Assembly (NCBI RefSeq): GCF_001904655.1
Contig: NZ_MRCC01000001.1
Location: forward strand, 124,001-188,000
DNA: 64,000 nucleotides
Direction of reading: 5' to 3'
DNA from: Chroogloeocystis siderophila 5.2 s.c.1
GTDB taxonomy: Bacteria > Cyanobacteriota > Cyanobacteriia > Cyanobacteriales > Chroococcidiopsidaceae
Position 1 is the stretch's first letter. Each line of letters opens with the position of its first letter. Below the pieces are notes generated by a model, which did no database searches, was not told the origin of the DNA, and worked only from the letters and a program-made list of their open reading frames with translations. The position numbers and the translations under genes are program-made. Of the stretch, positions 1 through 64,000 are shown in pieces.

Positions 1-10
1 TCCCCTACTT

Positions 11-35
11 TTGATTTTTAAGATTTAAAAATCAA
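11..35. repeat. AT-rich perfect palindrome
   Basis: An 11-base arm (TTGATTTTTAA) is followed after three bases by its exact reverse complement. It lies upstream of the first gene and could be part of the end of a transcript outside the window. It has no GC-rich stem, so a terminator call would be weak. Confidence 0.4.
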
Positions 36-86
36 GATGAAATAATTAATTTTAAGTAGCAGTTAAAATAAGTTATGTAAAGGGAA

Positions 87-1025
87 ATGAATAACCAAAA
101 GTTTTTACTCAGAGATGAATCTATGCGAAGCCATAACCGTATAGATGCACTACTGGAAAAACTAAAGAGTAAGTTAAGTAACTTCGTTGTTTTGAATAAC
201 CAAGGCAAAATATTTGCTACGGTAATAGATCTAAAACTAGACAAAAATAAACAAATTAATTTAGTTTTATTGTTAAAAGATTTACAAAAGACTCATCCAG
301 TTTTATTAGTAAGTAAGTTGGTTCAGAGAATAGATCCAATAAATAAGACTGTTTTGGTAAATATCAGTCCAGAAGAAAGTGAAAATTTACCACAATGTAA
401 AGCTACAGGAAGATCGACAATGGAATTTCCAGAAAATAATAATAATCCCGTTCCACCTGTAAATACAACAGAGTATACTGCTATGACATCAAGTAGCAGT
501 GAAACTCGTGAAGGTGCAGTAGTCGTGGCTGAGTCTACATCAAGTAGTCCAGAAGGATTAGCAGATGAAATTATTCGCTTGCTTGGCGAAAGAGTCATTG
601 TTGACCGCAACAAACGCAAAGTTGGCGAAGTCATTGTCCGGAAAGAAATAGAAACTCGGATGGTAGAAATTCCCGTAAGACGAGAAAAACTTATCGTAGA
701 ACAAGTCAGCCCAGAGCGCAAACAACTTGCAGAAATAGAGCTAGGACAACAAGAACTGACGGGAATTGAGTTGCGCGAAGGAGAAGTAAACCAATTAACA
801 CAATCATTTGGTACAAAAATAGGATCGGTTAATGGTTTGACAGTAAGTGGAGAATTTGATTCACCTAAAATTGCTAGCTTATTATTGAATGCGATCGCAC
901 TCGAACGTCGTCAAGGATGTAAAAAAGTGCGTATAGAAATTGTTGTCGAAGACGCTGAACGCCAAAAAACATACCAAGAATGGTTCGAGCGTGCTTCGGG
1001 CAAACCAAAAGTTGAAGCCTCGTAA
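87..1025 (+). CDS. DUF2382 (YsnF/AvaK-type) domain protein
   Basis: Protein of 312 aa with no signal peptide or membrane segment. Residues about 30-95 look like a small beta-rich (PRC-barrel-like) module. Residues 101-160 are a Ser/Thr/Asn/Pro-rich linker. Residues about 163-220 match the DUF2382 pattern, with alternating charged strands (GERVIVDRNKRKVGEVIVRK, then RMVEIPVRREKLIVE). A further conserved-looking C-terminal module covers 240-300. DUF2382 proteins are often stress-related in bacteria, but no biochemical role can be assigned. The ATG at 87 has only a short purine run directly before it, and an in-frame ATG at 123 is an alternative start. A hairpin terminator follows the stop. Confidence 0.8.
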   Translation: MNNQKFLLRDESMRSHNRIDALLEKLKSKLSNFVVLNNQGKIFATVIDLKLDKNKQINLVLLLKDLQKTHPVLLVSKLVQRIDPINKTVLVNISPEESENLPQCKATGRSTMEFPENNNNPVPPVNTTEYTAMTSSSSETREGAVVVAESTSSSPEGLADEIIRLLGERVIVDRNKRKVGEVIVRKEIETRMVEIPVRREKLIVEQVSPERKQLAEIELGQQELTGIELREGEVNQLTQSFGTKIGSVNGLTVSGEFDSPKIASLLLNAIALERRQGCKKVRIEIVVEDAERQKTYQEWFERASGKPKVEAS

Positions 1026-1051
1026 GTTTTTTAGAATTATTAATTTAGACG

Positions 1052-1080
1052 GGACAGGATGTACATCTTGTCCTATTTTT
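1052..1080 (+). terminator. Rho-independent terminator after the DUF2382 gene
   Basis: A 10-bp stem (GGACAGGATG / CATCTTGTCC, one G-U pair) with a TA loop is followed by TATTTTT. It lies 27 nt past the stop codon. Confidence 0.75.
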
Positions 1081-1136
1081 GTGCGAATAAGATATTGAAA
1101 GAGTATTGTTATTAATGTCCTAATTGTATTATTTGA

Positions 1137-1153
1137 GAGGATGTCTGAGAAGT
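1137..1153 (+). mobile_element. Solo IS5-type terminal inverted repeat
   Basis: The 17 bases starting GAGGATGTCTGAG match the left end of the insertion sequence at 42846 with one mismatch, and the preceding trinucleotide TGA fits the TNA target rule. No opposite end or transposase is nearby, so this is a relic or an isolated end. Confidence 0.5.
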
Positions 1154-1162
1154 AATAACATT

Positions 1163-1308
1163 TTACTAAATAAAAACTACAAATCATTTCTCCTCTGCTC
1201 ACACCAGTTGTACGCCACTTCTCTCAACGGGGAGAACCTCCGCACGGCGCAGGCTTCTGAAGCTGCCTATTTTATAGTAACCTTCAAAGTGACATGGTAT
1301 AAGATGCT
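1163..1308. repeat. Dispersed repeat, copy 1 (second copy near 54036)
   Basis: Segments here (AAATAAAAACTACAAATCAT, TTTCTCCTCTGC, and CTGCCTATTT through CAAAGTGACATGG) recur in the same order at about 54036-54117. This copy carries an extra insert of about 55 nt that is itself GC-rich repeat-like sequence. Confidence 0.6.
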
Positions 1309-1341
1309 GGAGATAGCCCCCTAAATCACCCAAAAATAGGG

Positions 1342-1415
1342 GAGATGAACTTTATAGAACTCCTAGAAAAGTTCATCTCTGTGGACTTTGTTTATGTAGT
1401 GGCGAATTCATTCGC
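1342..1415. repeat. Two hairpins; the second belongs to a family also seen at 4294
   Basis: GAGATGAACTTT (1342-1353) pairs perfectly with AAAGTTCATCTC (1368-1379). It is followed by GTGGACTTTGTTT and the palindrome GCGAATTCATTCGC (1402-1415). The same order, GTGGACTT-GTTT then GCGAATTTATTCGC, occurs at 4305-4347. Confidence 0.55.
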
Positions 1416-1446
1416 ACTCGCATCGATACCGCACATATCCAATACA

Positions 1447-1485
1447 AAAAATAAGGGTAATTCTAGTTAGTTCTAAAATTACCCT
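1447..1485 (-). terminator. Rho-independent terminator after ftsH
   Basis: On the minus strand a 9-bp stem (AGGGTAATT / AATTACCCT at 1477-1485 and 1454-1462) is followed by TTATTTTTTG. It lies about 45 nt past the ftsH stop. Confidence 0.65.
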
Positions 1486-1531
1486 AAGTTAATTAAATTT
1501 CTAGCTGGTTAGCTAAGGTAGCTGCTATAAA

Positions 1532-3370
1532 TTAAGCGAAAGCAGCAGTTTTAACGTCGCTATTAGCTAGTAGTTCTTGCAATTCCTCAGCGTCTACAGT
1601 TTCTTTATCAATCAGCATTTGTGCCAGCTGATCGAGAATATGACGGTTGCTGACAAGAACTTCCTTCGCGCGGCGATAAGCAACTTCTACTAATTCACGA
1701 ACTTCGTCATCAATTGCTGCTGCTGTTTCTTCTGAGAAATCGCGTTCAGCAACGATATCGCGACCAAGGAACATATTGCCTTGTTGACGACCTAAGGCGA
1801 CAGGACCTAAGCGATCGCTCATCCCAAAGCGCGTTACCATTTGACGTGCAACGCGAGCCACTTGCTGTAAGTCATTAGAAGCACCTGTTGTGACTTCTTC
1901 CTCACCAAAGATGATTTCTTCAGCAATACGACCGCCCAAAGCTACCGCCATTTGGTTTTCTAGGTAGGAACGGCTGTAGAGTCCCGTTTCCATGCGGTCT
2001 TCACTTGGGGTAAACCAAGTTAAACCACCGGCGCGACCGCGCGGAATAATGCTAATTTTCTGTACAGGGTCGTAATCAGGCATTAAAGCACCAACCAACG
2101 CATGACCAGCTTCGTGGTAGGCTACTAGAGTTTTGCGCTTTTCGCTCATCACGCGGTCTTTCTTCTCTGGACCTGCCAAGACGCGGTCAATTGCATCGTT
2201 GACTTCATCCATCGAAATTTCCGTTAGATTGCGGCGTGCAGCTAAAATCGCGGCTTCGTTCAACAAGTTCGATAAATCTGCGCCTGTAAAGCCAGGAGTA
2301 CGACGCGCAATCTTTTCGACATCAACATCCTTCGCTAAAGTCTTACCACGCGCGTGAACTTTCAGAATTTCAACTCTTCCAGCGTAGTCAGGACGATCGA
2401 CAACAACTTGACGGTCAAAACGACCTGGGCGCAATAATGCAGCATCAAGGACATCAGGACGGTTCGTTGCTGCGATGATGATAATACCTGTGTTCCCCTC
2501 AAAACCATCCATTTCGGTCAGCAACTGGTTGAGGGTTTGTTCGCGTTCGTCGTTACCGCCGCCTAAGCCAGCACCGCGCTGACGACCAACGGCGTCAATT
2601 TCATCGATAAACACGATACAAGGTGCGTTAGCTTTCGCTTGTTCAAACAAGTCGCGCACGCGGGAAGCACCAACACCCACGAACATTTCGACGAATTCCG
2701 AACCTGAAATCGAGAAGAACGGAACGCCTGCTTCTCCCGCAACTGCACGCGCGAGTAGAGTTTTACCCGTTCCTGGCGGTCCTACGAGTAGCACACCTTT
2801 AGGAATTTTTGCCCCGACTGCGGTGAAGCGGTCAGCATTTTTCAGAAAGTCTACAACTTCGTTGAGTTCTAGCTTGGCTTGATCGATACCTGCAACGTCA
2901 CCAAAGGTTACTTGGGTTTGTGGTTCCATCTGAACTCTGGCTTTGGATTTACCAAAGTTCATCGCTTGGCTACCAGGACCATTTTGCGCGCGCCGCAGTA
3001 AGAAAAATAAACCAACTAAAAGTAGTGCTGGTACAAATAAACTGCTTAATGCCCTAAACCAGAAGCCATCATCGGTTTGTGGCAAAACAGAGATATCTAC
3101 TTGATTTCTAGTCAGAATATTGATTAAGTCAGGGTCGTTTGGTAAGTTTACGACTCGTTTTTCACCGTCTAGAGGTGTGACTAAGGCTCGCGTGCGGTCT
3201 GCACTTAGGCTAACTCGCTCAACTCTGCCTTGTTCTACTTCTTGAATAAATTGACTGTAACGCCATGTCTCTCGACTTTGGGGTTGTCTATCGAAGAACG
3301 CTGTTCCTAGCGCAACGACAACAACCGCAAGCAGTGCGTACAGCCCCGCGTTTCTCCACCGTTTATTCAC
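1532..3370 (-). CDS. ftsH: ATP-dependent zinc metalloprotease FtsH
   Basis: Membrane AAA+ protease of 612 aa, the usual length for the family. A TM segment spans about residues 8-25, a periplasmic/lumenal domain about 30-105, and a second TM about 109-126. The AAA+ module has Walker A GPPGTGKT (197-204), Walker B FIDEIDA and the arginine-finger region RPGRFDR (about 314-320). The protease domain has the zinc motif HEAGH (419-423). Cyanobacteria carry several FtsH paralogues, some of which repair photosystem II by degrading damaged D1; which paralogue this is cannot be settled by eye. It is transcribed alone, convergent with the DUF2382 gene, and followed by its own terminator. Confidence 0.97.
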
Positions 3371-3458
3371 CGAGGTTAATCCTCCTAATTTAATGTGCGA
3401 GGGCGCTTTTATGGGAATTGTTAACTATTCTTAATCTACATTAATTTTTGACTAGTTG

Positions 3459-4253
3459 TCATGCTATGTAAAGTTGTCGCAGTAGCTTGAGACTAGAGTG
3501 GTAGGGATTGTACGTCTTTTGGATGACTTCTCCATGCTGTTTTATCACCGTATGGATCGGAATCACTTGCACAACGCTATTAGAGTAGGCGATCGCCTCA
3601 AACGTATCGACTGCATCTACAAACCAAGGTTCCTCTTGAACTGGACAATGCTGTTTTATCCATTCTAATAGTTGCGATCGCGCAATTCCTGGCAGTATTC
3701 CCGCGGATAATGGTGGTGTCCACCAACAGTTATCGCGCCACCCCCATAAATTCCCCGTACTCGTCTCTAACCAATTTCCCTGTTCATCAACTAAGATGGC
3801 TTCCTCGGCTGAGTGTTGCTGTGCTGCTAATTTAGCTAACCACGGCGAGAGATAGTTTCCTGTCTTATGCAAGGGTAAGGATCTTTCATAATTTGTTGCA
3901 ATCCAAGCTTTGACCCCATATTTTTGTTTTTTTGTCAAGTCTCTAGGTAGATGTCTTCCTGTAATTAATTCGCAGCCATTAGGCAAAATGGTAATTCTGA
4001 GAACGGGAAAGTGTGAGATTAAGCTAAGTGCACCTTGCTGAATTTGTTCCCAATTAGGGAGTTGCCAACCGAATGTTTCGATACTATGACGCAGGCGATC
4101 GCAGTGGGCTTGCCAATTGGTGAGGGGATGAGCGAGTGATTGATGATAGACTCGCAGCGTTGTAAATACAGTTGCGCCGTAGAGTAGACCAGGATCGTCA
4201 ATTGCTAATTCTATTGTGTTGCTTTGGATTAATTTACCGCTATACCAATAAAT
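3459..4253 (-). CDS. pabC: Aminodeoxychorismate lyase-like class IV aminotransferase (no standard start codon)
   Basis: The open frame is uninterrupted and encodes about 264 aa of fold-type IV PLP enzyme. The N-terminal part contains the family-typical stretch AIDDPGLLYGATVFTT, the middle has the likely PLP lysine in LPLHKTGNYL (about residue 130), and later come DEQGNWLETSTGNLW and the SAGILPGIARSQLL motif. Members convert 4-amino-4-deoxychorismate to p-aminobenzoate for folate synthesis, or transaminate branched-chain/D-amino acids; pabC is the closest guess. The frame closes at a TAA just upstream of codon 1, and no ATG, GTG or TTG occurs until a TTG at 3986, inside the conserved domain. 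Translation would therefore have to begin at an ATT (4253) or another rare codon, or the gene has lost its start. Confidence 0.75.
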   Translation of the reverse strand: MYWYSGKLIQSNTIELAIDDPGLLYGATVFTTLRVYHQSLAHPLTNWQAHCDRLRHSIETFGWQLPNWEQIQQGALSLISHFPVLRITILPNGCELITGRHLPRDLTKKQKYGVKAWIATNYERSLPLHKTGNYLSPWLAKLAAQQHSAEEAILVDEQGNWLETSTGNLWGWRDNCWWTPPLSAGILPGIARSQLLEWIKQHCPVQEEPWFVDAVDTFEAIAYSNSVVQVIPIHTVIKQHGEVIQKTYNPYHSSLKLLRQLYIA

Positions 4254-4293
4254 GTTAGTTTACCCCATACATTAAATATTTATTTTTGCATTT

Positions 4294-4354
4294 AGTCCAC
4301 CTTCGTGGACTTAGTTTTCAAGGTTTTCCAGCCGCGAATTTATTCGCTGGGCTG
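4294..4354. repeat. Paired hairpins, dispersed repeat family
   Basis: AGTCCAC-CTTC-GTGGACT (4294-4311) is followed by a second stem, GCGAAT-TT-ATTCGC (4334-4347), framed by CAGC/GCTG. A degenerate relative lies at 1379-1415. It sits just after the 4356 gene's stop and has no T-run, so it is a repeat rather than a clear terminator. Confidence 0.55.
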
Positions 4355-4355
4355 T

Positions 4356-5150
4356 TTAATCTTCTTTTGGTGGTTTTACTTGTACGACTTTTTCAGGGGA
4401 GATTGAAACTTCACCGCCCAGCGCTTGAATGCGGCGAATTGCTAAGTCACGCGTTGCTGCATCAACTGGGTTACTCAGAACCATTGTCCAAGCACCAACT
4501 TGTGCTGATTTACTTTTGGGGTTGCGCGAGAGAAACTCTGCTGTTTTCTGAGAAATTGCTGCAACTTGTTTGCTTTCTTCATCAGCGTAAACACTTGCCC
4601 ACTGTGCTGCGGTTGTAAATGATTGCTGCGCAGCGGTGGAATCTCCTAGAAACAACAATTCATCAATTCCTTTGTAACGCCAAATATAATAAGATTTTTG
4701 CGGTACAGTCGGAGAAAGCAGTTTTAAATTTCGATTCATTAAAGCGATCGCACGCTCTGGCATGCCTGCATAAAGTGAGGTGCTAGAAGAAAGAAATAAG
4801 TAGGCTTGTAGAAAGCGTGGATCGCGTTCTAAGATAATTTCAAAATATTCAGGGCTTAGGCTATAGCCTGTTTGCGGACGAACTTCATCATCGCCAAAAT
4901 ATTGAAGAAAGTTTAAAAATACCCAGTTTGCTATGAGATTATCAAAGCCAAAACTAGGAATTTTTCTTAATAAATTCAGTCGCACTTTTTCAGCTTTAGT
5001 CTCTCTTATTAGATCTTTTTCAGTAAGCGGTTCGCGTGTAGTTAACTGATTCAATTGAGGTACTTGCAGTGAAATAACTCCAAATATGCACAAAAGTACG
5101 ACAATAAATGCAACTAATGATTCTTGATATCTCCGTAGTGCAGTAAACAT
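4356..5150 (-). CDS. Conserved cyanobacterial membrane-anchored TPR-like protein
   Basis: Protein of 264 aa. One N-terminal hydrophobic segment (about residues 12-30) suggests an anchor or uncleaved signal. The rest is helical and TPR-like; the section around 100-190 (EYFEIILERDPRFLQAYLFL, then YIWRYKGIDELLFLGD) resembles TPR helices. No catalytic motif is visible. It lies between pabC and cimA on the same strand but with gaps of about 80-100 nt, so an operon is possible but not shown. Function unknown. Confidence 0.75.
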   Translation of the reverse strand: MFTALRRYQESLVAFIVVLLCIFGVISLQVPQLNQLTTREPLTEKDLIRETKAEKVRLNLLRKIPSFGFDNLIANWVFLNFLQYFGDDEVRPQTGYSLSPEYFEIILERDPRFLQAYLFLSSSTSLYAGMPERAIALMNRNLKLLSPTVPQKSYYIWRYKGIDELLFLGDSTAAQQSFTTAAQWASVYADEESKQVAAISQKTAEFLSRNPKSKSAQVGAWTMVLSNPVDAATRDLAIRRIQALGGEVSISPEKVVQVKPPKED

Positions 5151-5232
5151 TAGATTAATACAAGTAAATAAGCGAAAACAAATATAATTTCAAACCTGGT
5201 GAGTGGAGGAAATGACATTTGTTAACAATTAC

Positions 5233-6873
5233 TTATGACCCATTACCCATTACCATGTTAAATGCCGCCTCCGTAGATGAATACAATAACAACCCATATT
5301 CTAATCCTTCTACAACGGCTTGATAAGAGGCTGCCAAAATATTCGTAGAAACACCGACAGTTGTCCAACGTTGATGTTGACTCCGTGATTCTACTAAGAC
5401 GCGAGTTTTAGCGGAAGTGCCGCTATGTTCGTCGAGAATTCGTACTTTGTAGTCGGAAAGTTCAAATTCAGCAATTTGTGGGTAGAAATTGACTAACGCT
5501 TTACGCAAAGCTACATCCAACGCGGCTACTGGACCATTACCTTCTGCGGCTTCTAGAATATCTTGACCGTTGACTGTGACTTTTACTGTTGCTAACGCAC
5601 CGCTATTTTGTTGTTCAATTCCTGATACTAAATCGCAGTGAACCTGAAAGCCTTTAATTGTAAAAAACTGCTGGCGTTTTCCTAAAGCTTCGCGCATTAA
5701 TAAGTCAAAGCTAGCTTCAGCAGCTTCAAATTGATAGCCTTGGCTTTCCAGGTTTTTGAGATGTTGTAAAATTTGACGAGCAGCAGGGTTTTGTTTATCA
5801 AGTTCAATGCCAAACGTACGCGCTTTAGCGATGACATTACTCAATCCTGCTTGATCGGAAATGATAATACGGCGACTATTACCAACTTGTTCGGGTGGAA
5901 TATGTTCATAAGTTAATGGATTGCGTTCAACCGCAGAAACGTGAATACCGCCTTTATGTGCAAATGCTGAACGTCCGACAAACGGTGCATGATCGTCTGG
6001 TGCAAGATTGACAACTTCGCTAATGAAGCGACTTGTTTGGGCTAGTTGGGCAAGTTGTTCGGCTTGAATACACGAGTAGCCTAATTTTAATTGTAGGTTG
6101 GGAATCAGCGAACACAAGTTAGCATTACCGCAACGTTCGCCATAACCATTGATCGTGCCTTGTACCATTCTCGCACCTTCGAGGACACCGGCGATCGCAT
6201 TTGCTACCGCAGTATCAGAATCGTTGTGTGTATGGATACCAATTTGCGGCGAGTTGCGATCGCCGACAACTTCCACAACATTTTTAACAATTGCGCCGAC
6301 TTCGTGCGGTAGAGTACCGCCATTCGTATCACATAGTACAAGCCATTCCGCACCGGCTGCGATCGCCGTACGTAAGGTTTCTAAAGCATATTCGCGATTG
6401 TACTTAAAGCCATCAAACCAGTGTTCAGCATCGTAAATGACGCGGCGTCCTTGGCTGCGCAGGTACGCAATTGTATCCTGAATCATCGCCAAGTTTTCGT
6501 TGAGGCTCGTTTTTAAGCCTTCGGTAACGTGCAAATCCCACGATTTACCGAAAATAGTCACCCAGCGCGTTCCAGCTGAGAGAATTGCTTGTAAAAGTGG
6601 ATCTTCGGCGGCGGGAATATGCGGACGACGGGTAGAACAAAACGCTACAATTTCTGCTTGCTGAAGTGGTTCTTCTTGTAATTGCCAGAAAAATTGTACA
6701 TCCTTAGGATTTGCTCCAGGCCAACCACCTTCAATAAAGGGTATCCCTAATTGATCTAACCTACGGGCAATTCGTAGTTTGTCTTCAATTGACACCGATA
6801 GTCCCTCGCGCTGAGTACCATCGCGTAATGTCGTGTCATAAATCCAAAGTCGATTTGAGGAATTTGCATTCAT
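5233..6873 (-). CDS. cimA: (R)-citramalate synthase
   Basis: Protein of 546 aa from the LeuA/HMGL family. It would condense pyruvate with acetyl-CoA to citramalate for threonine-independent isoleucine synthesis. The TIM barrel has DTTLRDGTQ (13-21), the metal-binding HTHND (214-218) and NGYGERCGNANL (242-253). The C-terminal region (about 400-530) is the LeuA-type regulatory domain. The barrel sequence fits the CimA-type branch better than plain LeuA, but isopropylmalate or homocitrate synthase activity cannot be excluded by eye. The last residues (VMGNGS) are encoded by a short dispersed repeat of GGTAATGGG units. Transcribed divergently from the ferredoxin gene. Confidence 0.9.
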   Translation of the reverse strand: MNANSSNRLWIYDTTLRDGTQREGLSVSIEDKLRIARRLDQLGIPFIEGGWPGANPKDVQFFWQLQEEPLQQAEIVAFCSTRRPHIPAAEDPLLQAILSAGTRWVTIFGKSWDLHVTEGLKTSLNENLAMIQDTIAYLRSQGRRVIYDAEHWFDGFKYNREYALETLRTAIAAGAEWLVLCDTNGGTLPHEVGAIVKNVVEVVGDRNSPQIGIHTHNDSDTAVANAIAGVLEGARMVQGTINGYGERCGNANLCSLIPNLQLKLGYSCIQAEQLAQLAQTSRFISEVVNLAPDDHAPFVGRSAFAHKGGIHVSAVERNPLTYEHIPPEQVGNSRRIIISDQAGLSNVIAKARTFGIELDKQNPAARQILQHLKNLESQGYQFEAAEASFDLLMREALGKRQQFFTIKGFQVHCDLVSGIEQQNSGALATVKVTVNGQDILEAAEGNGPVAALDVALRKALVNFYPQIAEFELSDYKVRILDEHSGTSAKTRVLVESRSQHQRWTTVGVSTNILAASYQAVVEGLEYGLLLYSSTEAAFNMVMGNGS

Positions 6874-7097
6874 AGGTTGAAACCGGACAAAATTTGAAAC
6901 CTGGAGAAGAGTATTTTAGGAAAATGCCACTACAGAAGGTAAGTTAATCGGTGAAAATAAACGTAACTTAAAAATTGGTAATGAGCGAACTCGCCTTACG
7001 TTGCTTGTAGTGTCCCAAGCAGAACGGTGGTAATTGGTAATTGGAAAGAAAATTTATCAATACATTACCTGTTACCAAACTTGACATTTCCTCAAAA

Positions 7098-7421
7098 GTG
7101 CTAGTAGCTCAAGGAAAGACAATAGTATGCGTTCGCGGCGTTAATTTGCGTCAAGTTTTGCTGCAAAATGAAGTCAACCCTCATGATGGCAACGCTACAA
7201 TTATTAACTGTCGCGGAATAGGTACTTGTGGTACCTGCGCTGTCTTCGTTGAAGGAGAAGTATCAGAAGTTAACTGGCGCGACAAAGCACGACGTTCCCT
7301 TCCTCCCCACGATCCTACAAGAAACTTACGTTTGGCTTGTCAAACTCAAGTGCTAGGAGACGTGAAAGTGAAAAAATTTAATGGTTTTTGGGGACAAGGT
7401 ACAGATATTGTGTGGAGTTGA
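7098..7421 (+). CDS. 2Fe-2S ferredoxin-like protein
   Basis: Plant-type 2Fe-2S domain of about 107 aa. The cluster cysteines are in CRGIGTCGTC plus a later Cys in LACQTQVLGD. It is a small soluble electron carrier; the partner is unknown. The frame is open from a TTG at 7041, but the first 19 codons lie in low-information sequence containing GGTAATT repeats, and starting at the GTG at 7098 gives MLVAQGKTIV, which fits the beginning of this ferredoxin fold. Neither start has a clear Shine-Dalgarno sequence. Confidence 0.85.
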   Translation: MLVAQGKTIVCVRGVNLRQVLLQNEVNPHDGNATIINCRGIGTCGTCAVFVEGEVSEVNWRDKARRSLPPHDPTRNLRLACQTQVLGDVKVKKFNGFWGQGTDIVWS

Positions 7422-7436
7422 GGAAGCAGAGGATAA

Positions 7437-7465
7437 ATAATACTTATGAACTTCTCTTTTACTAA
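7437..7465. repeat. 29-nt dispersed repeat, copy 1
   Basis: ATAATACTTATGAACTTCTC and the next nine bases are identical to 27364-27392. Both copies are preceded by purine-rich GCAGAGG and followed by CACT-rich sequence such as ACTAGCCACT, so the related region extends over about 80 nt. Confidence 0.75.
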
Positions 7466-7582
7466 ACACTAGCCACTAGCTACTAACCATTAATCACTCA
7501 CCTCTCAATTAGCGTTAGTCTAAAGATAAGCACGTGAACTTTTGAAATCGATCCGCAGTAAAGGCAAGTCAGCTTTTTAGCA

Positions 7583-9556
7583 ATGACGACAAGTGACGTT
7601 TTAATTATTGGTGGCGGCGTTGTTGGTTTAGCGATCGCCGTGGAACTGAAACTCCGTGGTACTTCAGTGACGGTACTCAGTCGTGATTTTCGTGCAGCAG
7701 CAAGTCATGCAGCGGCGGGAATGCTAGCACCACAGGCGGAGAAAATTCATTCTGGGGCAATGCGCGATTTATGCTTAGAATCGCGATCGCTGTATCCTGA
7801 ATGGATTGATAAACTCGAACAACTTTCTGGTGTCACGACAGGATATTGGGCTTGTGGAATCTTAGCCCCTATCTATCAAAAACCAAGCGATACAGCAGAA
7901 GATGATGCAGTTGCTTACTGGCTAGATCAGAATGCGATTCATTTGTATCAACCAGGATTAAGTCGCGATGTCATTGGCGGTTGGTGGTATCCTGAAGATG
8001 GGCAAGTAGATAATCGGGCACTGATGCGATCGCTATGGACATCTGCGGAGTCTTTAGGAATTAATATACAAGACAACGTTACTGTACAAGCAATTCAACA
8101 GCAGCAACGACGTGTCATTGGCGTACAAACTTCAGCGGGTGTCTATCGTGCTGAACATTATGTGCTAGCTGCGGGTGCTTGGTCAAACGAATTATTACCC
8201 ATTGCGGTACGTCCAAAAAAAGGGCAAATGTTATCGCTGCGAGTCCCTGAAAGTCATTATGAATTACCACTACAGCGAGTTTTGTACGGCTCAGATACAT
8301 ATATTGTGCCGCGTCGCGATCGCAGAATTATCATTGGCGCAACAAGTGAAGATGTGGGATTGACACCGTACAATACCCCGTTAGGAATTCAAACTCTACT
8401 ACAAAACGCAACGCGCTTACTACCGCAATTACAAAATTACCCAATTGATGAATTTTGGTGGGGATTTCGTCCCGCGACACCAGATGAGTTACCAATTTTC
8501 GGTTCTAGCCTTTGCCATAATTTGACGCTGGCGACTGGACATTATCGCAATGGTATTTTATTAGCACCAGTCACAGCAAAGTTAATTGCTGATTTCATTT
8601 GGCAACAAAAATCGCATCCCTTGTTAGAACACTTTCATTTCTCGCGATTTTACCCAGACAACAAACTGACTTTGGTATTGCCAAAATCATCACCAACTCA
8701 ATTTTTATCACCTGCGACAAAAATGCAAACGCTCGAAAAACCAATAGAATCATTAGTAGAAATTGATACTCCTTTCATAATTGCAGGACGTAGATTCAAC
8801 TCGCGCTTGATGACAGGTACAGGAAAGTATCGCAGCATCGAACAAATGCAGCAAAGTATTGTTGCCAGTGGTTGCGAAATTGTCACAGTTGCAGTACGTC
8901 GCGTTCAAACTAATGCACCAGGACACGAAGGTTTAGCAGAAGCCTTAGATTGGAATAAAATTTGGATGTTGCCTAATACTGCGGGGTGTCAAACAGCAGA
9001 AGAGGCGATTCGTGTCGCGCGTTTAGGGCGAGAAATGGCGAAGTTGTTAGGGCAAGAAGATAATAACTTTGTCAAGTTGGAAGTTATTCCTGATGCTAAG
9101 TATTTGCTACCCGATCCTATTGGAACATTAGAAGCCGCAGAAAAGTTAGTGAAAGAAGGCTTTGCTGTACTTCCTTATATCAATGCCGATCCAATGTTAG
9201 CTAAGCGGTTAGAAGACGTTGGCTGTGCTACTGTGATGCCGTTAGCTTCACCGATTGGTTCAGGACAAGGATTGAAAACCACCGCAAATATTCAAATCAT
9301 CATTGAAAATGCTAATGTTCCTGTCGTAGTAGATGCGGGAATTGGGACTCCGAGTGAAGCTGCGCAAGCAATGGAATTAGGCGCGGATGCGTTGTTGATT
9401 AATACGGCGATCGCCCAAGCCCACAACCCACCAGCAATGGCACGCGCAATGAGTATGGGGGCGATCGCCGGACGTCTTGCTTATCTTGCTGGGAGAATCC
9501 CTATTAAAGACTACGCTAGCCCCAGTTCACCGCTTTCAGGCACAATTACTAGCTAG
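7583..9556 (+). CDS. thiO-thiG: Glycine oxidase ThiO / thiazole synthase ThiG fusion
   Basis: Fusion protein of 657 aa in thiamine thiazole synthesis. Residues 1-340 form a FAD-dependent DAO-type oxidase with the dinucleotide motif IIGGGVVG (8-15) and the C-terminal [11 protein letters not shown]. This half would oxidise glycine to the imine. A linker covers about 350-390. Residues 392-657 are ThiG, a TIM-barrel enzyme with GTGKY, the Schiff-base lysine region VKLEVI (K498), [11 protein letters not shown] and [20 protein letters not shown]; it builds the thiazole from the imine, DXP and ThiS thiocarboxylate. Fusion of consecutive enzymes is known in several cyanobacteria. Both halves keep their key motifs. 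No TPP riboswitch is evident in the 160 nt upstream. Confidence 0.95.
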
Positions 9557-9704
9557 TATCTGGTGTCAGGATTAAATCTCTCAATCTCTACCACTCTTCA
9601 CCTTTAGCATTTTCCTTGTAAAGATTTGTTGCTAAGATGGTAGAGTATATATACTAGTCGTGATTAAGCTTAGTTAAAATAAGCAGAAAAAAAGGATTTT
9701 ACTT

Positions 9705-9884
9705 ATGCCCTATACCACAGAAGAAGGCGGACGTCTTAACAATTTTGCCAAAGAACCAAAGATGTATGCAGCAGAACCCCCAACGAAAGCACAACAGCGC
9801 AATTTTGTCATCTGGGGAGTCGTAGCTGCTGTCTTAGTGAGTGGAGTTATTTTTGTCGCCTTCTCGGTATCTAGCGCTAGCTGA
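9705..9884 (+). CDS. Ssl1498-family small light-harvesting-like protein
   Basis: Small protein of 59 aa. The N-terminus MPYTTEEGGRLNNFA is characteristic of the Ssl1498 family, followed by a polar stretch and a single C-terminal TM helix (about 34-54, FVIWGVVAAVLVSGVIFV). The family is annotated as light-harvesting-like and is restricted to cyanobacteria. Its function is not well established. AAAGGA lies about 8 nt upstream of the ATG and supports this start. Confidence 0.85.
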   Translation: MPYTTEEGGRLNNFAKEPKMYAAEPPTKAQQRNFVIWGVVAAVLVSGVIFVAFSVSSAS

Positions 9885-9891
9885 TATAGTA

Positions 9892-9913
9892 GGGTTCAGA
9901 GGTCGGAGGTTAG
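9892..9913. repeat. GGTCAGAGGTCGG-type dispersed repeat
   Basis: GGGTTCAGAGGTCGGAGGTT resembles the arms of the inverted repeat at 31708-31858 (GGGGTCAGAGGTCAGGGAG). Short GGTC/AGGTC direct repeats of this sort occur between genes in this window. Confidence 0.4.
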
Positions 9914-9947
9914 AAAGACCCGCCCCCAGTGACTATCGCTATAATCA

Positions 9948-10007
9948 ATATCCACAATCATATAGATTTCAGCCAGGTTCCTGAGGTAGTGGATATCTGG
10001 TTTTTTT
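9948..10007 (+). terminator. Possible terminator of the ssl1498-type gene
   Basis: ATATCCAC (9948-9955) can pair with GTGGATAT (9989-9996), followed by CTGG and a run of seven T. The loop is large (33 nt), so this is a weak call. Confidence 0.3.
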
Positions 10008-10015
10008 ATTATCCA

Positions 10016-10873
10016 TCACTCAGGCTTGACAGCAGAAAAGAGTGCGGAATAATCTGCGTCAGCGAAACCTTGACTAGTTGCGGCTTCAATAATTTGTTTT
10101 ACTCCTTCTGCGCCACTTACATTTAAACCAGCGGCTTGCGCTTCAGCAATAAATAAGTTGATGTCTTTGAGTAAGTGTTTTGTGGGAAAATTAGGATTAT
10201 CATAATTATGCTCGACCATTCTTGAGAGTTTTTTATCAAAAGTCGGCGCGTATAGCGCACTATTACGCAAAATTTGCATAAATAATTGCACATCAATTCC
10301 TTGATGCTGAATTAATCCCAAGCTTTGCGCAAAAGCTGTTGTTAGTGAAGCAATAAGTTGATTGAGGGCGAGTTTCACCGCCGCAGCCGTACCAACTTCA
10401 CCTATGTGCAGAGGTTCAGAACCAAAGTTTTGCAATAAGGACAACCACTGTTGAAATTGTTCTTTGGTTGCACCTACCATAACAATTAATTTGCCTGCGG
10501 TTGCTTCGGGAATACTACCTAAAACAGGTGCTTCTAAGTATTCGCCTTTAGCGGCAACAACGTTGTCACGAATTTCTTTGCTATCGGTAGGAGAAATTGT
10601 TCCCATTTGAATAATTGTTTTTCCGGCTAATTCTTGAGAGGAGTCCGAAAAAAGTACGCTGTGAATCGCGGTCGCATCTGTCAGCATTAAAATGATGCAC
10701 TCTGCTGCTTGTATGACTGCTTGCGGATGTGTTGCAATTTCTGCACCAGCTTCGTTGAGTGGTGTCAATTTTTCTGTAGTACGGTTGTAGGCAATGAGTT
10801 CAAGATTGGCACTTAATAATCTGTGTGCCATGGGAAGTCCCATGAGTCCAGTACCGAGAAATCCTATTTTCAT
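10016..10873 (-). CDS. NAD(P)-dependent beta-hydroxyacid dehydrogenase
   Basis: Protein of 285 aa in the 3-hydroxyisobutyrate dehydrogenase / GLYR superfamily. The Rossmann motif GFLGTGLMGLPMA is at 4-16, the substrate-binding loop APVLGSIPEATAGKL at 115-129, and the catalytic lysine in AAAVKLALNQL (K167). Members reduce or oxidise short beta-hydroxyacids or semialdehydes (for example glyoxylate or succinic semialdehyde); the substrate cannot be read from the sequence. A PPGK-like insert is missing, so it is not an isomeroreductase. Transcribed alone. Confidence 0.88.
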   Translation of the reverse strand: MKIGFLGTGLMGLPMAHRLLSANLELIAYNRTTEKLTPLNEAGAEIATHPQAVIQAAECIILMLTDATAIHSVLFSDSSQELAGKTIIQMGTISPTDSKEIRDNVVAAKGEYLEAPVLGSIPEATAGKLIVMVGATKEQFQQWLSLLQNFGSEPLHIGEVGTAAAVKLALNQLIASLTTAFAQSLGLIQHQGIDVQLFMQILRNSALYAPTFDKKLSRMVEHNYDNPNFPTKHLLKDINLFIAEAQAAGLNVSGAEGVKQIIEAATSQGFADADYSALFSAVKPE

Positions 10874-10893
10874 TGTTTATCCTGTTTTTTGAC

Positions 10894-10921
10894 GAACCAC
10901 AGAGACACAGAGATCGCAGAG
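10894..10921. repeat. ACCACAGAGACACAGAG dispersed repeat, copy 1
   Basis: GAACCACAGAGACACAGAGA and the following bases align with GAACCACAAAGACACAAAGG at 12296-12323. Both copies lie just upstream of minus-strand genes. The repeat is short and imperfect. Confidence 0.55.
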
Positions 10922-10963
10922 AGTAAAGAATGAGAGAGGATATTGATAATTTATTTGAGATTT

Positions 10964-11416
10964 TTAGCGCCAGTAGGGGCGTCCTTTCCAGAAGACGCCA
11001 ATAATAATTCCGATTAAAGTTGCTTGGTTTAGGTTAAATAGGACGACTGGAAGTGGTAGAAGTGATTTGAGAAATAGAATGACTGCTAAACACAGAACTA
11101 ATGCCCATAAAGAACCTGTGTTGATTGATACTAAGCGATAATAGCGCTCTAGTAAATAAACTCCTAACGCCCCCACTCCTAAGGATATGGCTAAAGAGAT
11201 GATGATTCCCAGGGGTGGGGCGTAGATCAGCATGAGTAAACGTCGGAATACATCTGATTGAATGTATCCCAAGGCGAGAAGAAAGTCTAAAACGATGACA
11301 ATGACAGCAACTAGCAGCGCAACTTGTAGCAGCGATCGCCAAGGTAAAAACTTTAAACTCCGCAGAGGATCGCGCATATGATATGGAATGCTGTGAGAAT
11401 GACTTAATTTTATCAA
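10964..11416 (-). CDS. Small multi-pass membrane protein
   Basis: Protein of 150 aa. About four hydrophobic segments are visible (roughly residues 28-50, 62-86, 100-118 and 122-142), with little extramembrane sequence. No recognised family motif. The first residues (SHSHSIPYH) look non-conserved, so an in-frame ATG at 11377 (MRDPLRSLKF) may be the true start. It begins only 8 nt after the stop of the upstream alpha/beta hydrolase on the same strand, so the two are probably co-transcribed. Function unknown. Confidence 0.7.
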   Translation of the reverse strand: MIKLSHSHSIPYHMRDPLRSLKFLPWRSLLQVALLVAVIVIVLDFLLALGYIQSDVFRRLLMLIYAPPLGIIISLAISLGVGALGVYLLERYYRLVSINTGSLWALVLCLAVILFLKSLLPLPVVLFNLNQATLIGIIIGVFWKGRPYWR

Positions 11417-11423
11417 ACCTTGT

Positions 11424-12278
11424 CTAAGCGAGAAACTCGCGCATATATTGATTAACTAGTTGCGGTTTTTCTTGCTGTACCCAGTGGCTACAGTTGGGAA
11501 TGTATTTGATTTGTAAGTTTCTGACGTACTTATCTGTACCGTAGGTAAGTTCTTTACCAAGTGCAGTATCGTTTTCACCCCAAATGAGTAATGTTGGAAC
11601 TTCTAAAACATCCCAGTTGTGATTAAGTAATCTTTGTTGCCATACGTTACGGTAATAATTAAGTGCGGCGGTTAATGCACCGCGTTTACTGGCTGCGTCT
11701 TTATAGGCGTCTATATCTGCTTGGGTAAAAGCGCTTTTATTAATTGCCATACCTTTGAAAGCTGTCTCAATTGCTTGATAGTCTGAGGCTTGGATCAGCA
11801 TTTCGGGTAGCCAGGGTAGCTGAAAGAGAAACATATATGAACTGCGCATCAGTTGTTGTGGTGTACGTAGTCCCTCAGCAAATTTGGCTGGATGAGGTAT
11901 GTTCATGATGATGAGACGTTCTACCATTTCGGGGTAGGTGTGGGCAAAACTCCACGCGATCGCACCTCCCCAATCGTGTCCTACTAAAATACACTTGTCA
12001 TATCCCAGTCCGGTAATGACGCCTTTAACATCTTGCAAAAATTCGCGCATCACATACGCTGACTGTTGTTTCGGTTTGTCGCTATCGTTGTAACCGCGCA
12101 AGTCTAATGCAACAACTTTATAATCTTTAGCGAACTCTGGAATTTGATGCCGCCATGAATACCAAAATTCTGGGAACCCATGCAACATAAGCATCAAAGG
12201 ACCATCTCCATGGGTAACGTAGTGCAGTTTGATGCCGTTGGTAGTAATGTATTCGTGTTTCCAGTCGGTTGTATACAT
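11424..12278 (-). CDS. Epoxide-hydrolase-type alpha/beta hydrolase
   Basis: Protein of about 284 aa. In the longest frame (292 aa) the oxyanion motif HGFPE is at 41-45, the nucleophile Asp in VGHDWGGAIAW (D110), and the acid and base in WGENDTA (D245) and CSHWVQQEKP (H273). An Asp nucleophile together with HGFPE points to epoxide hydrolases or haloacid-type dehalogenases rather than Ser esterases. The natural substrate is unknown. The longest frame starts at a GTG (12302) that lies inside the ACCACAAAGACAC repeat, so the ATG at 12278 (MYTTDWKHEY) is preferred. Confidence 0.88.
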   Translation of the reverse strand: MYTTDWKHEYITTNGIKLHYVTHGDGPLMLMLHGFPEFWYSWRHQIPEFAKDYKVVALDLRGYNDSDKPKQQSAYVMREFLQDVKGVITGLGYDKCILVGHDWGGAIAWSFAHTYPEMVERLIIMNIPHPAKFAEGLRTPQQLMRSSYMFLFQLPWLPEMLIQASDYQAIETAFKGMAINKSAFTQADIDAYKDAASKRGALTAALNYYRNVWQQRLLNHNWDVLEVPTLLIWGENDTALGKELTYGTDKYVRNLQIKYIPNCSHWVQQEKPQLVNQYMREFLA

Positions 12279-12295
12279 AAATCTGTTGTTTGAAT

Positions 12296-12323
12296 GAACC
12301 ACAAAGACACAAAGGATACAAAG
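12296..12323. repeat. ACCACAAAGACACAAAG dispersed repeat, copy 2
   Basis: This is the imperfect partner of 10894-10921, placed between the divergent hydrolase and glycosidase genes. Confidence 0.55.
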
Positions 12324-12354
12324 AAATTGTTGTGAGTATTATTACTAAGGAGTT

Positions 12355-13467
12355 ATGGCAATCCGAGGTGTTTGGATAACTAATACTGATAGTCGGGTGC
12401 TGCATTCGCGGCAAAATATTGCTGAAGCAATGGCTTTTTTAGCACAGACAGGGTTTAATGTTGTGTTTCCTGATGTTTGGAATAAGGGATTTACGCTTTA
12501 CCCTAGTCCAATTATGCGATCGCTGTTTGATGTGGAAATCGACCCACGGTATCAAGGTAGAGATCCCTTGGCGGAAATTATTGTCGAGGCGCGGCGAGTT
12601 GGGATTAAGGTAATTCCATGGTTTGAATATGGTTTTGCTAGTTCTTACAATTCTGATGGCGGAATGATTTTAGCAAAGAAACCAGAGTGGGCGGCGCGGG
12701 ATATTAACGGGAATTTACTCAAGAAGAATGGCTTTGAGTGGATGAATGCGCTTGATCCGCAAGTGCAAGAGTTTATGTTGGATTTGATGCTAGAAGTCGT
12801 TAGAAACTATGATATTGATGGCGTTCAAGGCGATGATCGCTTACCTGCATTACCTTGTGAAGGTGGTTATGATGCAAGTACTATAGAGCACTATCGGCAA
12901 AGTTTTCATTGCTATCCGCCGTCGAACCCTAAAGAGTCTCAATGGCTACAATGGCGGGCTAATATATTAACAAATTTCTTAGCACGTCTTTATCAAGAAG
13001 TCAAGGCAATTAACTCCGATTTGCTCGTATCAATGTCGCCGAATATTTATGACTGGGGACTCAAAGAATATCTTCAAGATTCCAAAGCTTGGTTAGAACG
13101 CGGTTTGGTGGATATCATCCATCCGCAAATTTATCGCCGCGACTTTGCAAGTTACAAACAAGTTGTTGATCGCGTCACGCAGCAGTTGAATCGCGAACAG
13201 TTAGCAAAATTATCACCAGGAATCTTAATTAAATTAGGTTCTTATCGCATAAGTGCAGAACACTTGCGACAGGCGATCTCTTATAATCGTAGTCGCGGGA
13301 TTTCTGGCGAAGTGTTCTTCTTTTATGAAGGGTTGCGCGAAGATCAGGATGTTTTAGGGAAAGTATTGCGATCACTTCCGTATAATAACTACAGCGGACA
13401 TCCTGCAAACTCAAATTCCAATCGCAGAATTCAATCGTTTTTTCGCTTCCTCCAAAATCGCTTTTGA
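12355..13467 (+). CDS. GHL10-type (family 10-like) glycosyl hydrolase-like protein
   Basis: Protein of 370 aa in the glycosyl-hydrolase-like GHL10 (DUF187) family. The barrel opens with IRGVWITNTDSRVL and continues with NVVFPDVWNKG, VIPWFEYGF (88-95) and DIDGVQGDDR (153-162), which supplies acidic residues at the end of a beta strand as in glycosidases. No signal peptide is evident, unlike many relatives that are lipoproteins, so it may act in the cytoplasm. Substrate unknown. Its stop lies 6 nt before the DUF2358 gene, suggesting one transcript. Confidence 0.85.
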   Translation: MAIRGVWITNTDSRVLHSRQNIAEAMAFLAQTGFNVVFPDVWNKGFTLYPSPIMRSLFDVEIDPRYQGRDPLAEIIVEARRVGIKVIPWFEYGFASSYNSDGGMILAKKPEWAARDINGNLLKKNGFEWMNALDPQVQEFMLDLMLEVVRNYDIDGVQGDDRLPALPCEGGYDASTIEHYRQSFHCYPPSNPKESQWLQWRANILTNFLARLYQEVKAINSDLLVSMSPNIYDWGLKEYLQDSKAWLERGLVDIIHPQIYRRDFASYKQVVDRVTQQLNREQLAKLSPGILIKLGSYRISAEHLRQAISYNRSRGISGEVFFFYEGLREDQDVLGKVLRSLPYNNYSGHPANSNSNRRIQSFFRFLQNRF

Positions 13468-13473
13468 GGCGCA

Positions 13474-13917
13474 ATGAATGTAGAATATCAGTTGCAAATC
13501 GAAAAAGTCATTGCCACGCTTAAAGAGGATTTACCTACACTTTTTGAGCAAGATATCTCTTACGATATATATACTCAAGACATCTACTTTCAAGATCCAG
13601 TCAATAAGTTCAAAGGTAAACTAAACTACCGAATTATCTTTTGGACTTTACGATTTCACGGTCAATTGTTTTTCACTGAAATCCACTTCGACCTGCATGA
13701 CGTATATCAAGCAGAAATACATACTATTATTGCTAATTGGACAGTAGGTGGGGTATTGCGCGTACCTTGGAAAGCTAATATCTTCTTCCATGGTTACTCA
13801 ACCTATAAACTCACTGAAGCAGGTTTAATATACGAACACATAGATCGCTGGGATCGTAAACCCAGCGAAATCTTACAACAGTTTTTTCAAAAAGGGAAAG
13901 ACAAAAGCATTAGTTGA
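13474..13917 (+). CDS. DUF2358 family protein
   Basis: Soluble protein of 147 aa. The order LFEQDISYDIYTQDIYFQDP, then RIIFWTLRFHGQLFF, then WTVGGVLRVPWKA fits DUF2358, a family found in cyanobacteria and plastids with a SnoaL/NTF2-like fold prediction. Function unknown. Follows the GHL10 gene at 6 nt. Confidence 0.82.
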   Translation: MNVEYQLQIEKVIATLKEDLPTLFEQDISYDIYTQDIYFQDPVNKFKGKLNYRIIFWTLRFHGQLFFTEIHFDLHDVYQAEIHTIIANWTVGGVLRVPWKANIFFHGYSTYKLTEAGLIYEHIDRWDRKPSEILQQFFQKGKDKSIS

Positions 13918-13925
13918 TATTTGCA

Positions 13926-14066
13926 TTATTTTCCCCGACTCAAGCGAATATGTTCCATAATCTGCTGCTTACGCTGTTCTGAATAAATTGGAGTTTTGAT
14001 AAACTCTCCTTTACTGCGAGCGATATGCTCCATGATGCGCTTTTGACGGTCAGACATTTCAGCCAT
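13926..14066 (-). CDS. 46-aa peptide with a repeated IMEHI motif
   Basis: The predicted product is highly charged and starts MAEMSDRQKR. Two copies of a short unit, RQKRIMEHIARS and QRKQQIMEHIRLS, are separated by about 15 residues, giving two amphipathic helices. It has no signal or TM segment. It ends 9 nt from the convergent DUF2358 stop. The internal repeat and full-length frame suggest a real gene. Function unknown; a nucleic-acid or small-subunit binding role would be speculation. Confidence 0.6.
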   Translation of the reverse strand: MAEMSDRQKRIMEHIARSKGEFIKTPIYSEQRKQQIMEHIRLSRGK

Positions 14067-14217
14067 AGTTCTTTAACTTGGTAGTTTGATGTAATTAGTT
14101 ATTTACATTATTTAATGATAAACCATTTTAACAAAGAATTGATGTAATTAAACGAACCTGACTAGGCATAGAGAATGCAGAGGAGAGATATTTCCTAAGA
14201 AATATGTATAATAAATA

Positions 14218-14576
14218 TTAATTAATAACTCCAGCTTGTTGGAATGCTTGTGTTGGTATTTCTGTAATATTAAACTTTCAGCCCATTGGATTAAATAATT
14301 GATATTAAGTTTATCTGCTTGGACTTTTAGCACGCCTAATACATCACGCCATTGTCTATCTGAAACTCCACCACTCATACGTTACCAAATGAGTTTCTGT
14401 AAAATGATATCTTCAGCAGAAGGTAGCCAAGCCAGCCTTTGAGGATTCTGAGTAATAATTAGCTGGGGTTCACCTAATATAGAACTAGCAACTAAACCAC
14501 CAACTAAGTAAGGAATTTCCAAAGTATCAAAGATAGTTGCAATCGTTAATGCCAATTGTATAGCTTCTGCATCCAC
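14218..14576 (-). pseudogene. Decayed nucleotidyltransferase-like gene
   Basis: The N-terminal part reads DTLEIPYLVGGLVASSILGEP, typical of MNT/AbiEii-like nucleotidyltransferases. The section that should carry the catalytic Asp pair is missing: the frame jumps to PSAEDIILQKLIW. An in-frame TAA (14379-14381) then replaces what appears to be a Tyr codon before RMSGGVSDRQWRDVLGVL. Near the end a one-base frameshift separates INYLIQWAESL from the expected tail ITEIPTQAFQQAGVIN. One deletion, one nonsense codon and one frameshift together indicate a pseudogene. Confidence 0.75.
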
Positions 14577-14827
14577 AATTTTTTTCCTTGATTATTTTTA
14601 TACAAACGATCTGCTAATTGAAACTTAACTTCTGCTAAGCTAATTTTAAAAAACTGATTACGAATACCAACCAGCGCCCAGTGTTGAATTTCCTTCGTTG
14701 CTTCATCAACAAGATGCGCTTTCTTCCAAACAGGCATACTCCGAAAAGCCCGCATCAAAAACTTATCAACATCAGGATGCGTATCCCTCGATTGCGACTG
14801 ATACCTAGCCCGAAAAACCCTTCTCAT
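14546..14827 (-). CDS. Small partner protein of the nucleotidyltransferase relic
   Basis: Protein of 93 aa. Its core SRDTHPDVDKFLMRAFRSMP and ALVGIRNQFFKISLAEVKF is a helical module that, to my recollection, commonly precedes a nucleotidyltransferase gene in cyanobacteria. It overlaps the next gene by 31 nt in another frame. The last residues (LYKNNQGKKLWMQKLYNWH) look frameshifted relative to the expected C-terminus. Whether it is still functional without its partner is doubtful. A toxin-antitoxin-like pair is possible but unproven. Confidence 0.5.
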   Translation of the reverse strand: MRRVFRARYQSQSRDTHPDVDKFLMRAFRSMPVWKKAHLVDEATKEIQHWALVGIRNQFFKISLAEVKFQLADRLYKNNQGKKLWMQKLYNWH

Positions 14828-14885
14828 ACATCTCTCTTTGTGGTAGTTTACGGCAAGCCCTGCGGGGAATGTGGTTCGTTTCAGT

Positions 14886-17852
14886 TCACTTTGATGGATA
14901 CTGCTGCAAAACCTGCTTAATATATTGCCCCGTATAAGACTGTGAATTTTCTGCTACTGATTCCGGCGTACCTGCTGCAACTAATTCACCACCTTTATCA
15001 CCACCTTCTGGACCTAAATCAATAATCCAATCGCTACAACGAATCACATCTAAATTATGTTCAATTACCAAAATAGAATTACCTTTATCAACCAAACGTT
15101 GCAAAACATCTAATAACTTATGCACGTCATAAAACGATAAACCTGTTGTTGGTTCGTCAATTAAATACAAAGTTTTTCCTGTGGCGCGGCGCGATAATTC
15201 AGTTGCTAATTTTACCCGTTGTGCTTCACCACCTGATAGTGTTGTTGCAGGTTGGCCAAGTTTGATATAGCCCAAACCAACATCAACTAATGTTTGCAGT
15301 CGCGTAAAAGCTTTAGGAATATTTTGGAAAACTTCTAAGCTTTCCTCTACCGTCATATCAAGAACATCAGCGATGGATTTTCCCTTGTATTTGACTTGCA
15401 ATGTTTCGCGATTGTATCGCGCACCTTTACAAACTTCACACTGCACATAAACATCAGGAAGAAAGTTCATTTCAATGACATTGACACCTTGTCCGCCACA
15501 AGCTTCGCAGCGCCCACCTTTGACATTAAATGAAAATTGTCCTGGCTTATAACCTCGTGCTTTGGCTTCGATTGTTTGACTAAAAACGTCGCGAATTGCA
15601 TCAAAAACACCTGTATAAGTCGCGGGGTTAGAACGCGGTGTTCGCCCAATCGGAGATTGATCGATGACGATCGCCTTATCAACTGCGTCCAATCCTTCCA
15701 CCGCATCGATTTGTTGTGGAAAGGGAACTTTACGCGTTAAGTGATGTTGTAAAGCCGGATAAAGTAATTCGTTAATGAGTGTCGATTTACCCGAACCCGA
15801 AACCCCAGTTACGCAGACAAGTTTACCAAGGGGAATTTTGACATCAATGTTTCTTAAGTTGTTGCGGTGGGCGTTTTTCATGACAAGCGATCGCCCGTTA
15901 CCTTCGCGTCGTTGTGCGGGTGTTGCGATCGCCTGTCTTCCCGATAGGTACGCGCCTGTTAGCGAATCTTTTGCTTCTAGTAATGCTTGCAAGTCACCTT
16001 GGGCAATAATATTACCCCCATGAATCCCCGCACCAGGACCAATATCGACAACATGATCTGCTGCGCGGATGGTTTCTTCATCGTGTTCGACAACAATTAA
16101 GGTATTACCTAAATCGCGTAATCGCGTTAAAGTTCTTAGCAAGCGTCCGTTGTCGCGTTGATGCAATCCGATACTTGGTTCGTCTAAAACGTAAAGTACG
16201 CCTGTGAGTCCTGAACCGATTTGCGTTGCTAAGCGAATGCGTTGTGCTTCTCCACCTGAAAGTGTCATTGCTGGACGGTCTAAGGTGAGGTAATCTAACC
16301 CTACATCCAAAAGAAACTGCAATCGGGCTTTAATTTCGCGCAATACCAAATCAGCAATTTGCATTTGGCGATCGCTGAGTTTTAAATTATGAATCCGTTG
16401 TTGACAATCGCGAATCGACACTCCGGTAAGATCGAGAATGCGGTATTGTCCTAAACGCACCGCCAGCGCTTCGGGTTTTAAACGTTGTCCTTGACAAACT
16501 TCGCACGGTTGATAAACAAGATACTGTTCGAGTTTTTGTTTAATTAGTTCGGAAGCATCATTATATTGTCGCTGTAAAATTGGAATGACACCTGCGTAAC
16601 GGCGATAGTCATTGCGATCGTGATTCCAAATCGGTTGTTCTGCACCTTGTAAAATAACGTGTTGCTGTTCAGGTGTTAAGTGTTTCCACAGCGTTTTGAT
16701 TTCAAACCCAAAAGCTTGCCCAACACTATAAAGTAAGGAAAGATAATAAGAATTGTCTTTTTCTGACCAGGGTGCGATCGCCGCATAAACAGGCTGTGCA
16801 GGATCGGGAACGACTAACTCTGGTGAAAATGTCCGCAAATTTCCCAATCCATGACAGTGCGGACACGCACCATACGGCGAATTAAAGGAAAATAACCGTG
16901 GTGACAGTTCTTCCATCACTGCGCCATGTTCGGGACACGCAAAGTTTTCAGAAAAGACGATTTCTTTTTCTAAAGGTGACGTCACGTATGCAGTTGAATC
17001 CTCTACGGCTTTCATCTGTGTTGCAGTAGGATGCATCACGACGTTATTATCTGCCTCAGCGCGATCAAGAATCTCGATGACAGCAATTCCTTCGGATCGC
17101 CGCAAGCAAGTCGTTAACGAATCCGTCAGACGTTCTTGAATTCCTGATTTTTTAATTAAGCGATCAATGACAACTTCGATGTTGTGCGTTTGATTTTTGT
17201 CAAGTTCAATTGAGTCACTTAGTTCGCGAACTTCTCCATCAATTCTGACGCGGGCGAATCCTTCGGAAGCAAGGCTAGATAAAAGTTTGCGATGCGTTCC
17301 TTTTTTCCCGCGTACCACGGGGGCGAGAATCTGAAAGCGCGTGCGATCGGGTAGTTCCATAATGCGATCGCTCATCTCGTCGATTGTCTGCGGTGCAATC
17401 GAGCGATCGCAAATCGGACAATGCGGTTTACCAGCACGTCCGAACAATAATCGCAAGTAATCGTAAATTTCTGTTACTGTACCAACTGTAGAACGCGGAT
17501 TGTGTGAAGTTGACTTTTGATCGATCGAAATCGCAGGGCTTAAACCTTCAATTGCTTCGACATCAGGTTTATCAAGTTGTCCTAAAAATTGCCTAGCGTA
17601 AGCACTGAGAGATTCTACATAGCGCCGCTGTCCCTCAGCAAAAATTGTATCAAACGCTAAAGAAGATTTGCCCGAACCGGATACGCCAGTGAACACGATC
17701 AAGCGATCGCGCGGCAACTCTAAATCAATATTCTTGAGATTATGCTGTCTAGCCCCACGGATACGGATCGTATTCTGACTAGCGCGATTCACACCAAGGG
17801 GACGATTCCCATTTGCATTCAGCGTGTCTAAAGTTTCAGCAGGGTGAGACAT
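14886..17852 (-). CDS. uvrA: UvrABC system protein A
   Basis: Excinuclease damage-recognition ATPase of 988 aa (slightly longer than the usual 940). It carries two ABC modules. The first Walker [10 protein letters not shown] is at 56-64, with a zinc module containing CPEHG and CPHCHGLG and a signature [12 protein letters not shown]. The second module has GVSGSGKST, a zinc finger CEACGGQG ... [10 protein letters not shown] and [12 protein letters not shown]. Both Walker B regions ([18 protein letters not shown]) are intact. It acts with UvrB and UvrC in nucleotide excision repair. uvrB and uvrC are not in the window. The gene is single and complete. Confidence 0.97.
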
Positions 17853-18024
17853 GAGGCAGAGGAAAAACCATTGCTTAATGATTTTAGCGTTGCCTTCTCA
17901 TTCGCGGTTAAGGAGGTGTTATTCTCAATAATTTCTATCTTCAGATAGGAGATTGTATACATCATTTCGGTTAGTTTATCTATGTTTTGCATTTTTCGCA
18001 ATAAAAGTTAACAGAAGAGGATCG

Positions 18025-18747
18025 ATGAGGAAGACGCTAGTATTAGCAACACTGTTAGCAATTTCTGGGTTAAGCGCGACCGCGACTCCAGGAATCACTC
18101 AATCACGCCAAAAACCACGTCCCGCATCCCCCACAGCCCCTGCACAACCTGGCGTTGTTTTACCATCAGGTCGTGGTTCTCAAGCAAGCCTTGAATATCG
18201 ACAAGTTGAACGTGCAGGACGCGACATTGCTAGAGCGCGTGAAGATTCATACCGCGTATCGTATCTCGCCCGTCAGGTTTCGTCTTCGCAAGCCAATGAG
18301 CTATTACCCATCGCTCAACAAATCATGGAAAGAGCAGAATCTAACTTTAGAGGTGGTCAGTACTTTGAAGCGTCTGAGCAAGCAAAAGCCGCTGCTGCTA
18401 TATATGACGCTGCTGAAAACCTCTACGAAGGCGAGTTAGGTTACGTCGTAGGGAAAAAAGGTCCTAGCGGTCCTTCCAGAAGCTACATTGAAGCGCCCCA
18501 ACGCGCACAAGAACGCATTGCTAGAACCGAGGCGGAAATTCAATATTACCGTTCAAATGACAACACGGTAAGACAACTACTCGATCGCGCGAAAATGCTC
18601 GTTGCTAATGCTGCGACACCAGCAGCAAATGCGAGTGCAATACCCGTAACAAATACTTATAATTTTGCTTATCTAGCCCAAAATCGTGCCGCAGATCGAC
18701 TACTTCGAGCCGCAATGCACTTAATTGCAGCAGAACGTGGTTTCTAA
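18025..18747 (+). CDS. Exported conserved protein of unknown function
   Basis: Protein of 240 aa. An N-terminal signal peptide (MRKTLVLATLLAISGLSATA) is followed by a Pro/Ala-rich spacer and a helical domain (about 60-235) rich in Ala, Arg and Glu. The start is chosen at the ATG preceded by AGAAGAGG (18013-18020); the longer frame beginning at 17953 has no such site. It has no recognised catalytic motif. Probably periplasmic or lumenal. Followed by a hairpin that separates it from the two-component relics on the other strand. Confidence 0.78.
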   Translation: MRKTLVLATLLAISGLSATATPGITQSRQKPRPASPTAPAQPGVVLPSGRGSQASLEYRQVERAGRDIARAREDSYRVSYLARQVSSSQANELLPIAQQIMERAESNFRGGQYFEASEQAKAAAAIYDAAENLYEGELGYVVGKKGPSGPSRSYIEAPQRAQERIARTEAEIQYYRSNDNTVRQLLDRAKMLVANAATPAANASAIPVTNTYNFAYLAQNRAADRLLRAAMHLIAAERGF

Positions 18748-18777
18748 ATAGGCTAGTTATCAATCTTTAACAGTATG

Positions 18778-18807
18778 GGTAATGGGTAATTTCGATTACC
18801 TATTACC
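18778..18807. repeat. GGTAATGGGTAAT inverted repeat
   Basis: GGTAATGGGTAAT (18778-18790), TTCG loop, then ATTACCTATTACC: 12 of 13 base pairs. Units of this type also encode the C-terminus of cimA (near 5240) and lie before the ferredoxin gene. It may act as a bidirectional transcription barrier. Confidence 0.6.
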
Positions 18808-18808
18808 T

Positions 18809-19010
18809 TCAAATATAAGACTCCTGTAACTCATCTAATAAATTTACTGGTAAGCAAACTGTAAAGCAGCTACCGCGTCCTAGTTCGGAAGTCACAGTGA
18901 TGTCTCCTCCGTGTAACCGTGCTAATTTACGCGATAGTGCTAAGCCTAAGCCCGTACCTTTGTATTTACGATTCAAGTCACTATCAAGCTTGGCAAACAT
19001 TTTCAACAAT
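18809..19010 (-). pseudogene. Histidine kinase C-terminal fragment
   Basis: Only the last about 65 residues of a kinase ATPase domain remain: [20 protein letters not shown] (G2 box) and [21 protein letters not shown]. The rest of the HATPase domain and the phosphoacceptor domain are absent. The 5' end overlaps the preceding fragment in a different frame at a probable deletion junction. Confidence 0.8.
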
Positions 19011-19358
19011 CAATTGTTCTAGGGCTAATTCTTCTTTTCCTGCCTCAATGCGCGAAGATGTCAGAACCACAACAGGAATAATGCGCGTGCGAAGATCGGA
19101 TTTAATTTTTTGCAGAACTTCTAAGCCGTCAACTTTTGGGATTTTAGGGTCGAGAAGAATCACCCTAGGTCTATCATCCATCGAGCGATGTGCATAATTG
19201 CTAGTACAAAAAATAAAGTCGAGTGCTTCTGCACCATCGCGGACTACCTCAATATGATTGGTGAGGTTACTACTTTTAAGTGAATGAAGCGTCAGTTCTG
19301 CATCACACGGATTATCTTCAACAAGCAAAATTTTCACCGCATTATCTCGCATCGACAT
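18984..19358 (-). pseudogene. Truncated response regulator fused to kinase sequence
   Basis: The receiver domain starts normally ([20 protein letters not shown], phosphoacceptor region [12 protein letters not shown]) and runs to [11 protein letters not shown]. Instead of the expected last beta-alpha unit with its Lys-Pro, the frame continues as [19 protein letters not shown], which reads like the dimerisation-domain segment of a histidine kinase, and stops. The Rcp1-type regulator has therefore lost its C-terminal third by fusion. Confidence 0.75.
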
Positions 19359-19385
19359 CGCCTCACAAAGTAAAGTAGAAAGTTG

Positions 19386-20045
19386 CACCGCGATCAACTA
19401 TTTCAATGCGTTTGATAGTAAATTCATCCAGACTTGCTTAATAAGTGCTGGATCGGCTTCACACGCTGCTAGCGCTTCGATTGTGATTTCAACGTGCCGA
19501 TTTTTTTTTGCTCCTCGGCTAAATCGATTAATACTTGAGGCACGATCATACTCGGTTCAACGCGTTGTTTTTTTTAAGGGCGCGCGACTCAATCGCGAAA
19601 ATGTCAGCAGATCGTCAATTAAGCATACCATTTGTTGCGCGTTAGCTTATACCAATTGCAAATAACGTTGCGCCTCTGGAGTTAATTGTGCTGTGCAATC
19701 TTTTAAGAGAATCCGCGAAAAGCCATGAATCGTGCGTAAAGGGGCGCGGAGATCGTGCGGTATCGAATAGGAAGGCTTCTCTTTGTTGGCTAATTCAAGT
19801 TCCGCCGCGCGATTTTGCAAGTCGGCGTTGAGATGGCTAATTTCGGCTTCAGCACGTTTGCGTTCAGCGAGTTCGATTTGTGCTTGTTGGTAAAGTTCAG
19901 ATTAATGGCGATCGCAAGTTGTGTTGCGAGTTGCTAAAGAAGATTGATTTCGATCAGTTGCCATTGGCGCGGTTGCGAACAATGATTAGCAACGAGTAAT
20001 CCCCAAAGTTGTTCTTCTTTTAAAATCGAGACGACATGGTATTAC
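19386..20045 (-). pseudogene. GAF-histidine kinase relic
   Basis: Reading across frames gives a GAF-domain end (EEQLWGLLVANHCSQPRQW, then LLQQLATQLAIAI), a coiled linker (ELAERKRAEAEISHLNADLQ), the DHp box SIPHDLRAPLRTIHGFSRIL with its His, DDLLTFSRLSRA and finally KQVWMNLLSNALK followed by a stop where the HATPase domain should continue. At least one in-frame TAA (after RYLQLV) and several frameshifts are present. It resembles phytochrome-like or GAF sensor kinases. Confidence 0.75.
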
Positions 20046-20101
20046 CTGCTCTCCTACGATAGCAAACAATGCTAACAAACGCTAAAACCGAGTGTCTATA
20101 G

Positions 20102-20130
20102 AAAAAACCTCCCGATTTGAGAGGTTTTTA
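20102..20130 (-). terminator. Rho-independent terminator of the repeat membrane protein gene
   Basis: A 9-bp stem AAAAACCTC / GAGGTTTTT with a 9-nt loop. On the minus strand the stem ends in a T-run. It lies about 30 nt beyond the stop at 20159. Confidence 0.8.
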
Positions 20131-20158
20131 CTGTCAATTAATTAAAATTACCGAATTT

Positions 20159-23100
20159 CTAGCTTAAAACAGCAATCACGCCACCCATTGCGGCTGCAAT
20201 TGCCGAAACAACCGCCGTTGCAAACAGCCACCAAGCTGCACTTCCTGCCGCTTTGCGAGTTTCTTCCGCTTGTCGTTGCGCTTGAATTTTGACTTGTTCG
20301 AGCCGGCGTTGTGCTTCTTGTTGAACGCGTTCTGCACGTTGCAGCACATTGTTCCGCGCTCCTTCGATTTGGTCGATAATTCGGTTAGCATCGGCTTCCG
20401 AAATATCCTCGCGCGAACTCATAATCGCGACAAGCGTTTCGCGGTTAAACGAACCTAAGCGATCGCGAATCGCTTCAAAACCCGCTTGCGGATCGTCAAA
20501 CAGCTTACGTACATCCTTTTTGATGCCATCGTAGTTGAGTTCAGGACGATCAAGTGAATTCAAGTAATTGCGGATTCTGCCAAACACGCCATCAATGACG
20601 TCTTGAATACGGCGTTGAATTGCCCGTACTTGTTCTACGAATTGATCGCGGACCGCCAGAACTTGATCGACAGTGCGCGCCGCTTCTTCTTCCGACATAT
20701 CACCGCGCGCTTGTAGAAGTGCGATAATCGTCGAACGGTCAAAGTGTGATAGGCGATCGCTTAAACTTTCTACTCCTGCGCGTGGATCGTTGAGCAAGAG
20801 GTATAGTTCTCGCTTAATCGCTTCGGGATTCAACTCGTCTTTACCTGTGCTGCGTAGATAATCTTCCAAGGTTTGTTGGAAGTTCTGTACACTTGCTTGC
20901 GTACGTGCTGCCAAGCGGCGCGGTGCACGAATAATGTCGCGAATCGAAACTTGAAGAGAATCGATAATTTGATTTACTTGGTCTTCGCTTAAGTCTTGGC
21001 GTTGACTCAACAGCTTCACCAACGTATCGCGATCGACCTGGGCGAGGCGCCGTCTGAGCGCTGCTGCACCCTCTTGCGGATTGTTAAACAAGCGAGCAAA
21101 GTCGCGCTGAATGCCTTCAGGGTTAAGTTCCTCTTTCCCTGTATTGCGCAGGTATTCGGCGATCGTCTGCGTTACCGAATCGTACTGCTCTTTGGCTTTG
21201 CCTGCAATCATTTGCGGTGCGTGCGTAATGTCATGCCACGTTCCTTCAACTTGTTGCAGAATTTGGTTAATCTGTTCTGCGGATAAGTCATCACGCTGAT
21301 TCAACAGCTGAACTAGCGTATTGCGGTTAAAACGCGATAACCGTGCTTGAACTGCGGCGGTTCCAGCTTGCGGATCTTCCAGCAGTTTTTGCAAATCGCG
21401 CTTGATTCCTTCCGGATTAAGTTCGTCTTTACCTGTATTACGCAGATAAGACTCTAAATTAATCCACAGCGTTTCCGCTTGTTGTTTAGCTTGATCCGCA
21501 ACGTTTTGCGACTCGAATAAAACTTGCTGGCGTACTTCTTCTACTCCATTAAGGATCGTTTCTGCTTCCTCTGGTGTGATGTCGTTACGTTGTAGCAGAA
21601 TTTGTCTTAAAGAGTCGCGTTCTAACCGCGCCAGGCGTAAGGTGAGTAATTCGTGATCTGCTTCGTCATCCTCCAGCAATGGCTTAAAATCTTGCTGCAT
21701 TTTTTCAGGCGTCAGATCTGCCTTACTTGTTACGAGTAGATAACTTTCGACACGTCGCTGTAACTCTTGAACCGCTTCGCGTTCTTCTTCGGCTCGCACA
21801 ACCGTCAAAACTTCTTGCCGAATGCTTTCTAGCTGATCGGCAATCTCTTGAATTTTGGCTTGCGTAAAGACACCGCGTTGTTGTAGTAGATCTGCAAAAT
21901 CCTGGCGCGAAATCTGCTCAAGCTGACGCCGTACGGTTCCTGGATCGGCAGATGGATCGTACAAAACGTCACGAAATTCTTGATTAACTTTTTCGCGGTT
22001 AATCTGCCAAGAATAAGTATTTAGTAAGTAGTTTTCAACATCTGCCCGAATCGTATTGTACGGTACAGCAGCACTTTTTATTCCTACTTGCTCCGCAACT
22101 TTTTCAGCTTGATCGGTTGCTTTATCTCGTGCTTGCGAAAGCGAACTCAAGATTTTCTCAACATCCAAATCTGATAGATCCGCTCTCCCCATAACAAGCC
22201 CCATTAAGGTTGTCAAACCTTGCTGAAGCGACATTTGGAAAGATCCTGCACCTTTGGTATCTGAGCCTTGCTTTCCTTTGTCCGAACGTACTTCCGCAAT
22301 CAGTTGCTCTACCTTGGCGCTTAATTCGTCCGTTTTGGCTTGCCCAGGTTGTACCGACTTGAGGTAGTCTATCAACTCACCCATACGGTCTTTTTGGGGT
22401 GCTTGCTGCGATACGACTTGTCGCCATACACTTTCGAGTTGATCGACGATGCGATTAATATCGCGCCGTGAAAGATCAGTACGACTGCTGACTAACTCTA
22501 CAAATTTCTGGCGATCGATGTTCCGCAGATCTTCGGTACCCGCAATTTCTTTTAGCTGCGGATCGTTCAACAAATTTTCAAATTCCTTACGGATATTGGA
22601 CAAGTTCAATTCAGGAGGACGAAGCGTGTCCAAATAATCTTCGATGTTTTCCCGAATTGTCATTGGGTCGATCGCGCTACCGAGTTCGCGACGTACCGCC
22701 GCTGCCGCTGCTTCAGCTGTGGCTACGACTTGGTTGTTAACCGCCTTCGCCCCCAATGCAGCTGTTGCTGTGCCAATAATTGCTTGCAATCCTGATGTTG
22801 CGGTATTGACAACTGAGCCGACTAGGGAACCTACAGTAGTGGAACTAAACCAAAACAGGAGTAAAAAATATGCTCCCCAAATGACAAGCCCTAGAATCGC
22901 GCCTAGTCCTACGTCTATAGTTAACAAGCTTAGTTTTACTGCCAAAAGACAAGCAATGAATAAAGCAACACTAACTGTGACTAGTGTCCAAATTCCTACC
23001 GCAGTACCAATCTTACGAATCGTTCCTCCTACACTACCACCATCGCCACTCGATGAGTCTGAGTCTGAGTCTGAGGAACGCCCTAAGAAAGAAATGCCAG

Positions 23101-23299
23101 CAGCAACCGAAAGGTTTGTTAACACTAACTGAATAGCAAAGGCAAGAATAATACCAGAAATTAAAGCAACAAAGAATCTCGGTCCTGAGAAAACTAGTGC
23201 TGCTTCGGCTGGCGTTACCGCCCCTGGAGTGACTGGCACCTGCGCTATCCAAAATAGCGCTTGGTGTGGCTCCAGTAGTATTTCCGTATTCTCAAACAT
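20159..23299 (-). CDS. Large membrane protein with seven ~98-residue repeats
   Basis: Protein of 1046 aa. N-terminal hydrophobic segments lie at about 41-60, 103-122 and 127-150, with a Ser/Asp/Gly-rich loop (residues 75-90) between the first two. A further TM helix ends the protein (1022-1045). Between them lie seven homologous units starting near residues 219, 421, 517, 615, 712, 811 and 909. The consensus is: YLRNTGKDELNPEGIKRDL, then LLxDPQAG, RLxxFNRxTLVxLLxQR, DLSEExxNxIxDQVE. Units 2-7 follow each other at 96-99 residues. The region is helical with coiled-coil spacers (300-410, 975-1015). I recognise it as a conserved cyanobacterial protein, sometimes mislabelled as a transporter, but no function is known to me. 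A terminator follows. Confidence 0.85.
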   Translation of the reverse strand: MFENTEILLEPHQALFWIAQVPVTPGAVTPAEAALVFSGPRFFVALISGIILAFAIQLVLTNLSVAAGISFLGRSSDSDSDSSSGDGGSVGGTIRKIGTAVGIWTLVTVSVALFIACLLAVKLSLLTIDVGLGAILGLVIWGAYFLLLFWFSSTTVGSLVGSVVNTATSGLQAIIGTATAALGAKAVNNQVVATAEAAAAAVRRELGSAIDPMTIRENIEDYLDTLRPPELNLSNIRKEFENLLNDPQLKEIAGTEDLRNIDRQKFVELVSSRTDLSRRDINRIVDQLESVWRQVVSQQAPQKDRMGELIDYLKSVQPGQAKTDELSAKVEQLIAEVRSDKGKQGSDTKGAGSFQMSLQQGLTTLMGLVMGRADLSDLDVEKILSSLSQARDKATDQAEKVAEQVGIKSAAVPYNTIRADVENYLLNTYSWQINREKVNQEFRDVLYDPSADPGTVRRQLEQISRQDFADLLQQRGVFTQAKIQEIADQLESIRQEVLTVVRAEEEREAVQELQRRVESYLLVTSKADLTPEKMQQDFKPLLEDDEADHELLTLRLARLERDSLRQILLQRNDITPEEAETILNGVEEVRQQVLFESQNVADQAKQQAETLWINLESYLRNTGKDELNPEGIKRDLQKLLEDPQAGTAAVQARLSRFNRNTLVQLLNQRDDLSAEQINQILQQVEGTWHDITHAPQMIAGKAKEQYDSVTQTIAEYLRNTGKEELNPEGIQRDFARLFNNPQEGAAALRRRLAQVDRDTLVKLLSQRQDLSEDQVNQIIDSLQVSIRDIIRAPRRLAARTQASVQNFQQTLEDYLRSTGKDELNPEAIKRELYLLLNDPRAGVESLSDRLSHFDRSTIIALLQARGDMSEEEAARTVDQVLAVRDQFVEQVRAIQRRIQDVIDGVFGRIRNYLNSLDRPELNYDGIKKDVRKLFDDPQAGFEAIRDRLGSFNRETLVAIMSSREDISEADANRIIDQIEGARNNVLQRAERVQQEAQRRLEQVKIQAQRQAEETRKAAGSAAWWLFATAVVSAIAAAMGGVIAVLS

Positions 23300-23705
23300 G
23301 ATATCCCTTCGTCAAAGCCTAAATCAGGGTAAATTATAAGATTACATGAGAAAAAACTCTGTATCTTCAGCAATACTCAACTTTTTAGCTCAGAGTCTTT
23401 GAATCGGATAGGCTAAAGCATCCCCCTAAGGTCTGAAAACTTGTATCCCAAACAAAATTAGGTAAGCACAAGAATCAATAAAGTCTAGTAGCTTTCCTTA
23501 CTCTAACTTTATTAACCTACGGCAAAATGTAACACTTTATTGAAATCTTTGAAGAATTACACCCTCCAACGGTGGAATTACTACCCGTAAAAATACCCTA
23601 AGAATCGCTCTTTAGACTTGGCTGAAGTTTGTATCTATAGACAGAAAGCATCGCTAAAATAGGTCGATACAGTTAAAGCATCAGAGATTTTTTCGGAGCA
23701 AAATT
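23300..23705. other. Divergent intergenic region, no gene seen
   Basis: About 400 nt between divergently transcribed genes. It must hold the promoters of both, but I could not identify convincing -35/-10 pairs, operators or small genes. Confidence 0.5.
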
Positions 23706-23903
23706 ATGGATAGCAACACAAATATACCTCCAGTCGCTAAAGAGTATAACGGCAAAGACCGCAACGCTTTTCTGTTTGGCTGGAATCCACAAGCTGAAAT
23801 CTGGAATGGACGCTTAGCAATGATTGGCTTTCTCGCCTATTTACTCTGGGATTTAGCCGGTTATAGCGTTCTGCGTGATGTATTACACTTAATGACCTAC
23901 TAA
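23706..23903 (+). CDS. High-light-inducible (HLIP/CAB-like) protein
   Basis: Protein of 65 aa. The single membrane helix carries the chlorophyll-binding signature AEIWNGRLAMIGFLAYL (30-46), with E31, N34 and R36 as in LHC-type helices. HLIPs bind chlorophyll and carotenoid, associate with photosystem assembly intermediates and are induced by high light and other stress. They form dimers. The N-terminal 25 residues are soluble. Preceded by TTCGGAGCAAAATT, a usable ribosome site (GGAG) 8 nt before the ATG. Confidence 0.93.
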   Translation: MDSNTNIPPVAKEYNGKDRNAFLFGWNPQAEIWNGRLAMIGFLAYLLWDLAGYSVLRDVLHLMTY

Positions 23904-24278
23904 ATTCAAAACAACTCGCTCGCGAGTAGTGTGGTTACAACTTTAATGTGCCTATTCGTGAGCAAAGATGCATTTTTTTGTCTTGAATAAGTTTCACTTA
24001 AGAACAAATCTTATTTCATCAACGTCAATCAGGATAACTAAATTAGTAAGAGCGATCGCTAATAAATTTTTGAATAAAAATAAATATTTGAAACGCAATT
24101 TAGGTAGATCTTTAAATCGTAACAGCTACTTAAAAAAAGATAATTTTTAATTCATCATTAAGCAAAAAAAATGGTTACACCACTTAGCGTCAAGAGTCAA
24201 GGTTGCTCTCTAGAGAACTTTGAAAAGATTATCTTATAGATGGCGTGCGCTTCATAACAAACACGCCATTACAATACA
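23904..24278. other. AT-rich intergenic region, no gene seen
   Basis: About 375 nt between the convergent HLIP and apocarotenoid oxygenase genes. An open frame of 60 codons (23968-24150) is built from Lys/Asn-rich AT-rich sequence and has no homologous look. Confidence 0.5.
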
Positions 24279-25775
24279 TCAAATATTAGGTGATGGGACA
24301 AACACTTCTGATGTAAAGCTACCATGTAATCCATAAGGAACATGATGCTTGAGGTGGAGACGCGCGATCGCACCTTGCTCTAAATTACGCGCATTTAAAA
24401 TCACCACATCCGAACGATGGTACGTTGCATCGTAAACTAACGCCAATATCCAGCCATCATCTTCACTTTCACCGCCAGGGCGTTCTACAAAAATTGGTTC
24501 GCTAACAAAACCACGTGGTGCAGCACTCCATAATTGTCGCTGTCCTGATTCTAAATCAACTTTGAGAATTGCTTGCAGAGGCGCATTTCCAGTTGCTGCG
24601 TGCGCCGCCCCCATATATAAATACCGACAAGCACGTCCAACTTTTTCGGGGTGCATCGTGGGAAATTCGCAACAGCGTGGTTCAATTAATTCTCGCGATA
24701 CGGTTTGCTGTTGCAAGTTGACATGAAAGCGCCACATCTGTCCTGGTTTAAGTGCATCAAAATCAACTTGTTTGAAATCGCTTCCGGCTTCGACTTCAGG
24801 AAACGATTCGTAACAAATTGAGTCAATGAAAATTTCATCACCTTGCTCAAACGCATTCGCATGATGAAAGACAAAACCAGATTGCGTTTCTAAAATTTGT
24901 ACCTGGCGCGATTTATTTCGCTCAATCACAACAATGCGGGTGGGTTGATTTGGGAGAAACTTGATACATTCTCCCGCACCGCGCAAACCTAAAACAAAAG
25001 GAATCGGATTAAATGCGATCGGGTTTTGAAAGAAGATGCAGTAATTTTCGGTAATGGCAAAATCGTGAATAAAGGCGAATCCAGGTACATTGTGCGCGTG
25101 TTGGCGAATCACGTTACCCGCTGGATCTAATTCAAAAATCGTAATTGTCGAAGACAAACCAGGCTTAATCGAGAAGTTGACCATGCATGGTACGCCACCA
25201 TCTTGATTACACCTCGGATCAATTCTCGGATGTGCAGCAAAAGCTTCGCCATCTGCTAAAACGCCGTTGAGTGAGTCTTTACCCAAAGTTTCCAATGTGA
25301 CTGGATCGAGGCGGTGGGGATCAGCGGCTTCCCATAATGCGAGAAGTTTACCGCCCCAGTAGACAACGTTGGTGTTAGCGATATTTTTCAATCGCAGATC
25401 GAAAGCGTTTGCTAGCCAACCACCAGGCTTTTGCGTACCAAAAACACCACGATAGAGGATTGTGCCAGCTTTTTGTTCTTCTATAAACGCAGCAGTACGG
25501 ATAAAACGATTGCGGAAGTGCGCGCGACCATCTTTAAAGGCGATCGCACTAATCATGCCATCACCATCAAACGGATGATGAATTGGAGTACCATTAATAT
25601 CTAATAACGCTGGACCATTGCGGAACAAAGTTCCTTGCAACTCTGGTGGAATTTGCCCCTCAATGTTGTCAATCCAGTAATCGTATTCGGTTTTGAGTGA
25701 TTCATATCCTCCTTGCCAATCTTGGCGTTGATAGGAGTGTGTAGGAACTGTAGATGCGCGTTCGTGAAGTTGCAT
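24279..25775 (-). CDS. Apocarotenoid 15,15'-oxygenase-type carotenoid dioxygenase
   Basis: Protein of 498 aa in the carotenoid cleavage oxygenase/RPE65 family. Four iron-ligand histidines are in place: AHPR (H182), FIHDF (H237), FVFHHANAF (H304) and GLHGSF (H484). These positions nearly coincide with those of the cyanobacterial ACO enzyme whose structure is known. Such enzymes cleave apo-carotenals to retinal in a non-haem Fe(II) reaction. The conserved HHPFDGDGM segment near residue 66 is also present. The transporter gene lies 40 nt upstream on the same strand, so the two may share a transcript. Confidence 0.92.
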   Translation of the reverse strand: MQLHERASTVPTHSYQRQDWQGGYESLKTEYDYWIDNIEGQIPPELQGTLFRNGPALLDINGTPIHHPFDGDGMISAIAFKDGRAHFRNRFIRTAAFIEEQKAGTILYRGVFGTQKPGGWLANAFDLRLKNIANTNVVYWGGKLLALWEAADPHRLDPVTLETLGKDSLNGVLADGEAFAAHPRIDPRCNQDGGVPCMVNFSIKPGLSSTITIFELDPAGNVIRQHAHNVPGFAFIHDFAITENYCIFFQNPIAFNPIPFVLGLRGAGECIKFLPNQPTRIVVIERNKSRQVQILETQSGFVFHHANAFEQGDEIFIDSICYESFPEVEAGSDFKQVDFDALKPGQMWRFHVNLQQQTVSRELIEPRCCEFPTMHPEKVGRACRYLYMGAAHAATGNAPLQAILKVDLESGQRQLWSAAPRGFVSEPIFVERPGGESEDDGWILALVYDATYHRSDVVILNARNLEQGAIARLHLKHHVPYGLHGSFTSEVFVPSPNI

Positions 25776-25815
25776 AGCTGTAGTGGCTAATGGTATAAGA
25801 CTATAAAGCTAAAAT

Positions 25816-27264
25816 CTACTCTGCGGGTTCTTCGGCTGGCTGTTGCAATAGTGACTGCGGAACTAACTCAGACATCAATTCTGGTAACAATGCTTGTCCA
25901 CCATGTTGCTTGGTAGGAGTCGCATCAGCATCGACTTTTACATCAGGTTCAATTGTTCGAGTTGTGATTTCGGTTGCCGGTAGCCAATTAAGAAACGGTA
26001 ATGGTAGTAGTGTACTAACGTTCGCAATGACAACTAGTATCCAGAGGTTTTGAAAGTTGGTTTGCGTAATCCCCATCCAATGCATGAGTAACGCTCCCAA
26101 TTGATAGGAAAGCAACCCTCCTAAATTAGAAATCGACATTAAGAGTGCAAATAAGGTTGCTTCCACCCCTGGAGGGCATAAACGTGCCGCTAATACTAAA
26201 ACTGGCATATACGCAATCTGCCCCATCACTGTGAGGATCAGATTATCGCCAATACTAAACCAATGATCGTCAATTCCTAAAGCACGGTTAGTATGAGTTA
26301 CGAGTAGTAACATACTCATTCCTAAAACGGCTGAGAGTGCGGTACTCCATCCAAAAATGACGCGAAACGGGACACTTTTCAAAAAGCGATGAAACAACCA
26401 CACGCCAAGAAGCGAAGCGATGCTGGTGACTAGGCGGACTCTGCCTAAAAACTCTGGTTCAAATCCTAATTCGTTTGTCGTGAAGAAAAAGAAAGCCGCG
26501 TCAGCTGTGGGAGTTGCTTGCCAAATAAACACAAATGCGGTAGGAAGCCAAATAGCTTTTTGCGTTATCGCTTTACGTAATTCTCCCAATTGATGCTTCA
26601 CAGTCAATAAGTCGGGCTTCTCGCTAACCGGAGACTCGCTAATCAACCAAGCAACTATTGAGACAATCAATGGAAAAGAAGCCGTAATCCAAAAGATCGT
26701 GCGCGTGGAAAAGTGTTCGAGAAGCAATCCACTAAAATAGGCGGTGATTAAGCCACCAAAAGCTGATGCGCCCCAACACAGCGATTGTAACGAGCCAACC
26801 TCTCCTTGCGATTCGGCGCGCGCACGTTCTACGACAAGCGAGTCAACAATGACATCACCGATCGCGACTGATAAAGAACCAAGTGCGAGTGCTAAAGTTG
26901 CAGCGGCGGAACTATGGACGAGCGTTGCTAAACCCACCCAGGAAAGCGACCCTAAGATTCCTGACAAGATGAGGTAAGGACGCCGGCGGTATCCGAGAAT
27001 CGGCAAACCATCGGAAATGAACCCAAATAGAGGTTTAACGATCCAAGGCAATGCCACAATCCCAAACAGCGCTGATACCTCAGCTGGACTTAGTCCCAAC
27101 TCATCTTTGAGGAAAAAGCTCACCGCTAGCCGTGCCAACCCCAGAATCCCTTGCACAAAGTAAACCACTAGAATGCCGAGTAACTCTGGAGTGGGTTCTA
27201 TACCAAAAAACACTGCTTTTGTCAAGGAGCTTTTCAAACTCGTACCACTTGGAGAAATAAACAT
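25816..27264 (-). CDS. Folate/biopterin transporter family (FBT) MFS protein
   Basis: Protein of 482 aa with about 12 hydrophobic segments. The opening FGIEPTPELLGILVVYFVQG and KPLFGFISDGLPILGYRRRP are typical of the FBT/BT1 family, for which the Synechocystis member transports folates. The C-terminal 50 residues are hydrophilic and acidic. Substrate here is inferred from family only. Located just upstream of the carotenoid oxygenase gene on the same strand. Confidence 0.9.
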   Translation of the reverse strand: MFISPSGTSLKSSLTKAVFFGIEPTPELLGILVVYFVQGILGLARLAVSFFLKDELGLSPAEVSALFGIVALPWIVKPLFGFISDGLPILGYRRRPYLILSGILGSLSWVGLATLVHSSAAATLALALGSLSVAIGDVIVDSLVVERARAESQGEVGSLQSLCWGASAFGGLITAYFSGLLLEHFSTRTIFWITASFPLIVSIVAWLISESPVSEKPDLLTVKHQLGELRKAITQKAIWLPTAFVFIWQATPTADAAFFFFTTNELGFEPEFLGRVRLVTSIASLLGVWLFHRFLKSVPFRVIFGWSTALSAVLGMSMLLLVTHTNRALGIDDHWFSIGDNLILTVMGQIAYMPVLVLAARLCPPGVEATLFALLMSISNLGGLLSYQLGALLMHWMGITQTNFQNLWILVVIANVSTLLPLPFLNWLPATEITTRTIEPDVKVDADATPTKQHGGQALLPELMSELVPQSLLQQPAEEPAE

Positions 27265-27363
27265 TGATAATTCTTAATAAATATCAATGATTACTATAGT
27301 ATCCATCTACCCTAGGATGTGTAACCCCTATGTCAAAGAAGGGAGCAGAGGGGCAGAGGAGAG

Positions 27364-27392
27364 ATAATACTTATGAACTTCTCTTTTACTAA
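27364..27392. repeat. 29-nt dispersed repeat, copy 2
   Basis: Identical to 7437-7465 over 29 nt. The surrounding 27340-27460 also contains GCAGAGG and CACTAGCCACT pieces that match the flanks of copy 1. Confidence 0.75.
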
Positions 27393-27475
27393 TCACTCTT
27401 TTGCTCTACATTACTCAAAATTCACACACTCTTTCACTAACCACTAGCCACTCGATTTAATCACTGAACTAAGCT

Positions 27476-28126
27476 TTATAAAACTCCTTTTGAACTGGGA
27501 ATTGCCCCTGCACGTCGGGGATCGACTTCTAGCGCCATGCGCATCGCTCGTGCAAAAGCTTTGAATGTAGCTTCAATGATGTGGTGCGAGTTGATACCAT
27601 CAAGTTGGCGAATGTGTAGCGTCATTTGACTGTGGTTGACGATCGCGACAAAAAATTCGCGCACAAGTTGAGTGTCGTACGTCCCTACGCGCTGAGTTGG
27701 AATTTGTAAGCCGTAGCTGAGGTGAGGGCGTCCCGAAAAGTCTAAAGCAACTTGTACCAAAGCTTCGTCTAACGGCGCGAGAAAGTTGCCAAAACGGACA
27801 ATTCCCTTGCGATCGCCTAACGCTTTATTCAGCGCTTGTCCGAGAGTAATACCAACATCCTCATTCGTGTGATGGTCGTCAATTTCGAGATCGCCTGTTG
27901 CTTGAACGTCTAAATCAATCAAACCATGCGACGCAATTTGATGCAGCATATGGTCAAGAAACGGAATGCCCGTTGCTGCTGTACACTGACCTGTACCGTC
28001 AAGATTTAAATTCACTTGGACATCAGTTTCACCTGTACTACGGCGAATTGAAGCTGTCCGCGCTACGGTAATGTTTGAGATTTGTTGTAGGGTGTCGCCC
28101 TGGTCTGGAGGATCGCTTAACTGCAT
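27476..28126 (-). CDS. hisB: Imidazoleglycerol-phosphate dehydratase
   Basis: Histidine biosynthesis enzyme of 216 aa, the size of the monofunctional HisB. It contains the metal-binding motifs [23 protein letters not shown] and the second HH site NSHHIIEA. It converts imidazole-glycerol phosphate to imidazole-acetol phosphate. The first about 20 residues are a non-conserved extension. fabI lies 90 nt upstream on the same strand, separated by a hairpin. Confidence 0.96.
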
Positions 28127-28179
28127 GAAGTCAAAATTAACGAGAACAACTCTATTACCATGCTACAATTTCGTGAACC

Positions 28180-28196
28180 GCAGGCGAGATGCCTGC
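28180..28196. repeat. GCAGGC-GAGAT-GCCTGC hairpin
   Basis: A perfect 6-bp GC-rich stem with a 5-nt loop between fabI and hisB. It has no T-run, so it resembles a REP-like intergenic palindrome rather than a terminator. Confidence 0.5.
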
Positions 28197-28216
28197 TTCC
28201 CAAAACCTTAATTTAA

Positions 28217-28993
28217 CTACATTCCCATAATTTCGTAGCCAGCATCGACGTACAAAATTTGTCCAGTAATACCGCTTGCGAGATCGCTACACAAAAAAGC
28301 TGCTGCATTACCAACTTCAAGTTGAGTTACGGTACGCCGTAAGGGAGCAACTTCTTCGACATGGTGAATCATGTCTAAAATACCGCCAACAGCAGAAGAT
28401 GCAAGCGTGCGGATAGGACCTGCGGAAATCGCATTGACGCGAATATTTTGTGAACCAAGTTCTGAGGCTAAATAGCGAACACTCATTTCTAATCCAGCTT
28501 TGGCAACTCCCATGACGTTGTAGTTGGGGACGACGCGATCGCCACCTAAATAAGTCAGTGTCAGAATACTTCCACCTTCTGTCATTAAAGGCTTCGCGGC
28601 TGCACTTAGCTGAATGAGCGAATAAGTGCTAATTTCTAAAGCCTTCGCAAACCCTGATCGCGATGTCTTACTAAACTCGCCGCCTAAATCTTCTTTATTA
28701 GCAAATGCAAGACAATGAATCAGAATATCAAGCTTGCCCCATTTTTCTTGAATCGCGGCAAAGGTAGACTCAATCTGTGCCTCGTTTTGAACATCGCAGG
28801 GAACAAATAAGCTAGGGTTAAGTGGTTCTACAAGTTCTGCCACTTTTTTTTCCATCTTTCCCTTCTCATCAGGAAGGTAACTAACGCCAATATTGGCTCC
28901 TGCTTTATGCAGTTGTTGGGCAATTCCCCAGGCGATCGAGCGATTGTTAGCAATGCCTGTTACTAAAGCATTTTTTCCCGTTAAATCTAGCAT
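28217..28993 (-). CDS. fabI: Enoyl-[acyl-carrier-protein] reductase [NADH]
   Basis: Divergent SDR enzyme of 258 aa for the last reduction of fatty-acid elongation. NAD-binding GIANNRSIAWGIA (13-25) is the FabI-specific form of the Gly-rich loop. The active site has TYLGG (Y148) and YNVMGVAKAGLE (Y158, K165), the FabI Tyr-x6-Lys pattern. The frame stays open to 29074, but the start at 28993 (MLDLTGKNALVTG) gives the normal FabI N-terminus. FabI is the only enoyl-ACP reductase seen in the window. Confidence 0.96.
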   Translation of the reverse strand: MLDLTGKNALVTGIANNRSIAWGIAQQLHKAGANIGVSYLPDEKGKMEKKVAELVEPLNPSLFVPCDVQNEAQIESTFAAIQEKWGKLDILIHCLAFANKEDLGGEFSKTSRSGFAKALEISTYSLIQLSAAAKPLMTEGGSILTLTYLGGDRVVPNYNVMGVAKAGLEMSVRYLASELGSQNIRVNAISAGPIRTLASSAVGGILDMIHHVEEVAPLRRTVTQLEVGNAAAFLCSDLASGITGQILYVDAGYEIMGM

Positions 28994-29423
28994 GGTAGTT
29001 AACTTATGCAACCTTCTTGAGGATACTGGAATCTGAGAAGCTTTTTCAGCATCAGGGCTACCGCATACGCGCATCGCTTATAGAACCTTCAGAATTCTGG
29101 ATTTGTCCGTCAACCTTGTGAACAAACGTTCTTCCTCAATGCTGAGGGAAAGCGACAGGAAGAGGGCACAAATTTCCTTGTAAATACTTAGTTTCTCACT
29201 TAAGAGGTTGACAAGTTATGCTAACTAGTAGTAAGTGGACAAATTGTATGTAAATTAATCTAAAGTCTTGATTTAGGGGTAGGAAATTTGCCATTTTAGA
29301 TTTTATGTAAATTAGACTACAAAATCCCAAATGCAAGTCGGTTTAAGTGATTTAAAGTCTCAAACTCGCGTGTGGAATGTTGAATTGGTGTAAGCTTTCG
29401 AGCATCGGTAAGGGCAAGGATAT
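28994..29423. promoter_or_regulatory. Divergent fabI/ntcA intergenic region
   Basis: About 430 nt. It carries an NtcA box (listed separately) 103 nt before ntcA and a near-match (GTA-N8-TAA) at about 29249-29262. No small gene is visible. Confidence 0.5.
29307..29320 (+). promoter_or_regulatory. NtcA-binding site upstream of ntcA
   Basis: TGTAAATTAGACTACAAA contains the exact GTA-N8-TAC core of an NtcA box. ntcA is known to be autoregulated in several cyanobacteria, so a site here is expected. The associated -10 hexamer could not be placed confidently. Confidence 0.7.
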
Positions 29424-30095
29424 ATGGTCGTGACGCAAGATAGACCGCTAGCAGCTGTATTTCGTCAGGTAGGCGCTGGCTCGTTTCCACCAGTTGTGGA
29501 AACTTTTGAACGAGGTAAAACGATATTTTTTCCTGGCGATCCAGCAGAACGAGTTTATTTTCTCATCAAAGGTGCGGTGAAGCTTTCACGCGTTTACGAA
29601 GCGGGAGAGGAAATCACGGTAGCGCTGCTGCGCGAGAACAGTGTTTTTGGGGTTTTGTCACTGCTGACGGGGAACCGTTCAGATCGGTTTTATCACGCCG
29701 TGGCGTTTACACCCGTAGAGTTATTATCCGCACCGATAGAACAAGTAGAACAATCTTTAAAAGATAATCCTGAATTATCAATGTTGATGCTGCGTGGTCT
29801 ATCGTCAAGGATCTTACAGACAGAAATGATGATTGAAACCCTAGCACACCGCGATATGGGTTCGCGCTTGGTTAGCTTTTTGTTAATTTTGTGCCGTGAC
29901 TTTGGCGTGCCTAATGCAGATGGGATCACAATCGATCTGAAACTGTCACATCAGGCGATCGCTGAAGCAATCGGTTCGACTCGCGTCACTGTCACTCGGC
30001 TACTCGGAGACTTGCGTCAGGAAAATATGATTTCTATACACAAGAAAAAAATTACAGTACACAACCCAGTGGCGTTGAGTCAACAGTTTAGTTAG
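29424..30095 (+). CDS. ntcA: Global nitrogen regulator NtcA
   Basis: CRP/FNR-family activator of 223 aa that binds 2-oxoglutarate and controls nitrogen assimilation genes. The effector-binding beta-barrel is about 25-120 ([20 protein letters not shown]), the dimer helix about 115-145, and the C-terminal helix-turn-helix 174-195 ([20 protein letters not shown]), matching NtcA closely. A GTA-N8-TAC box lies upstream, consistent with positive autoregulation. It is complete and shows no unusual residue. Confidence 0.97.
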
Positions 30096-30157
30096 TTGCT
30101 GTGGTGAGGAAGTTGTCGAGATGGAAGAGTGCGATCGCGAGATTCGTCTCAAATTCC

Positions 30158-30176
30158 CTCGCTGAAAAACAGCGAG
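30158..30176. repeat. CTCGCTG-AAAAA-CAGCGAG hairpin
   Basis: A perfect 7-bp stem, 62 nt after the ntcA stop. There is no T-run, so it is a repeat-like palindrome or at best a weak transcript end. Confidence 0.45.
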
Positions 30177-30229
30177 CTTCCTCCTAAAAGGTAGTAGGCT
30201 GTATCTGGAGGGGTAATAAAAAGCTAAAA

Positions 30230-31702
30230 ATGACCACCGGATACATTTTGATTGCATCGATTTTGATTTTGGGAGGCGTAATCGCAACGGTGGGCGATCG
30301 CCTAGGTACGCGAGTTGGTAAAGCACGGTTAAGCTTATTCAACCTGCGTCCGCGTAATACAGCTGTCGTGATTACCATTTTGACGGGAAGTATCATTTCA
30401 GCTTCGACGTTAGCAATTTTATTTGCAGCAGATGAGCGATTACGCACTGGAGTATTTGAATTAGAAGCAATTCAAAGCGAACTGCGCGACAGACGCCAGC
30501 AACTAGAAGCCACACGTCAACAACTCGAAGCGACAACCCAAGAAAAAATGCAAGTCCAACAGGAACTCGTGCAAGCAAGAGCCGAACAAAGAGCCGAGCA
30601 ACGAGAAGCCCAACGACGCGAAGCCGAAGCGCAGCAACGCTTAGAAGCCATCAATGAATCACTACAAGCAGCGCGGACACAACAAGCACAAACGCAAGCA
30701 CAACTCAATCGCACCCAAGCCCGACAATCGCAAACACAAGCACAACTCAATCAAACACAACAAGAGTTAACTCAGGTTTCTGCGCAGTTCCAGCAAGCAC
30801 AAGCCAGGTTAAAAACGGTTTCGCAACGCGCCAGAGAACTACGCACTGAAATTCAACAAGTACAAGCTGAATTGCAGCAGTTAGTCGAGCAACGCGACCA
30901 ACTCAAAGCGCAAATTACGCAACGCGATCGCGAAATCGCGAAACTCGATGAAAGTATTACGCAACGCGATCAAGTAATTGCACAACGCGAAAGCCGCTTG
31001 AAACAATTAGAAGTTCAACAAAACTATCTCGAACAAGAAGCGCAAAGTCTCGAAAGAAACCTACAAGTATTGCGACGCGGAAATGTTGCATTGTTTCGCG
31101 GTCAAGTGTTAGCGGGTGGTGTTGTGCGAATCGTCGATCCCAAAGCGGCGCGTCAAGCCGTCGATCAACTGTTGGGAGAAGCAAATCGAACAGCGCTGCG
31201 ATTTACGCAACCTGGTATCGAACAAGTCAACGCGCAAGTTGTCAATATCTCGCCTGCACAAGTAGACCAACTCATTGCGCAAATTGATGATGGGCGTGAT
31301 TACGTTGTTCGCATTATGTCAGCGGGAAATTATGTTTTGGGCGAACGATCCGTACAAGTGATCGCCGATGCTGCGCAAAATCAAGTTGTATTTCGTCCTG
31401 GAGATGTCTTAGCCGCAATCTCTGCTAATCCTGCTACTATGTCAGACACCGAACTCAGACAGCGGGTAGAACTTCTTTTAGGAGCTTCTAATTTTCGCGC
31501 CCAAAGAGCGGGTATCCTAGGCGATACGATCCAAATTGGCGATAATCGAATTGAAACATTGATTGGTTTTATTGAACAACTCAAACAATACAATCAGCCG
31601 GTTGAAATTCAAGCGGTAGCAGCAGAGGTCACGTACACTGCTGGACCTTTGAAAGTTGAATTATTAGCAACGCAAAATGGGCAAGTTGTGTTTCGTACCT
31701 AG
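30230..31702 (+). CDS. DUF3084 coiled-coil membrane protein
   Basis: Protein of 490 aa. Two N-terminal hydrophobic segments (5-23 and 44-67) are followed by a long coiled coil, about 80-290, that is very rich in Gln, Glu, Arg and Ala with heptad-like QAQLNQTQ repeats. A conserved globular domain (about 300-490, GNVALFRGQVLAGGVVRIVD onward) is the DUF3084 C-terminal region. The protein is widespread in cyanobacteria and of unknown function. An anchored rod with a distal domain suggests a scaffold or envelope role, but that is inference. Confidence 0.85.
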   Translation: MTTGYILIASILILGGVIATVGDRLGTRVGKARLSLFNLRPRNTAVVITILTGSIISASTLAILFAADERLRTGVFELEAIQSELRDRRQQLEATRQQLEATTQEKMQVQQELVQARAEQRAEQREAQRREAEAQQRLEAINESLQAARTQQAQTQAQLNRTQARQSQTQAQLNQTQQELTQVSAQFQQAQARLKTVSQRARELRTEIQQVQAELQQLVEQRDQLKAQITQRDREIAKLDESITQRDQVIAQRESRLKQLEVQQNYLEQEAQSLERNLQVLRRGNVALFRGQVLAGGVVRIVDPKAARQAVDQLLGEANRTALRFTQPGIEQVNAQVVNISPAQVDQLIAQIDDGRDYVVRIMSAGNYVLGERSVQVIADAAQNQVVFRPGDVLAAISANPATMSDTELRQRVELLLGASNFRAQRAGILGDTIQIGDNRIETLIGFIEQLKQYNQPVEIQAVAAEVTYTAGPLKVELLATQNGQVVFRT

Positions 31703-31707
31703 TTACA

Positions 31708-31858
31708 AGGGGTCAGAGGTCAGGGAGTTATTTTGATTACTTGCTTCGCATTTAAGAAAATCGCTCACGCTTGCTTAATTAAAGCAAAGACAATTAAACA
31801 TTTTTGAGGTTAGGATTATTAGCTCACCCGACCTCAGACCTTTGATCCCCGACCTCTC
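31708..31858. repeat. Imperfect inverted repeat of GGTCAGAGGTC units
   Basis: GGGGTCAGAGGTCAGGGAG at the left end faces GACCTTTGATCCCCGACCTC at the right end, about 100 nt apart. The arms are imperfect and related to the repeat at 9892. This fills most of the gap between the two genes. Confidence 0.5.
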
Positions 31859-31876
31859 AGAAAAAGGTTTGTGTCA

Positions 31877-32287
31877 ATGCAGCCAACTATTTTAGGGTTT
31901 GATCCAGGGCGCGATAAGTGTGGAATCGCAGTGATGGGACTCGACCGCAAGTTGTATTACCATCAAGTTGTTTCAGCAACAGCGGCGATCGTCTCAATTA
32001 CACAACTTCGTCAACAATTTCCCGTATCGTTAATCGTCATCGGAGATCAAACAACTGCTAAAAATTGGAAACAAAAACTAGAGAAAGAACTCTCCGAACC
32101 TCCATCAATTGTCATGGTTGACGAACGATATACATCCTTAGAAGCGCGCGATCGCTACTGGCAAATGTTTCCCCCACAAGGCTTGCAACAGCTACTTCCA
32201 CGCGGTTTACGTCAACCACCAAAACCTATCGATGATATTGTCGCCATTTTGTTAATCGAAAGATATCTCAATCGCCTAGCACAATGA
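31877..32287 (+). CDS. YqgF/RuvC-like nuclease (putative pre-16S rRNA-processing nuclease)
   Basis: Protein of 136 aa with an RNase H-like fold. LGFDPGRDKCGIAVMG near the N-terminus gives the first catalytic Asp, VDERYTSLEARDRYW the acidic DER motif, and PIDDIVAILLIERYL the C-terminal acidic motif. YqgF (RuvX) in E. coli processes the 5' end of 16S rRNA; a RuvC-like resolvase role is an alternative. The ATG at 31877 has AAAAGG at a good distance; the GTG at 31871 is too close to it. Confidence 0.85.
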   Translation: MQPTILGFDPGRDKCGIAVMGLDRKLYYHQVVSATAAIVSITQLRQQFPVSLIVIGDQTTAKNWKQKLEKELSEPPSIVMVDERYTSLEARDRYWQMFPPQGLQQLLPRGLRQPPKPIDDIVAILLIERYLNRLAQ

Positions 32288-32579
32288 GGTTTTGAATTTT
32301 GAGTCGTGAAGTGTTGAGTTTAAGACAGTTACGAGTTCTATAGCAAAACGTATTAGATTAAGACATTTATAATCCTGAGTCTTTGTTACCACAGCGAGAA
32401 CGTCTTTGCGCAGGTTAAGAGCGTTGAGGGGAGTTTTCAAGACAAATCTTTCAAAAAGCTAATTGCTAACTGCGATAAGTGCCAAGTGTCTAGAAAAAGT
32501 AAAAAGCGAGAAAATTAAGAAAATTCTCTTATAATTCAAAACTATTCACTAACCATGTGTTGCTCACCCCTCGCTTCTA

Positions 32580-32843
32580 CTAAAGTTCTGCACGAATAGT
32601 AAAAGCGTAATCTCCTCCTGGTTCGAGTTGATAATCTTTCTGTTCTAGAAAGCGTCCTAACGGTTCCTTAATAAGCGCACGACCTTGAGAAGGTTTGACA
32701 GACAATTCACCGCGCCGAAAGCACCATTGAAACTGCCATTCAAAATCACCGGCTCGTACTTCTCCTTCTAAGAAGCCAAACTGCCAGGATTGTCGTGTAA
32801 TCCTAACATGGGCAGTAGTTTCAGGCAATCGCTTACGACTCAC
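32580..32843 (-). CDS. DUF3146 family protein
   Basis: Soluble protein of 87 aa. The order AHVRITRQSWQFGFLEGEVR, WQFQWCFRRGELSV and LIKEPLGRFLEQKDYQLEPG fits DUF3146, a small cyanobacterial family of unknown function. It is transcribed alone, flanked by AT-rich spacers of about 290 and 250 nt in which I see no gene. Confidence 0.8.
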   Translation of the reverse strand: MSRKRLPETTAHVRITRQSWQFGFLEGEVRAGDFEWQFQWCFRRGELSVKPSQGRALIKEPLGRFLEQKDYQLEPGGDYAFTIRAEL

Positions 32844-33094
32844 AATCCTTTGCTTCCCAATTTCGACAATGAACGATTAGATTATTAACTTCCATTGTGC
32901 CTATAGGTCATAACTCGGAACAAAGATACAAAGACATAAATTTGGGTACCCTTCCTAGGGTATATCGTTTTATAGAGATCAGCGTTTTTCGAGCCTCCTT
33001 CAAAGGCGAAAAAACCGAACAACCTTTTGACATAAAAGATGATTAGGATCGAGATGAAGCATTGCGAAACTGCTGATACGTGGAGGTAAGCCAA

Positions 33095-34627
33095 TTGACT
33101 TTTGCATCGCCTGATCCAATTTCTGATGGAAATCAATTGTTTCAAAATTTTGAGCAGCGCCAAACATCATCAGAATCGCTTGGAGAAAGCACATCTTCAC
33201 TTTTAGATGATTGGGATGATGCAGAATTAGAGCGTGCGATTTCTAGCGTTGCCGAGATTCAAGCAGAGTTAAATTATCAACAAGCAAAAAATACACTCCA
33301 CAATTTAGTTACAAAGCTCGATCTTACGTCTCAAGAGCGGCATGGTTTAGAAGCTGAGATTCAGCAATTAGAAACGATGCTAAGCAACCTAGAACGCCAA
33401 GTATTACAAATTGCTGCTTTTGGTATGGTAGGGAGAGGCAAGTCATCGTTACTCAATGCTTTAGTCGGAGAACCTGTGTTTGTCACAGGACCACTACATG
33501 GCGTAACGCGTACAGCATCGCGTGTAGCTTGGAGCGTGAGCGAAGAAAGTATTAATGGCGATTCGTATCAAAAAGCGACACTTACAGGTGCTGGAAAGTC
33601 GCAGATTGAACTGATTGATACTCCAGGGTTAGATGAGGTTGATGGTGAAACTCGAGCTGAACTAGCAACGCAAGTCGCGGCGCAAGCTGATTTGATTTTA
33701 TTTGTTGTGGCGGGTGACATAACGCAGGTAGAACACATAGCCTTATCACAACTGCGCGAAGCTGGCAAGCCAATTTTGCTTGTATTTAACAAAATAGACC
33801 AGTATCCACAAACTGATCGCCTAGCGATTTACCACAAAATCCGCGATGAGCGTGTCCGCGAGTTACTTTCTCCTGATGAAATTGTGATGGCGGCAGCTTC
33901 GCCATTGGTAAGGACGGCGGTGCAACGTGCTGATGGAACGCGTGGAGTTCAACTCCGAGCCAGTACGCCGCAAGTCGAGGAACTCAAGCTCAAAATTTTA
34001 GAAATTTTGTACCGCGAGGGCAAAGCTTTAGTAGCACTTAACAGTATGCTTTATGCCGATCGCGTCAACGAGCAATTAGTTCAGCGTAAACTCGAAATTC
34101 GCGATCGCAGTGCGAATCAATTAATTTGGCGTGCTGTGATGACGAAAGCAACCGCGATCGCACTTAATCCATTAACCGTTGTTGATTTGATGAGCGGTGC
34201 GATTATTGATATTGCTTTGATTCTCAGCCTGTCGAAACTCTACGATATTCCTATGACGCAAACGGGTGCGGCTGGATTGTTACAAAAAATCGCTATCAGT
34301 ATGGGGGGAATCAGTGTCAGTGAGTTACTGACAAATTTAGGCTTAAGTTCGCTCAAATCATTACTGGGTGTCTCTGCAACCGCGACTGGCGGTCTTTCGC
34401 TAGGTCCTTATATCTCGGTCGCATTGACGCAAGCTGGAGTGGCTGGTGTGTCATCTTATGGTATCGGACAAGTCACCAAGACTTACCTCGCCAATGGTGC
34501 AACTTGGGGTCCTGAAGGTCCTAAAGCTGTTGTGCAAAGTATCTTGGCTTCGCTCGATGAAGCTTCAATTATTAATCGGATTAAAGATGAATTGCGCAGT
34601 AAGTTAGGAGTGAGGAGTGAGGGGTGA
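33095..34627 (+). CDS. Era/dynamin-like GTPase with DUF697-like membrane domain
   Basis: Protein of 510 aa. A coiled N-terminus (50-105) precedes a GTPase domain with G1 GMVGRGKSS (110-118), G3 DTPGLDE and G4 NKID (232-235). Downstream (about 345-450) are hydrophobic stretches (AIALNPLTVVDLMSGAIIDI, then IALILSL) resembling the DUF697 family. It is common in cyanobacteria and plastids; a role at membranes is inferred. The start TTG at 33095 is chosen because GGAGGT (33082-33087) lies 7 nt before it. An in-frame GTG at 33080 overlaps that site. The last residues (GVRSEG) are encoded by the GAGGAGTGAGG repeat that begins the following spacer. Confidence 0.87.
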   Translation: MTFASPDPISDGNQLFQNFEQRQTSSESLGESTSSLLDDWDDAELERAISSVAEIQAELNYQQAKNTLHNLVTKLDLTSQERHGLEAEIQQLETMLSNLERQVLQIAAFGMVGRGKSSLLNALVGEPVFVTGPLHGVTRTASRVAWSVSEESINGDSYQKATLTGAGKSQIELIDTPGLDEVDGETRAELATQVAAQADLILFVVAGDITQVEHIALSQLREAGKPILLVFNKIDQYPQTDRLAIYHKIRDERVRELLSPDEIVMAAASPLVRTAVQRADGTRGVQLRASTPQVEELKLKILEILYREGKALVALNSMLYADRVNEQLVQRKLEIRDRSANQLIWRAVMTKATAIALNPLTVVDLMSGAIIDIALILSLSKLYDIPMTQTGAAGLLQKIAISMGGISVSELLTNLGLSSLKSLLGVSATATGGLSLGPYISVALTQAGVAGVSSYGIGQVTKTYLANGATWGPEGPKAVVQSILASLDEASIINRIKDELRSKLGVRSEG

Positions 34628-34712
34628 GTGACTAGAGAACATTATATTATATATTATTTCTCCTCTGCTCCTCTGCACCCTCTGCATCCTCTGCTCCGCT
34701 GCTCTTTTGCTT
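34608..34712. repeat. GTGAGGAGTGAGG / CTCCTCTGC low-complexity repeat
   Basis: Purine-rich AGTGAGGAGTGAGGGGTGAG is followed by pyrimidine-rich CTCCTCTGC units (six near-copies in 55 nt). The two tracts can pair across the gap. CTCCTCTGC also occurs in the repeats at about 1193 and 54061. Confidence 0.55.
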
Positions 34713-34716
34713 TCTA

Positions 34717-36504
34717 CTAACGTGGTGGTTGATTGCGTTGTTCTTGGAATGAACTCAAGAGGTTACGCACTTGTTGCGCGGCGATATCGCGTCCACCTAA
34801 GCCAAAGGCGATCGCTACTGCGACTGCAACCGCACCGAGAAGCAATCCAAAGGCTAAGTTAACAATCTCGGTTGCAATGCCAATTTGTTGCAGTGCTAGA
34901 GCCGAAACAAAGACAATGATTGCAATTCGTGCTACTTGACCTAAAAGTTGTGCCTGACGATTGCTAGAGGAACTGACAATTAAGCTATATGCCAGGTTGG
35001 CAAGAAATAAACCGATCGCAAACACGATCAAGCCAGCCAAAATGCGCCCGAAGATCACAATCAAACCGCTTACGAGTGCGGTGAGTGCGGGAATATTTAA
35101 GATATTAACTGCTGCTACTGTTGCAAACAGCATAATTCCCACTAAGGTAATAATTCCGGCAACTTCTGATGGCGTGCGCGTTGTGATCGCGGCGGCGGCG
35201 TTCTCAGTTGTTGTGCGCTCAGGTTGCAAAATAGTTTCTTGGTCGCTACCAGGAGGTGGAATCACAAAAACTTCTTCGGTTCTTCTAATATCCGAAGGCA
35301 CGCGGCGGCGTTGCAAGCCTGACAAGCCAATCACAGAGAAGATGTTATCAAAGCCCAAGCTAGAGAGAATGTTTGTAACAAGATCTGCTACAAAGCGCCC
35401 TAGGAAATAACCTAAAATCAGAATTAGTGCCGCAGTAAAGATTGCGGGTAGCGCGTTGAGGATTTGCTGAAGCATCGCGATCGCCGGAACAGAAATCGCA
35501 TTAATCCGCAGCGCATTTAACGCCGCAATTGCTACCGGAATTAAAATCAGCACGTAAACAATTGTGCCGATAATTCCTGACAAGGACTGTGTCGATGTAC
35601 TGGTGCGAGTTCTTCCCAACCCGAACCGTTCGCCCATTTGATCGACTCCGGTTGACGCGAGCAAATTGGTAACAATTCGCCGGACAACTGTTGCGAGTAA
35701 CCAACCCGCAGCCGCGATCAAAACTGCTGCTAAGATATTTGGCAGAATCAACAGAATTTCATTAACAAGGTTCTGTACTGGTAGCAGCGCCTGTTGCAGC
35801 CCTAAAGTGTCGAGAACCGGAATGAGAAACAGTAAAAAGATGAACCAGTACAGCGCGTTGCCAATGGTTTCGCTCAACGACATTCGGTTCGATTCGCGCG
35901 GTTCGTCGGGCGATCGCTGATCTAAACGTTCATCGAGTCGTAATGCTTGCAATCCCCGTGTTGTAATCAGTTTTACGAGCGTCGCAATTAACCACGCCAC
36001 GCCAAACAAGATGGCTGCGCCGATTATCCGAGGAATAAAGCCAAGAACGAGATTAAGGAAGTTGTTCAGTGGCTGCGATACGGCTTGTAACTGGAGAGTT
36101 TGTAAAACTGCGACTGCCGTAAATAAGATAATAATCCAGAAGACAATGTTGCCGATTAAGTTTTCGACGCGTGGGAGTTCGCCTGTTTCACTACGCCCAA
36201 CGACTCCGGCGGCGATGCGGTTATCTAAATTAGTACGGTTTAGGAGTCCTTTGGTGATTGATTTGGCGATCGCAGCAATAATCCAACCAATAATTAATAC
36301 CAGCAGCGCTGCTAATAAATTTGGCAGAAACGACCACAAACCTGCTAGTAAGCCCGTCGTGAAGCCCACCGTATCTTGTACAGCTTGTCCTGTTTGCTGT
36401 AGTGGTTGTCCTGCTGGAGCTTGTTGTTGAAATTGTGCCAGTATTGCATTACCGATTATTGGCACTTTTACTCCGTTTGCTATACCTTGCCAAGTTTCAT
36501 TCAT
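34717..36504 (-). CDS. Mechanosensitive-channel-related protein with repeated TM-helix pairs
   Basis: Protein of 595 aa. Five related hydrophobic units are visible: FLPNLLAALLVLIIGWIIAA (about residue 60), FIPRIIGAAILFGVAWLIA, LPNILAAVLIAAAGWLLATV, LPAIFTAALILILGYFLGRF and FGRILAGLIVFAIGLFLANL. Each is followed by an amphipathic stretch ending in a basic cluster. This matches the conserved TM helix repeat (PF05552 type) of MscS-related proteins such as CmpX. The C-terminus ends shortly after AFGLGGRDIA, so the cytoplasmic MscS beta/alpha-beta domain is missing. A role in tension sensing or stress is inferred from family. A 9-residue basic/acidic linker (RTEEVFVIPPPGS) splits repeats 4 and 5. 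Confidence 0.82.
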   Translation of the reverse strand: MNETWQGIANGVKVPIIGNAILAQFQQQAPAGQPLQQTGQAVQDTVGFTTGLLAGLWSFLPNLLAALLVLIIGWIIAAIAKSITKGLLNRTNLDNRIAAGVVGRSETGELPRVENLIGNIVFWIIILFTAVAVLQTLQLQAVSQPLNNFLNLVLGFIPRIIGAAILFGVAWLIATLVKLITTRGLQALRLDERLDQRSPDEPRESNRMSLSETIGNALYWFIFLLFLIPVLDTLGLQQALLPVQNLVNEILLILPNILAAVLIAAAGWLLATVVRRIVTNLLASTGVDQMGERFGLGRTRTSTSTQSLSGIIGTIVYVLILIPVAIAALNALRINAISVPAIAMLQQILNALPAIFTAALILILGYFLGRFVADLVTNILSSLGFDNIFSVIGLSGLQRRRVPSDIRRTEEVFVIPPPGSDQETILQPERTTTENAAAAITTRTPSEVAGIITLVGIMLFATVAAVNILNIPALTALVSGLIVIFGRILAGLIVFAIGLFLANLAYSLIVSSSSNRQAQLLGQVARIAIIVFVSALALQQIGIATEIVNLAFGLLLGAVAVAVAIAFGLGGRDIAAQQVRNLLSSFQEQRNQPPR

Positions 36505-37259
36505 GGTTTTTTAGAGTAAACGTCAGGTGTGAGGAGAGAATACGAATTTTCCTTGCAAAATTTAGGTTACAGTAGATAATCCTACATTTGAGTCGGGTAT
36601 TTCGCTTGCATTATACGAGGAAACCGCCTAGAAAAATAGAATATTACGTCAATATTTAGAGTGCTGGCGAAGTTTGTCGTTTGGCATCTACCTGTATGCG
36701 TAATTAGCTCTAAAAATTCAGTTTTTTCTCATTTTTTAATAGAATTAAATACTTTAAGGGAGAACTAGAGACACGATAAGAAAATTGTTTTCCAGCTTAG
36801 TCGAGTTGACCTCTAGTTGTCAGCACAAAAGCTAAGTTTAATTGCAGCAATGAGGAAAAGGTTAAAAGTGTCGCAAGCGAAAAGAGCAAGCGTCTAGATT
36901 AATGTCAGCAAAACTACTGTCCCTGTGTCACACTGTGTGAAAAGCTTGTTTTTGTTAGTGACACATTTTTATCAAAATTGCTGGATTTTTTTTAATAATG
37001 GTAAATTTTAATACGGTAAACTAGCTCATGAATCACAACTGCCTTTCAACTTCCTTCGGAGCTATTTAAGCAAAGTCTGCAAGGCAGCACAATATAATTA
37101 AAAGCTCTGCACAAGAGTGTACTTACGGGGCTAGGGTTTATCGAGTAGCAAATTGGTTTGCCATTCTTTCTTGACAAGGGAATCTTACTAGTTCTACTTT
37201 ATAAACTGACTCAGTAAGCAATATCCTGCTGAATATTTCATCGCTACTTTGGCTAATCC
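36505..37259. other. Long divergent intergenic region, no gene seen
   Basis: About 755 nt, AT-rich. The only distinct element is the perfect palindrome TCACAC-T-GTGTGA (36928-36940), which has the size and symmetry of a CRP/FNR-type operator half-turn. No ORF above about 40 codons with coding character and no tRNA-like sequence was noticed. Confidence 0.5.
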
Positions 37260-37724
37260 ATGCCTATTAGTCAATTAAAACAGTCAATTGATATCAATGC
37301 CAGTATAGACGTAATAGACCGCTGCATCACAGATCAAACGTTGATGCATCGTTGGCTCAATCCGCTGCTCTACTGTGAACCGATAGGCGCTTGGAGTACT
37401 GAAATTGGTAGCCGTAGCCGCTTTGTTATTCAAATTCCGCTTTTCAAACCTACCTTACATAATGTCGTCATCGAGCGGTCGCCTGGATTGGTAGTATGGG
37501 AGTTTCAAGGTTTTTTTCACGGACACGATCGCTGGGAATGTCAACCACGCGCTCAAGGAACGCATTTACTTAACCACTTCGAGTTTGAAATCCCCAATCC
37601 TGTGGTTCGCTGGGGCTTTAATACCTTTGCTTTTGCGTTGACACAAAAAGATATGCAAGCCCAATTACATCGCCTGAAGCGCTTAGCAGAGGTAATAGAA
37701 GCGCAGGAGAGAATAGATAATTGA
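37260..37724 (+). CDS. SRPBCC-superfamily protein
   Basis: Protein of 154 aa. The N-terminus QSIDINASIDVIDRCITDQT and later NVVIERSPGLVVWEFQGFF, then GTHLLNHFEFEIPNPVVRW follow the helix-grip (START/polyketide-cyclase-like) layout, with a hydrophobic cavity. Ligand unknown. It converges with the SirB1-type gene with only 2 nt between stops. Confidence 0.78.
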   Translation: MPISQLKQSIDINASIDVIDRCITDQTLMHRWLNPLLYCEPIGAWSTEIGSRSRFVIQIPLFKPTLHNVVIERSPGLVVWEFQGFFHGHDRWECQPRAQGTHLLNHFEFEIPNPVVRWGFNTFAFALTQKDMQAQLHRLKRLAEVIEAQERIDN

Positions 37725-37726
37725 GT

Positions 37727-38551
37727 TTAAGAATTGCTTCCTAGTTGATTGAGTAGACGACGAATCACTGGCGCATCAGAGGCTTGGGGGACTTTTGCGA
37801 GATACGTTTGCAGGTCGTTAATTGCTGCATTCCAGTTACCAAGTTGGTAATAAAGTAAACCGCGATCGCGTATTTCGATTGGTATATCAGGAAATAATAG
37901 TAAGATTCTTTCTACAGCTGCGAGGGCTTTTGCTAACTCTTCTTTTTGAAGATAGGCAAATTTGAGGTTAGTCAGCATTCGTGCCAGAAACTGCCGATGA
38001 GTAACAGCATCTAAAAAGGAACTCTCAAGCTTCACTGGCTGCGCGTAAATTTGACTCAGCTTGTCTTGACAATCTTCAGGAAACAACACCTCACCACGGT
38101 GAAAGGGATCGACAAAGATTTCCATTTGTTGGATATTAGGGCGGATCAGGAAATGTCCTGGCATTCCCACTCCCAACATCGGAAAATCAATGCGTTTAGT
38201 CACTTCTAAGTAAACTAAAGAGAGTGTAATCGGAATTCCTGTCCGCCGCTCAATGACATCATTTAAAAAACTATTACGAGGGTCGTAGTAGCTTGTTGTG
38301 TTACCACTAAATCCGAGATCGTCATACAAGTAACGATTGACAGTCTGAATAATCCGCAGTGGGTATTGTTCGCTTGGCAGCTGTTCTCGTACTTCAGCCG
38401 CCATTGTATCAAGTGCATTCAGGTATTCTTCGATATCGAGTTGCGGATATTCTTCTTGCGCGATGTAAAGTGCGGCTTTGGCTAAGTCGATTTGAGCGTC
38501 TGGTTGATGAATTTCTTGAAAGAAATGTTGGCGGGCTAAAGGGAAATCCAT
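37727..38551 (-). CDS. SirB1-family transglutaminase-like/TPR protein
   Basis: Protein of 274 aa. An N-terminal helical part is followed by the SirB1 region with NSFLNDVIERRTGIPITLSL and PGHFLIRP. Here the family has the fold of a transglutaminase-like domain, but the catalytic Cys is not evident at the usual place (RTGIPITLS), so it is probably not a protease. Residues about 190-260 are a TPR-like pair (LTNLKFAYLQKEELAKALAA, YYQLGNWNAAINDLQTYL). Function unknown. Confidence 0.8.
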   Translation of the reverse strand: MDFPLARQHFFQEIHQPDAQIDLAKAALYIAQEEYPQLDIEEYLNALDTMAAEVREQLPSEQYPLRIIQTVNRYLYDDLGFSGNTTSYYDPRNSFLNDVIERRTGIPITLSLVYLEVTKRIDFPMLGVGMPGHFLIRPNIQQMEIFVDPFHRGEVLFPEDCQDKLSQIYAQPVKLESSFLDAVTHRQFLARMLTNLKFAYLQKEELAKALAAVERILLLFPDIPIEIRDRGLLYYQLGNWNAAINDLQTYLAKVPQASDAPVIRRLLNQLGSNS

Positions 38552-38796
38552 AAGGATTTTACTGGCTGAATAAAAGGAACGAGGGCGAGGTTACTACTGA
38601 TTGCTTAGTAACAAGTAGTACATGAATATCTAGTTATATACAGTAAAATCAAGCTTGTTTTAACTTTCTAAGCAGTTATAGCGGCAAGTCAATTCTACAA
38701 TTGATCCTAAAGTAGAAACACGTTTTGGTAGAAGATAGGAAGTTTATGCAGAGGTTCAGTTAATTAAAATCTCACCTGAGGACTGAAACAAATGTG

Positions 38797-40254
38797 ATGC
38801 ACGTTAAGACTCGCAAATGGCATAGATTTTTACTCAGTGCTAGAACGCGCATTTTAGCTTGGTATATTATTTTGATGGCTGCCTCTTCGGTGGTATCGAT
38901 TTTTGCAATTCGTCAAGAGTTGTTTATGCGTGTCCAAGACCGAGTACAGCGATCGCTTAGGCAAGAAGTCGAGGAGTTTCGTAAATTAGCGAATGGTGTT
39001 AATCCGGATACGAATAGACCATTTACACGTAATGAAGTCACTGCGCTGTTTGACTTGTTTGTGTCAAGGAATATTCCCGACGATGATGAGTTTTTATTAA
39101 CACTGTTAAATGGTAGTTTGTACAAGTATAGTCCTAGCGCGTTGCCCGAACCACTACAACAAGACTCGCCACTCCTGCAACGTTGGGGCAAACTGACTAA
39201 GCCAGAACGAGGACAGGTAAATACAACGCCAGGAGAACTACTGTATTTTGCACAGCCAGTCAGAATTACATATCAAGCCGAACCGCTTGACAGCACAGCA
39301 GAAGTTCAAGGAGTCTTTGTTGTTGCGCATATTACAACCGGAGAGCGTGAAGAAGTTGATGAAGCGATCGCGGTCGTTGTTAGGATTATAATTATCGTCT
39401 CGACCGCAGCCTCAGTACTTGCTTGGATAGTCGCAGGTAGAGTCTTAGCGCCTCTACGCCTACTGACAAAAACGGCGCTTTCGATTAGTCATAATTCTGA
39501 TTTAACGCAGCGTATCCCCGTCCAAGGAACTGATGAAATCGCCGAATTAACGCTGACTTTTAATGAAATGATGAACCGGCTAGAGGATGCATTTGCGAGT
39601 CAACGTGATTTTATCAATGACGCGAGTCACGAACTACGGACACCAATCACAATTATTCGCGGACACCTCGAACTGATCAGCGACGATCCGCAAGAACGAC
39701 GGGAAACAATCGACCTAATTGCTGACGAACTTGATCGCATGACTCGCTTTGTTGATGATTTGCTAATCCTCGCTAAAGCAGAACAACCAAAGTTTTTATG
39801 TTTAGAAACAGTAGATGTCGGGTCTTTAACTGAGGAAATTTACACCAAAGCGCGAACACTTGCAGTACGTAACTGGCGACTCGATAGTAAAGGTTGTGGT
39901 TCGATTGTTGCCGATCGCCAACGCTTGACACAAGCGATCATCAATTTGGCGCAGAATGCTACACAGCATACACAGCCTGGAGATGTAATTGCACTTGGTT
40001 CAATTGTGCGGAATGGAAAAGCACGTTTCTGGGTGAGCGATACGGGTGAAGGAATTGCTTATAACGACCAAAAGCGTATTTTTAAACGCTTCGCTCGCGG
40101 TGTCAATGGTCGTCGTTCAGAAGGTGCGGGATTAGGTTTAGCAATTGTACAAGCGATCGCCACTGCGCACGGCGGTCAAGTAGAACTTTCCAGCCAACCA
40201 GGTGTTGGTTCAACTTTTACGCTCATCATTCCTGTAGATTCTCCTGTCGCTTAA
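38797..40254 (+). CDS. HAMP-domain sensor histidine kinase
   Basis: Class I membrane kinase of about 485 aa. TM1 is about 19-39, a periplasmic sensor segment about 40-190, TM2 190-213, and HAMP 214-265 (APLRLLTKTALSISH). The DHp has DASHELRTP with H278 or H279 depending on start, and the HATPase domain has NLAQNATQH (N box), DTGEGI (G1) and GAGLGLAIVQAIATAHGG (G2). Sensor stimulus unknown. The start at the ATG (38797) follows a GTG in frame at 38794. Its likely partner regulator lies at 41389, with a methyltransferase gene between. Confidence 0.93.
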   Translation: MHVKTRKWHRFLLSARTRILAWYIILMAASSVVSIFAIRQELFMRVQDRVQRSLRQEVEEFRKLANGVNPDTNRPFTRNEVTALFDLFVSRNIPDDDEFLLTLLNGSLYKYSPSALPEPLQQDSPLLQRWGKLTKPERGQVNTTPGELLYFAQPVRITYQAEPLDSTAEVQGVFVVAHITTGEREEVDEAIAVVVRIIIIVSTAASVLAWIVAGRVLAPLRLLTKTALSISHNSDLTQRIPVQGTDEIAELTLTFNEMMNRLEDAFASQRDFINDASHELRTPITIIRGHLELISDDPQERRETIDLIADELDRMTRFVDDLLILAKAEQPKFLCLETVDVGSLTEEIYTKARTLAVRNWRLDSKGCGSIVADRQRLTQAIINLAQNATQHTQPGDVIALGSIVRNGKARFWVSDTGEGIAYNDQKRIFKRFARGVNGRRSEGAGLGLAIVQAIATAHGGQVELSSQPGVGSTFTLIIPVDSPVA

Positions 40255-40402
40255 TTTAATGCGATATCTCGATTGTTTACTTACTGGCGATGCAGCTTTT
40301 ACAAAATACTCACTGTTGGTATGTTGAAGCGTAGAATGCTACTTTTTATACAAGTACTAATAGTGTAATATTTCGATAGCCAACTTTCTTACACAGGTGT
40401 GC

Positions 40403-41302
40403 ATGTCTCTTAATAAAAATAGATCGAACGCAATGCCAAATTATATTCAGGAATACGCTAAAAAAAATAATCTTACGGTTGCGCAAGTCGAGCAACTCTA
40501 CAAAGTTGAAAAAGATTTAGCTCAAAAATTGCGGAACTCAACAAAAGCAGAACGAAAATATCTTTATAGTCACGTGTATGACGAATTATTTCAAAAGATT
40601 CCTTTTCATCCGCAATTAATCAACACCGATCCTGAAGCTAACTTGCAGTGGAGTCATAGCCGGATGCGGTTAATCCGAGAATTCTTACCTCCAGAGGCAA
40701 CGTTTTTGGAAGTAGGATCTGGTGATTGTTGTCTTGCTTTAGAAGTAGCGAAACTTGTTCGTAAGGTTTATGCAGTCGATGTTTCTAATGAAATTACAAA
40801 AAACATCAGCTTCCCGCCTAATATGGAACTTGTGATATCTGATGGTGTTAATATTCCAGTGTCTAATAGTAGCATCGACGTTGTTTACAGCGATCAACTG
40901 ATGGAGCATTTGCACCCAGAGGATGCAATCGAGCAGTTACAGAATATATATAAAGCGCTTACTCCAGGCGGAGTTTACATTTGTCATACTCCTAATCGAT
41001 TATCAGGACCGCACGATATTTCAGGTTGTTATGATGAAACTGCAACAGGGTTTCATCTTCAAGAATACTTGATTACTGATTTGTATAACTTATTCAAAAA
41101 AGTTGGATTTTCGCAAATGAGTTACTACAAAAGTACAGAAAACCTTCAGATAAAACTCCCCCTCACACCTGCTACGATAAAGATTATTGAGTTGAGCGAG
41201 CATACACTACTAAAACTTCCATACTCTTTGCGAAGAAAAATAGCTAGGTCTTCAATAATTTTTAGAGGAATATCATTAGTTGCGGTTAAACCAATAACTT
41301 GA
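40403..41302 (+). CDS. Class I SAM-dependent methyltransferase
   Basis: Protein of 299 aa. An N-terminal helical region (1-85) precedes a Rossmann domain with motif I FLEVGSGDCCLALEVAK, motif II YAVDVSNEI, an acidic region DVVYSDQLMEHLHPED and ALTPGGVYICHTPNR, typical of the Methyltransf_11-like group. Substrate unknown. It is placed between a kinase and a response regulator, all in the same direction but with 100-150-nt gaps. Confidence 0.87.
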   Translation: MSLNKNRSNAMPNYIQEYAKKNNLTVAQVEQLYKVEKDLAQKLRNSTKAERKYLYSHVYDELFQKIPFHPQLINTDPEANLQWSHSRMRLIREFLPPEATFLEVGSGDCCLALEVAKLVRKVYAVDVSNEITKNISFPPNMELVISDGVNIPVSNSSIDVVYSDQLMEHLHPEDAIEQLQNIYKALTPGGVYICHTPNRLSGPHDISGCYDETATGFHLQEYLITDLYNLFKKVGFSQMSYYKSTENLQIKLPLTPATIKIIELSEHTLLKLPYSLRRKIARSSIIFRGISLVAVKPIT

Positions 41303-41388
41303 AATGTACTGAATCTTTAATAGGACGGTGTTGCGATTTTAATTTGATTAGTTAAAGATTGTCTTTGGAATAAATAGCCTTGCAACTC

Positions 41389-42057
41389 ATGAGCCATATT
41401 CTGATTGCTGAAGATGAACCTCGAATTGCTTCTTTTCTGGAAAAAGGACTCAAAGCAGCAGGTTTTACTACTGCAATAGTAAAAGATGGCAATGAAGTTA
41501 TCGTGATGATCCAAAGCGATCGCTTTGACCTTTTACTATTAGATATCGGTCTTCCTGGTAAAGACGGTTGGCAAGTTTTAGAAGAATTACGCGGTTTAGG
41601 CGAGCAGTTACCAATTATTATCCTCAGCGCCCGCGATGATATCAACGATAAAGTTGCTGGGCTAGAAGGCGGTGCTGACGATTATGTTACCAAACCTTTT
41701 CGCTTTGAAGAATTGCTGGCACGGGTGCGGTTGCGGTTGCGGGACAAGCACGTACCAAAAGTGAATGAGGAAATCGTACTTAAGGTAGGAGATATTACTC
41801 TAGACTTGCGTGCGCGCAAAGCTACCGTAGGCGATCGCTTAGTCGAATTACCCGCGAGAGAATTTACGCTAGCAGAAACTTTTCTACGACATCCTGGACA
41901 AATTTTGAGTCGCGAACAACTCCTCAACCGCGTTTGGGGTTACAATTACGATCCTGGTTCAAATATTGTAGATGTCTACGTAGGCTATTTACGTAAGAAG
42001 TTAGGTAATAAATTTATTGAAACAGTTCGCGGTATTGGTTATCGCTTGCGAAGTTAA
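41389..42057 (+). CDS. OmpR/PhoB-family response regulator
   Basis: Protein of 222 aa. The receiver domain starts MSHILIAEDEPRIASF; the phosphoacceptor Asp is in LLLLDIGLPGKDGW (D52), and the conserved Lys in YVTKPFRFEEL. The DNA-binding domain (about 125-220) has DLRARKATVGDRLVELPARE, REQLLNRVWGYNYDPGSN and VDVYVGYLRKKLG, typical of OmpR winged helix. The ATG at 41389 is preferred over the TTG at 41380. Probably partner of the kinase at 38797. Confidence 0.93.
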   Translation: MSHILIAEDEPRIASFLEKGLKAAGFTTAIVKDGNEVIVMIQSDRFDLLLLDIGLPGKDGWQVLEELRGLGEQLPIIILSARDDINDKVAGLEGGADDYVTKPFRFEELLARVRLRLRDKHVPKVNEEIVLKVGDITLDLRARKATVGDRLVELPAREFTLAETFLRHPGQILSREQLLNRVWGYNYDPGSNIVDVYVGYLRKKLGNKFIETVRGIGYRLRS

Positions 42058-42282
42058 CCAAGCTTTATCTCATTTTATCTTATAAACTCGTTTTTTATTC
42101 ATTAATTAACTTTTGCTTAACCTTTTCTTGAAGAATGGTTTTTTCTCACAAATTATTCATTTTTAATTCATGAAAATTTGTCAAGGTATAGAAGTACGGG
42201 AGCAAAGTTACACTATTTATCTACCGTAACTCTGCTGTCTTTTTTACTAAAACTATAGAACTTAAGCAGAGGTCATTTAACG

Positions 42283-42845
42283 ATGAGACTGATGGTTTAT
42301 TCTCACGAGACATTCGGTCTCGGTAATATTCGGAGAATGCTATCTATCTGCGAATACTTATTAGAGTCTCTTCCTAACTTATCAATTTTACTTATTTCTG
42401 GATCACCTATGCTTCATAGTTTTAGGACGCCAGTAGAATTGGACTATATTAAATTACCTTGTATTAATCGCAGCTATTCAGGTAAATTGTCTCCCAAATA
42501 TTTGGGTACACAAACTGATGAAACTCTCAAGCTTAGAGCCGATATTATTCTTGCAGCGACTGCGAATTTTAAACCTGATTTAATTTTAGTAGATAAAAAA
42601 CCATATGGGTTAAATCAAGAGTTAAAACCAACGATTAACTATATTAAACAATTTCTACATAGCACCAAGCTTGTACTAGTTTTAAGAGATATTCTTGATT
42701 CACCTGAAGTTACTATAAATGAGTAGAAACAACAAAGTTATTATACAGTCGTTCAATGGTTATATGACAAAGTTTTGGTAGTAGGCTCGCCAGAAATTTT
42801 TGATTTCTGTCAAGAATATAAGTGCCCTCCTGCAGTAACGTGTAA
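42283..42845 (+). pseudogene. N-terminal remnant of a glycosyltransferase
   Basis: The start MRLMVYSHETFGLGNIRRM and SILLISGSPMLHSF belong to a MurG/GT28-like glycosyltransferase found in cyanobacterial polysaccharide regions. The frame has a TAG (42724-42726) after PEVTINE and then resumes as KQQSYYTVVQWLYDKVLVVG, then SPEIFDFCQEYKCPPAV until the insertion sequence cuts it. About 188 residues of the N-terminal domain survive; the nucleotide-sugar-binding C-terminal domain is gone. Confidence 0.82.
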
Positions 42846-43735
42846 GAGGATGTCTGAAAAGTCAAAGACTATGCCAATCGTCTCAACATAAGACGAATCA
42901 TCGCAACTTGAATCATCGCCTCAGAAGTGGCAGGTAAAACCTCATAATCTTTGCTCAGTCTCCGACACCAGTTAAACCAACCAAAAGTACGTTCTACGAC
43001 CCAGCGACGAGGCAAAACCTTAAATGCTTGAGCAGTGCCAGAGCGTAAAACTGTTTCGAGAATCCAATGGTAGGTATCCATGACCCAACGCATCAACCCC
43101 TCTCCTCGATAACCACCATCAACCCAAATATTGACAAGACGAGAAAATTGAGTTTTTCGTTGATGTCCAATAGCCAAGATTAATTTGGCGCCTTCTCTTT
43201 CTGGCAAGTTAGCGGCGGTGACAACCACGACCATTAACAAGCCTAAAGTATCAACCAAAATATGACGTTTACGACCTTTGACTTGTTTGCCTGCATCATA
43301 GCCAACACCTAAATGAATCATGGTGGCAGTTTCGACAGATTGGCTATCCAAGATTGCTGCCGAAGGACTAGGATGACGGTTACAGGTAGCTCGCATCCAT
43401 TGTCTTAACTGCTCGTGAATCCTTTCCCAATGCCCATCTAAACGCCACTGCCGGAAATAGTGATATACCGTTTTCCACTAGGGGAAGTCATGAGGTAATA
43501 ATGACCAAGCGCATCCCGCTACAAGTACATAAAAAATTCCATTTATGACTGCTCTCATATTGACGCTACGAGGACGACCGCCTACTTTAGCTGGTGGAAT
43601 CAACTTCCTCAGTAATTCCCATTGTTCATCCGTGAGATCGGTACGATATGATTGACCCATGACTCTCGTTCTCTGTCATTTTTCGCTATTGACAGGTTAT
43701 TGTAACGAGAGCTTTTTTACTTTTCAGACCTCCTC
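42846..43735 (-). mobile_element. IS5-family (IS1031-like) insertion sequence, 890 bp
   Basis: Ends are imperfect inverted repeats: GAGGATGTCTGAAAAGT on the left and, in reverse complement, GAGGAGGTCTGAAAAGT on the right (16 of 17). The trinucleotide TAA flanks both sides, fitting the TNA target duplication of this group. It carries one transposase gene on the minus strand and lies between two truncated genes. Confidence 0.9.
42869..43660 (-). pseudogene. IS5-type DDE transposase interrupted by TAG
   Basis: The continuous frame of 264 codons begins [20 protein letters not shown] and includes the helix-turn-helix-like DUF4096 N-terminal domain. After LLPHDFP an in-frame TAG occurs, followed directly by WKTVYHYFRQWRLDGHW. 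The catalytic triad is present downstream: SQSV preceded by Asp (LDSQSV), VDGGYRG and ERTFGWFNWCRRL. Without readthrough no full transposase is made, so this copy is likely immobile unless helped in trans. Confidence 0.87.
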
Positions 43736-43738
43736 TAA

Positions 43739-44365
43739 GTCAGTTTACTACTACGTTTGTACGATCCGCTTGAAGGTAGCATTTTGATTGACGGGCACGA
43801 TCTGCGCGGGTACAAGCTCGATTCTCTACGCCAGCAAATTAGCATTGTTTTACAAGACAGCGTGTTGTTTGCTGTCAGCGTCCGCGACAACATCTCTTAC
43901 GGTTTCCTCGGCGCAACCCAACAACAAATCGCAGCCGCAGCAAAACTAGCAAATGCGCACGAGTTTATTATGGCAATGCCGCAAGGGTACGACACGATTT
44001 TGAGCGAACGCGGCTCAACGCTTTCTGGAGGACAGCGCCAGCGAATTGCGATCGCACGGGCTGCGGTTCGTCAACCACCAATCGTCATTCTCGATGAACC
44101 CACGACAGGCTTAGATAATCAAAATGAACGTGCTGTGAGCGAAGCACTCGATCGACTCACTGCGGGACGTACGACATTCATCATTTCCCATAACTTAAGA
44201 ACAACTGAGCACGCTGACTTAATTCTTTACATTGAACGCGGTAAAATCCTGGAGACTGGCACACATCAAGAACTCATCTATCGTGGCGGTCGCTACGCTG
44301 CTTTGTACCGTATGCAAGCTGTCATTGGCAGCGAATCAGGAGAAGATTATGCCCTAGAAGTCTAA
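43739..44365 (+). pseudogene. C-terminal fragment of an ABC exporter ATPase
   Basis: The frame picks up directly after the insertion sequence with VSLLLRLYDPLEGSILIDG, which in intact exporters follows the Walker A GKST. The Q-loop (ISIVLQD), signature LSGGQRQRIAIARA, Walker B IVILDEPTTGLD and the H-loop IISHNL survive. The whole membrane domain and Walker A are missing, so it cannot form a working transporter. A TTG at 43757 could start an open frame of 202 codons. Confidence 0.82.
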
Positions 44366-44599
44366 AAAACAATTTGAGTTAGCGACTGGTAAGCGGTCAC
44401 GATAGACGCTATGGGTTTAACTCATAGTTCAAAACTTTTGAACTGTCTAGAATTGAAATCACAGTTGCGATCGACATGGCTGTGCTTTAACTGAGAAACG
44501 CTGTGGTTCAGCAGAACAAATCTGTATTGTCCTTCAAAGAAGAATATCTGATGCTTTGTATGACAGTTAGCACTGACAACTCTCGAAAGGAAAAGTTCA

Positions 44600-45775
44600 A
44601 TGGACTCGCAGTCTAATGCTGAGGTAGGTTTTACCCGTGTCATTCTAGTACGTCATGGTCAAAGCACCTTCAACGCTGAAGGAAGATACCAAGGTCGTAG
44701 TGATGAGTCTGTGTTAACCGAAAAAGGTTATAACTCAGCTTATCAAACTGGAGTTGCCCTGCAAAAAATACCGATCGACGCGATCTATACGAGTCCCTTG
44801 CAACGCGCGATCGCTACAACGCATCAAATTATCAAGGGTCTTAGTCCCAGTGCTAAATCTTTAATCAAAATCAATACAGATCCCAATCTCACAGAGATTG
44901 ATCTCCCTGATTGGCAAGGCAAAACTTTTGAGGATGTGCGCCAAAATTTTGCTGTAGAATACCAATGTTGGCAGCAACGTCCGCATGAATTTCAAATCAA
45001 TCACCAAGATTCTCTGAGTAAAGCTTACTATCACAATGCTGCGACTGCTATAAAGCCAGAATTTCCGGTACTCAATCTTTACGAACAAGCAAAACAGTTT
45101 TGGCAAACGATTCTACCGCGTCATTTAGATAAAACAATATTAGTTGTCAGTCATGGTGGTACAAATCGTGCCTTGATTAGCAGCGCCCTCAATTTACCAC
45201 CAGCACGGTATCACACAATTCAGCAATCAAACTGTGGTATAAGTATTCTGAATTTTCCAGCAAATAGCCTGTCAGCAAAGTTAAGCGCGTTAAATTTGAC
45301 GTCGCATTTAGGCGAAGTTCTGCCCAAACTCAAAGCCGGAAAGCAGGGGTTACGCTTGTTACTATTACCTGTAGATGCGATCGCCCCAAGTCAATTGCTG
45401 CAATTGGCTGAATTTCTCAAGCCAGTATCGATAGACTTCAGCCTCACAAGTGAATTATGCACTTGCCAAGAAATTACCTCGCATCTTTTGCAGTATCATT
45501 CAACAACAGTGCAACTGCAAGTATCTAGACACAATTTTCCGCTTGTATGGCAACAAACGATTGATTCGCGCCGTTCATTGGCAACTAATACATTAGTGAC
45601 CGGATTAGTGATTGCTAGTAGTGCCATTATTAAATGTATTATAGGTCAAATATTAGGACTCAATGCTAGTGATTTTTGGCGCTTGCAGTTAAATTCTGGT
45701 TACTTAAGTGTTGTTCATTATCCATTGAAAGATAGTTTACCTATAAGTCAAGCTATAAATCTGTCTGCTCCCTAA
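44600..45775 (+). CDS. Histidine phosphatase family protein (two-domain)
   Basis: Protein of 391 aa. The N-terminal domain (about 12-225) is a phosphoglycerate-mutase-like phosphatase with the catalytic RHGQSTFNAEGRYQGRSD, SPLQRAIATTHQI and VVSHGGTNRALIS. The second part (about 230-390) is conserved-looking but lacks the RHG motif and may be a regulatory or degenerate domain. Substrate unknown. GGAAAAG lies before the ATG. Lies downstream of the ABC fragment and 33 nt upstream of the epimerase gene, so it probably belongs to the same polysaccharide-related unit. Confidence 0.85.
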   Translation: MDSQSNAEVGFTRVILVRHGQSTFNAEGRYQGRSDESVLTEKGYNSAYQTGVALQKIPIDAIYTSPLQRAIATTHQIIKGLSPSAKSLIKINTDPNLTEIDLPDWQGKTFEDVRQNFAVEYQCWQQRPHEFQINHQDSLSKAYYHNAATAIKPEFPVLNLYEQAKQFWQTILPRHLDKTILVVSHGGTNRALISSALNLPPARYHTIQQSNCGISILNFPANSLSAKLSALNLTSHLGEVLPKLKAGKQGLRLLLLPVDAIAPSQLLQLAEFLKPVSIDFSLTSELCTCQEITSHLLQYHSTTVQLQVSRHNFPLVWQQTIDSRRSLATNTLVTGLVIASSAIIKCIIGQILGLNASDFWRLQLNSGYLSVVHYPLKDSLPISQAINLSAP

Positions 45776-45808
45776 ATAAATATCCTTTAATCGCCGGAGA
45801 AGATGTAC

Positions 45809-46819
45809 ATGAAAGTATTAGTAACAGGAGTTGCTGGATTTGTTGGATTTCATCTAGCACAACGCCTATTAAGTGAAGGTATTCAAGTTTACGGAATCGA
45901 TAATTTAAATGAATACTACGATGTCAAACTCAAAAAAGATAGATTAGCTCAAATCAATTACCATCCTAATTTTTCATTTCAGTTTCTCGACCTTATTGAC
46001 CGCGGAGGGATGTTTGATTTATTTCAAAATGTCGAGTTCGATTATGTAGTAAACTTAGCTGCTCAAGCTGGAGTTCGTTATTCACTCGAAAATCCGTTTG
46101 CTTATGTTGATAGTAATTTGTCGGGATTTGTTAATTTATTAGAAGCTTGTCGTCGCAGTCATATTAAACACTTAGTTTTTGCTTCCTCAAGTTCCGTATA
46201 TGGTGCGAATAAGAAAGTTCCTTTTTCGGTGACTGATAACGTCGATCACCCGATTTCGCTTTACGCCGCCAGTAAGAAAGCTAACGAACTTGTAGCGCAC
46301 GTTTATAGTCATTTATATAACTTACCAACGACAGGACTGCGATTTTTTACAGTTTATGGTCCTTGGGGTAGACCTGACATGGCTTATTTCAAGTTTGTAC
46401 AGGCGATCGCTACAGGCAAGCCGATCGATGTTTACAATTTTGGCAAGATGCAACGCGATTTTACCTATATAGATGATGTCATCGAGGGTGTTGTAAGAGT
46501 TATGCATAAACCCCCGCAAAATCAAAAAAATCTGAGTACTGATGCACAGAATGAATCTACTGTCCCTTATAAACTTTACAACATTGGTAACAATAGCCCT
46601 GTAGAGTTAATGAAGTTTATTGAAATTATTGAAACGGCACTAGGCAAAAAAGCACAAAAGAATTTCTTGCCAATGCAGCCTGGCGATGTTCCTGCAACTT
46701 ATGCCGATGTTGAAGATTTAATGGCAGATGTGGGATTTAAACCGAATACATCGATAGAGGAAGGTATGCATAAATTTATTCAATGGTATACAGAATATTA
46801 CGCGCCAACTACGGCTTAA
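45809..46819 (+). CDS. NAD-dependent epimerase, UDP-glucuronate 4-epimerase type
   Basis: Extended SDR protein of 336 aa. The NAD-binding loop is TGVAGFVGFHLA, the active site has SSSSVYG and YAASKKANE, and RFFTVYGPWGRPDMAYFKF is characteristic of UDP-glucuronate/galacturonate 4-epimerases. It would supply UDP-galacturonate-type sugars for envelope polysaccharide. GGAGAAG lies 10 nt before the ATG at 45809, which favours it over the ATG at 45803. Confidence 0.88.
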   Translation: MKVLVTGVAGFVGFHLAQRLLSEGIQVYGIDNLNEYYDVKLKKDRLAQINYHPNFSFQFLDLIDRGGMFDLFQNVEFDYVVNLAAQAGVRYSLENPFAYVDSNLSGFVNLLEACRRSHIKHLVFASSSSVYGANKKVPFSVTDNVDHPISLYAASKKANELVAHVYSHLYNLPTTGLRFFTVYGPWGRPDMAYFKFVQAIATGKPIDVYNFGKMQRDFTYIDDVIEGVVRVMHKPPQNQKNLSTDAQNESTVPYKLYNIGNNSPVELMKFIEIIETALGKKAQKNFLPMQPGDVPATYADVEDLMADVGFKPNTSIEEGMHKFIQWYTEYYAPTTA

Positions 46820-46841
46820 GCAGTGCCAAGTCTCTGTTTTA

Positions 46842-48398
46842 TTAACTCTGACTTTTGCTATAGTCGCTACCAGAACCATACTTCCACGCATCAATCAATC
46901 TTTGACAGTAGTACCGAGGTACATCAGGTAAATTTTTGCTGCACACCTGTAGTGCGGTTAATTGAGCTAAACCAGAATAAACACCTAAACTCAAAAAATG
47001 GAACATCCAAGTCAATAAGTGATTTAATCCCACCTGGGGAATGATTTTAGCAACTAATACGGGATGCATAAATCCTGTTCTTAGCAGTGTTTTTGTTAAC
47101 GCCGGAAATTGGACAACATCTTGTAGAAATGGTTTTAATACCGAATCTCCTAACAAATTCATTTCTTGAAATACGGCTGACAAGAGTTGATTGATTTGAT
47201 CGGGTGCAACTTTTTGATTGACACCTACACTCATTGCTTTTTGAAATAGCCAGGTGACACTAATATTGGGTTGATAAGGTTGTAGGAGTGCTAAAGCCTG
47301 TACGGAAAGGGAATCGCAACTCAGCGCTTCATGAATACCAAAAGTTAAACGCTGGAGATGACGAATCATTGCACCAAAACCACCAAAGCTAACGGGAGAC
47401 TGACTACTACTACTATCGCCAATTGGTAAAATGCGATTCCACGCAAGACGTAAAGGGCTTTGTTGATAAGAAGGAAAAAAGCCAAACAATGCTCGTTGCA
47501 GTTGTAACTGATCTAACGTGACATTCTGATACTCTGGCATTAAGCGCAGATAATCCTCAAACAAATCTTCTAAAGTAGGGCGATGCGGATGTGCATCCAT
47601 GTATGTAAACAAATACGTTGTTCGCCCGTCGCGTGCGGGAAACGCTTCCCAAAAGTACTGACATTGGTTTTGTAGCGGGGTAAAAGAGACGAGTAAGTCT
47701 CCAGTATCATTCTCAGGAAAGCCAGTCGCACAACTTCCCACGACTAAGCAAATTCCATCCGGTTTTTTTCCTTGTCGGGCTTGCTGAACAATAGGAGAAG
47801 CGTACCCCATGGCATCAAGTAGCAAACGCGTGTTGAGTGGGGCGTCTCCTGTCTTGACAGCAACGCCATTAGGATGCACTGTAGCGCTGACAAAGGGTGT
47901 GTTCTCGAACAATTTACCGCCAGCTGCGAGAAACTTTGATTTAAGCGTTTCTAATAAATAAACTGGATCGATACCAATATTTAAAACATCGCGTACCCAT
48001 ACTTCGACACCATTATGGAAGCTAACGCGGGCGGGATTGTATTCGGTAGCGATCGCTTGTTCTAACTCAGCTTCAGTGAGTATGTTAAGTTCTAAAAAAA
48101 CCTCCAACTCTTGGCGCGAGATATTCCACTCTTGATCTCTACCGCGCAAAATTCCTCGTTCAACAAGTGCTACACGCCATCCTCGTTGTGCTAAAGTACA
48201 GCCGATTAGAATCCCTAATGTTCCGCCACAGATAACCACATCCCAATCAACTGTCCCTAAAGCTTCCCGATCTTGGTGAATTACTAGGGGTACGGGATTG
48301 TTACCTTCTCTGATTGATGCTAAAAGGCGATCGCTACGACGTAAACTGTTGAGGATGTTGCCAGGCAATTGAGAGAGAATTTCTTCGGTAAGACTCAT
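46842..48398 (-). CDS. cruP: CruP-type lycopene cyclase family flavoprotein
   Basis: Flavoprotein of 518 aa. It has an N-terminal FAD-binding Rossmann loop (DVVICGGTLGILIGCTLA, about 52-69), RLLLDAMGYASPIV and a second conserved block RILPIGDSSSSQSPVSFGGF typical of lycopene-cyclase/geranylgeranyl-reductase-like enzymes. Length and the region LRLAWNRILPIGD fit CruP, the paralogue of CruA, whose role appears to lie in carotenoid and stress physiology rather than simple lycopene cyclisation. The ketoacyl synthase gene ends 18 nt upstream on the same strand, so the two are likely co-transcribed. Confidence 0.8.
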   Translation of the reverse strand: MSLTEEILSQLPGNILNSLRRSDRLLASIREGNNPVPLVIHQDREALGTVDWDVVICGGTLGILIGCTLAQRGWRVALVERGILRGRDQEWNISRQELEVFLELNILTEAELEQAIATEYNPARVSFHNGVEVWVRDVLNIGIDPVYLLETLKSKFLAAGGKLFENTPFVSATVHPNGVAVKTGDAPLNTRLLLDAMGYASPIVQQARQGKKPDGICLVVGSCATGFPENDTGDLLVSFTPLQNQCQYFWEAFPARDGRTTYLFTYMDAHPHRPTLEDLFEDYLRLMPEYQNVTLDQLQLQRALFGFFPSYQQSPLRLAWNRILPIGDSSSSQSPVSFGGFGAMIRHLQRLTFGIHEALSCDSLSVQALALLQPYQPNISVTWLFQKAMSVGVNQKVAPDQINQLLSAVFQEMNLLGDSVLKPFLQDVVQFPALTKTLLRTGFMHPVLVAKIIPQVGLNHLLTWMFHFLSLGVYSGLAQLTALQVCSKNLPDVPRYYCQRLIDAWKYGSGSDYSKSQS

Positions 48399-48416
48399 TG
48401 TGGAACATTGAGGATT

Positions 48417-49559
48417 TTATTCATCAAATTTTCTCAATGCTACTACAGCATTTTGTCCGCCAAAACCGAAACTAAAACAAAGAACCGAATGAATCTTACC
48501 TCGGCGTGGTGTGGTAACGAAGTCTAAATCAAACTCTGGTGTTTGCAATCCGACACACGGGGGTAATAATTGATCGCGTAATGCCATTAAGCAAAAAGCA
48601 GTACCCAAAGCACCAGAAGCACCTAAAGTATGTCCTGTGGCTCCCTTAGTGGAACTGACAGCAACGCCGTGCGGAAACAACATTTGTAGTATATTTGCTT
48701 CGCTTTGATCGTTGAGCTTGGTTGCTGTACCGTGCGTGTGGATATAGTCAATGTCTGTTGACAATAATTTACTACGTTCCAAACATTGCTTGACTGCTGC
48801 GATCGCGCTTCGACTTTGAGGTTCAGGTGTATTTGCGTGATAAGCATCACACGTCAAGCCAAAGCCGAGGATTTGCCCGTAAATTTTTGCCTGACGTTCC
48901 TTTGCTTGCTTGGCGGTTTCTAGAACAAACATCGCCGCACCTTCCCCTAACGCAAGTCCTTCGCGATCGCGATCAAAAGGATACGCTCCAGTTCGTGCCA
49001 ATGCCCCCATTTGCTGAAAACCAGCCAATGTCAGTGGTGTTATTGGTGCTTCAACGGCACCAGCGAGTGCGCGTTGACATTGCCCTGTTTGAATTAGTTC
49101 ATACGCCTGCGCAATTGTCCAGATCCCTGTTGCACACGCCGCCATCGGCGCTAAAACTGAATTCTTTGCGCCAATTTGACGTGCTGCTGTGATCGCTGGT
49201 GCGTGTGGTAATTTGTCCAACCATCTTTCTAGAGCTATTTCTGGTACGTCAAAATATATCTGTCGTGCCAAGTCTTCCCACGCCGCTTGATGGCTGCGAC
49301 TTGAGCCTATAACCACGCCACATTCGGGTAGTGGCAATTTTAATCCTGCATCTTTAATTGCTGATGCGATCGCCAGCCAAGCAAGATCTTCTAACTCAGC
49401 TGGCTGCTGTGCGATCAGTGCTAACGGTCGTGGGTTGAGTTTTGCAAACGGCTGCTGTAAGCGAATTCCAGACTGACCAACTAGTAAATTTTGCCAACTC
49501 GTCTCTAGGTTTGTACCTAAAGACGAGATTAAGCCAATACCAGTAACAACAACATCCAC
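48417..49559 (-). CDS. Short beta-ketoacyl-ACP synthase (KAS II-like)
   Basis: Thiolase-fold enzyme of 380 aa, shorter than FabF (about 410-420). The Cys-His-His triad is complete: PMAACATGIW (C142), YIHTHGTATKLND (H276) and STKGATGHTLGASG (H310). Also FSFGFGGQNAVVALR. It extends acyl chains on ACP; because it is not the main FabF by length it may serve a special lipid or pigment acylation. Lies directly upstream of cruP. Confidence 0.87.
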   Translation of the reverse strand: MDVVVTGIGLISSLGTNLETSWQNLLVGQSGIRLQQPFAKLNPRPLALIAQQPAELEDLAWLAIASAIKDAGLKLPLPECGVVIGSSRSHQAAWEDLARQIYFDVPEIALERWLDKLPHAPAITAARQIGAKNSVLAPMAACATGIWTIAQAYELIQTGQCQRALAGAVEAPITPLTLAGFQQMGALARTGAYPFDRDREGLALGEGAAMFVLETAKQAKERQAKIYGQILGFGLTCDAYHANTPEPQSRSAIAAVKQCLERSKLLSTDIDYIHTHGTATKLNDQSEANILQMLFPHGVAVSSTKGATGHTLGASGALGTAFCLMALRDQLLPPCVGLQTPEFDLDFVTTPRRGKIHSVLCFSFGFGGQNAVVALRKFDE

Positions 49560-49655
49560 AATTCAGGGGTGAGTGAAGATCTGCTGCTAATAGAAGATCC
49601 TAATGCTAGTTTTTATTCTCTTTTCACCTCTGTTAAATCCCTCAATACTCTTTAA

Positions 49656-50417
49656 CTATTGCCCACCTCGTAAGTTTTCCGCACCTTGGGTTACTTGAGC
49701 CGATTCGATGCGATCGCCTTGCTGAATTTGATCGACGACATCCATGCCATCGGTTACATAACCAAACACTGCATAACTACCGTCTAAAAATGGCAAATCG
49801 GCTAAAGCAAAGTAAAACTGTGATGAAGCAGAATCTGGCTGCTGCGATCGCGCCATCGCGACTGCGCCACGCGTATGAGGTAGCTGTGGCGGTGTTGAGA
49901 TCCTAGCTTTCTCAAAAGTTTGACTATAAACTGGTTCGGCAGCACCTTTAGGTTTGATCTCTAAAGGAATAAAGCGCTCGCTTCCTGTATTTGGATCGAT
50001 AAATCCACCAGTGCCTAAGCGCTGTGGAGGGAAGTTTGGGTTTTTACTTTGCGGATCGCCACCTTGAACAACAAAAGGTTCCGGCTGGCGGACAACACGA
50101 TGGAAAACTAATCCGTCATAAACACCGCGTTGCACAAGGTCAACAAAATTGCCTGCGGTGACTGGGGCATTTTTGCCATCGACTTCAATCGTAATCGGCG
50201 AACTATTAACCGTCATCACAACGGTGGCAGTTCCTTCTAATACAGGTAAGTTCATTTGTGGACTACTCGTTTGAGTAGTAGGTGTTGTAGTAGGCGATGT
50301 TGTCTGCGTTGCTGGAGAAGTTGGCGAAGAGACAGAAGCTTGATCGGGTGTGCATCCGCCTAACATCAAACCACCAATCAGCAACACAGCAAACAACAAC
50401 TGAATTTTTCGATGCAT
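49656..50417 (-). CDS. Lipoprotein cyclophilin-type peptidyl-prolyl isomerase
   Basis: Protein of 253 aa. A lipobox LMLGGC gives a lipid-modified Cys at about residue 22, so it is probably membrane-anchored on the periplasmic/lumenal side. A Thr/Ser/Pro-rich linker (about 28-60) precedes the cyclophilin domain with GNFVDLVQRGVYDGLVFHRV, FVVQGGDP and SSQFYFALADLPFLDGSYAV. The catalytic Arg in FHRV and the QGGD motif are present. The ATG at 50417 (MHRKIQLL) is preferred to a GTG at 50429. ycf4 lies upstream on the same strand at 48 nt. Confidence 0.9.
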   Translation of the reverse strand: MHRKIQLLFAVLLIGGLMLGGCTPDQASVSSPTSPATQTTSPTTTPTTQTSSPQMNLPVLEGTATVVMTVNSSPITIEVDGKNAPVTAGNFVDLVQRGVYDGLVFHRVVRQPEPFVVQGGDPQSKNPNFPPQRLGTGGFIDPNTGSERFIPLEIKPKGAAEPVYSQTFEKARISTPPQLPHTRGAVAMARSQQPDSASSQFYFALADLPFLDGSYAVFGYVTDGMDVVDQIQQGDRIESAQVTQGAENLRGGQ

Positions 50418-50465
50418 TATGTTACTCACTCAACCTGAGTGTTTCATCATCATTGCAAAATCTGA

Positions 50466-51059
50466 TTATAAACCTTCGAGTGGCACGCCTAAAAACCGAG
50501 CAAGTTGTGCACCGTCGGTTTCCAGCTTTTGTAATGACAGTGGCTGCCCTACACGGGTAAGTGGGACGTTTCTCCGACCTTTCACCCGCAAATACAAAGC
50601 CCGACGCGGGTTCAAACCTTCTTTGACTTCTACTCGTACTGCTTGCACATCTTGTGTTGGAAAATCGATTTCAATTCGTCGATTTTTCCCCCAAAATCCC
50701 CAGCGAAAGATGCGGACTTTGCCTGTCTCTTTGTTGAATTCGTTGTAACCGCCCCCTACATCTAAGATAACGACAACCCAAAGATACAGTGCTAATAGTA
50801 AGCCCGCAGCACCATAAAAAGTCATCGCCAAACCTTGCGGAACAAACGTAATTTCATTAGGTGTAGCAAACGGAAGTAAGTTGATTTTGAAATAACTCGA
50901 CAGTCCAGCAAGCAAAAACCCAGTTGCTCCCAACGAGACAACTGTTGCCCACCAGTAGTTACTAAAACGCCTTGAGCCTAAAATTTTCTGATGAAGAACC
51001 TGAGAAGCAGAGTTATCTTGTGCAAAGTCACCCGTATTCTTGGTTGATGATAAAGTCAT
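50466..51059 (-). CDS. ycf4: Photosystem I assembly protein Ycf4
   Basis: Protein of 197 aa. Two TM helices (about 38-57 and 78-102), followed by the conserved DVGGGYNEFNKETGKVRIFR and RWGFWGKNRRIEIDF, match Ycf4, a thylakoid protein that helps assemble photosystem I. Length is within the usual range, with about 20 extra residues at the N-terminus. Transcribed divergently from psbD and upstream of the cyclophilin gene. Confidence 0.92.
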   Translation of the reverse strand: MTLSSTKNTGDFAQDNSASQVLHQKILGSRRFSNYWWATVVSLGATGFLLAGLSSYFKINLLPFATPNEITFVPQGLAMTFYGAAGLLLALYLWVVVILDVGGGYNEFNKETGKVRIFRWGFWGKNRRIEIDFPTQDVQAVRVEVKEGLNPRRALYLRVKGRRNVPLTRVGQPLSLQKLETDGAQLARFLGVPLEGL

Positions 51060-51443
51060 TAATCTACCCTGCTGATTCTAAAACTTTAAAAAACGTTAAG
51101 CTGTTAGATTTTGCCAAATTGCCTACATTCCTGAGAAAACTTGTGTCAAATTGTAAAATTTCTGATATCTATTATATTAAGAAGCTAATGCTAAAACCAT
51201 AATCCCATATAGCTGGACTGGTTACAGAGCGTGAATAATGTGATAAGTTAAGAAAGATTAAAAACCATAGACTGGATAACCAGAAAGTGGTAGGGCAATT
51301 TGACAGACCCTTGAGGAAACAGCAAACTTTGGTTTGTAGGTATTTTCTCATAAATTTTCGCTACTTGGCGTAGTGAAGAGTGTCAAAAATTTAATTCCTC
51401 AAATGAGTTGCAATTTTTAGTAAACCGCGAGGATTATAGTTCA
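51060..51443. promoter_or_regulatory. Divergent ycf4/psbD upstream region
   Basis: About 385 nt that must contain the psbD promoter and leader. A perfect TTGACA occurs at 51300-51305 on the plus strand, but no convincing -10 hexamer was found at 16-18 nt. No small gene seen. Confidence 0.35.
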
Positions 51444-52499
51444 ATGACAATAGCAGTAGGACAGGCAACGAGTCGAGGATGGTTCGACGTCGTTGATGAC
51501 TGGCTAAAACGAGATAGATTCGTATTCATCGGGTGGTCAGGACTGTTACTATTTCCCTGCGCGTACATGGCGTTAGGGGGATGGCTAACCGGAACAACAT
51601 TCGTCACATCGTGGTACACGCACGGAATTGCATCGTCATATTTAGAAGGATGCAACTTCTTAACAGTAGCAGTATCAACACCAGCAAACAGCATGGGACA
51701 CTCATTGCTGTTCTTGTGGGGGCCAGAAGCGCAGTGGGACTTCACACGTTGGTGTCAGATGGGCGGATTGTGGACATTCGTAGCACTACACGGAGCATTT
51801 GCCCTGATTGGCTTCATGCTCCGGCAATTTGAGATTGCCCGCCTAGTGGGAGTCCGGCCCTACAACGCGTTGGCATTCAGTGCACCGATTGCGGTATTCG
51901 TCAGCGTGTTCTTGATGTACCCCTTGGGACAATCAGGATGGTTTTTTGCTCCCAGCTTTGGCGTAGCAGCGATTTTCCGCTTCTTGCTATTTTTCCAAGG
52001 ATTCCACAACTGGACACTCAACCCCTTCCACATGATGGGAGTAGCCGGAGTGTTAGGTGGGGCGCTGTTGTGTGCGATTCACGGTGCAACCGTAGAGAAC
52101 ACACTGTTTGAAGACGGTGACAAAGCCAACACGTTCCGTGCGTTCAACCCAACACAAGCGGAAGAAACCTACAGCATGGTGACCGCGAACCGTTTCTGGT
52201 CGCAAATTTTCGGGATTGCGTTTTCCAACAAGCGTTGGTTGCACTTTTTCATGTTGTTTGTGCCGGTCACTGGCTTGTGGATGAGTGCGGTAGGAGTTGT
52301 CGGTTTAGCGCTCAACTTGCGGGCGTATGATTTCGTCTCGCAAGAGTTGCGTGCGGCAGAAGACCCCGAATTCGAGACATTCTACACCAAAAACATTCTG
52401 CTCAATGAAGGTATTCGGGCTTGGATGGCTCCCCAAGACCAGCCTCACGAGCATTTCCAATTCCCTGAGGAGGTACTACCCCGTGGAAACGCCTTATAA
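51444..52499 (+). CDS. psbD: Photosystem II reaction-centre D2 protein
   Basis: Complete D2 of 351 aa: five TM helices with [20 protein letters not shown], the His ligands in [17 protein letters not shown] and [20 protein letters not shown], and the QA-site region [19 protein letters not shown]. The start at 51444 ([15 protein letters not shown]) gives the usual D2 N-terminus, with GAGGATT 9 nt before it; the frame is open a further 12 codons upstream. Its 3' end overlaps psbC by 17 nt, as in other cyanobacteria and plastids. Confidence 0.98.
52467..52474 (+). promoter_or_regulatory. Internal Shine-Dalgarno for psbC
   Basis: GAGGAGGT lies inside the psbD coding region, 8 nt before the GTG start of psbC at 52483. 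It decides the psbC start. Confidence 0.85.
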
Positions 52500-53883
52500 T
52501 GCCTCTTTTAATCGCGATTTAATAATGGGCGGCGGTCGCGACCAAGAATCGACCGGTTTTGCCTGGTGGGCAGGTAATGCCCGTTTAATTAACCTATCTG
52601 GTAAGTTACTGGGTGCTCACGTAGCCCACGCTGGCTTGATTGTCTTCTGGGCTGGAGCAATGACTTTATTTGAAGTCGCGCACTTCATTCCAGAAAAGCC
52701 AATGTATGAGCAAGGACTCATTTTGCTACCTCACCTTGCTACACAAGGTTGGGGCGTGGGTCCTGGTGGTGAAGTTATTAACACATTCCCTTATTTTGTA
52801 GTTGGTGTACTCCACCTCATTTCTTCAGCAGTTCTTGGATTTGGTGGCATCTACCATGCAATTCGCGGTCCAGAAACCTTAGAAGAATACTCTTCCTTCT
52901 TCGGTTACGACTGGAAAGACAAGAACAAGATGACTAGCATCATCGGTTTCCACCTCATCATTCTAGGATGCGGTGCGCTATTGCTGGTAATTAAAGCAAT
53001 GTTTGTTGGTGGTCTTTACGACACCTGGGCACCTGGCGGTGGTGACGTGCGCGTGATCTCTAACCCAACGCTAAACCCAGCGGTGATCTTTGGCTACGTG
53101 CTCAAATCTCCGTTTGGTGGTGAAGGCTCAATTGTCAGTGTAAATAACCTAGAAGATGTTGTTGGCGGTCACATTTGGGTCGCGCTGCTGCTGATTTCTG
53201 GCGGTATTTTCCACATTCTGACTAAGCCTTTTGCTTGGGCACGTCGTGCTTTGATCTGGTCGGGGGAAGCTTACCTATCTTATAGCTTAGGTGCTTTATC
53301 CTTGATGGCGTTTATTGCCACTTGCTTTGTTTGGTTTAACAACACTGTTTATCCCAGCGAATTTTACGGTCCTACAGGTCCCGAAGCATCGCAAGCTCAA
53401 GCATTGACCTTCTTGATTCGCGACCAGCGCTTGGGTGCTAACGTTGGTTCCGCGCAAGGTCCTACAGGTTTGGGTAAGTACTTGATGCGCTCTCCCACTG
53501 GTGAAATCATCTTCGGTGGTGAAACAATGCGCTTCTGGGATGTCCGCGCGCCTTGGTTAGAGCCGCTGCGCGGTCCTAATGGTCTTGATTTAGACAAAAT
53601 CAAGAACGATATTCAGCCATGGCAGGCGCGTCGTGCTGCTGAGTACATGACACACGCACCTCTAGGTTCGATCAATTCTGTCGGTGGTGTAGCAACCGAG
53701 ATTAACTCGTTTAACTACGTATCTCCACGTTCTTGGCTAGCTGCTTTCCACTTTATTATGTTCTTCTTCTTCCTCGTGGGTCACTTGTGGCACGCGGGTC
53801 GCGCAAGAGCAGCAGTAGCTGGTTTTGAAAAAGGTATTAACCGCGAGAACGAGCCAGTAATGGCGATGGGAGATATTGACTAA
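52483..53883 (+). CDS. psbC: Photosystem II CP43 protein
   Basis: CP43 inner antenna protein of 466 aa starting at a GTG ([13 protein letters not shown]) 17 nt before the psbD stop. Six TM helices and the large lumenal loop are recognisable ([20 protein letters not shown], then [17 protein letters not shown] and [20 protein letters not shown], the latter close to the Mn cluster in known structures). The gene ends DID and is followed by a strong terminator. Confidence 0.98.
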
Positions 53884-53937
53884 GCAACAAACATATTTTG
53901 CTTTTGTCAATACTAATAGTTCGTGAATAATATTCTG

Positions 53938-53970
53938 GCTCCTGTGTTTGTACAGGAGCTATTTTTTTTG
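53938..53970 (+). terminator. Rho-independent terminator of psbDC
   Basis: Perfect 8-bp stem GCTCCTGT / ACAGGAGC with a 6-nt loop, followed by TATTTTTTTT, 55 nt after the psbC stop. Confidence 0.88.
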
Positions 53971-54035
53971 AAAATTCGATGAGAAAAGCTTTTCTTAATT
54001 TCAACACAACTTGGATAGTCATGTTATACCATTTC

Positions 54036-54117
54036 AACAAATAAAAACGACAAATCATTTCTCCTCTGCCCCTCTGCTGCCTATTTGTAGTAAATTCAAA
54101 GTGACATGGCATTATAT
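54036..54117. repeat. Dispersed repeat, copy 2 (first copy near 1163)
   Basis: AACAAATAAAAACGACAAATCATTT and CTCCTCTGC, followed by CTGCCTATTTGTAGTAAATT and CAAAGTGACATGGCATTATA. It aligns with 1163-1308, without the extra insert present there. Confidence 0.6.
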
Positions 54118-54131
54118 CATAAGTAATAGTT

Positions 54132-54317
54132 ATGAACGACTTTGAATCTTTAGAGGCTTTGCGATGGACACCTGAAGCTAAAGCCAAGCTAAAAAACATT
54201 CCTTTTTTTGCGCGAACTCAAGCTAAAGCACGAATTGAGCAATTAGCGCGTGCCGCAGGGCAAGAAGTTGTCACAGTAGAGTTGGTTGAACAGGCAAGAG
54301 TAGAGTTTGGTCAGTAG
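54132..54317 (+). CDS. Stand-alone PCP-reductase-like domain protein
   Basis: Protein of 61 aa. [20 protein letters not shown] (about 9-28) and [20 protein letters not shown] resemble the proto-chlorophyllide reductase 57-kDa-subunit C-terminal domain (PCP_red), normally the tail of ChlB/BchB. Here it is a separate gene, 250 nt after psbC. As it lacks the catalytic subunit part it may be a chlorophyll- or photosystem-related accessory protein; such short homologues occur in cyanobacteria. Function unknown. Confidence 0.75.
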
Positions 54318-54495
54318 CCGCTTCTGGAAATCTTATTCTTGATAGCGAGATGAAAACAGCTTAAAGCGAATTTAGTTGTTTGTTAATAAGTTGCTAGCAC
54401 ACCCTTAACGCTTCATGAGTAGGGTGTAATTGACTTCAACTACCTGCCATGACGCAGGCATTTCTTTGAGATGATGCTTGTCGCGTGCAAACAAT

Positions 54496-56199
54496 ATGAA
54501 AATATACCAAAAGCGGATTCTAAATGCCCGTTTTTACTGCGGTTTTAGCGTTATTGGGCTAGCAATACCTTTGCCAGCACCTGCGTTAGCAAATGCGTGT
54601 CGAGAACCGAGTGCTATTCAGCAGAATATAGCAAATTCAACAATCCAGCTTGCAAGTTGGGTAGATGCGCCACAAACTTTGATTCCAAAACTTGTACAAG
54701 ATCTTGGACCTTGGCTTGCAGCTTACTTGAATCCCCCTCCAACACCAAACTTGCACGTCAGAGCAAAGCAGGCAAGAGTACCAATCATGATGTATCACGA
54801 TATCTTGCCACAAAAACAAGTCTTTTTTGACGTTACACCACAAGAACTTGCAACGCACCTCGAATTAATGCGATCGCACCAACTCACTCCCATTAGTTTG
54901 GCGCAATTAGTTACTCATCTTCGTACAGGAATACCACTACCAAAAAAGCCAATTTTGTTAACATTTGATGATGGTTACAGCGGTCATTATCAATACGTCT
55001 ATCCCTTACTAAAAAAATACGGCTATCCGGCTACTTTTTCAATTTATACATCTAATATTGGTAAAAATACAGGAAGACCACACGTTAGCTGGGAACAATT
55101 GCGACAAATGGCGGCTGATCCTTTAGTCACGATCGCGGCTCACAGTGTAACGCATCCCGCCGATTTAAGAGATTTATCAGAAGCTGAATTGCGATTTGAA
55201 ATCGCTGAATCGAAACGAATTCTAGAAACTCAGTTAGGGATTAGCATTGATTACTTCACGTATCCTGCGGGGAAATATGATTCGCGAGTGACGCGCTTTG
55301 TCGGGCAAGCAGGGTATAAAGCTGCACTAACAATGGATGATTCGGCAGATCGCTTTGCGGGAGAATCTGAAAGTCTTTTGGCGATCGCCCGTATTGGACA
55401 ATCACGCTTAAAGCACGCGATCGCTGGTGCGTGGGGAGGTTCTCAATTACCTGCTTGGGGTGTAAAATTTGACTTTACGACGGATATTTCTGTTCAAACA
55501 ACCACGATTGACTCTTCGCGATTCATCCTCATCACTGGTGGTAAACCAATCACAATTCACGCCAAAAGCCGCTATCAAGTTCCACAAATTCTTGTAGGAA
55601 GTCCTGCGATCGCTGCTGTCGATGGCGGTTTCTTTTCGCTCAAATCCCTTGATTCTAATGTCATGATTGGACCTGTATTAAGTCACAGTGGCAAATTCGT
55701 TCCTGGGAATAATAGCGAAAATCGCAAGCTGAACGGACGCCCTCTAGTACTTATCAATTCTCAAGCCGTTAAATTTGTTGCTTTCAACTCTCAACAGCAC
55801 AACACGCTAGCCGGATTAAACGCCGCATTACCAAACGTCACCGATAGCTTTGTTGCAGCAGCATGGCTAGTCAAAGACAGTCAACCACAACCCGCAAGTA
55901 CCTTTGGCAGTTTATTTGATTATGATGCAGCTCGCCATCGAGCTTTTTGGGGTATTAATCAACTAGGACAACCAACAATTGGGGTTTCTACAAAACTGAT
56001 AGATTCAGTATCGCTTGGAATAGCACTCGCTCAAGCTGGATTACGCGATGCCGTGATGCTCGATTCGGGTGCAAGTACTTCACTTGCTTACAAAGGAGAA
56101 TCACTTGTCGGCTATACGCCCCGCCCTGTACCCCATGTTGTGGCTTTAATTCCTCCACAGACAATGACTCAAAGCGATTGCGTGATGGCATCTAGGTAA
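54496..56199 (+). CDS. Polysaccharide deacetylase / phosphodiester glycosidase (NAGPA-like) fusion
   Basis: Protein of 567 aa. Signal peptide about residues 1-34 (MKIYQKRILNARFY, then hydrophobic, ending PALANA). The NodB-type deacetylase (about 92-300) has LLTFDDGYSGH (T-F-D-D at 156-159) and the metal His pair AAHSVTHP (216 and 220), plus YFTYPAGKYD. The C-terminal domain (about 320-560) has AAVDGGFFSLKS, AAWLVKDSQPQP and AVMLDSGASTSLAYKG, the layout of the phosphodiester glycosidase (PF09992) family, in which DGG and DGGGST residues are active. Together they suggest trimming of an exported polysaccharide or lipid-linked sugar. The ATG at 54496 is preferred over upstream TTG. Confidence 0.85.
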   Translation: MKIYQKRILNARFYCGFSVIGLAIPLPAPALANACREPSAIQQNIANSTIQLASWVDAPQTLIPKLVQDLGPWLAAYLNPPPTPNLHVRAKQARVPIMMYHDILPQKQVFFDVTPQELATHLELMRSHQLTPISLAQLVTHLRTGIPLPKKPILLTFDDGYSGHYQYVYPLLKKYGYPATFSIYTSNIGKNTGRPHVSWEQLRQMAADPLVTIAAHSVTHPADLRDLSEAELRFEIAESKRILETQLGISIDYFTYPAGKYDSRVTRFVGQAGYKAALTMDDSADRFAGESESLLAIARIGQSRLKHAIAGAWGGSQLPAWGVKFDFTTDISVQTTTIDSSRFILITGGKPITIHAKSRYQVPQILVGSPAIAAVDGGFFSLKSLDSNVMIGPVLSHSGKFVPGNNSENRKLNGRPLVLINSQAVKFVAFNSQQHNTLAGLNAALPNVTDSFVAAAWLVKDSQPQPASTFGSLFDYDAARHRAFWGINQLGQPTIGVSTKLIDSVSLGIALAQAGLRDAVMLDSGASTSLAYKGESLVGYTPRPVPHVVALIPPQTMTQSDCVMASR

Positions 56200-56227
56200 G
56201 CAGAGAAGAATAATACAACGACAAATT

Positions 56228-56902
56228 TTAAACCGTGCCCCAACCTGGAGGTGGTAAGGCAACTTGATCGTCTGGCTTCGATTGTGAAACGCGCTGCATA
56301 CTAGCTGATAGCCAAATAAACATTTCCTGAAAATTGAGTCCTTTTAACTTCAATGGCGATCGTACGACAATTTGGCTAAGACGATCCATATTAGCACCCT
56401 CGACACCCACCGCAAAAAAGGCAACGCGCTTGCTATTTTCATCATCTCTAATTCGCTGTGCTGCTTGCTCTACAAGACTTTCCAACTCGCCTTGTGGTTC
56501 GCCATCCGTAATCAAGAATACCCACGGACGATAGTAAGCAATACCGTTGTTGCGATATTCAGTTTTGCGCGCTTGAATTAAATCTAACCCTTGATGAATT
56601 GCTGCACCCATATGAGTCAAACCATGCGCGACAAGTGTCGGTGGCTCAAACTGATCAGCGGTAACGAACTCTTGAACGACTTTTACCTCAAAGTTGAAAG
56701 AAATAATCGCTACCTCAACTCGTTTTTTAGCAAGGCTGTCGCGATTCAACTCATCCCTAAATACTTTTAAGCCTTCGTTGAGTGCTTCAATTGCTTCGCC
56801 CTGCATCGAACCAGATGTGTCAAGAAGAAGAACACATGGACACCGTGGTTCTGGATTTTCGGCGAATTCTACAGCATCTTCAAGTTTCAAAATTTCTGGC
56901 AT
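56228..56902 (-). CDS. vWA-domain protein, TerY/TerF-like
   Basis: Protein of 224 aa. The MIDAS motif DTSGSMQG (28-35), Thr in HGLTHMGAAI and FLITDGEPQGEL are as in von Willebrand factor A proteins of the tellurite-resistance/TerY type. No TM segment or signal. Such proteins bind Mg2+ and act as adaptors in multiprotein assemblies; no Ter cluster neighbour is present here. Convergent with the deacetylase gene. Confidence 0.85.
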   Translation of the reverse strand: MPEILKLEDAVEFAENPEPRCPCVLLLDTSGSMQGEAIEALNEGLKVFRDELNRDSLAKKRVEVAIISFNFEVKVVQEFVTADQFEPPTLVAHGLTHMGAAIHQGLDLIQARKTEYRNNGIAYYRPWVFLITDGEPQGELESLVEQAAQRIRDDENSKRVAFFAVGVEGANMDRLSQIVVRSPLKLKGLNFQEMFIWLSASMQRVSQSKPDDQVALPPPGWGTV

Positions 56903-57586
56903 AGATCTATTTATGAAAATTCTCTAGTTATTGAAGCTACTACAGCATGAGCCGTAAGTTTTTTAAAATTAATTGATTATCTTAACAGACATAGCAAAAA
57001 ACTACTCTACTCGTTAAATTTTGTCTGCCAAAGTCAAGGTTGCCTAATTTTAGATAATATGCTAGTCAATTTTTCTACAAGCTCATTAAAATACTTAGGA
57101 TATTCCTAAATCTGCTTTAGTTTTAAACTCTCAGCATCGAGGCTATTGCGAGCATCAAACCATAAGCCAATTGGGAACTTTCTACAATAGCATTCTTTCT
57201 TATTTGAGTTAAGATTCTCTTTTTTCAAGTCGGTTGTCTTACATTTGTATACTCTCATAGTTTATAAAACGCCTATCACAACTTTTGATAAGCAAAAGAC
57301 ACTTAGCGCTTAAGACTAATTGTTTCTATTTAAGTTTCCCAACCATAATATCGGGCTAGTAGTAGAGAACAAGTTATATATAACGAAAGATAATCTTTGA
57401 TAAAAATATAAATTGAAATCTACTTGTATAATTTTTTGACATAGTTGATTTGCGTACTAGTTCATGAAATATCATCAATACAGATTGACAGCCTGGTAGC
57501 ATGGCTGAATAATCTAAGTATTTTCCAGGAATAAAGTAACACCAAGTTACAAATTATGCAACTCTGGTAATCATCAACGTTAGGTT
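56903..57586. other. Intergenic region with a possible gene relic
   Basis: About 680 nt, AT-rich. One minus-strand frame, 57106-57258, reads MRVYKCKTTD, then CYCRKFPIGLWFDARNSLDA and ends KLKQI with a TAG; it continues without further stops as EYPKYFNELVEKLTSILSKI to 57034 or so. It has coding-like composition but I do not recognise it. It could be a short gene or a pseudogene; nothing else was seen. Confidence 0.35.
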
Positions 57587-58423
57587 TTAACTAGCTGCAG
57601 TGTTCATCGCTGCGATGAAAGCTTGCTGAGCCACCTGTTTGTAAGTCGTATCTAAGTAGTTCATCAGTATCTCAGACGAGTTAGCGTCAGAATCGTCAGC
57701 AAGATCGTGAGACAATGGAATTGCACCTAACATTTCTAAGACATCACTGCTCGTTGATGGCGCAATAACGACTAAGTCGGGATCGAGGGGTTCTTGATAT
57801 TGCCAAAACGATGCACTCGTGACACTTGATGCATTGTCTAGAGTAGATGAAATCGTTTCTGGTTCAGTACTAACAACTTCTTCTTGGTGCGCGCTGCGTA
57901 ACTCGCGCAAAGCATCAATAATTTGGTTTTTGGTACGTCCGCGAAGCTGAAATAAGACAAAAGGATCTTCACTAAAGCGATCGCCTAATTGATAATACAC
58001 CGCACCGATATGCTTACAAGGATTTGCTTTATCAGGACACGAGCATTTGCTACGGACTTCAGAAAGTGTAAACGGAAATAGTGATAGCCCATTCGCTGTA
58101 AAGACTTCTTCAATATTAGGTGGCATTTCGCCCGCTAGGAGTTTTGCTGCAAAAATGGCGCGTTGCGACATCGTTTCAATGACGTAACCCCACTGTTCAT
58201 CCGTAAAAGGTTCCAAAAACAGCGAAACGTGATACGGCTCAGGTTCTGTACCCTGGACGCGTGCTGATACCTTTGCGCCTTCAAATTGGATACCTAAGAT
58301 ATTACCTTGACGCGCGTAATTGCGCGCGCGCTCTAGACGCTTTTTGAAGCGGTAGGAATCGAGGAGATCGAGCCAGCGTTGCGACCACCATTCGCGGCTT
58401 GCTTGAAAACTAAAGTTGGTCAT
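57587..58423 (-). CDS. SWIM zinc-finger protein
   Basis: Protein of 278 aa with a SWIM motif CSCPDKANPCKHIGAVYY (C127, C129, C136, H138; CxCx6CxH). N-terminal residues 1-125 resemble the SWIM-associated region found beside SNF2 helicases. The C-terminal third is acidic and Ser/Thr-rich. SWIM zinc fingers bind DNA or proteins. Its ATG overlaps the stop of the SNF2 gene by 4 nt (ATGA), so it is translationally coupled downstream of it. Confidence 0.87.
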   Translation of the reverse strand: MTNFSFQASREWWSQRWLDLLDSYRFKKRLERARNYARQGNILGIQFEGAKVSARVQGTEPEPYHVSLFLEPFTDEQWGYVIETMSQRAIFAAKLLAGEMPPNIEEVFTANGLSLFPFTLSEVRSKCSCPDKANPCKHIGAVYYQLGDRFSEDPFVLFQLRGRTKNQIIDALRELRSAHQEEVVSTEPETISSTLDNASSVTSASFWQYQEPLDPDLVVIAPSTSSDVLEMLGAIPLSHDLADDSDANSSEILMNYLDTTYKQVAQQAFIAAMNTAAS

Positions 58424-61400
58424 TCTGCATCCTCATCAATAACAGCGTTACGGTCGAGTACAAGTAAGTTACGCAATTGATCGGTATCTAATTCTGTCAA
58501 CCACTGTTCCCCTGCGCCTACAACTTGTTCGGCTAAAGCTTTTTTACTTTCGATCATTTCGTGAATTTTTTCTTCCAAAGTCCCCGTACACACAAACTTA
58601 TGAACTAAAACATTCCGAGTTTGACCGATGCGAAATACGCGGTCTGTCGCTTGATTTTCTACCGCAGGATTCCACCAGCGATCAAAGTGAAAGACGTGAT
58701 TTGCCCGCGTTAAATTTAACCCGACACCACCAGCTTTTAAAGATAGAATCATAATCGGCGGACCTTGCGGATCGTGCTGAAAGCGATCAATCATTTCCTC
58801 GCGTTGTTTTTTGGAAGTACTGCCATAGAGAAACAAAATTTCGCGCTGTAAATGCTGTTGTAGATAAGGTTGCAGCAGTTTACCCCACTCGGCAAATTGC
58901 GTGAAAATCAACGCGCGATCGCCTTCGGCTAAAGCTTCCTCTAACATTTCTCCAAGGCGCAGTAACTTTCCTGACTGACGCGGTTCGGCAATTTTATTTT
59001 GCTTGAAATACTGTGCAGGGTGATTGCAAATTTGTTTGAGTTTGACGAGTAATCCTAAAATCATTCCCCGCCGTTGCAATCCTTCTGCGGCGTCGATTTC
59101 CGCTAAAGATTCCTCGACAACTTGTTGATACAACGCGGCTTGTTCGGGGCTTATACCGCAAAACTCGGTCATTTCCTGCTTTTCAGGCAGATCTTGAATG
59201 ATATCGCGATCTGTTTTAACGCGTCGCAGAATAAAAGGCTGAACAAGCGATCGCAACTGTGTGAGAGAATCAACATCGCCGTATTTTTCGATCGGTATTG
59301 CAAAGCGTCGTTGAAAAAATTGCCGCGTGCCTAAATAACCTGGATTGAGAAAATCCAAAATTGACCACAATTCTTGCAAGCGGTTTTCGACTGGGGTTCC
59401 TGTTAGGGCAATGCGAAACGCGGATTCGAGTTGGCGAATTGATTGCGACTGCTTCGCTTCAGGATTTTTAATATTTTGTGCCTCATCGAGTACAATTCCT
59501 TGCCACGAAACACTTTGTAAATCTTTAACATCGCGGTGAATCAACGCATAACTTGTAATGACTAAATCGTGCTTGCGCGCGGCGGTGACAAAGGTTTTAC
59601 CTTTAGGGCGCTTGTCGCCGTGGTGTAGCATCACTTTTAGCTGCGGTCCAAATTTCTTGACTTCGCGCTCCCAGTTACCCAATACTGAAGTTGGACAAAC
59701 AAGTAATGTGGGATTTTCTAGTGCCTCCTGCTCTTTTTGATGTAACATAAAGGCAATAAACTGAATCGTTTTACCAAGTCCCATATCGTCGGCGAGACAC
59801 GCGCCTAAATTCCAGCGTTCGAGAAAAGCGAGCCAGCTAAAGCCGCGTACTTGATACGGACGCAGTTCGCCTTGAAAGCTTTTTGGTGGTGGTAAAAGCG
59901 CGATCGCCTGATTATTCGTCAGCGCGGACATTAATTCTTGTAGCGCCCCCGTTGCTTCAAAGTTGACGACGGGAAGTTTTTCAATCACCAAGCTGTCGCC
60001 GCTACTCAACCGTAAAGCATCTTCGAGTGATAGCGATAACTTATCTTTGCGACTTGCAAAAAAGCTTTGAGCGGTTTTGATGTCTTGCGATCGCAGTTCT
60101 ACCCACTCGCCATTGATTTCTACTAACGGGCTATTTAACGCTACTAAGCGGTCAAATTCAGCTTTCGATAATGTTTGTCCGCCAATTGCTAATTCCCACT
60201 CGAAATTTAATAAACTTTGTAGCCCTACTCCTTGTTTTTCGCGCGGTGTTACAGCGCGGATTTTCAACCCCAAGCGATTTGCCCAACCTTCGCGATTTGC
60301 TAAACTTGGCGGTAAAATCACTCCTAATCCGCTATCAGTAAACCTTGGCGCGATTGATCTGATAAATTCGTAGGCTTCAAGCGGCGTTAAACGACATGAT
60401 GTCGGATATTGCTCGTCTAAACTTGCTGCTATGGGGTTAAATAAACGCGAAGCTAACCCCAATCCTCTTAAAAACGTCTCTTGTGGCTGATGAATTGTGC
60501 GATCAGCGATCGCCCACTCAGCAACCGGATGACGCCAAATGCTTGCTGCATCGATTACAAATTCTGGATCGCTAGCGGCTTGCAAACCGTATGCTAGTGT
60601 CCACTCATTACCTGTTGCCGGTGGATGTAGGATAAAACAAGTCCGAATTTGAGCTTGGTTGATTTGATACTGAAGTGGTGCTGTCCAAGCATTCAGTACG
60701 GCGGCTAATCTTTCGAGTTGATTGGGTGCGGCTTTGACGGTTTCATCTGGCGTTGTTAATGCTTGTAACCATTCTGGTATCGGAGAGGGTGCATTTGGTA
60801 GCGTAGTGCCATTGAGGAAAGTTCTAATCTGCGCGTCTATAGTGCTATTCAGAAAGCTTAATATCACTTCTTGTGGCGACGGTTGGCTCGCGTCATTGTC
60901 CTCTTCACCTGTGCGATAAGCTAGACAAACACTAGGCATGATTTTCGCAAATTTTTCGAGTCGCGAAGTATCGACGGCGCTATCTAACAGCGATCGCCAG
61001 CTAGCCACGAATGAATCATTAGATTGGCTTAATGCGGGTAAGAACTTACAACGACTCAGCAGATCCAAACTCCAACGCGCAACGTGCGACCAAAAGCGTA
61101 AATCGCCTCCTAGATACTCATCTTGACTTGCGCTACCTAACGGTAACGAAGTGAGAAACTGAAATGTCGCTAAAGGATCTAGATATAAACCTTGCACACG
61201 CCAAGGTTTGAGTGTAGGGTCTGCATCTAAAGAAAACGCGGCTGAATGAATTGGATAACCTGTATCAGGATCGGTTGGTAAGGCAAAAATAGCAGTAGGC
61301 GATCGCTTAATTTCTACTACACTGTTCGCTTGTTTTGTCTTTCCTTTACGACTGCGTTCAGTCGTCGCAGTTTCCATAACTGGCAACGCCGATTTTAAGA

Positions 61401-61593
61401 TATTACGCGATACCTGCGGCAAAAAGTCAGTTTTGCGTAGCAATTCATCTAATTCTGCTAAAGTCATTACCAACGGATGATCTAAAATTTCCGCTGTTGA
61501 CGCGGCTTCTATCCCACCCAAAGACCGCCACATTTCTCCCCAAATGAATAAGCTGTTATTTGCTACTAGCCAACTACCATGTAAAATTGCCAT
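58420..61593 (-). CDS. SNF2-family helicase/ATPase (HepA/RapA-like group)
   Basis: Protein of 1057 aa. A large N-terminal region (1-560) of the bacterial SNF2-associated type precedes the motor: motif I DDMGLGKT, motif Ia PTSVLGNWE, motif II LDEAQNI (a DEAQ form), motif III ALTGTPVENR, then the second half with FTQFAEWG, GLNLTRANHV and QATDRVFRIGQTRNV. It remodels protein-DNA or RNA polymerase complexes by ATP hydrolysis. It is coupled to the SWIM gene; together with it this is a common bacterial pair. Target unknown. Confidence 0.93.
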   Translation of the reverse strand: MAILHGSWLVANNSLFIWGEMWRSLGGIEAASTAEILDHPLVMTLAELDELLRKTDFLPQVSRNILKSALPVMETATTERSRKGKTKQANSVVEIKRSPTAIFALPTDPDTGYPIHSAAFSLDADPTLKPWRVQGLYLDPLATFQFLTSLPLGSASQDEYLGGDLRFWSHVARWSLDLLSRCKFLPALSQSNDSFVASWRSLLDSAVDTSRLEKFAKIMPSVCLAYRTGEEDNDASQPSPQEVILSFLNSTIDAQIRTFLNGTTLPNAPSPIPEWLQALTTPDETVKAAPNQLERLAAVLNAWTAPLQYQINQAQIRTCFILHPPATGNEWTLAYGLQAASDPEFVIDAASIWRHPVAEWAIADRTIHQPQETFLRGLGLASRLFNPIAASLDEQYPTSCRLTPLEAYEFIRSIAPRFTDSGLGVILPPSLANREGWANRLGLKIRAVTPREKQGVGLQSLLNFEWELAIGGQTLSKAEFDRLVALNSPLVEINGEWVELRSQDIKTAQSFFASRKDKLSLSLEDALRLSSGDSLVIEKLPVVNFEATGALQELMSALTNNQAIALLPPPKSFQGELRPYQVRGFSWLAFLERWNLGACLADDMGLGKTIQFIAFMLHQKEQEALENPTLLVCPTSVLGNWEREVKKFGPQLKVMLHHGDKRPKGKTFVTAARKHDLVITSYALIHRDVKDLQSVSWQGIVLDEAQNIKNPEAKQSQSIRQLESAFRIALTGTPVENRLQELWSILDFLNPGYLGTRQFFQRRFAIPIEKYGDVDSLTQLRSLVQPFILRRVKTDRDIIQDLPEKQEMTEFCGISPEQAALYQQVVEESLAEIDAAEGLQRRGMILGLLVKLKQICNHPAQYFKQNKIAEPRQSGKLLRLGEMLEEALAEGDRALIFTQFAEWGKLLQPYLQQHLQREILFLYGSTSKKQREEMIDRFQHDPQGPPIMILSLKAGGVGLNLTRANHVFHFDRWWNPAVENQATDRVFRIGQTRNVLVHKFVCTGTLEEKIHEMIESKKALAEQVVGAGEQWLTELDTDQLRNLLVLDRNAVIDEDAE

Positions 61594-62394
61594 TTACCAA
61601 TTACTCGATCTGACACAAATACTTTTGTTTATTTAAACTAACCAGTATGCTAATTTAGCTAGCGTAAGTTTTAAATAACATTTTCTACTATTCTAAAAGG
61701 ATATATTCTCTAACTGCTATCGCTTTAAGTATCTAAATTAAACAACCTGGTAAAATTATACGTAAACAAAGATTTTCCTTCTTTAATTAAAAGTTCTTAA
61801 ATTGAAATATCTAAATCAACAGTAAAGCAAAAAAAATATTTATTGCTAAGGTAAGTAAGAATAGAAAAATATCTATTTTGGATAAATAACTTTGTATTTA
61901 TATTAGATCAAACTAAATTTTCTGAATATATCAATATTATTGATACTAAATTTATTGTACAACTAAAATAGCAATTGAAAAGATCCAACAAGATTGCTGC
62001 AAGTCAACGTACTGCATCTCAATCATCTAAGTTATATCACACCAAGATTTTCTTTGGTTTTAAAGACGAAGCTAGCTGCGGTTAAAGCATAAAAATCTTT
62101 TGATGTAGCATTATTAACTAATTCTTCATACGCTGCTTTAGCAAATGGGCGTCTATGTGATACATGGACGCTTTGTGTAAAAGACTGTAAATATCAGCTA
62201 CAAGCGTTAGTAAAAAAACATACTTCAATTAATATATAGAACCTTTTTTCTACTGACATATACATAGACCTAAAACCCTACCCTCTATTCTTGTAACATT
62301 AGTTTCTAATTTATCCGCTGCAAGGCAGTCATAGGGCTAGAAATGCTAGGATTGCCACAGAAAAAGAAAGTGACAAAGAAGGACAAAAAACTTA
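61594..62394. other. AT-rich region upstream of pnp
   Basis: About 800 nt. It contains the 53-codon open stretch listed at 62032-62193 and otherwise AT-rich sequence. No tRNA, terminator or other gene was recognised. The pnp promoter should lie near the 3' end. Confidence 0.5.
62032..62193 (-). pseudogene. Unrecognised coding-like relic
   Basis: The minus-strand frame between two stops reads 53 residues without a standard start: SHRRPFAKAAYEELVNNATS, then KDFYALTAASFVFKTKENLG. Composition is unlike the surrounding AT-rich sequence and looks like an amphipathic helical protein tail. Family not recognised. Probably the C-terminal remnant of a lost gene. Confidence 0.3.
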
Positions 62395-64000
62395 ATGGTA
62401 GAGATTGATAGGTCAATATCCTTTGACGGAAGGGATATTAGATTGACCGTAGGTCTACTAGCACCCCAAGCTGGTGGGTCAGTTTTAATGCAATCTGGGG
62501 ACACCGCTGTATTAGTAACAGCTACCCGCTCTGCCGCAAGGGAAGGCATTGATTTTCTGCCGCTAACGGTAGACTACGAAGAAAGACTATATTCCGTTGG
62601 TCGGATTCCTGGTGGTTTTCTCCGGCGCGAGGGACGTCCACCCGAAAAAGCAATTCTAACTAGCCGTTTAATAGACCGTCCACTACGCCCTTTATTTCCC
62701 CAGTGGTTGCGCGATGACTTACAGATTGTCGCAACAACTTTATCGATGGACGAGTTAGTTCCACCTGATGTACTAGCTGTAACAGGTGCATCGCTGGCAG
62801 TGCTGTTAGCAAAAATACCGTTTGATGGTCCGATGGCAGCCGTGCGGGTTGGTTTAGTCGGAGATGACTTTATTATCAATCCCACGTATGCAGAAATTGA
62901 AGCTGGAGATTTAGATTTAGTTGTCGCCGGATCGCCAGCAGGCGTAATTATGGTGGAAGCTGGCGCTAATCAATTGCCCGAACAAGACATCATTGAGGCA
63001 ATTGATTTCGGTTACGAAGCTGTACAAGACTTAATTCAGGCGCAAAGAAACCTGATAGCGGAGCTTGGAATAGAGACGGTATACGAGGAACCGCCCGCCG
63101 AAGTAGAGCCGACCTTAGTCGAGTTTATTCGCGATCGCGCCCAAGCACCAGTTAAACAAATTTTGTCGCAATTTGACCTTGACAAAAATAACCGCGATGC
63201 TGCGTTAGATGCCGTCAAAGAAGAAATTGTTGCAGCGATCGCCGAACTTCCAGAAGAAGACCCCATTCAAGTTGCCGCGACGACAAATAGCAAAGCTGTA
63301 GGCAACATATTCAAAGACTTGACCAAAAAACTGATGCGCCGTCAAATTGTCGAAGATGGCGTTCGTGTTGATGGTCGTAAGCTTGATGAAGTCCGCCCAG
63401 TTTCTTGTCGTGTAGACGTTCTGCCGAAACGAGTTCATGGCAGTGGCTTATTTAATCGCGGACTCACCCAAGTGCTATCTGCGTGTACGCTAGGTACACC
63501 AGGAGATGCGCAAAACTTATCCGACGATCTGCAACAAGATTTAGAAAAGCGCTACATTCATCACTACAACTTCCCACCATTTTCGGTAGGAGAAACCAAG
63601 CCACTGCGCGCTCCAGGGCGTCGGGAAATCGGTCACGGTGCGCTTGCCGAACGTGCTTTAATTCCAGTGTTACCACCCAAAAATGAATTTCCCTACGTCA
63701 TCCGCGTCGTATCCGAAGTTCTCTCGTCTAACGGTTCCACTTCGATGGGTTCGGTTTGCGGTTCGACACTGGCGTTAATGGATGCAGGTGTCCCAATTAT
63801 CAAACCTGTCAGTGGCGCAGCAATGGGCTTAATTAAAGAAGGTGATGAAGTCCGCGTCCTTACCGATATTCAAGGTATAGAGGACTTTTTAGGCGACATG
63901 GACTTTAAAGTTGCAGGGACAGATAGCGGGATTACAGCCTTGCAAATGGATATGAAAATCCCAGGTTTACCCTTAGAAATAATTGAACAAGCGATTAAGC
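62395..64000 (+). CDS. pnp: Polyribonucleotide nucleotidyltransferase, partial (3' end outside window)
   Basis: The ATG at 62395 opens a frame that continues to the window end, 535 codons. It starts [20 protein letters not shown] and includes the first RNase PH domain ([20 protein letters not shown], then RPLFPQW), the helical linker, and the second RNase PH domain with [16 protein letters not shown] and the catalytic aspartates in [17 protein letters not shown]. The KH and S1 domains expected after about residue 550 lie beyond the window. It degrades and tails RNA with phosphate. AAGGA lies about 12 nt before the start. Confidence 0.96.

Follow-up and report, generated by a model that had tools for sequence, protein, structure and literature searches.

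The question raised by this locus is how a 1046-residue protein carrying a long array of repeated units is held at a membrane, and what such an array could do there. In the window, that is, the whole stretch of 64,000 nucleotides that was analysed, the open reading frame at 20159-23299 (minus strand) is confirmed, as are the membrane segments described at both protein ends in the initial annotation, which was made by a model from the letters alone. TM1-3 are N-terminal and TM4 is C-terminal, and all four are clearly hydrophobic throughout the family. The features are as follows; KD peaks are hydropathy peaks over 19 residues, averaged over the family.

20159..23299, minus strand: gene for the 1046-aa protein, A-type paralogue; open reading frame, with relatives of 47-92% identity in many cyanobacteria
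23090..23176, minus strand: TM1, residues 42-70; family-mean KD peak 2.5, homologous to TM1 of a short four-TM family
22928..22996, minus strand: TM2, residues 102-124; family-mean KD peak 2.4, homology to the short four-TM family
22841..22909, minus strand: TM3, residues 131-153; family-mean KD peak 2.2, homology to the short four-TM family
22685..22840, minus strand: conserved Gly/Ala/Ser/Thr-rich segment following TM3, residues 154-205; family-mean KD peak 1.0, low model confidence, probably interfacial and not a TM
22370..22645, minus strand: unit 1, residues 219-310; unit profile, 65 bits
22040..22369, minus strand: unit 2, residues 311-420, degenerate and containing a variable insert of low confidence; half-unit match at 363-405 and alignment
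21752..22039, minus strand: unit 3, residues 421-516; unit profile, pLDDT about 75-88 in the full-length model
21458..21751, minus strand: unit 4, residues 517-614; unit profile and full-length model
21164..21457, minus strand: unit 5, residues 615-712; unit profile and two-unit model of mean pLDDT 85.9
20870..21163, minus strand: unit 6, residues 713-810; unit profile, two-unit model, length conservation
20576..20869, minus strand: unit 7, residues 811-908; unit profile, length conservation
20282..20575, minus strand: unit 8, residues 909-1006; unit profile, length conservation, long helix modelled as continuous with TM4
20165..20233, minus strand: TM4, residues 1023-1045; family-mean KD peak 1.9, hhalign match to TM4 of the short family
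23706..23903, plus strand: HLIP gene, 65 aa, divergent from the array gene; Pfam PF00504, E 2.7e-5

The array (residues 219-1006) is composed of eight units of about 98 residues. Seven homologous units had initially been recognised; their homology holds, while their number has to be raised by the degenerate unit at residues 311-420. With a profile of the last four units, hmmsearch retrieves those starting at residues 219, 421, 517, 615, 713, 811 and 909 with i-Evalues of 2e-13 to 3e-50, and unit pairs reach Smith-Waterman z values of 8-37 against shuffled sequences. The same profile gives an extra half-unit match at residues 363-405 (E 1.4e-6), residues 311-407 align to the other units as a degenerate unit carrying a Gly/Ser/Lys-rich insert, and the equivalent of this unit 2 in the paralogue is matched with an E of 8.4e-8. 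Units 6, 7 and 8 are each exactly 98 residues long in all aligned family members, and the distance from unit 3 to TM4 is 601.7±1.3 residues (rounded, 602); unit 2 ranges from 91 to 146 residues and absorbs most of the variation in array length. The array is highly charged and devoid of Cys, which suits a soluble domain, and it is net acidic (105 K/R vs 135 D/E). No model in Pfam or NCBIfam describes the unit.

A recent internal duplication had been proposed because three of the units, numbered 5-7 here, appeared nearly identical. This is true of their YLRNTGK-ELNPE block and not of the whole units, which are mutually 37-46% identical at the protein level. Units 5, 6 and 7 are closer to the same positions in other proteins, being 74, 82 and 80% identical to those of the Aliterella orthologue (L047) and 66, 69 and 59% identical to those of the paralogue in the same genome, which is 56% identical overall. 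When 367 units of 46 proteins are placed in one tree, each position among units 1-4 and 6-8 is a single clade spanning both paralogue subfamilies, as is unit 5 apart from three sequences (weak support). No tandem repeat was found in the DNA of the gene, whose best repeated block measures 54 nt (65-78%). Recent internal duplication is thus ruled out by the unit phylogeny, the protein identities and the absence of DNA tandem repeats, and, as judged from the monophyly of the unit positions together with that absence, the eight-unit array is older than the split of the two subfamilies. The number of units in other cyanobacterial relatives also runs contrary to a recent duplication, as it is nearly constant; among the exceptions are a ten-unit protein of 1231 aa (L082), a shorter one of 955 aa (L091), frame-broken contigs and a fragment with three units (L085).

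The unit profile detects the array in 42 of 292 sampled cyanobacterial genomes, with one further marginal match. Carriers include Gloeocapsopsis, Nostoc, Aliterella, Microcoleus vaginatus, Coleofasciculus and Symplocastrum, and their median genome size is 6.0 Mb. Two paralogues per genome are common, A (the gene at 20159-23299) and B. All matches in a scan of genome contigs, limited by a sequence pattern, are cyanobacterial, and searches of plasmid, phage and IMG/VR sequences with the full protein returned no relatives. This is an uncharacterised family, carried by larger-genome cyanobacteria, several soil genera included. One very diverged member of 922 aa (L086, 6711-9477) has the peptide VLPQADSI repeated within its array.

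How the array is anchored is indicated by short cyanobacterial proteins of four TMs (215-250 aa), in which TM1-3 and TM4 are homologous to those of the array protein and come in the same order, whereas their TM3-TM4 loop averages about 46 residues and contains no repeat units. The short and array families co-occur in 37 of 42 carriers (a raw count, not corrected for phylogeny). A profile of residues 30-215 retrieved short proteins of about 215-290 aa, and a reverse phmmer search from one short four-TM protein matched the long proteins (best E 2.6e-8). TM1-3 (residues 40-163) align with the short family at 97% hhalign probability (E 1e-10), and TM4 (residues 1010-1045) aligns separately, in order, with the TM4 of that family (hhalign E 6.5e-4). 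As a control, the short-family TM4 profile was run against 6,411 ORFs of the loci examined; the top matches outside the short family are the C-termini of the array family, although for individual sequences this TM4 match is weak (best E 0.92). There are also natural proteins with few units. A 370-aa relative in a sister genome (L166, 2959-4071) has unit 1 and part of unit 2, about 1.5 units in all, between its TM1-3 and TM4, and aligns end to end with the array protein; another form has 390 aa. In the genome studied here, a third relative (L088, G000:C6:162621-163109) is broken by in-frame stops, the 370-aa version of the sister genome being intact.

Because TM1-3 and TM4 are collinear with one short four-TM family, the comparison of these sequences gives good support to the view that the array occupies the TM3-TM4 loop of one small four-TM domain, so that both of its ends are expected to sit in a single membrane. 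With about 870 residues between TM3 and TM4, the protein is not an ordinary member of the short family but a relative that bears an array. It is unusual for a protein architecture to combine one small membrane domain with an array of near-invariant length set between two of its TM helices. An even number of TMs places the N- and C-termini on the same side of the membrane and the TM3-TM4 array on the opposite side. Near-membrane Lys/Arg are commoner on the array side (2.8 in loop 1-2 and 6.2 in the 30 residues before TM4) than on the other (1.7 at the N-terminus, 1.1 in loop 2-3 and about 0 at the C-terminus), which favours a cytoplasmic array. This positive-inside bias is weak, and the short four-TM family has a weak bias in the reverse direction; the cytoplasmic orientation of the array is therefore no more than probable.

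Structure prediction yields a confident, all-helical AlphaFold model for two units, made from 135 unit pairs and without strands (mean pLDDT 85.9, pTM 0.50), and no transporter fold in the repeat region. The full-length model has a mean pLDDT of 58.7, units 3-4 being good. In both models the unit would have a compact helical fold of three short helices and a helix of about 45 residues common to the next unit; in the full-length model, residues 968-1045 form a single helix, of low to moderate confidence, in which the last long helix runs into TM4. The geometry between units is uncertain (pTM 0.50 and 0.33), so that the array can be called no more than a putative stiff rod.

No convincing match to this fold was found. 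With the two-unit model, the best Foldseek E is 0.54, and the best VIA-align match is a designed filament (Z 6.7, 99 residues, rmsd 4.3), followed by unrelated helical proteins; with the full-length model, the best structural alignment is to a designed helical repeat (Z 7.7, 92 residues, rmsd 3.0), and Z values up to 7.7 fall in the range that the tool deems uninformative for helical models. When PDB sequences are searched with the protein and with the unit profile, the best match is to a chain named H12 over a short helical stretch (E 1.8e-4), the remainder having E values of at least 0.076; annexin repeats reach E 0.38-0.57. Spectrin-type rods are alike in having tandem, all-helical units of about 100 residues with a long helix entering the next unit, but they have three long helices where the array units have three short ones and one long one, and the matches are weak (plectin spectrin repeats, Z 5.0 and rmsd 6.1 over 141 residues; alpha-spectrin, E 2.8). 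The repeat unit is not represented in Pfam or NCBIfam and has no convincing PDB counterpart.

The gene neighbourhood points to stress. Divergent from the array gene lies a gene for a chlorophyll-binding, high-light-inducible protein (HLIP), whose 65 aa are below the 80-aa threshold of the ORF list. At 38 of the 65 A-type loci for which sufficient sequence is available, between one and four tandem HLIP genes lie divergently within 1.5 kb upstream; none do so at 14 B-type loci. With about seven HLIP-like sequences in the 5.0 Mb genome, chance proximity is estimated at roughly 0.2% per locus. As the linked loci are related, this linkage is to be counted as conserved synteny and not as 38 events, and all of them may share one origin. 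HLIPs are well established as stress-induced thylakoid pigment-binding proteins (for example, PMC12142464). A search for the HLR1 (RpaB) light element between the array and HLIP genes gave a best match with three mismatches, and Rfam found nothing in the neighbourhood. Some B-type or divergent members (L063, L069, L074, L077, L084, L091 and L097) lie in stress-type islands with combinations of YflT, BON, CAAD, DUF2382, catalase, two uncharacterised families and a short four-TM gene. Together, the A and B contexts suggest a link to stress, and to light stress for A. Beside the array gene in Nostoc, the HLIP gene is duplicated in tandem.

CAAD genes occur near some B-type genes. The membrane-shaping CurT/CURT1 and CAAD-domain proteins are small and without a repeat array, no sequence similarity to the array protein was found, and PF14159 (CAAD) is absent from the Pfam matches of the array protein, being present only in B-type gene neighbours. 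For AncM, considered as a possible relative, PMC13353191 gives no sequence basis for comparison.

One reading that would bring these results together, plausible although we put it somewhat short of even, is that of a stress-linked, membrane-anchored helical scaffold of fixed length, with its array in the TM3-TM4 loop. The loop of a small four-TM protein would have been expanded into eight units before the subfamilies split, and the array would lie on the cytoplasmic face of the thylakoid or plasma membrane. According to the models, the helix of about 45 residues would run from each unit into the next and, for the last one, into TM4, and a stiff scaffold or spacer of this kind could hold partners or shape the membrane under light or desiccation stress. 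The array gene and the HLIP gene divergent from it could be co-expressed, although proximity is no proof of this, and thanks to their linkage a part in light or drying stress is open to direct testing. A narrower version, which we hold to be distinctly unlikely, is that a new helical repeat fold acts as a ruler of fixed length on the thylakoid or plasma membrane under such stress; if so, the 98-residue pitch and the 602-residue distance would be kept to set a physical spacing, for instance towards phycobilisomes or a neighbouring membrane.

Alternatively, the four-TM domain could be the working part, a PhnA-like or YrzE-like channel, transporter or receptor, with the array as its regulatory or anchoring cytoplasmic domain. 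The domain is strongly conserved in the array family and more widespread than the array, with relatives on proteobacterial plasmids; the distant tblastn matches on plasmids that are related to the short family carry the annotation 'PhnA-like' or 'YrzE family', which is the only source of the name YrzE here. However, TM1, TM3 and TM4 of the array family contain no charged residue and the short family has no known function. Neither two short four-TM proteins nor the TM region of the long protein match Pfam or NCBIfam, and nothing on function was found in the literature on PhnA-like/YrzE proteins and candidate Anabaena HLIP loci. We regard this alternative as possible, if improbable.

A protective role at the membrane surface, where the array would shield or remodel membranes during drying in the manner of apolipoproteins or LEA proteins, appears unlikely. 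The array has many charged helices rich in Gln and Arg, the neighbour genes are of stress type, and the PDB sequence search gave a weak profile similarity to apolipoprotein E (E 0.076). That match is nevertheless not significant, and the compact modelled units of exact length are unlike disordered LEA proteins.

The scaffold reading retains part of the initial annotation, in which a repeat rod anchored at both ends could act as a scaffold or bridge membranes: a membrane-anchored helical scaffold fits the evidence, but bridging by the two anchored ends, for example between thylakoid and plasma membrane, is very unlikely. Although there are membrane segments at both ends with a long helical array between them, they align in order with one four-TM protein, and the natural form of about 1.5 units keeps all four TMs while being too short for spanning two membranes. 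The array loop could still touch a second membrane.

A role for the array as a membrane tether of the nucleoid, acting by means of HU-like helices, is extremely improbable, since the Bac_DNA_binding (PF00216) match, although above the gathering score (E 6.6e-6), is best over positions 3-37 of the 90 in the profile, the first helical hairpin of HU, and the array is net acidic. The resemblance to HU/IHF is thus limited to a helix-turn-helix stretch like the N-terminal hairpin; the array, which is tandem and membrane-anchored, lacks the beta-saddle and the DNA-binding arms, as the two-unit model has no strands, and HU-type DNA binding was rejected on these grounds.

Two further observations concern the genes on the other side of the array gene and its relatives. 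At 18836-20035 (minus strand) lie the remains of histidine kinase genes, with a response-regulator ORF between them, apparently a decayed gene; the fragments match two kinases that are intact in Gloeocapsopsis crepidinum (L033), where they lie downstream of the orthologue. Finally, an apparent ferrochelatase gene, a gene for a protein of about 177 aa and a 431-aa lyase-like gene form one block, found downstream of the B gene in Gloeocapsopsis (L067, L068) and of the A gene in one Nostoc (L037), which is perhaps the trace of an ancestral tandem arrangement of A and B.
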